Assembly: GCA_003023275.1 (NCBI GenBank)
Contig: PXTX01000039.1
Span: 1 to 33,264, forward strand
Reading direction: 5' to 3'
Length of the DNA stretch: 33,264 bases
DNA from: Bacteroidetes bacterium SW_4_67_19
Lineage (GTDB): Bacteria; Bacteroidota; Rhodothermia; Rhodothermales; Salinibacteraceae
Under the pieces are notes generated by a model, which was not told where the DNA came from, ran no database searches, and saw nothing but the letters and a program-made list of their open reading frames with translations. How positions within the stretch are numbered: the stretch's first letter is position 1; each line of letters begins with the position of its first letter. This document shows positions 1 to 33,264 of this stretch, one piece after another. Position numbers and translations under genes: made by a program.

Positions 1-398
1 AGGCGTTGCCCGCGCCGCGTGGCCAGCACGCTCACGAGGGCCGCCACGCCGCTGGTCAGCGTCAGGTCGATGGGGCGCAGGACCCAGCGCAGGAGGTAGT
101 CGCCGAGGCGTGGGCGCGAGCCGTCGAGGCGCGCCACGCGGATGTCGGTCACGCGCTTACCGACGCTCTGCCCGCCGGTGAAGACTTCGCAGAGCAAAAA
201 GTACAGAAACGCCGGCAGCACCACGAGGCCCAGCAGGCCGGGGCCGCCGAGCTGCTCGCCGAAGACGATCACCATGCCCAGCACGTAGGCGTACAGCAGC
301 AGGTAGTCGATTAGCGCCGCGATGGCGCGCGCGCCGATGCCGGCCGCCTCGAAGTCGATGCGGACGTTCTGGGCCGTCTCTATGCCGACACGGTCCAT
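1..398 (-). CDS. RDD family membrane protein (partial, runs off window start)
   Basis: Manual minus-strand translation from ATG at 398: MDRVGIETAQNVRIDFEAAGIGARAIAALIDYLLLYAYVLG...FLLCEVFTGGQSVGKRVTDIRVARLDG; RDD-type motifs. Not in ORF track because it has no stop inside the window. Confidence 0.85.
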   Translation of the reverse strand, partial: MDRVGIETAQNVRIDFEAAGIGARAIAALIDYLLLYAYVLGMVIVFGEQLGGPGLLGLVVLPAFLYFLLCEVFTGGQSVGKRVTDIRVARLDGSRPRLGDYLLRWVLRPIDLTLTSGVAALVSVLATRRGQR

Positions 399-486
399 GT
401 CTTCGGGGGCTGGGGGGTAGAGCGAAAAGGAGCTTTCTGAAAAAGTGTACGGCAGCAAAAACAGCCGTTTCGCAGAAGAGCCCAAG

Positions 487-1017
487 TCAAGCCCGCTGCT
501 TCTGGAAAAACGCCTGGAGCAGCCCGGCGGCGCGCTCCTCCTCCAGCCCGCTCGTGACTTCGACGCGATGGTTGAGGCGCTCGTCCTGCGGAATCTGATA
601 GAGCGTAGAGGCAGCGCCGGCCTTTTCGTCGAAGGCGCCGAAGACGAGGCGTCCCAGCCGCGCCTGCACGAGCGCGCCGGCGCACATTGGGCACGGCTCG
701 AGGGTGACGTAGAGCGTGCAGTCCGTCAGGCGGCGACGCCCGAGCGTTTCGCTGGCGGCGGTGAGCGCCAGCATCTCGGCGTGCGCGGTCGGGTCGTCGA
801 GCGCTTCGACGCGGTTCTGGCCGCGCCCCACGAGACGTCCGTCACTGCTTTGCCCGGGGCTTCTACCGTTTTTGCTATCGCCGTCGCTGCCGCTCTCGTC
901 GTGCTGCACGACGACGGCGCCGACGGGCACCTCGCCGGCCTCGAAGGCGCGCTCGGCTTCGCGCAGCGCCTTCTTCATCCAGCGGCGGTCCGGTTCGGTC
1001 AGGGCGTCGAGGCTCAC
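487..1017 (-). CDS. tadA: tRNA-specific adenosine deaminase (TadA)
   Basis: MKKALREAERAFEAGEVPVGAVVV...DPTAHAEMLAL...LYVTLEPCPMCAGALVQARLGRLVFGAFDEKAGA: HAE and PCxxC deaminase motifs. GTG at 1017 is a plausible start; the ORF continues upstream without a stop into the arginine deiminase frame. Confidence 0.9.
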   Translation of the reverse strand: MSLDALTEPDRRWMKKALREAERAFEAGEVPVGAVVVQHDESGSDGDSKNGRSPGQSSDGRLVGRGQNRVEALDDPTAHAEMLALTAASETLGRRRLTDCTLYVTLEPCPMCAGALVQARLGRLVFGAFDEKAGAASTLYQIPQDERLNHRVEVTSGLEEERAAGLLQAFFQKQRA

Positions 1018-2448
1018 GCGGTGCGTTGCGGTTGCACTCCAAGAGTACTTCCCCCGCGAGGGGATGACCTGTCGGCCCCTCCCTCCGGTCGGGGCGCACC
1101 CCAAGAGTACTTCCTCGCTGGCGCTCGGGGCGCGGGTTCGGGGTTTGGAGTTCGGCGGGGGTCGGCGAAGGCAAGCGCCCCGTCGGCGGGCCACTGCTCC
1201 GCCGTCCGTGGTCCGCTTGAGGGCAATTTTTTCATCGGAGGACGGGACAAAGCCCGTTTCCTCATGGTATTCCAGAAAGCTGCGCACGCTGGCGATGCGG
1301 TATCCGCGCTTCTGGAGCTCGGCGAAGGTGCGGCGGTTGCGCTCGTAGCCGACCACCACGCCGGGCGCGATGGCGAAGACGTTCGAGCCGTCGGTCCATT
1401 GCTCGCGCGCCTGGTGCAGCCGCTCCGCTCCGCCGCAGGGGATGAAGTCGATCTCGTGGTCGATCACGTCTTGCAGCACGCAGCGCAGGTTCGGGCGCAT
1501 GTCCGTCTCGAAGCGGCCGGCCGTGCCGGTGGGCGTGAGATGGACGACGTACCCGAAGCCCGCGCGTTCCAGCAGCGGCGGATACACCACGCACTCGCCC
1601 GGGGAGGCGAAGGTGAGCACCGTATCGAGGTGCATGCAGGAGCGCTGCTGGGGAATCTCGACGGCGAGGATGTGCTCGACGGGCGTCTGGGCGAAGAGCG
1701 CGTGCGCGGCGGCCATGACGCCGCCGAAGGAGGTGCGCTGCGAGTGCCCGATAAGCACGACGTTCGGATGCGGTATGAGCACGTCACCGCCTTCGAGCGT
1801 GACCCCCTCGGGAAGCTCGATGAGGCGGTCGTCGCCGAGGCGGTCGAACGCTGGATGATGGTGCAGCACGGTGCGCAGCAGGACGTCCTCGCGCGAGCGA
1901 ACGGCCTGCGCCGTACGTCCCAGCACGAGGTGGTCGTGCACGGTAGCCGCGAGGTCGCGCGTGAAGAAGAGGTTCGGCAGCGGCGGCATCTCGACCGGCA
2001 GTTCGGTGTGGCCGGTGAGGGCGAAGGCCAGCAGGTCGCGGGGCGGGAGGCGGTGCAGGTCGTCTTCGACGGCCGCCAGGTTGCGTTCCGATTCGGTGCG
2101 GCAGAGCTGCTCGATGAAGCCCGCGCGCGCCGCCTCCTGCTCGAACGTCTCCGCCAGCAGCGTCCGCAGTTGCATCACCACGTCGTCGCGCCCGGTGACC
2201 ATGCGAAAGAGCGCGCACATCAATTCGTGTTCCCGCCGCGCCGTGCCGGTGAACAGGATATCCTCGAAAAGCAACGCCTCGCGGTTTTCCGGCGAGACGA
2301 GGTCCATCTCGGCGCCCGGCGTGTGGACGAGCACGCGGTGCAACGGGGCCGTCTCGGAGGTGACGTGCGCGCCGACGGGGGCGTGAGCGGCGTCGTGAGC
2401 GGCGTCGTCGGCGTCGGCGGTTGGTGCAGGGGCGTCGAGCGAAGGCAC
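1018..2448 (-). CDS. Arginine deiminase/amidinotransferase family protein, C-terminus apparently replaced by repeat DNA; no stop before tadA
   Basis: VLVHTPGAEMDLVSPEN, LPNLFFTRD, EGVTLEGGDVLIP, CMHLDTVLT, YERNRRTFAELQKRGYRI are deiminase-family motifs. Recognisable homology ends at about 'FVPSSDEKIALK' (~1215). GTG at 2448 is a candidate start; the exact start is uncertain. Confidence 0.75.
1031..1116 (-). repeat. GC-rich palindromic element, copy 1 (core flanked by direct AAGAGTACTT modules)
   Basis: AAGAGTACTT at 1041-1050 and 1103-1112 (62-bp spacing). Core 1049-1097 matches 21439-21487 (inverted) at 49/49 bases. Internal hairpins CCCC-GCGA-GGGG and GCCCC...GGGGC. Confidence 0.9.
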
Positions 2449-2555
2449 GGAAGCGGGGTGGGACGGAAGCGGAAGGCATCTTCTCTCGTAGGAGTTATAC
2501 CGTTTCGATCTGTTGGTTTCGCAATGTTGGATGGCCGGATGCTGCTTCCTCCATA

Positions 2556-2587
2556 AACCTTCCAGGTTTTCGAAGACCTGGAGGGGT
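2556..2587. repeat. REP-like palindrome AACCTTCCAGGT-TTTCGAAG-ACCTGGAGGGGTT
   Basis: Perfect inner arms CCAGGT/ACCTGG, extending with one mismatch or bulge to AACC...GGTT; lies in the 3' region of the Omp85 gene. Confidence 0.65.
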
Positions 2588-2643
2588 TCCATACACACGC
2601 ACTGGCAACATGTGCCTTCGGAAGCGGCGCGAGAACACCAGAT

Positions 2644-5064
2644 CTAAAACGACTGCCCGATGCTCAGGTGCAGGCGGAGGCGGCGCCAGTGGTCGGCGTC
2701 GGGGGCGTCGCAGTTCGTCGCAGCGGGGCGGGCGCGGCACTGGTTGTACTCGAAGACGTCCCGGGGATCGCGCAGGTCCTCGAAATCGGGGTTGAGCTTG
2801 AACGCAAGGTCGAGGCGCAGGTGGCCGACGGGCGTACGGTAACGCACCCCCGCGCCGGCGCCGTAGCGAACGTTCGAAAAAGCGAAGTCGTCGGGGGCGT
2901 CCTCCTCGGCCAGGGGAGTGTTGGCGCCCCCCACCTGGCCGCCGTCGAGGAAGGCGGTTGTGCTCCAGTTTTCGCCCAGGCCGGGGAACGGCATGCGCAG
3001 CTCGGCGCTGAAAGCGATTTTCGAACGCCCGCCTACCGCCTCGTAGACGTAGGACGTGTCGGGGTTGTTGGTTTGCCGGTTGTAGACGACGCGGCGCGCG
3101 ACTTTGGGGCCGGCCAGGCGATTGGTCCAGCCGCGTACGTCATCGGAGCCGCCGGCGTAGTAGAAGATCGGGTCGAAGCGGTTTTCGTAGGTCGAGAAGG
3201 CGTCGCCGGAGGCGCTCGCGCTGGCGGAGAGCACGCGGCGGCTGCGCCCGTAGGGCCACACGCGCCCGCCCTGCAGCCGCCCGGCGAGGCTGAAGTCGTC
3301 CGCGAGCAGATCGTCGAGCGGATGGTAGCCGGTGAGTTTGCCACCGGCCTTGAGGTATTCGGTGCCGGAGCGGAAAGGCACGTTGAGGCCCACTCCCAGA
3401 AACGGGCGCACCAGAAAGCCGCGCGAGGGACTCACGTAGTCGTCGGCGCGTCCGAGCGTGGCGCTGGCGGTGAGGATGCTCTTGTTAAAAATGTCGCGCT
3501 CGCGTTCGGCGATCGGCCCGCTCCCGCCGGGCACCGGGGCCGGGCCGGTGCCCACGGTGTCGACGGCCCGGGTGGTATCGACGCGAAACTGAATCGCGCG
3601 GGACAGTTCGTATTGCAGGTTGGCGGTGCGAAAGGGCATGAACTCGTAGATGGCCGTCCCGCTCAGGCCCACCTCGCCGGCGTTGGTGTCGAGAAAGCGG
3701 TCGGAGACGTCGAGCTGGGGGTTGCTCCCGACCTCGGCAAAGACGGAGGCCACGCCGCTGAGGCGGGTCGTAAACAGGTATGGCTGGCGCACCGAGGCGG
3801 AGGCGCGGAAGCGGCGCTCGGGGGTTACGGCATTGGCGTCGGTGCGGGCCAGAAAGCCGGTGTTGCCCAGGAGGTCCAAGCTCAGCACGCGCGCGTCCCC
3901 CAGGAAGTTGCGATGCGTCCAGCTTCCCTGGCCGGTCACGCCCAGCCGGCGCGAGTAGCCACCCTCGGCGGTGAGGTAGCGCAGGTTGGCCTCGCGCACC
4001 TGGTAGCGCACCGTCACCGTCGAGTCGCGCGGTTGCGTGTCGGCCGGCAGCCGCGGCTCGGCCGTCACCGTGTCACGCGGTTGCCGCTGCGCCTGGGCGG
4101 GCGTCGGGGGCACCTTCGCCAGCGCCACGCGAAAGAGCTTCAGGTCGAACAGCTCGCGCTGCCCGCGCGTCAGCGCATCGGAGCTGAACCAGTCGCCTTT
4201 CTGGAAGGGCAGTTCGCGCAACACGACCTGGCGGCTGACCGATTCGTTGCCCACGACCTGGATCTCGTCGATGCGGGTGCGCGGCCCGGCGTCGACGAAA
4301 AAGCGGAGGTCGACCGTGTTGGCCGTCGAGTCGATCTGCACGTCCGAGCCGGCGCGGGCGAAGGCGTAGCCCCGGTTTTTGAGTCCGCGCAGCACCGCGT
4401 CCTTGATGCGGATGCGTGTGTACTCGGTGTAGCGCTCGCCGATGCGAAAGGGGTTGCTGTCGCGCAGGCGGACCCACCGCTCGCGCGCCGCCTCCGAGTC
4501 GAACTGGCGGATGGCGTAGCTCGTCGAGTCGGGGCCGTAGAAGCTCACGTCCTGGATAATCAGCGGCGGCCCCTCTTCGATGGAAAAGCCCACGTCGATT
4601 TTGTTGGCCGACGTGTCGAGCCGCGTCTGCTCGTCGTAGCTAATCTGGGGCTGGAGAAAGCCGTGGTTTCGGTAAAAGGTGCGCAGGCGCGCCACGTCGC
4701 GTTGCAGTTCGAGGGGCGCGAACGGGTGCGGCGCCATGTCCACGAATGGCAGCACGCGCCGCACCTTGTCGAAGAAGGTGGGTCCCTCGGTGGCGACCTC
4801 GGCGGCGAGCTGGCTCGTCTCGAAGGTTTGCGTGGAGCGAAACGTAAAGTCCACGTCACCGACGGTGGTGCTGTCGTTGACCAGAAACAGCGGCACGTCT
4901 TCCTGGGCGGCGGCGGGCCGGGTCGTCCCCAGTTCCGCCGCCAGCCCCAGCAGCAACGCGACCGGCAGTATCGACACGACAAGGCGACGGCACTCCACAG
5001 GCGACCAGCAGGGACGGCGGCGAAAGACGGAACGGACGAGCGAAAAAATCGAAGGCGGGCGCAC
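2644..5064 (-). CDS. BamA/TamA-type Omp85 outer-membrane protein
   Basis: Signal peptide, POTRA-like repeats (RIDEIQVVGNESVSRQVVLRELPFQKGDWFSSDALTRGQRELFDLKLFRVA), 16-strand barrel-like region with GGSDDVRGW, terminal SIGQSF. Confidence 0.88.
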   Translation of the reverse strand: MRPPSIFSLVRSVFRRRPCWSPVECRRLVVSILPVALLLGLAAELGTTRPAAAQEDVPLFLVNDSTTVGDVDFTFRSTQTFETSQLAAEVATEGPTFFDKVRRVLPFVDMAPHPFAPLELQRDVARLRTFYRNHGFLQPQISYDEQTRLDTSANKIDVGFSIEEGPPLIIQDVSFYGPDSTSYAIRQFDSEAARERWVRLRDSNPFRIGERYTEYTRIRIKDAVLRGLKNRGYAFARAGSDVQIDSTANTVDLRFFVDAGPRTRIDEIQVVGNESVSRQVVLRELPFQKGDWFSSDALTRGQRELFDLKLFRVALAKVPPTPAQAQRQPRDTVTAEPRLPADTQPRDSTVTVRYQVREANLRYLTAEGGYSRRLGVTGQGSWTHRNFLGDARVLSLDLLGNTGFLARTDANAVTPERRFRASASVRQPYLFTTRLSGVASVFAEVGSNPQLDVSDRFLDTNAGEVGLSGTAIYEFMPFRTANLQYELSRAIQFRVDTTRAVDTVGTGPAPVPGGSGPIAERERDIFNKSILTASATLGRADDYVSPSRGFLVRPFLGVGLNVPFRSGTEYLKAGGKLTGYHPLDDLLADDFSLAGRLQGGRVWPYGRSRRVLSASASASGDAFSTYENRFDPIFYYAGGSDDVRGWTNRLAGPKVARRVVYNRQTNNPDTSYVYEAVGGRSKIAFSAELRMPFPGLGENWSTTAFLDGGQVGGANTPLAEEDAPDDFAFSNVRYGAGAGVRYRTPVGHLRLDLAFKLNPDFEDLRDPRDVFEYNQCRARPAATNCDAPDADHWRRLRLHLSIGQSF

Positions 5065-5225
5065 GCAAACGCCGGCTTCGCCTTTTTGCTAAACCTACCA
5101 CAGGCGCCCCCCGCGTGCCAACCGGCACCCGACGAATAGTGCAACGTTTGCTGGACTCCGGGACGAAAAGTCGCTGCGCTCGGTGGGTCCGCGCTGTTGC
5201 TTCCCCGAGATGTGATCGAAACCCC

Positions 5226-6398
5226 CTACGACGAACGGTCCGGCGGCGGCGGTTCTGGAGAAGAGGCGGGAGGCGACGACGCTTCGTCGGGGGCGGCGTC
5301 GCCGTCAGAGGAGCCGACGTTCCGGAGAGGTTGTTGCCGGGGAGCCTGTTGCTGGAGAGCCTTGCCGTCATCGGAAGGGCGTTGCGCCGAACCGGGGTCT
5401 TTTTTGCCGTCGTCGGGGCGTTCGCGGGCGGCGGCGTCGAGCTTGTTGCTGCCGGCGAAGGGCGCCGCGCGCTCGGCGCGCCTGCGCATGCGGCGACGCT
5501 GCTCGTGAAGCGAGGTGATCACTGCACCGACCATCAGTACGATGCCGGACCAGTAGACCCAGAGCATGAAGGCGATCAGCAGGGCGAAGCTGCCGGTGAG
5601 CGCCGCCATGCCGTCCGAGGCGGTCTGGTAGTTGAAGGTACCCACGTGGGTGGCGTAGAGCGTGAAGCTGTACTTGGCCGCCTCCCAGAGCACCGCCGTG
5701 ACGAACGCCCCGATGAGCGCGCTGCTCCACGGCGGGTGCGGAAGCGGGATGAAGTAGAAGAGCTGGAAAAACATCGCGGTGCTCACCAGCAGCGGCACCG
5801 CCAGCGAGAGCGCGTCGAAGGCGCTTCGCCAGCCGGCGCGCAGCGCTCGCTCCAGGCCCAGGCGCTGCATGAGCTGGAGGCCCTCGGCGTTGAGCGCCTG
5901 CACCAGAAACGAAAGCGCCACCGTCAGGAGGAAAAGCCCGCCGACCTGCGCGACCATGCGCAGGTCGAAGGCGTAGCCGCCGAAGAGGGAGCGCGGCTCG
6001 TTCCAGTCCTGCTCAAAGGCGCTGGCGACGGCCAGGCGCACGGTCGTGGCCAGCGTCATGGCCGCCAGGATCAGCCCCACCGTGCCGACGCTCAGGAAGG
6101 TTCCGCTGGCGCCCTGGAACGCGCCCAGAAATTCCAGCAGTTGCTCGCTTTCGTAGGCCGGCAAAAAGCCGCGCACGAAGCGCGAAACGGCCGAAAACGG
6201 CTCCTGGTAGCGCAGCACGTTGCCCAGCAGCCCCGTCACCAGAATGACGATGGGCACGATGGTGACGAGCACCTTGAAGGCGATGGCCTGCGCGAGGAGG
6301 AAGACGTTTTTCGTCCCCAGCTCGCGCACGAGGCCGCCGGCGTAGTAGCGCGGCATCGATTCCACGCGCGCCCGGTATGGTGAGTCCGAACTGCTCAT
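5226..6398 (-). CDS. YihY/virulence factor BrkB family membrane protein
   Basis: RYYAGGLVRELGTKNVFLLAQAIAFKVLVTIVPIVILVTGLLG... multiple TM segments, PHPPWSSALIGAFVTAVLWEAAKYSFTLYATHVGTFNYQTASDGMAALTGSFALLIAFMLWVYWSGIVLMVGA. Confidence 0.85.
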   Translation of the reverse strand: MSSSDSPYRARVESMPRYYAGGLVRELGTKNVFLLAQAIAFKVLVTIVPIVILVTGLLGNVLRYQEPFSAVSRFVRGFLPAYESEQLLEFLGAFQGASGTFLSVGTVGLILAAMTLATTVRLAVASAFEQDWNEPRSLFGGYAFDLRMVAQVGGLFLLTVALSFLVQALNAEGLQLMQRLGLERALRAGWRSAFDALSLAVPLLVSTAMFFQLFYFIPLPHPPWSSALIGAFVTAVLWEAAKYSFTLYATHVGTFNYQTASDGMAALTGSFALLIAFMLWVYWSGIVLMVGAVITSLHEQRRRMRRRAERAAPFAGSNKLDAAARERPDDGKKDPGSAQRPSDDGKALQQQAPRQQPLRNVGSSDGDAAPDEASSPPASSPEPPPPDRSS

Positions 6399-6523
6399 GG
6401 CGGCGGGCGCGACGAAGGAGAAGGAGGCGAGCGCCCCTTCTCAACGCTGGGCCGGGGGGGGTCGATCCGCGCAGCGCGACGGCGCAGCTCCTTTTCGGGC
6501 TGAAAGCCGGCGGTCTGTCGTCT

Positions 6524-7885
6524 TTACGCTCGCCGCGCCCAGGGCGGGTGCTCGGTCTCCGGCAGCGTCTCCGTCTCGTTCGCGTTCTCCTCCGGGAGCG
6601 GCTCGTAGACGGGCGCGTCGCCGTGTTCGACCACGCCCCGCGTAATGCGGCAGCGTGCCGGGGCGGTGCGCTGGTGCATCGAGAACATGATGTCGAGCAT
6701 CACCTCTTCGAGCACGGCGCGCAGGCCGCGCGCGCCGGTGCCCAACGTCTCGGCGCGCTCGACGACCGCCTCGAGGGCCGCCTCGTCAAAGACCAGCTCG
6801 AAGTCGTCGAGGGCAAAGAGCTTGCGGTACTGCTTGACGAGGGCGTTTTTGGGCTCGGTGAGGATGCGCCGCAGGGCGTCCGTCGAGAGCGCCTCCAGCG
6901 TCCCGATCACCGGCAGGCGTCCCACCAGCTCGGGGATAAACCCGTAGGCCAGCAGGTCCTCGGGGGTCGTCTGGCGCAGGGCGCTGCGGGGAGCGTCGCC
7001 GTTCTCGGGCAGGGGGGAGTCGTCTTCGGCGCGAAAGCCCACGCCGGCGCGGCGCGAGAGGCGCTGCTCGATGAGGTCGTCGAGGCCGTCGAAGGCGCCG
7101 CCGCAGATAAAGAGAATGCCCGTCGTGTCGATCTGGACGAGCGGCTGCTCGGGGTGCTTGCGCCCGCCCTCGGGCGGGACGCCGGCAATGGTTCCCTCCA
7201 GCAGCTTCAGGAGGGCCTGCTGCACGCCCTGCCCCGAGACGTCGCGCGTGACCGAGGCCCCCGCGCGCCGATGGGCGAGCTTGTCGATCTCGTCGAGGTA
7301 GACGATGCCGCGCTCGGCGCGGTCGGTGTCGAAGTCCGCCGCGTGCAGAAGTTGCGAGAGAATCGACTCGACGTCTTCGCCGACGTAGCCGGCCTCGGTG
7401 AGCGTGGTGGCGTCGGCGATGCAGAAGGGCACCTCCAGAATGCCCGCCAGCGTGCGCGCCAGCAGCGTCTTGCCCGTCCCCGTAGGGCCGACGAACAGCA
7501 CGTTTGCCTTCTCCAGTTCCACCTCCGCCAGCTCGGGGCGCTCGGGGTCCCGGGGCGGCGCGGCCTCGTCACCGGTTTCGGCGTGGCGCACGCGCTTGTA
7601 GTGGTTGTAGACGGCCACCGACAGGAGGCGCTTGGCTTCTTCCTGGCCCACTACGTGCTCGTCGAGAAGCGCCTTGAGGCGGTGCGGCGGAGGCAGCGCG
7701 TGCGCAAGGCGATGCTCCTCGGCGGCGCGCTGGGACTGCTCGCGCTCCCCGCTGACGATGCCGGCCGCGTCGCTGATGCAGCGGTCGCAGATGTAGACCT
7801 CGGGGCCGGCTACCAGCGAGTCCACCTCGCCGGCGGGCCGCTCGCAAAACGAGCAACGGGGCGTGTCGGGGCGAGCGGTGTTCAT
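6524..7885 (-). CDS. clpX: ATP-dependent Clp protease ATP-binding subunit ClpX
   Basis: N-terminal zinc finger CSFC...CDRC, Walker A GPTGTGKT, pore loop GYVGED, Walker B IVYLDEIDK, SVTRDVSGQGVQQALLKLLEGT, AYGFIPELVGRLP. Confidence 0.93.
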   Translation of the reverse strand: MNTARPDTPRCSFCERPAGEVDSLVAGPEVYICDRCISDAAGIVSGEREQSQRAAEEHRLAHALPPPHRLKALLDEHVVGQEEAKRLLSVAVYNHYKRVRHAETGDEAAPPRDPERPELAEVELEKANVLFVGPTGTGKTLLARTLAGILEVPFCIADATTLTEAGYVGEDVESILSQLLHAADFDTDRAERGIVYLDEIDKLAHRRAGASVTRDVSGQGVQQALLKLLEGTIAGVPPEGGRKHPEQPLVQIDTTGILFICGGAFDGLDDLIEQRLSRRAGVGFRAEDDSPLPENGDAPRSALRQTTPEDLLAYGFIPELVGRLPVIGTLEALSTDALRRILTEPKNALVKQYRKLFALDDFELVFDEAALEAVVERAETLGTGARGLRAVLEEVMLDIMFSMHQRTAPARCRITRGVVEHGDAPVYEPLPEENANETETLPETEHPPWARRA

Positions 7886-8072
7886 GAAAGCGAAGGCGAA
7901 AGAGCAAAAAGGAGGCCGGCTGCACGTGGTCCCTGCACCCCACTCGCTCCTTCATGGTAGGGCACAGCCCGGCTGCGGCGCAAGCGCGTTTTCTTTAACA
8001 GAGTGTAACACGGCGCCGCGCAGGGCCTCTCTTGCCGATTTGCGTTGTCCATGCCGCAACGGGCGGAAACGC

Positions 8073-8107
8073 AAAAGGCGGCCGGCCCCGCTGGGGGACC
8101 GACCGCC
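8073..8107 (-). terminator. Rho-independent-like hairpin (minus strand)
   Basis: Minus strand GGCGGTCGGTCCCCCAGCGGGGCCGGCCGCCTTTTGCG. Confidence 0.5.
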
Positions 8108-8187
8108 TCGTCCAGTGCCGATCGTTTTCCGGTCGGGCGCCGGTGTGCGCGTGCCGTGGCGCGCCCGTCGCTGCCGCGCGGGACGAC

Positions 8188-8260
8188 TTACCGCACCACG
8201 GTGAGCGACTGGGTACGCGTGCGTCCCGACTCAAAGAGCAGCATCAGGAAAACCGAGGCG
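8188..8260 (-). pseudogene. Remnant of a C-terminal type IX-secretion-like sorting tail
   Basis: Minus-strand translation ...VFLMLLFESGRTRTQSLTVVR* resembles T9SS type-A C-terminal tails (…Y.RLE.G...TR.LTVVR*); no upstream body of the gene; followed by the hairpin at 8107-8073. Confidence 0.4.
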
Positions 8261-8490
8261 CACGCTGCGGGAGAGAGAGAACGAGGAGAAGAAGACATGG
8301 GCGTTCGTCGGTAGAATCAACAATGATACAGTGCAGAGGAGGCGGCGCCGGAGCAGTCCGGTTAACACCGTAAAGCCAAGCTTTCATTAAGAGGAAGGTA
8401 GGGCGTGAAGGGCTTTTACGCAAATGCGCCCGAATCGGCGCGCTTTTCGAGCGCACTTCACCTCGAAATTTTAATCAGCCGTTAATTGTT

Positions 8491-8516
8491 TTAGGTCGAT
8501 TTGCTATTTGACCTAA
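8491..8516. promoter_or_regulatory. Operator-like inverted repeat TTAGGTC-N12-GACCTAA upstream of the Lrp/AsnC gene
   Basis: Perfect 7-bp arms at 8491-8497 and 8510-8516 in an AT-rich stretch just 5' of the GTG at 8535. Confidence 0.6.
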
Positions 8517-8534
8517 CAAAATCATATCATCGAG

Positions 8535-9074
8535 GTGCGACTACTTAGCGAAAAAGGCAAACCAGCCAGGCCGACGAACCGCGTGGCGCACCGCGTAGAC
8601 GACATCGACGCCCAGCTTCTGAACCTGCTTCAGCGCGACGGGCGCACCAGTCGCACCGACCTGGCCGAGGCGGTCGACCTCTCGGTGCCGGCCGTCTCCG
8701 AGCGGCTGCGCAAGCTCGAAGAGCGCGGCGTCTTGACCGGCCACCACGCCACCGCCGACGCCAAGCGCCTCGGCTTCGACATTACCGCGTTCATCCGCGT
8801 CTCGGTGCAGGGCTCCGACCACTACGACGACTTTCTCGACGCGGTCACGCCGCTCGACAGCGTGCTGGAGGTCCACTCGATCACCGGCGAAGGCTCACAC
8901 ATTCTGAAAGTGCGCATCGCCACCACGACGGCCCTGGAGCGCCTGCTCTCGAAGTTGCAAGACATCGACGGCGTCGGCTCTACGGATACCAGCATCGTGC
9001 TTTCGACCTTCAAGGAAACGCGCGCCCTCCCGGTCGAGCCCGTAGACTTGCCGGAGGGAGACACCGACCGTTAA
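8535..9074 (+). CDS. Lrp/AsnC family transcriptional regulator
   Basis: DDIDAQLLNLLQRDGRTSRTDLAEAVDLSVPAVSERLRKLEERGVLTGHHATADAKRLGFDITAFIRV: AsnC-type HTH plus RAM-like domain. Confidence 0.92.
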   Translation: MRLLSEKGKPARPTNRVAHRVDDIDAQLLNLLQRDGRTSRTDLAEAVDLSVPAVSERLRKLEERGVLTGHHATADAKRLGFDITAFIRVSVQGSDHYDDFLDAVTPLDSVLEVHSITGEGSHILKVRIATTTALERLLSKLQDIDGVGSTDTSIVLSTFKETRALPVEPVDLPEGDTDR

Positions 9075-9158
9075 ACGCGCAACGTGCCACGTTCAACGTA
9101 CCCCCTTACACGTTCTCTCAATCGCTCTCACCCCCATCCTCACCAGCAACCAACCACC

Positions 9159-10664
9159 ATGGCAGAAGCCCAGACGAAAACCGCCGACGTTTCTACCAAC
9201 GACATCGGCCTCGACGGGGCCGGCTCGCTCAAGCCGGAAGGCGTCGAGGACTTCGACGTGAGTGACTTCTTCGAGTACGCTGCGCAGAACGGCGCCGAAC
9301 TGGTCGATCTCAAATTTTGCGACCTGCTCGGCACCTGGCAGCACTGCACCTTCCCGGTCGAAACCTGGGACGAAGGCACCTTCGAGGAAGGCCTCGGCTT
9401 CGACGGCTCCTCGATCCGCGCCTGGCAGGACATCGACAACTCCGACATGGTCGCGGTGCCCGACGCCTCGACGGTCCGCATCGATCCGTTTTTCGAGCGG
9501 CCCACCGTCAGCGTCATCGCCAACATCATGGACCCGGAGACGAAGGAGGAATACTCCCGCGACCCGCGGTACGTGGCGCGCAAGGCGCAAGACTACCTTC
9601 AAGAAAGCGGCATCGCCGACACCTGCTTCGTCGGCCCCGAGCCGGAGTTCTTCATCTTCGACGAGGTGCGCTACGAGCAGACCCAGCACCGCGGCTTCTA
9701 CGAGATCGACTCCGAAGAAGGCGCCTGGAACACCGCCCGCCACGAGGAGCCCAACCTCGGCTACAAGCCCTCCTACAAAGGCGGCTACTTCCCGACCAGC
9801 CCCTCGGACACCTACCACAACATGCGCAGCGACATGACGATGCTGCTGCGGCGGCTGGGCGTGACCGTCGAGGCGCACCACCACGAGGTGGGCACCGCCG
9901 GGCAGGGCGAGATCGACATGGAGTACACGCCGATGATGAAGATGGCCGACCAGTTCGTCTGGTACAAGTACGTCATCCGCAACATCGCCAAGGAGGCCGG
10001 CAAGTCCGTCACCTTCATGCCCAAGCCCATCTTCCAGGACAACGGAAGCGGGATGCACACGCACCTCTCGCTCTGGAAGGACGGCGACCCGCTCTTCGCC
10101 GGAGACGGCTACGCGGGCCTCTCCGACGTGGCCCTCAACGCCATCGGCGGCATCCTCGACCACGCCCGCGCCATCCTGGCCTTCGCCGCGCCGACGGCCA
10201 ACAGCTACCACCGCCTCGTGCCCGGCTACGAAGCGCCGGTCAACCTGGCGATGTCGAAGCGCAACCGCTCCGCCTCGGTCCGCATCCCGATGTACTCCGG
10301 CGACGAAGCGGCCAAGCGACTGGAGTTCCGCTGCCCCGACCCCACGATGAACGGGTACCTGACCTTCAGCGCGCTCCTGATGGCGATGCTCGACGGGATC
10401 GAAAACGAAACCGACCCCGGCGACCCGCTCGACCGTGACATCTACGACATGACGCCCGAGGAGCTGGCCGAGACGGAGACCACGCCCGAGACGCTCGAGG
10501 AGGCGCTCCACGCCCTCGAAGGCGACCACGAGTTCCTCACCAAAGACGACGTCTTCACCGAAGACCTCGTCGAGACGTGGATCGAGTACAAGACCGAAAA
10601 CGAGGTCAAGCCGCTGCGTTTGCGGCCGCACCCCTACGAATTCCACCTCTACTACGACAGCTGA
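9159..10664 (+). CDS. glnA: Glutamine synthetase type I
   Basis: LVDLKFCDLLGTWQHCTFPV, FDGSSIRAW, GPEPEFFIFD, VEAHHHEVGTAGQGEIDMEY, NGSGMHTHLSLW, NSYHRLVPGYEAPVNLAMSKRNRSASVRIP, RLEFRCPDPTMNGYLTF. Confidence 0.96.
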   Translation: MAEAQTKTADVSTNDIGLDGAGSLKPEGVEDFDVSDFFEYAAQNGAELVDLKFCDLLGTWQHCTFPVETWDEGTFEEGLGFDGSSIRAWQDIDNSDMVAVPDASTVRIDPFFERPTVSVIANIMDPETKEEYSRDPRYVARKAQDYLQESGIADTCFVGPEPEFFIFDEVRYEQTQHRGFYEIDSEEGAWNTARHEEPNLGYKPSYKGGYFPTSPSDTYHNMRSDMTMLLRRLGVTVEAHHHEVGTAGQGEIDMEYTPMMKMADQFVWYKYVIRNIAKEAGKSVTFMPKPIFQDNGSGMHTHLSLWKDGDPLFAGDGYAGLSDVALNAIGGILDHARAILAFAAPTANSYHRLVPGYEAPVNLAMSKRNRSASVRIPMYSGDEAAKRLEFRCPDPTMNGYLTFSALLMAMLDGIENETDPGDPLDRDIYDMTPEELAETETTPETLEEALHALEGDHEFLTKDDVFTEDLVETWIEYKTENEVKPLRLRPHPYEFHLYYDS

Positions 10665-10726
10665 TGTTGGTTGTCCGTTTTCGGTGGTCGGTTGTTCTTC
10701 GAGAGAAGAGGCCGGCAAATAAAAGC

Positions 10727-10764
10727 GCCCGCCTCGGCCTGTGACGGTCGGGGCGGGCTTTTTT
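10727..10764 (+). terminator. Rho-independent terminator downstream of glnA
   Basis: GCCCGCC...GGCGGGC stem followed by TTTTTT. Confidence 0.85.
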
Positions 10765-10893
10765 CTTTTCGGAAAAAACGCAGTGCGCGGATGGGCGAGC
10801 GCCGCCGTTCCCGGCAACCGGCTCACATGACAGGGGGCGGGCCTGTCACAGCGCTCTCATGCGTCGCCGTCGCCGACCGCCGAGGGGGGACCG

Positions 10894-11400
10894 CTACTGC
10901 CGCAGTCGGCTCCCGCTCAGGTCGCTGTTCGGCGGGAGCGCGCTTTCGCCCCAGCCCTCGCCGACGGTCAGCTGCACGTCCAGGCCCGAGGGCGTCTGCG
11001 GGGCGGCGGAGTCCTGGACGACGGAATCGGGGGGAACGGAGAAGTCGCCGGGCGTGGCGGCGCGCACGTCGTAGAAGCCGGGCGCCAGGTCGAGGGCGAG
11101 CGTCTGCGTCTGGCCAGGGGGGAGCGGCGCATCGAGCGAGTCGGTGAAGCGGCGTCCCGTCGTGTCGCTGCCGGTCAGGTAGAAACCGCGCGCGGCCGTG
11201 CCGATGTTGCGCACACGAAAGACGTGCGCGCCCGCCTGCACGCCGCGCGGCATGAAGAGGGTGCTGTTGCGCATCGTCACGTCGACGGTGTCGGCGCTCG
11301 CGGAGTCGCCGGAGGACGAGGAGTCCCCGCAGGCAACGGTTCCCAGCACCAGAAAGGCCAAGAGCACGAGCGGGATTCGACGGAAGGGAGAACAACGCAT
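10894..11400 (-). CDS. Cupredoxin-like lipoprotein (hypothetical)
   Basis: Lipobox-like LLAFLVLGTVACGDSS; VDVTMRNSTLFMPRGVQAGAHVFRVRNIGTAARGFYL... resembles a cupredoxin beta fold. Confidence 0.65.
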   Translation of the reverse strand: MRCSPFRRIPLVLLAFLVLGTVACGDSSSSGDSASADTVDVTMRNSTLFMPRGVQAGAHVFRVRNIGTAARGFYLTGSDTTGRRFTDSLDAPLPPGQTQTLALDLAPGFYDVRAATPGDFSVPPDSVVQDSAAPQTPSGLDVQLTVGEGWGESALPPNSDLSGSRLRQ

Positions 11401-11441
11401 GAGCGCGGTCGGTCTTCGAGTGAGCGCGGTCGGTCTTCGAG
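11400..11441. repeat. Perfect 2x21-bp tandem repeat TGAGCGCGGTCGGTCTTCGAG
   Basis: 11400-11420 and 11421-11441 are identical; 21 = 3x7. Confidence 0.9.
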
Positions 11442-11504
11442 AACGAGAGGCGGAGAAAACCGATGCGAGCAGCTGGAGGCTACAAAGGTGCCGCTTCTGG
11501 GCGT

Positions 11505-11589
11505 CGTTCCGACCGGCGACTGGCGATTGTCGGTTGGCGATTGGACAGCGGATCGAGAGGCTGCCGTCTGCCGCGTGTCGTCCGCCGTC
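11505..11589. repeat. 7-nt-phased degenerate array abutting the DUF493 stop codon
   Basis: Minus strand after TAG: GACGGCG GACGACA CGCGGCA GACGGCA GCCTCTC GATCCGC TGTCCAA TCGCCAA CCGACAA TCGCCAG TCGCCGG. Confidence 0.75.
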
Positions 11590-11934
11590 CTACAAGGCGA
11601 TCACATCGTCGATCTCGTAGGCGCGGTCGTAGACGGCCAGCACCTCGTCGCTGGAGTTCATTTTCAGCCGCGCCGTCACGCTCACGTAGTTGCCTTTGGA
11701 GGACGAGCGCACCTTCAAGCCGCCCTCTTCCCCGGTCGGATGCTCGTCGAAAATCCCTTTCAGTTCGTCGAGGTCATCTTCCGGGCCGATGAACTTGAAC
11801 GTGTAGGTCGTCGGCCAGTCCGTTTCCTCCTCCAGCAGCTCGCGGAACTCGATCCACCACTCGTCGGAGTTGCCGGCGCGTCCGTTCGTTTTTTCGCTTC
11901 CGGCGGGGCGGTCGTCGTTTGCGGGGTCGCTCAT
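11590..11934 (-). CDS. DUF493 (YbeD-like) family protein
   Basis: MSDPANDDRP...DWPTTYTFKFIGPEDDLDELKGIFDEHPTGEEGGLKVRSSSKGNYVSVTARLKMNSSDEVLAVYDRAYEIDDVIAL. Confidence 0.75.
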   Translation of the reverse strand: MSDPANDDRPAGSEKTNGRAGNSDEWWIEFRELLEEETDWPTTYTFKFIGPEDDLDELKGIFDEHPTGEEGGLKVRSSSKGNYVSVTARLKMNSSDEVLAVYDRAYEIDDVIAL

Positions 11935-12215
11935 GTGATGCCGTCGAACGTCTGCTGGGGAAGAGGAAGGGGGCGCGCTGGACACTTCAACCACGAGGCG
12001 TCGGCGTCTGATCCGAAGCGCGGCGGCTCGAACCCTCGGGCTTTTCAAGTGCTTTTTAGGCAGCGTAACAATTTTTTCGGACCTTTCGTACGCATCGCCG
12101 ATGCAGTAAATGCAGTAGATGAAAGCCTGGGCGTCAGTGGATTCACCCATTGGCTGTCGTTCCACGAGCGCCGTTTTTGTCTCGCCGTTTTCTCCGCGCC
12201 TCCCGTTCTGTTCTT

Positions 12216-13817
12216 ATGCGCTCTTCGTTTCAGCGAACAAGCCTTTCGCGAAAAAGCCTCTTGCCGGCGAGCCTCGCGCTGGCGCTTCTGGTCGCGCTGT
12301 CTGCCGTCGTCGCTCCTCTGGACGCCCGCGCGCAGAGCGCTGCCGAGAGCACCCTGCTGGAGCAGTTCGAGGAGAAGACGACCACCTTCACGCTCGACAA
12401 CGGCCTCACGTTTGTCGTCATCGAGCGCCACGACGCGCCGGTCATTTCCTTTCACACCTACGCCGACGTAGGCGCCGCCGACGAGCCGATAGGGCAGAGC
12501 GGCCTGGCGCACCTCTTCGAGCACCTGGCCTTCAAGGGCACCACCTCCATCGGTACCAAGGACATCGAGTCGGAGATGGCGTCCATCGCGCGGGAGGAGG
12601 GGATCTTCGAACAGATCGAGCGCGAGCGGGCCCGGAGGCCTCGGGCAGACACCGCCCGCATTGCCCGCCTCGAAGCACGGCTCGACTCGGTTGAGGAGCA
12701 GTCCAAGGAGTATCTCTCCGACGAAGGCTACGACCAGATTCTCGAGCGCAACGGCGTGAGTGGCCTCAATGCCTACACTGGCGCCGACCAGACCGGCTAC
12801 GTCTACAGCCTGCCCTCGAATAAGCTGGAGCTGTTTTTCGCGCTCGAAAGCGACCGTTTCCTGAACCCGGTCTTTCGCGAGTTCTACACCGAGCGCGACG
12901 TGGTCATGGAGGAGCGCCGCCAGCGCACCGAGTCCAGCCCCATCGGGCGGCTCCTCGAAGAGTTTACCACCACGGCCTTCAAGGCGCATCCCTACGGCAT
13001 TCCCACCATCGGGCACATGTCTGACCTCGAGCGTCTTTCTCGCGAGGATGCGCGCGCGTTCTTCGACAAGTACTACGGCCCGTCGAACCTGACCATCGGC
13101 ATCGCGGGCGACGTGGACCCGGCGCGGGCGAAGCAGCTGGCCGAGAAGTACTTCTCGCGTCTCGAAGGCGGCGAGGAGCCGATAGGCGTGAGCACCGAGG
13201 AGCCCGAGCAGATCAGCGAGCGGCGCGTCATCATCCGCGAGCAGTCCCAACCCACCGTCATCATGGGCTGGCACCGCCCCAGCATGTTCTCCGACGAGGC
13301 GGCCGTCTACGACGTGCTCCAGGACATTCTCACCCAGGGGCGCACCAGCCGCCTCTACAAGACGCTGGTCGAAGAGGAAAAGGCGCTTCGGGTGCAGGCG
13401 TTCCCCTCGTACCCGGGCAGCAAGTATCCCACGCTCTTTGGCATCATCGGCGTGCCCAACCGCGAGGTCGGCCCCGAGCAGCTCGAAGAAGACATCTACA
13501 CGGTGCTCGAGGACATCAAGGAAAACGGCGTCTCGACCGAGGAGGTCGAGCGCGCCAAGACACGCGCCCGCGCCCAACTCGTCAACAGCCTCGACTCCAA
13601 CGACGGCCTCGCCCAGAGCTTCTCGCGCATGGAAGAGCTGACGGGCAGCTGGCGGGAGGTCTTCCAGAACCTCGACGCCATTCAGCGCGTCACCGCCGCG
13701 GACGTGCAGCGCGTGGCGCAGGAGACTTTTCAGCGCTCCAACCGCACCGTCGCCATGATTAAGACCTCTGGCGACGAGGACGACGAAGCCTCCGAGGCGA
13801 CCGCCTCGGCGGAGTGA
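12216..13817 (+). CDS. M16 family zinc metallopeptidase, catalytic-type subunit
   Basis: Signal peptide; inverted zinc motif HLFEH (SGLAHLFEHLAFKGT); conserved M16 N-terminal strands and NLTIGIAGDVD. Confidence 0.93.
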   Translation: MRSSFQRTSLSRKSLLPASLALALLVALSAVVAPLDARAQSAAESTLLEQFEEKTTTFTLDNGLTFVVIERHDAPVISFHTYADVGAADEPIGQSGLAHLFEHLAFKGTTSIGTKDIESEMASIAREEGIFEQIERERARRPRADTARIARLEARLDSVEEQSKEYLSDEGYDQILERNGVSGLNAYTGADQTGYVYSLPSNKLELFFALESDRFLNPVFREFYTERDVVMEERRQRTESSPIGRLLEEFTTTAFKAHPYGIPTIGHMSDLERLSREDARAFFDKYYGPSNLTIGIAGDVDPARAKQLAEKYFSRLEGGEEPIGVSTEEPEQISERRVIIREQSQPTVIMGWHRPSMFSDEAAVYDVLQDILTQGRTSRLYKTLVEEEKALRVQAFPSYPGSKYPTLFGIIGVPNREVGPEQLEEDIYTVLEDIKENGVSTEEVERAKTRARAQLVNSLDSNDGLAQSFSRMEELTGSWREVFQNLDAIQRVTAADVQRVAQETFQRSNRTVAMIKTSGDEDDEASEATASAE

Positions 13818-13908
13818 GGCGCTTCGTGCTCACCAGTACATCTGACGCTTCCACGTTCGTACGGACACGATATATCGCGCCCCTATCTCCCCTTTAACTT
13901 TTCCCCCT

Positions 13909-16134
13909 ATGCAACGTCTACGCTACCTGAATGCGCTTTTGCTTGCCGTCCTGCTCGTGACGGCCGGATGCGCCGGTTCACAGCAGGCCACCCCCTCGCC
14001 CGATGACGACTCCGACGGCGGCATGGGGAGCGGCAGCACCGGGCAAGACATTCGCGTCTCCGAGTTCGACGTGTCGGAAATCACCTATCCCGAGGTGAGC
14101 GACTTCCAGATGCCCGATGTCGAGAAGTTCGAACTCGAAAACGGCATGAAGTTCTACCTCATCGAAGACCACGAGCTTCCCACCGTGAGCGCTTCGGCGC
14201 GGGTGGGCACGGGCGAAGTGTGGGAGCCGGCCGACCATGCGGGCCTCGCCTCGGTCACCGGCACGGTCATGCGCACCGGCGGCACGCAGTCGATGTCGTC
14301 CGACGAGGTCAACCAGCTTCTCGAAAACCTCGGCGCGACTGTCGAGACGAGCATCGGGGAGACCAGCGGCTCGGCGTTCATGAACACCCTCGCCGACAAC
14401 GTCGACCAGGTGCTGCCGGTCTTTGCCGACGTGCTGATGAACCCGGCTTTTGCGGAAGACAAAATCGAGCAGGCCAAGAGCCAGCAGAAAACGTCGATCT
14501 CGCGCCGCAACGACAACCCGCGGCAGATCGCCTCGCGCGAGTTCGACAAGCTCGTCTACGGCGCCGACAGCCCCTACGCGCGGGTCGAGCAGTACTACAC
14601 CATCGACGAGATCACCCGCGAGGACCTGACGCGCTTCCACGGCCAGTACGTTCACCCCAACAATACGCTCCTGAGCGTGTGGGGCGACTTCGACACGGCC
14701 GACATGAAGCGGAAGCTGCGCGAAGCCTTCAGTGGGTGGGAGCGAGAAGCGAACTTCGAGAAGCCGGAGCCGCCGACCGTGGAGGGCGAGCGCAGCTACT
14801 CGGTTAACTTCGTGCAGAAAGACGACGTGACCCAGAGCACCGTCTTCATCGGCCACCCAGGGGAGATCAAGCGCAACAATCCGGACTACTTCCCGGTCAT
14901 CGTGATGAACCAGGTGCTCTCCGGCGGCTTCAGCGGGCGCCTCTTTCAGAACGTGCGCAAGGACCAGGGCCTCGCTTATTCCGTCTTCGGGGAGTACGGG
15001 GCCGGCTACGACCGGGAGGGACGCTTCTTCACCGGGGTGCTTACCAAGAGCGCCTCGACCGTCGAAGGCACCCGCGCGGTCATCGAGGAGATCGAGAAGA
15101 TGCGCCGGCGCGCCCCCACCGAAGAGGAGCTGAAACTGGCCAAGCAATCCTACCTCAACTCGTTCGTCTTCAACTTCGACCGGCGCGAGGAAATCTTGAA
15201 TCGGCTGATGACCTACGAATACCACGGCTACCCTCGGAACTTCCTCGACCAGATCAAGCAGGGCGTCGAAGACGTCACGGCCGAGGACGTGCTGCGCGTT
15301 TCCAAGAAGTACCTTCACCCCGACGAGGTCGACATTCTCGTGGTGGGGCGGCAGGAGGACTTCGATGAAGACCTCTCGGTCCTCGCGCGGGACGGCGCCG
15401 TCAACGAGATCGACGTCTCGATTCCGACGAGCCCGCCGGGCGAGCAGGCCGAAGAGGAAGAACCCGCCGCGAGCGAAGAGCAGATGGCGGCTGGGCGCGA
15501 CCTGCTGGCCGAGGTGCGCGCGGCGATGGGCGGAGGGGCCTACGACGACATCGACAACATGCGCCAGTCCTCCGAGACCCAGGCGGGCGGGCAGACCCTC
15601 AACCAGACGGTAGCAACCGACCTCGCAGGACAGGTGCGCGCCGAGGTGGAAACGCCGCGCGGGACGATCACCATCGTCGACGACGGCGAGCAGGCGTTCA
15701 TCAAGACGCCGCGCGGCACGCAGCCGGCCCCGCCGCGCGTGCGCAAGCAGTTCCTGGGCGGCCTCCAGCGCAACCTGACCTACCTGATGACGCAACCGGA
15801 CGAGTTGCAGGTCAGCGACCAGGGCACCCAGACGGTCGAGGGCACCGAGCTGCGCGCGCTGCGCATCACGCCCTCCGGCGGCGACGCCTTCACGCTGCTG
15901 ATCGACCCGGAGACGATGAGGCCTGCGCGCATGACCTACCAGGGCCAGAATCCGCAGACCGGCCAGCCCTTCGAAGCGACGAACGTCTTCAGCGACTACC
16001 GCGAGAAAAGCGGCGTCATGGTGCCCTACACGACTACGACCTACCGGGACGGCAAAGAGACGGCCACGTCCACCGTCACCGGCTTCGAGACCAACGCGGA
16101 CTTCCCCGACGGGTACTTCTCGATGGAGCAGTAG
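13909..16134 (+). CDS. M16 family peptidase-like lipoprotein lacking HxxEH, with C-terminal LolA-like domain
   Basis: Lipobox LLVTAGCAGS; M16 fold (ENGMKFYLIEDHELPTVSASARVGTGEVWEPADHAGLASVTGTVMRTGGT); C-terminal ~200 aa (AMGGGAYDDIDNMRQSSE...FTLLIDPETMRPARMTYQG...YREKSGVMVPYTTTTYRDG). Confidence 0.88.
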   Translation: MQRLRYLNALLLAVLLVTAGCAGSQQATPSPDDDSDGGMGSGSTGQDIRVSEFDVSEITYPEVSDFQMPDVEKFELENGMKFYLIEDHELPTVSASARVGTGEVWEPADHAGLASVTGTVMRTGGTQSMSSDEVNQLLENLGATVETSIGETSGSAFMNTLADNVDQVLPVFADVLMNPAFAEDKIEQAKSQQKTSISRRNDNPRQIASREFDKLVYGADSPYARVEQYYTIDEITREDLTRFHGQYVHPNNTLLSVWGDFDTADMKRKLREAFSGWEREANFEKPEPPTVEGERSYSVNFVQKDDVTQSTVFIGHPGEIKRNNPDYFPVIVMNQVLSGGFSGRLFQNVRKDQGLAYSVFGEYGAGYDREGRFFTGVLTKSASTVEGTRAVIEEIEKMRRRAPTEEELKLAKQSYLNSFVFNFDRREEILNRLMTYEYHGYPRNFLDQIKQGVEDVTAEDVLRVSKKYLHPDEVDILVVGRQEDFDEDLSVLARDGAVNEIDVSIPTSPPGEQAEEEEPAASEEQMAAGRDLLAEVRAAMGGGAYDDIDNMRQSSETQAGGQTLNQTVATDLAGQVRAEVETPRGTITIVDDGEQAFIKTPRGTQPAPPRVRKQFLGGLQRNLTYLMTQPDELQVSDQGTQTVEGTELRALRITPSGGDAFTLLIDPETMRPARMTYQGQNPQTGQPFEATNVFSDYREKSGVMVPYTTTTYRDGKETATSTVTGFETNADFPDGYFSMEQ

Positions 16135-16217
16135 GGGGGCGGTCGGCTCTCAGCTGTTGGCTTCTTCGAAGGGCTGCCGTCCGCCGTCTTTCGTCCGCCG
16201 TCCCGATCTGAGCGTCA
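16134..16217. repeat. 7-nt-phased array after the M16 stop codon
   Basis: GGGGGGC GGTCGGC TCTCAGC TGTTGGC TTCTTCG AAGGGCT GCCGTCC GCCGTCT TTCGTCC GCCGTCC. Confidence 0.7.
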
Positions 16218-16229
16218 GCGAGGATCGGC

Positions 16230-17018
16230 TTACGCTTCGGCCTCGCCCTCGTAGGCGAAGGTCTCTTGCACCGAGCGGTCCTGCTTGTGGACGACCAGCT
16301 CGCTGGGCGCGTGGCTCTTGGCGAACTCGCGCCCGCCCTCGATGGCTTCCTTCTTGGTACCGTAGACGCTGGTGGCGCGCTCGGCGCCCTCCTTGGTCAC
16401 GGCCCAGCCTTCTTCGTGCGGGCTGACGTGGTAGGCCGTCAGGTCCGTCGCCGCAATCTCGGCGCTCGCCGCGAGGCCGCCTTGCTGTTTTTCGAGCGTT
16501 GCGGCCACGCCGTCGAGCTTCTCCGCGAGGCGCTCGACCTTGTCGGCCAGGCTCTGCACCTCGCTTCGCGTGGGCACGTCCAGGCGCCCGAAGACGTTGC
16601 GGAACGCCCCATTGACGACCTGCTCGATAGCCGAGGCCGTGTCGGCAGCCTTGTCGCCGACCGTCTTCACGGCGTGGCGCTGCTGCTCGTCCAACTCGCG
16701 CGCCGTCTCGTTGATCTGGTCGCGCCCGCGTCGTTCGAGGTCACGGCCTCGGTCGACGAGGTCGTTATAGAACTCCGCTCCCTGCTCTTCGGCCGCCGAG
16801 AGCGCGCCGAGGCCCGCCAGCCACACGTCGCGCCCGGCGCGCGCGGCCTCTCCCGGTAGCGCCAGCGCGCGCGAGAGGGTGTGCCGCGTCTCATTGTAGA
16901 CGCCGGCGGCGATGCTCTCGGCTCCGGCCTCGGCCTGCCCGGCCCCGCCTTTCACCTGGTCGGCGCCTTCCTTGATTTCCTGTTGCCCTTTCGTGTTCTG
17001 GCCATCCGTCTTAGCCAT
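16230..17018 (-). CDS. Phasin-like (PhaF/PhaI-type) protein with C-terminal DUF2188 domain
   Basis: ARAGRDVWLAGLGALSAAEEQGAEFYNDLVDRGRDLERRGRDQI (phasin-like) then AYHVSPHEEGWAVTKEGAERATSVYGTKKEAIEGGREFAKSHAPSELVVHKQDRSVQETFAYE (DUF2188-like). Confidence 0.75.
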   Translation of the reverse strand: MAKTDGQNTKGQQEIKEGADQVKGGAGQAEAGAESIAAGVYNETRHTLSRALALPGEAARAGRDVWLAGLGALSAAEEQGAEFYNDLVDRGRDLERRGRDQINETARELDEQQRHAVKTVGDKAADTASAIEQVVNGAFRNVFGRLDVPTRSEVQSLADKVERLAEKLDGVAATLEKQQGGLAASAEIAATDLTAYHVSPHEEGWAVTKEGAERATSVYGTKKEAIEGGREFAKSHAPSELVVHKQDRSVQETFAYEGEAEA

Positions 17019-17190
17019 GATGCGTCACCTCGAAACTGGTAGATGGAAGTAAATGGGGAAATGGAGTAGACCGCCGGCCCGCTATCTGCGACGACCATTT
17101 CCACATGCTTTTATAACGCGCTGCGTCACGAGATCCCGCTATGATGCAGCGCGTCATCTTTTTGCTGCAGTTTCACAGCATTGTGCCGCG

Positions 17191-18381
17191 TCAAAACCGC
17201 TGCGCCAGCCGCTCGCCGATGTGCTCGCCGACCGAGAGCGCGGCGGTGGCCGCCGGGGAGGCGGCGTTGAGCACGTTCACCACGCGCTCCGTCTCGGTGA
17301 TGAGAAAGTCGTCGACCAGTTCGCCGCTTCGGGTGAGCGCTTGCGCTCGCACGCCTGAGGCGGCCGGCCGCAGATCGCTGCGCTCGATCTCGGGGATGAG
17401 GTGGCGCAGCGCGCGCAGGTAGTAGCGCGTGGAGAGCGACTGGACGATCTCGAGGAGGCCCTTCTTCCAGTGGCGCGCGGCCAGGCGCCAGAAGCCGGGA
17501 AACGACAGGATCTCGGCCAGTTCGCGCCCGTGCACGTCGCCGAAGCGGTAGCCCTCGCGCGCAAAGGCCAGCACCGCGCTGGGGCCGCACTCCACGCCGC
17601 CCGCGACCGTCTTGGTGAAGTGCACGCCGAGGAACGGAAACGCCGGATCGGGCACCGGGTAGATCAGGCCGTTGCAGAGGCGGCGCGCCTCGGGCGTCAG
17701 CTCGTAGTATTCGCCGCGAAAGGGGACGACCTGCACGCTCGGGGCGGCGCCGCTCATCTCGGCGAGGCGGTCGGCGTAGAGGCCGCCGCAGTTGACGACG
17801 TGCTCGGCCTCGACCGGGCCGCGTTCGGTCTGGAGGACGACGCCGCTGGAGGAGCGCACGTCCATCCCGGTGACGCCGGCGGAGGTGCGCACGTCGTGGC
17901 CGCGTTCGCGCACGGCGTCGGCCAGCGCCTCGGCCATGCCGGTGTAGTCGACGATGCCGGCGTTCGGCACGCGCAGCGCCTCGACGCCGCGCACGTGCGG
18001 CTCGATCTCGGCGAGACGCTCCGGCCCGATGCGTTCGCAGTCGATCTCGTTGGCGCGGCCCTTGCGCTCGATTTCGCGCAGGCCGGGGCGTTCGTGCTCG
18101 TTGGCGGCGACGATCACTTTGCCGCACATCTCGTAATCGACGTCGCGATCGGCGCAGAAGCGCTGGAGGCGGCGCTTGCCTTCGCGGCAGTTCTTGGCCT
18201 TGAGCGAGCCGGGCGTGTAGTAGATGCCGGAGTGGATGACGCCGCTGTTGTGCCCGGTCTGGTGTGCGGCCACGCGGTCTTCCTTTTCCAGAACGACGAC
18301 GGACTGCTCGGGGTGGTTTTTCGACAGGTGGTAAGCGGTCGCCAGCCCGACGATGCCGCCGCCGATGATGGCTGTGTCCAT
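17191..18381 (-). CDS. lhgO: L-2-hydroxyglutarate oxidase
   Basis: MDTAIIGGGIVGLATAYHLSKNHPEQSVVVLEKEDRVAAHQTGHNSGVIHSGIYYTPGSLKAKNCREG: FAD-binding GxGxxG and LhgO-typical HQTGHNSGVIHSGIYY. Confidence 0.93.
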   Translation of the reverse strand: MDTAIIGGGIVGLATAYHLSKNHPEQSVVVLEKEDRVAAHQTGHNSGVIHSGIYYTPGSLKAKNCREGKRRLQRFCADRDVDYEMCGKVIVAANEHERPGLREIERKGRANEIDCERIGPERLAEIEPHVRGVEALRVPNAGIVDYTGMAEALADAVRERGHDVRTSAGVTGMDVRSSSGVVLQTERGPVEAEHVVNCGGLYADRLAEMSGAAPSVQVVPFRGEYYELTPEARRLCNGLIYPVPDPAFPFLGVHFTKTVAGGVECGPSAVLAFAREGYRFGDVHGRELAEILSFPGFWRLAARHWKKGLLEIVQSLSTRYYLRALRHLIPEIERSDLRPAASGVRAQALTRSGELVDDFLITETERVVNVLNAASPAATAALSVGEHIGERLAQRF

Positions 18382-18506
18382 TTGTTGGTGTTGTGGTGCT
18401 TCGGTGCTGGGGTGTTGTGGTGCGTGGAGGGATGGAGAAAACGTATCGTCAGGGTGAAAGCGGCCGTTGTTACGACGTAGGCGCGACACGTCGCGCCCTC
18501 GTTGCG

Positions 18507-19567
18507 TCACTGCGCTGCGCCGACCGCCGGGCGCGACGGCAGCGCCGGGGCGTCCAGCGCGGGGACCGTCGGCGGGAGCGGCGGGAGGGGGCGCACGGCC
18601 CGGCGGCTAAACAGGCGCCCGCCCGGCAAGATCGTGAATGGGCCGCCGGGGAAGTCCGCCCGCGAGAGGCGGCGCACGAGGCGGACGGCCTCGCCCCGGC
18701 GGTCGGGGACGGGCACGCCTTCGCCGAGCTGGCGCGTGGGCAGGAGGCGCCCACCGAGGAAACGGCCCGCCGGTCCCAGCTCCGCCTCCAGCACCATCCC
18801 CAGCCCCAGCGGACCGCTCAGGTTGAAGCGTCCATAGGTGGCGAAGTTGCCCAGCGAGTAGGCCACCAGGCGGCCGCGGTAGATCTCCATCCCGCGCGGC
18901 ACGTGCGGCCCGTGGCCCAGCACGAGATCCGCCCCGGCGTCGACGACGCGGCGGGCGTCACGTCGACGGTGCGCGCGAGCGAGTCCACGAGGGCCGCCGC
19001 CGCGTCGTGGTCGTTGAGGTAGTTGCCGCTGCGGGCGGTGTGGAAGGCGACCAGCCCGACGCGCCGCCCCCCGGCTTCGAGCGTGGCCGTCGTGCCCGGC
19101 GGCCCCGACCAGGCGATGCCGTGCTCTTCGAGCGTGCGGATGGTCTGGCGCTGGCCCTCCCGGCCGAAGTCGACGGCGTGGTTGTTGGCGAGCGAGACCA
19201 CGTCGACGCCGGCGCCCGAGAGGAAGCGCGCGTAGCGCGGCGGCGTGCGAAAGGCGTAGCAGTTTTCGCCGGGGTCGCATTTGCCTGTGGACGTGGTGCG
19301 GTCGGCGATGGGGCCTTCGAGGTTGACGAACGTCAGGTCGGCGTTCTGCAAAAGCGGCGCGACGGCGGAAAGGATGTTCGCGGCGCTGTCCGGCGGCAGG
19401 TGCTTCTGGGAGGGAAAGTCGGTGCCCAGCATCACGTCGCCGGCGGCGCGGATGCGCAGCGCGGCCGGTTCGCCAGCGCCTTGCTGCTGGGCGTGGGCTA
19501 GGGCGACAGCCATCGCCAGCACCAGCAGGAACGTGGGCGCGACGACGGAGGCGAAGCGACGCAGCAT
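18507..19567 (-). pseudogene. CapA family (poly-gamma-glutamate synthesis/metallophosphatase-like) protein, interrupted by a frameshift near 18957-18962
   Basis: Frame A (start 19567): IRAAGDVMLGTDFPSQ...TFVNLEGPIADR...VSLANNHAVDFGREG...LVDSLARTVD; homology continues in another frame: DARRVVDAGADLVLGHGPHVPRGMEIYRGRLVAYSLGNFATYG. Confidence 0.85.
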
Positions 19568-19742
19568 GGCAAGCGTGCGAACGAAATGAAGGGGAGAAGG
19601 GTAAATAGCGAATGGGAGATCGTTTTTTGGCGTCATCGCCCTGCAGATCGAGCGCCCGCTGTCTGCAGTCCGCCGTCCATCTTCTCAATTTCGGCGACAC
19701 GCCCTCCCTTCTGCAAGCCGGTGCTTTTTCTCCGTTCGTTTC

Positions 19743-20822
19743 ATGCGCCGTTTTTCGCACACCGTGTGGCTCGCCGCCGGGGGGCTCCTGCTGGCGGTCG
19801 GGTGTGCCGGCGACGCGCCCCCTGCTGAAAAAGCCTCGCATACGCAGGCCGCGTCGCCGCCCGAGGCGGAGCAGCGCATCCGGGCCGTCACGCTCGATGC
19901 GGTCGACCGGCCCGCCGACTCGACGTTGCGCGCCCTCGCCGCCCTCGGCGCCACGCACCTGACGCTCGTCTCCTTCGGCTTTCAGCCCGCCGCCGGCGTG
20001 CCGCGCATCCGAATGCACACCGGCAGCGACGATGACGACGGCTGGTACAGCGAAACCGACGCCGGCATTCGCGCGCTGGCGCGCCGCGCCGATTCGCTGG
20101 GGATGGGCCTCGTCCTCAAGCCGCACGTGTGGGTGGGCCGCGAGGGACAGTCGCGCCAGAAAATCGCCTTCGACGACGAAGCGAACTGGCAACGCTGGCA
20201 AAAGCAGTACCGCCGCTTCCTGTTGCACTACGCGCGCCTGGCCGAGGAGGTCGGCGCGGACCTGCTGGTCGTCGGCACCGAACTGGCGGGCGCCAGCAGG
20301 GCGCGCTCCGGCTTCTGGCGAGGACTGATCGCAGAGGTGCGCGCCGTGTATTCCGGCAAGCTCACCTACGCGGCCAACTGGCACGACGAGTATGCCACTG
20401 TGCCCTTCTGGGACGCGCTCGACTACGTCGGCGTGCAGGGCTACTTCCCGCTCTCGGAAGCGGACCGCCCCTCGGCGAAAACCCTGCGCGCCGGCTGGGG
20501 GCCGCACGTCCAGTCGCTGCGCCGCGTGAGCGCCGAGGCGGGCAGGCCGCTTTTTTTCACCGAACTGGGCTACCGGAGCGCCCGCGACGCCGCGCGGCAG
20601 CCGTGGCACTGGCCCGCCGAGGGCGACCCGCCCGCGCCCCAACTCCAGGCGCGGCTCTTCGAGACGTTTTTCCAGACCGTGTGGCCGAAGCCCTGGGTCG
20701 CCGGCGTGGCGGTGTGGAAGTGGCCCGCCGCCCCCGAGCACCGCCGCCAGGCGGGCTTCATGCCGCGCGGCCCGGCGGTCGAGGCGATCCGGCGTGGATT
20801 TGAGGAAGACGTTTCGACGTGA
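19743..20822 (+). CDS. Glycoside hydrolase family 113-like lipoprotein
   Basis: Lipobox LLLAVGCAGD; IRAVTLDAVDRP..., GMGLVLKPHVWV, VGADLLVVGTELAG, LTYAANWHDEYATVPFWDALDYVGVQGYFPLS, PLFFTELGYRS. Confidence 0.82.
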   Translation: MRRFSHTVWLAAGGLLLAVGCAGDAPPAEKASHTQAASPPEAEQRIRAVTLDAVDRPADSTLRALAALGATHLTLVSFGFQPAAGVPRIRMHTGSDDDDGWYSETDAGIRALARRADSLGMGLVLKPHVWVGREGQSRQKIAFDDEANWQRWQKQYRRFLLHYARLAEEVGADLLVVGTELAGASRARSGFWRGLIAEVRAVYSGKLTYAANWHDEYATVPFWDALDYVGVQGYFPLSEADRPSAKTLRAGWGPHVQSLRRVSAEAGRPLFFTELGYRSARDAARQPWHWPAEGDPPAPQLQARLFETFFQTVWPKPWVAGVAVWKWPAAPEHRRQAGFMPRGPAVEAIRRGFEEDVST

Positions 20823-20834
20823 CGCGCGCGAGCC

Positions 20835-21246
20835 TCACCCCCCGCCGAACGGCGCAATCGCCAGCAACACCGTCACGATGGTGCCGAACAGCGCAATCGT
20901 GCCGACCGTCCATCGCGTCTGCACGCGCATCTGCTCATGCAGGCGGTCGAAGCGCTCGTTCATCTTATCGAGGCGCTGGTCTCATTTTGTCGAGGCGCTG
21001 GTCGAACTGTGCGCTCTGCTGGTCGAGGCGCTGGTTGATCTGGTCGAAGCGCGTCTCGAAACGGTCGAGCCGGTCGTCGATGCCGGCGACCTCGTTTTCG
21101 AGCACGTCGAGGCGCGAGAGGACCTCGCGGAAGTCGTCGCGGTGGACGGCGCGCTCCCGGATGCGGTCGTCGAGCCAGCCGGCGAAGTCGTCGGCGGCCT
21201 GCTCGCCCCAGGACTCGCGCACGCTGCGGGGAAGCGTCGAGGGCAT
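20835..21246 (-). pseudogene. Small coiled-coil protein with C-terminal TM anchor, interrupted by a 1-nt insertion near 20982
   Basis: MPSTLPRSVRESWGEQAADDFAGWLDDRIRERAVHRDDFREVLSRLDVLENEVAGIDDRLDRFETRFDQINQRLDQQSAQFDQRLDKM; in the shifted frame DQRLDKMNERFDRLHEQMRVQTRWTVGTIALFGTIVTVLLAIAPFGGG*. Confidence 0.7.
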
Positions 21247-21438
21247 GGTGGTGAGCGACGCAATGGGCAAAACAAAGACACGATGCTCTACCCTGCGCCG
21301 CGCGGATCGGTTCCGTCGGGGGGAGCGGCATTCGGCCGAATTGAAAGCGGACGCTGAAAACGCATTCGGGCGTCGGCGCTTTCGGAATGGCACTGCCAGT
21401 AGATCATTTATCGAAGCGGTGCGGTCTGGCTTCATCAC

Positions 21439-21487
21439 GCGCCCCGACCGGAGGGAGGGGCCGACAGGTCATCCCCTCGCGGGGGAA
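21439..21487 (+). repeat. Palindromic element core, inverted relative to 1049-1097
   Basis: Exact 49/49 reverse-complement match to 1049-1097. Confidence 0.95.
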
Positions 21488-21619
21488 TGCCGATATGCAA
21501 CTGCGCGCGCGTTCCTTTCGAGCCCGCCGCACGCGCCGCTGACGCCTGTTTTGACGCCCGCGGCGTGTTGTATCTGTTATTGTTCCATCCGAGGGCCTCC
21601 ATGTGTCAGGTCCTTTCGC

Positions 21620-24600
21620 GTGTTGCGTGATGCGTGTTGCACCCCAAGAGTACTTCCCCCGCGAGCCGAGCCGACGACCCTCGATTTCGCTCCCGGCATC
21701 ACCGCCATCGTTGGCCCCAACGGCTGCGGCAAATCCAACATCGTCGACGCCGTGCGCTGGGCCATCGGCGAGCAGCGGCCCACCGCGCTGCGCTCCGAGA
21801 CGATGGACGACGTCATCTTCAACGGCACCTCCGAGCGCAAACCGCTCGGCATGGCCGAGGTCGAACTGACGGTGGAGAACAACCGCGGCGTCCTGCCCAC
21901 CGAGTACAGCGAGGTCGCGCTGGGGCGTCGCCTCTTCCAGGACGGCACCAGCGAATACCTGCTCAACCAGACGGAATGCCGCCTGAAGGACATCCGCGAC
22001 CTCTTCATGGACACCGGCATGGGGGCGGACGCCTACTCCGTCATCGAGCGGGGCATGATCGACGACATCCTTTCGGACAACACCGAGGAGCGGCGTCGCC
22101 TCTTCGAGGAAGCCGCCGGCATCACCCGCTACAAGCGCCGTCGCCGCCAGGCGCTCCGCAAGCTCGACAACACGCAGCAGGACCTCGACCGCGTGCGCGA
22201 CCTCACCGGCGAGGTCAAAAAGAAAGTGCGCCGTCTGAAGCGCCAGGCCGAGCGCGCCGAACAGCACCGCGAGCTTTCGACCGAGCTGCACCGCAAGGAG
22301 CGCGCCCTGGCGGAGGCGGAGTACGTGCGCCTCGCCGAGCGCCGCGACGTGCTGGCCTCCGAGGTGGAGGCGCTCGAGGAGCGGGCCGAGGCGCTGGGGG
22401 CGGAGCAGTCCGAGGCCGAAGAGCGCCTCGAAACCTTGCGCGAGACGCTGGCCGAGCGTGAAAGCGGGCTGGGCGACGAACGCGAAGCGCTCGACGCCGC
22501 GCGCGACCGCGTGCGCCGCCTCGAAGGGGAGCAGCGTCTGGCAAGCGAACGCCTCGAACAGGCCCGCCGCGACCGCAAGCGCCTGCGCCGCGAGGCCGAG
22601 CGCGACGCCGACCGCCGCGACGATCTCCAGCAAAAACAGGAGCGTCTGGAAAACGAACTCGAAGCCGCCGTCCCCGAGCGCGACGAGGCCGAAGCGGACC
22701 TCGAAGCGGCCAAGGAGAAGCGCCAGTCGGCCCGCGCCGCCGCCGAGGACAAGCGCGAGGCGGTGCGCGAGCTTCGCCAAGAAGAGGAGGAGCTGAGCGA
22801 GCGCCGCGCCGAGGAGCGCAGCCGCCGCGACCGCCGCACCAGCCGCCTCGAAACGCTCGAAGACGAACAGCGCCGCGCCTACGAACGCCTCGACCGGCTC
22901 GACGAGCGCGCTGACCAACTCGACGAGCGCGTCGCCGAGGCCGAGTCTTCTCAGGAAAAAGCCGCCGCCGAGGTCGAAGACGCCCGGAAGGCCCTCCGCT
23001 CCGCCGAGGCGGACCACACCGAGCGCGAAGCGGCCCTTGACGACGCCACCGAGGCGCTCGAAGACCTGCGCCGCCGCCGCGAGGCCGCCCGCGCCGAGGT
23101 GGATCTGCTCGAAAGCCTCGTTTCCAGCTACGACGAGCACTCCGGCGCCGTGCAGTTTCTGGCCGAAGAAGGCCTCACGGGCGAGCAAGCGGCGGAGGAC
23201 TTCCGCACCGTCGCCGACGTGCTGGCCGCCGGCGAGGAGCACCGCGCCGCCCTGGCCGCTGCCTTGGGCGAATGGGCCGCCTGCCCGGTCGCAGCCACGC
23301 GCGCCGAGGCCCGCCGTGCCGTCGCCCGCCTGCGCGAGCACGGCAAGGGGCAGGCCACCGTCGTCGTCCTCGACCGCCTCCAGAACGGCACGCCCTCAAA
23401 CGGCCCCGCCGCCGGTGCGCCTTCCGGCGCGCAGCCGCTCCGCCCCGTCGTGCGCCCGCTCGCCGAGACGTATGCCCCGCTCGCCGACGCGCTGCTCGCG
23501 GGCGTCTTTCTGGCCGACTCGCTCGACGAGGCCGAGCGTCTGTCCGACGAGCACGGGCCGCCGGCGCGCTTCGTGACGCCCGGCGGCGAATGGGCGGGCG
23601 GCCCCGGCCTCCTCCACGGCGGCAGCGAGAGCGAAGGCGGCTCCGCCGCCGCCTCGCGCCTGGGGCATCGTGAGCAGCTCGAGGAGCGCCGCCGCGAGCT
23701 GGACGAGTTGACCGGCCAGATCGAGGCGCAGGAGGCGCGCGTCCGCGAGGCACAGGAGGCGCTCGACGAGGTCCCGCTCCAGCGCCGACGGGAGGCGCTG
23801 CGCCAGGCCGAAGGGCGCCAGGCCGAAGCCGCCGAAGAGGCGCGTCGCCTCGCCCACGAGCGCGAGACGCTCGACACGCAGCAGTCCGAAACCGCCGACC
23901 GCCTCGACGCCCTCGAAGACGAACTCGACGAAGGCCGCACCGCGCTGGAACGCCTCCGGGCCGACGCCGAGACGACCGAGGAGCGCCGCCAGGCCTTGAG
24001 CGAAGAGCGCGAGGCCGCCGAGGAAGCGCTCGAAGAGGCCGAGGCCGACGCCCGCGCGGCGCAGGAGCGCTTCGGCGAGGCGCGCGTCGCGGCCGTCGAG
24101 GCGCGCAGCCGCTGCGAGTCGCTTCAGCAGAGCCGCCGGCAGGCCGCCGAGCGCCTCGAGGAGATCGAAGAGCGCCAGGAGGAACGCACCGAAGAACAGG
24201 CCGATCTGGAAGATACCATAGAAGAGGCCGAAGCGCAGCAGGCCACCCTCCAGGACGACATCGAAGACGCCCGCGCCGACCGCGTCCGCCGCTCCGATGC
24301 GCTCGAAGACGCGCGCGAGACGTTCGAGGAGGTCAAAAGCGCTGCCTCCGAGGCCGAAAACGAGTTGCGCGAGTTGCGCCAGAAGCGTGAAGACGTGATG
24401 CGCCGCGAGAGCGAGCAGAGCGTGCGCCTCGCCGAGGTGAAAACGCGCCTGGGCGACCTCGTCGAGAGCACCGCCGAGGACTTCGACGGCCTGCACCTGC
24501 CCGACGTCGCGGACGAACCCGCCGACGACTTCGACGAAGACGCCACGCGCGAGGAAGTCAAAACATTGCGCAAGAAGCTGCGCAAGCTGGGCGACGTGAA

Positions 24601-25210
24601 TCCACTGGCGCTCAAGGAGTACGACGAGGAAAAAGAGCGCCTCGACTTCCTTCAGGAGCAGCAGACTGACCTCGAAGAGGCCGAAGACACGCTTCTCGAC
24701 ACCGTCACCGAAATCAACGACGAGGCCGCCGCGCGCTTCGAGGACACCTTCTCGGAGATCCAGCGCAGCTTCGCGGACCTCTTCGAGCGCCTCTTCGGGC
24801 GCGGGGCTGCCGCGCGGTTGCAGCTGGACGAAGACGCCGACCCGCTGGAGAGCGACATCGAGATCATCGCGCGGCCCAAAGGCAAGCGCCCGTCGATCCT
24901 GTCGCAGCTTTCGGGCGGGGAAAAGGCGCTCACGGCCATCGCGCTCTTGTTTGCGATCTACCTTGTCAAGCCCAGCCCGTTCTGCATCCTCGACGAGATC
25001 GACGCCCCCCTCGACGACGCCAACACGGGTCGTTTCATGCGCCTCCTGCGCGACTTCACCGACGAGACGCAGTTCATTCTCGTTACCCACAACAAGCGCA
25101 CGATGCGCCAGGCCGACCGCCTCTACGGCGTGACGATGCAGGAGCAGGGCGTCTCGACGCTGGTGGGCGTGGAACTGGACGAAGCGACGCAACTCGCCGA
25201 GGCGGCGTGA
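21620..25210 (+). CDS. smc: Chromosome segregation protein SMC, 5' end altered by repeat element (native sequence recognisable from ~21665)
   Basis: AEPTTLDFAPGITAIVGPNGCGKSNIVDAVRWAIGEQRPTALRSETMDDVIFNGT; long coiled coil with hinge; C-terminal LSGGEKALTAIALLFAIYLVKPSPFCILDEIDAPLDDANTGRF. GTG at 21620 is only one possible start; the normal M-Y-x-x-x-L-x-x-x-GFKSF start is absent. Confidence 0.93.
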   Translation: MLRDACCTPRVLPPRAEPTTLDFAPGITAIVGPNGCGKSNIVDAVRWAIGEQRPTALRSETMDDVIFNGTSERKPLGMAEVELTVENNRGVLPTEYSEVALGRRLFQDGTSEYLLNQTECRLKDIRDLFMDTGMGADAYSVIERGMIDDILSDNTEERRRLFEEAAGITRYKRRRRQALRKLDNTQQDLDRVRDLTGEVKKKVRRLKRQAERAEQHRELSTELHRKERALAEAEYVRLAERRDVLASEVEALEERAEALGAEQSEAEERLETLRETLAERESGLGDEREALDAARDRVRRLEGEQRLASERLEQARRDRKRLRREAERDADRRDDLQQKQERLENELEAAVPERDEAEADLEAAKEKRQSARAAAEDKREAVRELRQEEEELSERRAEERSRRDRRTSRLETLEDEQRRAYERLDRLDERADQLDERVAEAESSQEKAAAEVEDARKALRSAEADHTEREAALDDATEALEDLRRRREAARAEVDLLESLVSSYDEHSGAVQFLAEEGLTGEQAAEDFRTVADVLAAGEEHRAALAAALGEWAACPVAATRAEARRAVARLREHGKGQATVVVLDRLQNGTPSNGPAAGAPSGAQPLRPVVRPLAETYAPLADALLAGVFLADSLDEAERLSDEHGPPARFVTPGGEWAGGPGLLHGGSESEGGSAAASRLGHREQLEERRRELDELTGQIEAQEARVREAQEALDEVPLQRRREALRQAEGRQAEAAEEARRLAHERETLDTQQSETADRLDALEDELDEGRTALERLRADAETTEERRQALSEEREAAEEALEEAEADARAAQERFGEARVAAVEARSRCESLQQSRRQAAERLEEIEERQEERTEEQADLEDTIEEAEAQQATLQDDIEDARADRVRRSDALEDARETFEEVKSAASEAENELRELRQKREDVMRRESEQSVRLAEVKTRLGDLVESTAEDFDGLHLPDVADEPADDFDEDATREEVKTLRKKLRKLGDVNPLALKEYDEEKERLDFLQEQQTDLEEAEDTLLDTVTEINDEAAARFEDTFSEIQRSFADLFERLFGRGAAARLQLDEDADPLESDIEIIARPKGKRPSILSQLSGGEKALTAIALLFAIYLVKPSPFCILDEIDAPLDDANTGRFMRLLRDFTDETQFILVTHNKRTMRQADRLYGVTMQEQGVSTLVGVELDEATQLAEAA
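21636..21665 (-). repeat. Palindromic element end module
   Basis: GTTGCACCCCAAGAGTACTTCCCCCGCGAG matches 1031-1060 at 29/30 bases. Confidence 0.92.
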
Positions 25211-25295
25211 GGGCGTCTGGCGCCTGGCGGAGGGCGGGGGGCCTTTCTCGGAAGGCGTGCGCAACTGCTCACGCCGGCACGCGCTTCGAGCAAGC

Positions 25296-25604
25296 CTACG
25301 CGGTCACGCGACGTTCACTGTGGTCTCCGCTGCACGGCTCCGGCTGCCAGACGCCCGCCGCCATCAGGCGCGCAAAGACGCGCTTCGGGCGCGCTTTGTA
25401 GCGAACCTCGCGCCCGTAGGCCACCGGCCGGCCCTCCTCGGTGAGCCACTCGAAGTACACGTGCGTCGAGTCCTCGAACAAGACGCCCAGCGTGCAGCCT
25501 TTGCCGCGCAGCAGGTACTTGTACGTCGCCTCGTCGGGGCGCGGGCGCTCCGGCAGTGCGAGCGAGCAGGGGGCGGCTTTCTGGAAGGCGCGAAAGGAGG
25601 ACAT
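25296..25604 (-). CDS. Small conserved-looking hypothetical protein
   Basis: MSSFRAFQKAAPCSLALPERPRPDEATYKYLLRGKGCTLGVLFEDSTHVYFEWLTEEGRPVAYGREVRYKARPKRVFARLMAAG; coherent composition, preceded by an AT-rich spacer. Confidence 0.55.
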   Translation of the reverse strand: MSSFRAFQKAAPCSLALPERPRPDEATYKYLLRGKGCTLGVLFEDSTHVYFEWLTEEGRPVAYGREVRYKARPKRVFARLMAAGVWQPEPCSGDHSERRVTA

Positions 25605-25889
25605 CGAAATAGCGGGCGGCCGGGCGCAAAAGACTTGTTTACAAGCAATCTAAATAAAATGAACGCTCCCGAGATACACAAATGGAAGGTCTGTGAAAAG
25701 AACCTGCCCGAAAGGCGACCTTCAGCATGAACATCCCCGCCTATTTGGATTGATTAAACGCAAGCGGCGCACGTATTTAGACTGCTTCCAAACTTGGTCG
25801 CTCCGGGATCTCTCGTTTTCGAGGGCGCATTCAAGCAGGTGAATTTACTTTACACCGCCTCGCCCTTTTCCCCATTCCCCTTCTTTGCC

Positions 25890-26102
25890 ATGAGCCGCGA
25901 CATCCAGCCGATGTGCCTCTCCTGCCAGCACCTCGACCGTTCGGGCCGCGAGGATGCGGTCTGCGACGCCTTCCCCGAAGGCATCCCGCGGGAGATCTGG
26001 ACCAACCAGCACGATCACCACCAGCCCTATCCCGGCGACAACGGCACGCGCTTCGAGATCGCTCCCGTGCCCGAAGAAGAGCGCCAGACCGTTGCCTCGT
26101 AA
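25890..26102 (+). CDS. Small hypothetical protein with CLSC...C motif
   Basis: [70 protein letters not shown]; followed by a terminator. Confidence 0.7.
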
Positions 26103-26151
26103 GGCGTAACTTCGTGAGGCTGCCTCCGGCAGTCGCTTTTGCTTTTTCCTG

Positions 26152-26187
26152 CGCCCCGGCCGCTTCGGCGGTTGGGGCGTTTTTTTT
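26152..26187 (+). terminator. Strong Rho-independent terminator
   Basis: CGCCCCGGCCGC-TTCG-GCGGTTGGGGCG-TTTTTTTT. Confidence 0.92.
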
Positions 26188-26393
26188 GAAATGGCGCTTT
26201 TTTGGAGAAATCGCTTCTCGGGGAACGGCGTGCAGCTTGCAGGCACCCCCGCCGGCGCGGGCGGGGACCCGTTCGATCGGTTCCTCGATTACCTTCGTGC
26301 AGGGGGGACCGCGCTTTCGACGCAGAGAGTACTCGGTGGTGACAACTGCTCGATGCCGTCTGCGATTTCTCTGTTTGAGTGCCTTTTCTAAAA

Positions 26394-27479
26394 ATGGATC
26401 TCATTTCCGCTTTGCTTTTGGCCGTGGGGGCGCTCTTGGTGGCCCTTGGGCTCTTCGATGCGCTCCGCACGGCGATTGCCGTTGGGGGAGGCGGCCCGCT
26501 CACCAACCGACTCGCGCATGGCCTCTGGCACGCTACGCTTCGCTGGCATCGCCGCGGCCGGCAGCAGAGCGAAGGGACCGGCGGAGGACATCACCGGCTG
26601 CTCGCGCGTGTCGGGCCGACCGTGCTGATCGGAATCGTGCTTACCTGGATCGTGCTCCTGATCGCCGGCTACTTTTTGATGTTCAGCGCCGATCCGTCTT
26701 CGGTGGTGCGCGCGTCCGGGGCCCAGCCGCCGGCCGACTTCTTCGAGCGTCTCTACTTTGCCGGCTTCAGCGTCTCGACGCTCGGCACCGGCGACTTCAT
26801 TCCCGACGGGGACGCGGCGCGCATGCTCACGGTCTTCGCGTCGCTGAGCGGGTTTTTCATGATGACCCTTACGGTCACGTACGCGATGCCGGTCATCTCG
26901 GCGGTGGTCGCCAAGCGTCGCCTGGCCTCCTCCATCGCTGGGCTGGGCCTCACGCCCGCGGAAATCCTGCACGGCGGATGGGATGGGGAGAGCCTCGCCT
27001 CGCTGGAGCAGCCGCTGGTGAACCTGGCCTCGCAGATCGAGATGCACACGCAGCGGCACCTGGCCTACCCAGTGCTGCACATCTTCCACGTCGCGCAGCC
27101 GCGCGCGGCAGCGGAACCGCGCATCGCGGCGCTGAGCGAGGCGCTCCGCCTGATGCGGCACCTGCCCGAGGAGGCGCAGCCCCCGCCCGCCGCAATGCGC
27201 TCGGCGCGGAGCGCCATCGACGGGTTCCTGAGGCTCGCGCGCTCCTCGTTCGTGCCGCCGGAGCAACAGCACGACGCGCCCGACCGCCCGGTCGCGGGGC
27301 CGCTGCGCACGGCCGGCCTCCCGGTCCCGCCGGAGGAGGGGGCTGTAGAGAACGGCGAGCAGAAGGGCGAAGGCATCTCCCAGCAGAAGCGACGGCGACG
27401 CCTGCTGCGCGCACTCGTCGAAGACGACGGCTGGACGTGGGCGGATGTGGTGCACGAAGATTCTCCACCGCTGCCATGA
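26394..27479 (+). CDS. Two-TM potassium channel family protein with long cytoplasmic C-terminus
   Basis: TM helix IGIVLTWIVLLIAGYFLMF, pore FFERLYFAGFSVSTLGTGDFIPDGDAARMLTV, TM SGFFMMTLTVTYAMPVISAV. Confidence 0.8.
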   Translation: MDLISALLLAVGALLVALGLFDALRTAIAVGGGGPLTNRLAHGLWHATLRWHRRGRQQSEGTGGGHHRLLARVGPTVLIGIVLTWIVLLIAGYFLMFSADPSSVVRASGAQPPADFFERLYFAGFSVSTLGTGDFIPDGDAARMLTVFASLSGFFMMTLTVTYAMPVISAVVAKRRLASSIAGLGLTPAEILHGGWDGESLASLEQPLVNLASQIEMHTQRHLAYPVLHIFHVAQPRAAAEPRIAALSEALRLMRHLPEEAQPPPAAMRSARSAIDGFLRLARSSFVPPEQQHDAPDRPVAGPLRTAGLPVPPEEGAVENGEQKGEGISQQKRRRRLLRALVEDDGWTWADVVHEDSPPLP

Positions 27480-27575
27480 GAGGAGGCAAAGCAGCGAGGG
27501 GAGCGGGGGCGTACGCCGGCCTGCGCCACGACGAATTCAGCGAAGATCTGCAGAGCCGCGACCCGGAGTTCAGGC

Positions 27576-27662
27576 ACCTTCGAGGAAGGGCGCGAACGGC
27601 TCCCCATTCCACAGAGCGCGGTGGACCTGAATCCGAACGTGGAACAAAACGAAGGGTATTGA
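27576..27662 (+). pseudogene. Remnant of a SusD/RagB-family C-terminus
   Basis: TFEEGRERLPIPQSAVDLNPNVEQNEGY* resembles SusD/RagB C-termini (LPIPQSEIDxNPxLxQNPGY); no intact gene body upstream. Confidence 0.55.
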
Positions 27663-27741
27663 GAAAAGAGGCAGGAGGAGTGGGTTTTCGGCCTGCAGAG
27701 CGTTTCTTGGGCGTCGCCGCCAGTGACTTTCAACGTTCATT

Positions 27742-29457
27742 ATGCTTTCTTCTTTGGACCTGATGCGCTTTTCGACAGCACTGCCCGGCCGCCGCGCACA
27801 TCGCGTGGCCGGAACGGTTTTCTCCGCGACCCTCGCGCTGGCTGCGCTCCTGCTCGCCGCTTTGCCGCGCGCAGGCCACGCGCAGACTGACGGCGCGGCA
27901 CGCTCGGCAGAAGCCGCGCACATGGTCGTCGACGCCGACGCGGCGCAGGACACCATCAGCCGCCACCTCTACGGTCACTTCGCCGAGCACCTCGGCCGCG
28001 ACATCTACGGCGGGTTCTGGGTGCAGCGCGGCGAGGGCTCGAGCGGCGAAGGCGCCGGCACGGCCACCGACCCCCCCGAGGGACCGCCCGGCGGCTGGAA
28101 ATACAACGAAGACGTGATCGAGGCGCTGCGCGCCATCGACATCCCGAACGTGCGCTGGCCCGGCGGCTGCTTTGCCGACTACTACCACTGGAAAGACGGC
28201 ATCGGGCCGCGCGCGGACCGGCCCTCGATGGTCAACGCTAACTGGGGCGGCGTCGTCGAGGACAACACCTTCGGCACGCACGAGTTTATGGAATTGGTAG
28301 AGCGCCTCGACGCCGAGCCGTTCGTCGTGGGCAACGTCGGGAGCGGAACGGTCGAAGAGATGGCCGACTGGACGGAGTATCTCACCGCCGAGGAGGGCCA
28401 GATGGCCGAGCTACGTGCCGCCAATGGTCATCCCGAGCCGTGGGACATCAAGTACTGGGGCGTCGGCAACGAAAACTGGATCTGCGGCGGCAACATGACC
28501 GGAAGCTACTACGCGGACCTCTACAAGCGTTTCGCGACCTACACGCGCCACTACGGCGACGGCGAACTGGTCAAAGTAGCCACCGGGCCCAGCGGCAACC
28601 GCTACGGCGGCCACGAGGAATGGACCCGCACCGTCCTCGACAAGGCCGCCCCGATGATCGACGCCCTCTCGATGCACTACTACGTCTTCGTCGGGGACCC
28701 GTGGACGGAGGACCGTCCGGCCACCGAGTTTAGCGAGCAGGAGTGGTTCGAGGCCATGAAAGACACGCGCGCCCTCGACAGCCTCATCGCGCGCTACTCC
28801 GACATCATGGACGAGTACGACCCGGAAGGGCGCATCGGGCTCTACATCGACGAGTGGGGCATCTGGCACACCACCAGGGAGGGCACGCCGCCGGGCTTTC
28901 TGTACCAGCAGAACACGCTACGCGACGCGCTCGTGGCCGCCGGCGCGCTCGACATTTTCAACCAGCACGCCGACCGCGTCCGGATGGCCAACATCGCGCA
29001 GACGGTCAACGTCCTGCAGGCGATGATCCTCACGCGCGGGGATGAGATGATTACGACGCCCACCTATCACGTCTTCGATCTGTACAAGGTGCACCACGAT
29101 GCGGCGCTCCTTCCGTTCTCGCAAGCCGAGAGCCCGACGTACGAGGCGCCCTCTGGAGAGGGAAGCGTCGCGGCCATCGGCGGCACGGCCTCGCGCGACG
29201 AGAGGGGGCGCGTGCACGTCACGCTGACCAACACCGATCCGAACCGCGCGCACGAGGTGCGCCTCGACATGCAGAGCGCCGACGTGAGCGGCGTGGCGCG
29301 CGGTCGCATTCTCACCGCCGACGCGATGAACGCGCACAACACCTTCGGCGACCCCGATGCAGTCGCGCCGCGCTCCTTCGACGGGGCCTCCGTCGGCGAG
29401 GGCACCGTGTCGATGCGGATGCCCGCAAAGTCGGTCGTCATGCTGGCGCTGGAATGA
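27742..29457 (+). CDS. Alpha-L-arabinofuranosidase, GH51-like (copy 1)
   Basis: ISRHLYGHFAEHLGRDIYGGFWV, NVRWPGGCFADYYHWKDGIGPR, YWGVGNENWICGGNMT (acid/base region), IDEWGIWH (nucleophile region). Confidence 0.92.
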   Translation: MLSSLDLMRFSTALPGRRAHRVAGTVFSATLALAALLLAALPRAGHAQTDGAARSAEAAHMVVDADAAQDTISRHLYGHFAEHLGRDIYGGFWVQRGEGSSGEGAGTATDPPEGPPGGWKYNEDVIEALRAIDIPNVRWPGGCFADYYHWKDGIGPRADRPSMVNANWGGVVEDNTFGTHEFMELVERLDAEPFVVGNVGSGTVEEMADWTEYLTAEEGQMAELRAANGHPEPWDIKYWGVGNENWICGGNMTGSYYADLYKRFATYTRHYGDGELVKVATGPSGNRYGGHEEWTRTVLDKAAPMIDALSMHYYVFVGDPWTEDRPATEFSEQEWFEAMKDTRALDSLIARYSDIMDEYDPEGRIGLYIDEWGIWHTTREGTPPGFLYQQNTLRDALVAAGALDIFNQHADRVRMANIAQTVNVLQAMILTRGDEMITTPTYHVFDLYKVHHDAALLPFSQAESPTYEAPSGEGSVAAIGGTASRDERGRVHVTLTNTDPNRAHEVRLDMQSADVSGVARGRILTADAMNAHNTFGDPDAVAPRSFDGASVGEGTVSMRMPAKSVVMLALE

Positions 29458-29482
29458 CTTCGGGTTTTGGATTTCGGATTGA

Positions 29483-31213
29483 ATGTTGACAGACGGCGTG
29501 CATCATTCGCTGGGAATCTTCTTGTCGTGTCGCAGCCCGTGTGAGTGGGGACTTCGGGAGCGTGCGGGCTTTTGGGCGGGCGTGCTCGCGTTGCTGGTGT
29601 TCGCACTCGTCACCGGGCCGCGCGCCGGCCACGCCCAGGGCGCGGAGGGCGAGCCGATCGAAGCGACCATCGACGTGGGCGCGGACGGGCCGACGATCAG
29701 CCGCCACATCTACGGCCATTTCGCCGAGCACCTCGGCCGCGACATCTACGGCGGGTTCTGGGTGCAGCGCGGGCTGGAGAGCAGCGGCGAGGGGGCCGGC
29801 ACGCCGACCGACCTCCCCGGGGGACCGCCCGGCGGCTGGAAATACAACGAGGACGTGATCGAGGCGCTGCGTGCCATCGACATCCCGAACATGCGCTGGC
29901 CCGGCGGCTGCTTTGCCGACTACTACCACTGGAAAGACGGCATCGGCGCGCGCGCTGGGCGGCCGACCACCATCAACACCCTCTGGGGGGGCGTCGTCGA
30001 GAACAACACCTTCGGCACGCACGAGTTTATGGGATTGGTAGAGCGCCTCGGCGCCGAGCCGGTCATCGTCGGCAACGTCGGGAGCGGGACGCCGGAGGAG
30101 ATGGCCGGCTGGTGGGCCTACCTCAATGCCGAGAAGGGCCAGATGGCCGAGCGGCGCGCCGAGAACGGCCGCCCCGAGCCGTGGAATGTGCGCTACTGGG
30201 GCGTCGGCAACGAGAGCTGGGGCTGCGGCGGCCACATGACGCCCAGCTACTACGCCGACCTCTACAAGCGTTTTGCCACCTACCTGCCTGACTACGGCGA
30301 GGGCGACGACCCCGATCCGTTCTTCATCGCTGCCGGTCCCGACGCGACGCTGCCGGAAGGCGGCCTCTTCGAGGGCGGCGCCGCGGCCTGGACGCGCACC
30401 GTGATGAAAAAGGCCGCTCCCGTGATCGACGGGCTCGATCTGCACCGCTACACCGTCGGCGGGACGTGGGCGGACAAAGGATCGGCCACCGATTTCGGCG
30501 AAGACGGCTGGTTTACCGCCATGCAGAACACGCTGCGCATGGACACGATCCTCGCGCGCCACGCGGCCATCATGGACGAGTACGACCCCGAGAGGCGCGT
30601 GGCGCTGATCGTGGGCGAGTGGGGCATGTGGCACGAGGTCAAAGAAGGCACAACCCCTGGTTTTCTCTATCAGCAGAACGCCCTCCGCGACGCGCTCGTG
30701 GCCGCGTTGCACCTGAACATCTTCAACCGTCACGCCGACCGGGTGCGCATGGCCAACCTCGCGCAGACGGTCAACGTGCTTCAGGCGATGATCCTCACGC
30801 GCGAGGGCGAGATGGTCAAGACGCCCACCTACCACGTCTTCGATCTGTACCAGTCGCACATGGACGCCATGCGCCTGCCGGTGCGCCTCGACCGGGGCAG
30901 CCCGTACGCGCACGAGGGGAAGACCCTCCCCGCCGTCAGCGCCTCAGCGTCGAAAAAAGGCGGGCGGACCCACGTCACCCTTGCCAACATCGACCCCGAC
31001 CGGCCGCGCACCGTCGAGGTGACCCTCCAGGGGGCCGGGGCGCCGGCGGAGGTGAGCGGGCGCGTCCTCACCGCCGACGCGATGAACGCGCACAACACCT
31101 TCGACGACCCCGACGCGGTGACGCCTGCTCCCTTCGACGGGGCAACCCTCGACGGCCGTACCCTCACCGTCGAGTTGCCGGCCCAGTCGGTCGTGGCGCT
31201 TCGGGGGGAATAA
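29483..31213 (+). CDS. Alpha-L-arabinofuranosidase, GH51-like (copy 2)
   Basis: ISRHIYGHFAEHLGRDIYGGFWV, NMRWPGGCFADYYHWKDGIGAR, YWGVGNESWGCGGHMT, VGEWGMWH. Paralog of 27742-29457. Confidence 0.92.
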   Translation: MLTDGVHHSLGIFLSCRSPCEWGLRERAGFWAGVLALLVFALVTGPRAGHAQGAEGEPIEATIDVGADGPTISRHIYGHFAEHLGRDIYGGFWVQRGLESSGEGAGTPTDLPGGPPGGWKYNEDVIEALRAIDIPNMRWPGGCFADYYHWKDGIGARAGRPTTINTLWGGVVENNTFGTHEFMGLVERLGAEPVIVGNVGSGTPEEMAGWWAYLNAEKGQMAERRAENGRPEPWNVRYWGVGNESWGCGGHMTPSYYADLYKRFATYLPDYGEGDDPDPFFIAAGPDATLPEGGLFEGGAAAWTRTVMKKAAPVIDGLDLHRYTVGGTWADKGSATDFGEDGWFTAMQNTLRMDTILARHAAIMDEYDPERRVALIVGEWGMWHEVKEGTTPGFLYQQNALRDALVAALHLNIFNRHADRVRMANLAQTVNVLQAMILTREGEMVKTPTYHVFDLYQSHMDAMRLPVRLDRGSPYAHEGKTLPAVSASASKKGGRTHVTLANIDPDRPRTVEVTLQGAGAPAEVSGRVLTADAMNAHNTFDDPDAVTPAPFDGATLDGRTLTVELPAQSVVALRGE

Positions 31214-31290
31214 CGCGTTGCCGAACGGGTAGCGAGCAGCCGCTCACGAGTCTCTCCTGTTTTCCCTTTCTCTCACGCTCCCGCGTCCGC

Positions 31291-32343
31291 TCATTCCCCC
31301 ATCACCTCCACGCGGTGGTCGCCCAAGATGTCCTCGATGTAGACCGTCTGCACCAGAATGATGACGGCCACCGTGAACGGCGTGGCCACCAACACGCCCA
31401 GCAGGCCTGCCAAGATGCCGCCCAGCAGCTGCACGATCACCAGCAGCGCCGGCGGCAGTGACACGACGCGCTGCTGGATAGGGGGGGTGATGACGACGCT
31501 TTCCAGAAGCTGCACGCCCAGGTACACCCCCGCCACCACCAGGGCCGACACGCTCGGGGTCGTCAGCCCTACCAGCAATCCCGGCACCGCCGAGGCAATG
31601 GGGCCGGCGTACGGCACGAACGAAAAGAGCCCGGCGATGAAGCCCAGCGCGAAGACCAGCGGCATCCCAACGAGCCACAGGCCCAGCCCCGTCAGGATCC
31701 CGACCACCCCCATCGAGCAGAGCTGCCCGACGATCCACCAGCGTAGCCCGCGCGCCTCGGCCGCGAATACCTCGTGCGCCCGCTCGCGCCACTTTTTCGG
31801 GAAAAGGTGGGCCAGCCCGTTGGCGTAGATGTGCGGATTGATCGCCAGAAACACCCCGATCACGATGGCGATCAGGACATTCGTGAGCATTCCCAGAGCG
31901 GTGGAAAAGACGCCCGTCACGCGCCCCAGTACGTTGCCGGCGGAGAGGTAGGAAGAGGCTCCCCGTCCGCCGGCCGGGAGCTGTGAGAGGAGTACCTTGC
32001 CCCAGCGGTACTGCGCGAGCGTGTCTCGAAGCTGCTCGACGGAGCCGGGAATGCGCTCGACGAGCTGGCTGTACTGCTCGGCCACGCGCGGGCCCAGCAG
32101 CCACGCGGCCCCCGCGAGGAACCCGACGATGCCCAGCACGGCGACGGCGAGCCCCACGCCGCGCGGCAGCCGAGCGTAGCGGCGCAAAACGAGCGCAAGG
32201 CCGTCGAGGAAGACGCCCAGCAGCAAGCCGGCGAAGACCAGTAGCAGCGCGTGGGCCACCGCCTGCAGGAAGTACAGCAGGACGCCCAGCGTGAAGACGA
32301 TGCCGACGGCCACGAGCACGCGCCGCGTGTAGGAACGAGACAT
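31291..32343 (-). CDS. AI-2E family transporter (PerM-like)
   Basis: Multi-TM protein with GVFLAINPHIYANGLAHLFPKKWRERAHEVFAAEARGLRWWIVGQL... FIAGLFSFVPYAGPIASAVPGLLVGL ... VITPPIQQRVVSLPPALLVIVQLLGGILAGLLGVLVATPF. Confidence 0.88.
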   Translation of the reverse strand: MSRSYTRRVLVAVGIVFTLGVLLYFLQAVAHALLLVFAGLLLGVFLDGLALVLRRYARLPRGVGLAVAVLGIVGFLAGAAWLLGPRVAEQYSQLVERIPGSVEQLRDTLAQYRWGKVLLSQLPAGGRGASSYLSAGNVLGRVTGVFSTALGMLTNVLIAIVIGVFLAINPHIYANGLAHLFPKKWRERAHEVFAAEARGLRWWIVGQLCSMGVVGILTGLGLWLVGMPLVFALGFIAGLFSFVPYAGPIASAVPGLLVGLTTPSVSALVVAGVYLGVQLLESVVITPPIQQRVVSLPPALLVIVQLLGGILAGLLGVLVATPFTVAVIILVQTVYIEDILGDHRVEVMGE

Positions 32344-32484
32344 GCGTGAGTTCGGGTGAGGAACGAAGCGGCGCGCGAAAACCCTTCCGCTCTTCTCGAA
32401 AGGGCGCGCCGGTCCCTGCGTTCGCCTGCTGCGCTCCGGCATTCGAGCGACGGCCAGAGGTTACGTCTTCCGTACATTCGCGCT

Positions 32485-32519
32485 CCCGTTTTCGGAGAAT
32501 TCTCCGATCCCGAAACGGG
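32485..32519. promoter_or_regulatory. Nested palindrome CCCGTTT-t-CGGAGAATTCTCCG-atcccg-AAACGGG in a divergent intergenic region
   Basis: Perfect 14-bp inner palindrome 32493-32506 inside 7-bp outer arms 32485-32491 / 32513-32519. Confidence 0.65.
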
Positions 32520-32590
32520 ACCCCGCACTCTGGATCGGGATACATCATACTCGCACGAAATACTCTGGAGCAACCTCGCGAGGCCCCCTC

Positions 32591-32788
32591 ATGCTGCCGA
32601 GCAATCCCTCGAAAACCACGGACCGGGCGCGCGCCCTTTCGCGCGAATGGCACGCCGCGCAGACGCGCAAGGCCGCCAGCGCCAGTGGCGTGTTCGGCGG
32701 CGCCCCGGTGGACGGAACGGCCCTGAACGAGCGGACGCTGTATCTGCTCATCATGCTGCTTCCGCTTTTGCTTTCCTTCTTTCTGTGA
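32591..32788 (+). CDS. Small single-TM hypothetical protein
   Basis: MLPSNPSKTTDRARALSREWHAAQTRKAASASGVFGGAPVDGTALNERTLYLLIMLLPLLLSFFL; C-terminal hydrophobic helix. Confidence 0.5.
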   Translation: MLPSNPSKTTDRARALSREWHAAQTRKAASASGVFGGAPVDGTALNERTLYLLIMLLPLLLSFFL

Positions 32789-32966
32789 GAAGGGGAGCGG
32801 AAGCGTCCGTTCGCGCCTTCACGAGCCTCAAGGACCGGGGGCGCCTGCAAAGGAGCAGGGGCTCCTGTGACGGACGAACGGCGGCAGGTGACGCCTCTCC
32901 ATTTCAGCGGCCACGCGCGTCGCCTGTCGCTGCTCGTCTCCCCGGCGCCGTCGCGGGGCGGCGCTC

Positions 32967-33264
32967 CTACCGCGCGGCCGTCTGCGCGCTGCCCTGCGCT
33001 GCCCCGCCATCCTCCTGCACGGAGTCCGACGGCGGCACCCACCTGGCCACCAGCTGGCGGTGGTTGCGAATCCACTCGCGCGCCGCGCCCATCTGGTCGG
33101 TCACGTCGCTGTTGGGGCGGAAAGGCTCCATGAGCGACTCCAGCGCCTCGTCGCCGACGTTGACGTTGTCGAAGAACTGCACGACGCGCTCGGAATAGCG
33201 GTTGGCGAAGCTCGTGTCCGCGACCATAACGACTTGCTCGGGCTTTCCGAAGACCGGCGACTGG
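32967..33264 (-). CDS. Glycine betaine/proline ABC transporter substrate-binding protein (ProX-like), C-terminal part, runs off window
   Basis: FGKPEQVVMVADTSFANRYSERVVQFFDNVNVGDEALESLMEPFRPNSDVTDQMGAAREWIRNHRQLVARWV. Confidence 0.7.
   Translation of the reverse strand, partial: QSPVFGKPEQVVMVADTSFANRYSERVVQFFDNVNVGDEALESLMEPFRPNSDVTDQMGAAREWIRNHRQLVARWVPPSDSVQEDGGAAQGSAQTAAR

Follow-up and report, generated by a model that had tools for sequence, protein, structure and literature searches.

The question raised by this locus is why an arginine deiminase (ADI, ArcA) and TadA should share one open reading frame. We analyzed a whole stretch of 33,264 nucleotides from Bacteroidetes bacterium SW_4_67_19, hereafter the window, which corresponds to the entire contig C39. 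On its minus strand, one frame of 703 codons runs without a stop through an ADI body and a complete TadA. One would wonder whether such a frame encodes a bifunctional enzyme or whether it is what remains of a damaged gene pair. The source species is represented by one genome, which is fragmentary (1.86 Mb in 140 contigs, 62% complete). The comparison set consisted of 34 distinct ADI relatives, two of which (G001 and G002) belong to the same genus and many others to the same family or order; the closest ADI matches in the named collection come from metagenome-assembled genomes of Rhodothermales and other Bacteroidetes. As argued below, the frame most likely represents a broken gene, or a sequencing artefact, and not a new designed enzyme.

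The ADI body matches the PF02274 profile with 230 bits (cut-off 22.8), the best stretch reaching position 357 of 377, and Foldseek matches it to the structures 4bof, 1lxy and 2aci with E-values of at most 1e-21. It keeps 102 of the 105 body residues that are otherwise invariant. The first 60-70 codons of the frame have no ADI counterpart and contain another repeated palindrome. Since the similarity to ADI begins only around residue 64, the GTG at 2598 is, judged from the alignment, not the true ADI start, and the predicted protein is of about 635 residues. The palindrome upstream of the ADI (AACCTTCCAGGTTTTCGAAGACCTGGAGGGGTT, in the region 2540-2600) represents another repeat family, its translation matching four other places of the genome.

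The other extremity of the deiminase is different. All 34 relatives, G001 and G002 included, possess an intact GTELSRGRGGPRCMTLP end with the nucleophilic cysteine: EKVAI is followed by LxGTELSRGRGGPRCMTLPxAR and then by the stop codon. The two same-genus proteins, which are 71-74% identical to the window ADI, thus have the canonical end. In the window ADI, the C-terminal RGRGGPRCMTLP block carrying the nucleophilic cysteine (G-G-P-R-C-M-T-L-P) is absent, and the C-terminal block accounts for 16 of the 19 otherwise invariant residues that the protein has lost. The alignment of an intact same-genus homologue with deiminases of known structure extends across RGRGGPRCM; among these PDB matches are a C406A arginine deiminase and an enzyme covalently bound to citrulline. 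AlphaFold2 predicts a folded C-terminus for the intact same-genus homologue, with two strands (E389-393 and E409-414) flanking a short helix (H397-400). For the window protein, both the ADI and TadA are predicted to be well folded, and Foldseek matched the two folds separately; residues 392-459 of the modelled stretch have a pLDDT of about 30 and no secondary structure. Local DNA alignment, with strict and with permissive scoring, detected no remnant of the native end in the segment following EKIALK beyond what shuffles give. Because of this lack of a native remnant, and because the segment is disordered where the end of the intact homologue is folded, we read the ADI end as missing, not diverged. 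A search for the lost C-terminus elsewhere in the 62%-complete genome gave no match, which is weak evidence given the 37-residue query. Provided that the sequence is correct, the deiminase very probably lacks enzymatic activity. The original prediction had described the 703-aa frame joining the deiminase to TadA, a deiminase homology that stops at EKIALK and an unrecognizable cysteine block, and all three are confirmed here, the last by the alignment and the structure prediction of the C-terminus that it had suggested. We found neither a close relative sharing the same end nor, by profile alignment, an intact cysteine motif.

TadA itself matches PF14437 with 119 bits and NCBIfam NF008113 with 147 bits, just under the cut-off of 150. 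Its zinc-site motifs TAHAEML and EPCPMCAGA are present, and the best Foldseek TadA structures reach target-normalised TM-scores of 0.82-0.92. Apart from a guanine-deaminase-like paralogue, identified by eye, the assembled genome gave no further TadA-type match. At about 830-905, TadA displays an extra low-complexity stretch of about 20 residues (HDESGSDGDSKNGRSPGQSSD) that is absent in relatives. We considered this insert (826-915) as a second insertion element and rejected the idea, as it is not repeated in the genome.

The two genes are old neighbours. In 20 of the 34 relatives, tadA follows the ADI gene on the same strand, and in 14 the stop and start codons overlap by 1 or 4 nt (at loci including L037 and L085-L097); G001 and G002 have lost the adjacency. 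This conserved arcA-tadA pair would link arginine breakdown with the editing of an arginine tRNA. That an element brought the two genes together can thus be rejected, the adjacency being ancestral. Since the TadA start lies within a GTGA, and relatives display an ATGA overlap, the old ADI stop probably survives there out of frame. In G007 (genus g6), the ADI-tadA spacer holds repeats, a heptad tract and a 36-nt unit, after an intact ADI stop, and in G021 a heptad tract directly follows an intact arcA stop. Repeats in this spacer are therefore not unusual, and by themselves they do not cost the gene its end.

What lies between the two domains can be described precisely. The lysine codon of EKIALK ends at 1216 and the GTG of TadA occupies 1017-1015, which leaves exactly 198 nt. 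This segment has no stop codon in any of the three frames, so that the in-frame joining of ADI to TadA is a 1-in-3 accident of its length modulo three. No ADI-TadA fusion was found among the 34 relatives. If the sequence is right, translation of TadA would start at its own GTG, or TadA would be the C-terminal domain of a fusion protein. On the gene strand, the segment contains in succession a heptad tract, about 40 nt without other copies, another heptad tract, a 36-nt unit and a 62-nt unit, the latter being separated by 18 nt from GTGAGC (Table 1). Over 1117-1215, the 7-nt self-match is 0.49 as compared with 0.34 in shuffles, none of 2000 of which reaches 0.49. Taken alone, the subregion 1130-1165 remains phased (P=0.002), and 1185-1215 gives only P=0.058. 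The pattern of the tract next to the ADI, GGACCACGGAC, occurs seven times in the genome, the reversed control pattern not once; its other sites are apparently intergenic, one directly after a stop codon. The palindromic region consists of two head-to-tail units and has 53 matches in the genome. About 20 near-complete copies of the 62-nt unit exist, and their stem shows compensatory C-G/G-C changes: 95.8% of cells are paired and both sides are changed in 8 cells, a level reached by none of 500 shuffles and by no slid control. At the two inner positions of the stem, 99 of the 108 cases examined across the retrieved loci are paired (G-C, C-G and A-T). A composite of the 62-nt unit, the 36-nt unit and GGGTTTGGAGTT recurs, 92% identical, on contig C59, where it lies between ribosomal protein genes. 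The RNA fold of the whole 198 nt is no more stable than shuffles (z -0.73), and an Rfam scan of the window at gathering thresholds gave no match. As these repeat classes occur between genes elsewhere, the junction is largely made of the ordinary spacer repeats of this genome. Other 7-nt phased tracts, unrelated in sequence (CACGCAT, GCGATTT, CCCAAGT and others), are found at L010, L017, L025, L031 and at 11510 of the window. Heptad repeats would be a general habit of this genome.

Table 1. Features of the joined frame and of the second element copy in the window.
Feature	Position	Strand	Basis
Open frame of 703 aa: truncated ADI, 66-codon repeat-derived linker, TadA	487..2598	-	ORF and domain searches
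tadA, complete, HAE and PCPMC motifs, GTG start	487..1017	-	profile and motif matches
TGA sharing GTGA with the TadA GTG; probably the old ADI stop, no longer in the ADI frame	1014..1016	-	ATGA overlap in relatives
Segment replacing the last ~26 or more ADI codons, 198 nt	1018..1215	-	no likeness to native C-terminus beyond shuffles
62-nt hairpin unit (36-nt unit plus 26-27-nt insert)	1036..1097	-	genome copies, stem covariation
36-nt hairpin unit (GCGCCCCGAGCGCCAGCGAGGAAGTACTCTTGGGGT), family-wide, often tandem at ~35-nt period	1098..1133	-	repeat matches
Heptad tract AACTCCA-AACCCCG-AACCCGC	1132..1152	-	7-nt phase test
Heptad tract GGACCAC-GGACGGC-GGAGCAG	1194..1214	-	directly after the Lys codon
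ADI (ArcA) body, homologous to relatives as far as EKIALK	1216..2409	-	HMM alignment from residue 64
Partial 62-nt unit (initial 49 nt, 100% identical)	21439..21487	+	second window copy
Inverted second half of the unit, abutting the SMC gene	21639..21665	-	SMC from 21665 (+)

The two heptad tracts announced by the original prediction, at 1194-1214 and at about 1130-1160, are both present, and the palindromic element that it had placed at 1031-1116 is resolved into two units spanning 1036-1133. Its further proposal that the element itself fused the genes is not borne out, in view of their ancestral neighbourhood, the segment open in all frames and the 1-in-3 join. The idea that the element replaced the deiminase C-terminus holds in part: the end is gone, repeat material stands in its place and the frame enters TadA, but the breakpoint falls at the heptad tract (1215), some 80 nt from the palindromic element.

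Most of the element copies that we examined sit between genes that, by inspection, look complete. In GlnRS (L110, G000:C9), a unit adds about 23 residues in frame; the alignment with G003 and G009 splits exactly around the insert, their coordinates adjoining, and at this site G002 carries a shorter unit. In a TolB-like protein (L122-L124), a unit is found in frame in all three genomes of the genus. On the basis of these two genes, the repeat family appears to be tolerated inside coding frames. Units related to the 36-nt one, sometimes in tandem at about 35 nt, exist in other genera of the family. Some of these tandem arrays start at the 3' ends of pdxH (RLAP-stop; L059, L065 and L071) and lysS (LRPE; L061 and L063), where the beginning of the unit matches the TGCGCCCTGA that belongs to the gene itself, which suggests that units may target or grow from gene ends. 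At L028 (G000:C56), the frame of an MlaE-like permease runs C-terminally into a divergent copy of the element (VGSALQEHFYHKGMTRRGPF...). No consistent target-site duplication was seen.

A parallel can be drawn with the Rickettsia palindromic elements (RPE) and the other small bacterial mobile repeats that occur as in-frame fusions with genes (for a review, see PMC2229807). Like RPE, the window family is a short hairpin repeat dispersed in many copies; most of these lie between genes, some lie in frame within conserved genes, and the open frames give rise to fusions. It differs by its sequence and host lineage, by its frequently tandem 36-nt and 62-nt sub-units, and possibly by the lack of a TA target duplication and of terminal inverted repeats. 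Moreover, unlike the neutral insertion of RPE, the window copy goes with the loss of a gene end. The family also resembles REP/BIME sequences, which are imperfect hairpins of 20-60 nt, intergenic, in tandem or grouped. In contrast to REP/BIME with their RAYT partner, no Y1 transposase (PF01797, Y1_Tnp) was matched in the 62%-complete genome, and copies are also present inside genes. As for the heptads, TAACTGA direct repeats have been described between genes in Beggiatoaceae, Cyanobacteria and some Bacteroidetes (PMC4679880). The tracts reported here are likewise seven-base phased direct repeats located between genes; unlike that single fixed heptamer preceding gene starts, they comprise several heptads without relation to one another (GGACCAC, AAACCCC), arranged in short and imperfect runs at the ends of genes. 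The hairpin family of this Rhodothermales family is apparently uncatalogued.

How, then, should the junction be explained? It is highly improbable that the C-terminus is the native end of an unusual, diverged ADI subfamily. A profile built from the 34 relatives continues weakly past EKIALK, through DGGAVARRRG, but it gains only 4 bits, which about 12% of codon- or base-shuffled linkers equal, and the two same-genus relatives have kept the canonical end. We give just as little credit to a rebuilt C-terminus that would keep the enzyme active. A cysteine does lie at the same distance, 15 residues after the lysine (GACLRRP for PRCMTLP), with C-x-x-x-P common to both; of the 16 invariant residues of the C-terminus almost none is left, 23% of codon shuffles reach the in-register profile score and the AlphaFold2 segment is disordered. 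With a P of about 0.03 for the offset, a level of coincidence, we rejected the rescue of the catalytic cysteine. A bifunctional protein, in which a selected, non-catalytic and arginine-binding ADI-like domain would be fused to TadA, for example to tie the wobble editing of tRNA-Arg(ACG) to arginine supply, is improbable too. The frame is open through both domains, which are predicted to fold, the body is conserved at a normal rate and the operon pairing is conserved across the order. On the other hand, relatives have no such fusion, the linker consists of repeats without a stop in any frame and the recency of the event would explain the conservation equally well. The stronger version, a real and selected fusion in which the dead deiminase serves as an arginine sensor tethered to TadA so that wobble editing responds to arginine, seems more improbable still; if so, two genes overlapping in an operon would have become, by repeat insertion, a single regulatory fusion protein.

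A more serious competitor, which we regard as a real possibility though not as the probable one, is an artefact of assembly or whole-genome amplification: the true arcA would be intact and followed by the repeats and tadA, a piece of arcA, and one of SMC at 21.6 kb, having been lost or rearranged beside the hairpin repeats in the course of either step. Both element copies of the window indeed adjoin a truncated conserved gene. The second copy consists of two half units, inverted and 150 nt apart, and the SMC gene next to it is short of 14-15 N-terminal residues, MYLxxLxLxGFKSF, which each of the seven matching relatives possesses. Such inverted halves with a deletion belong to the class that made up over 85% of the rearrangements in a study of multiple displacement amplification (PMC1855051), and the inversion or deletion at the SMC hairpin could be either biological or technical. 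The genome is in pieces, with gaps at repeats: on contig C80, a scaffold gap (N) lies immediately beside an element copy, and contig C25 begins inside another. Purifying selection on the ADI body is also normal, with a dN/dS of 0.21-0.26 against 0.18 for the intact pair G001/G002, and Tajima relative-rate tests of the body against intact relatives were not significant, so that there is no relaxation. The loss is therefore either very recent or an artefact. Several points plead against the latter. The ADI breakpoint has no long shared word, and a simple k-mer jump does not explain it; the order and orientation of ADI and tadA are ancestral; the spacer composite and its closest counterpart elsewhere are 8% apart; and the genes beside the other copies examined look complete.

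With confidence little above even, we favor the view that arcA has recently lost its 3' end, that repeats now occupy the place, and that the ADI is catalytically dead and TadA functional. According to this proposal, an ancestral Rhodothermales arcA-tadA pair would have lost the last ~26 or more codons of arcA, including that of the nucleophilic cysteine, possibly by illegitimate recombination as repeats entered the spacer, an event that we suppose to be recent. In the assembly, a mosaic of about 200 nt of interspersed intergenic repeats, heptads and two hairpin units, stands there and, being free of stops, lets the truncated ADI read on through a disordered linker of 66 residues into TadA in the predicted translation. 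The ADI would be dead, and TadA would function as a fusion domain or from its own start. The sharp loss of homology after EKIALK, where 34 of 34 relatives continue, argues for this proposal; the unrelaxed ADI body, the single genome of the species and the SMC truncation at the other copy, which suggests a technical cause, argue against it. The fusion is thus best read as a by-product of the disappearance of a gene end where the spacer is filled with repeats and poor in stops.

For annotation, a check of the reads should precede any description of this product as an active arginine deiminase or as a natural bifunctional enzyme. If the locus is real, it would show how a gene end may erode in the company of interspersed intergenic repeats and how, such repeats being free of stops in this GC-rich genome, a translationally coupled operon pair can become one frame. 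It also points to a hairpin repeat family with members in frame within conserved genes, as is seen for the Rickettsia palindromic elements.
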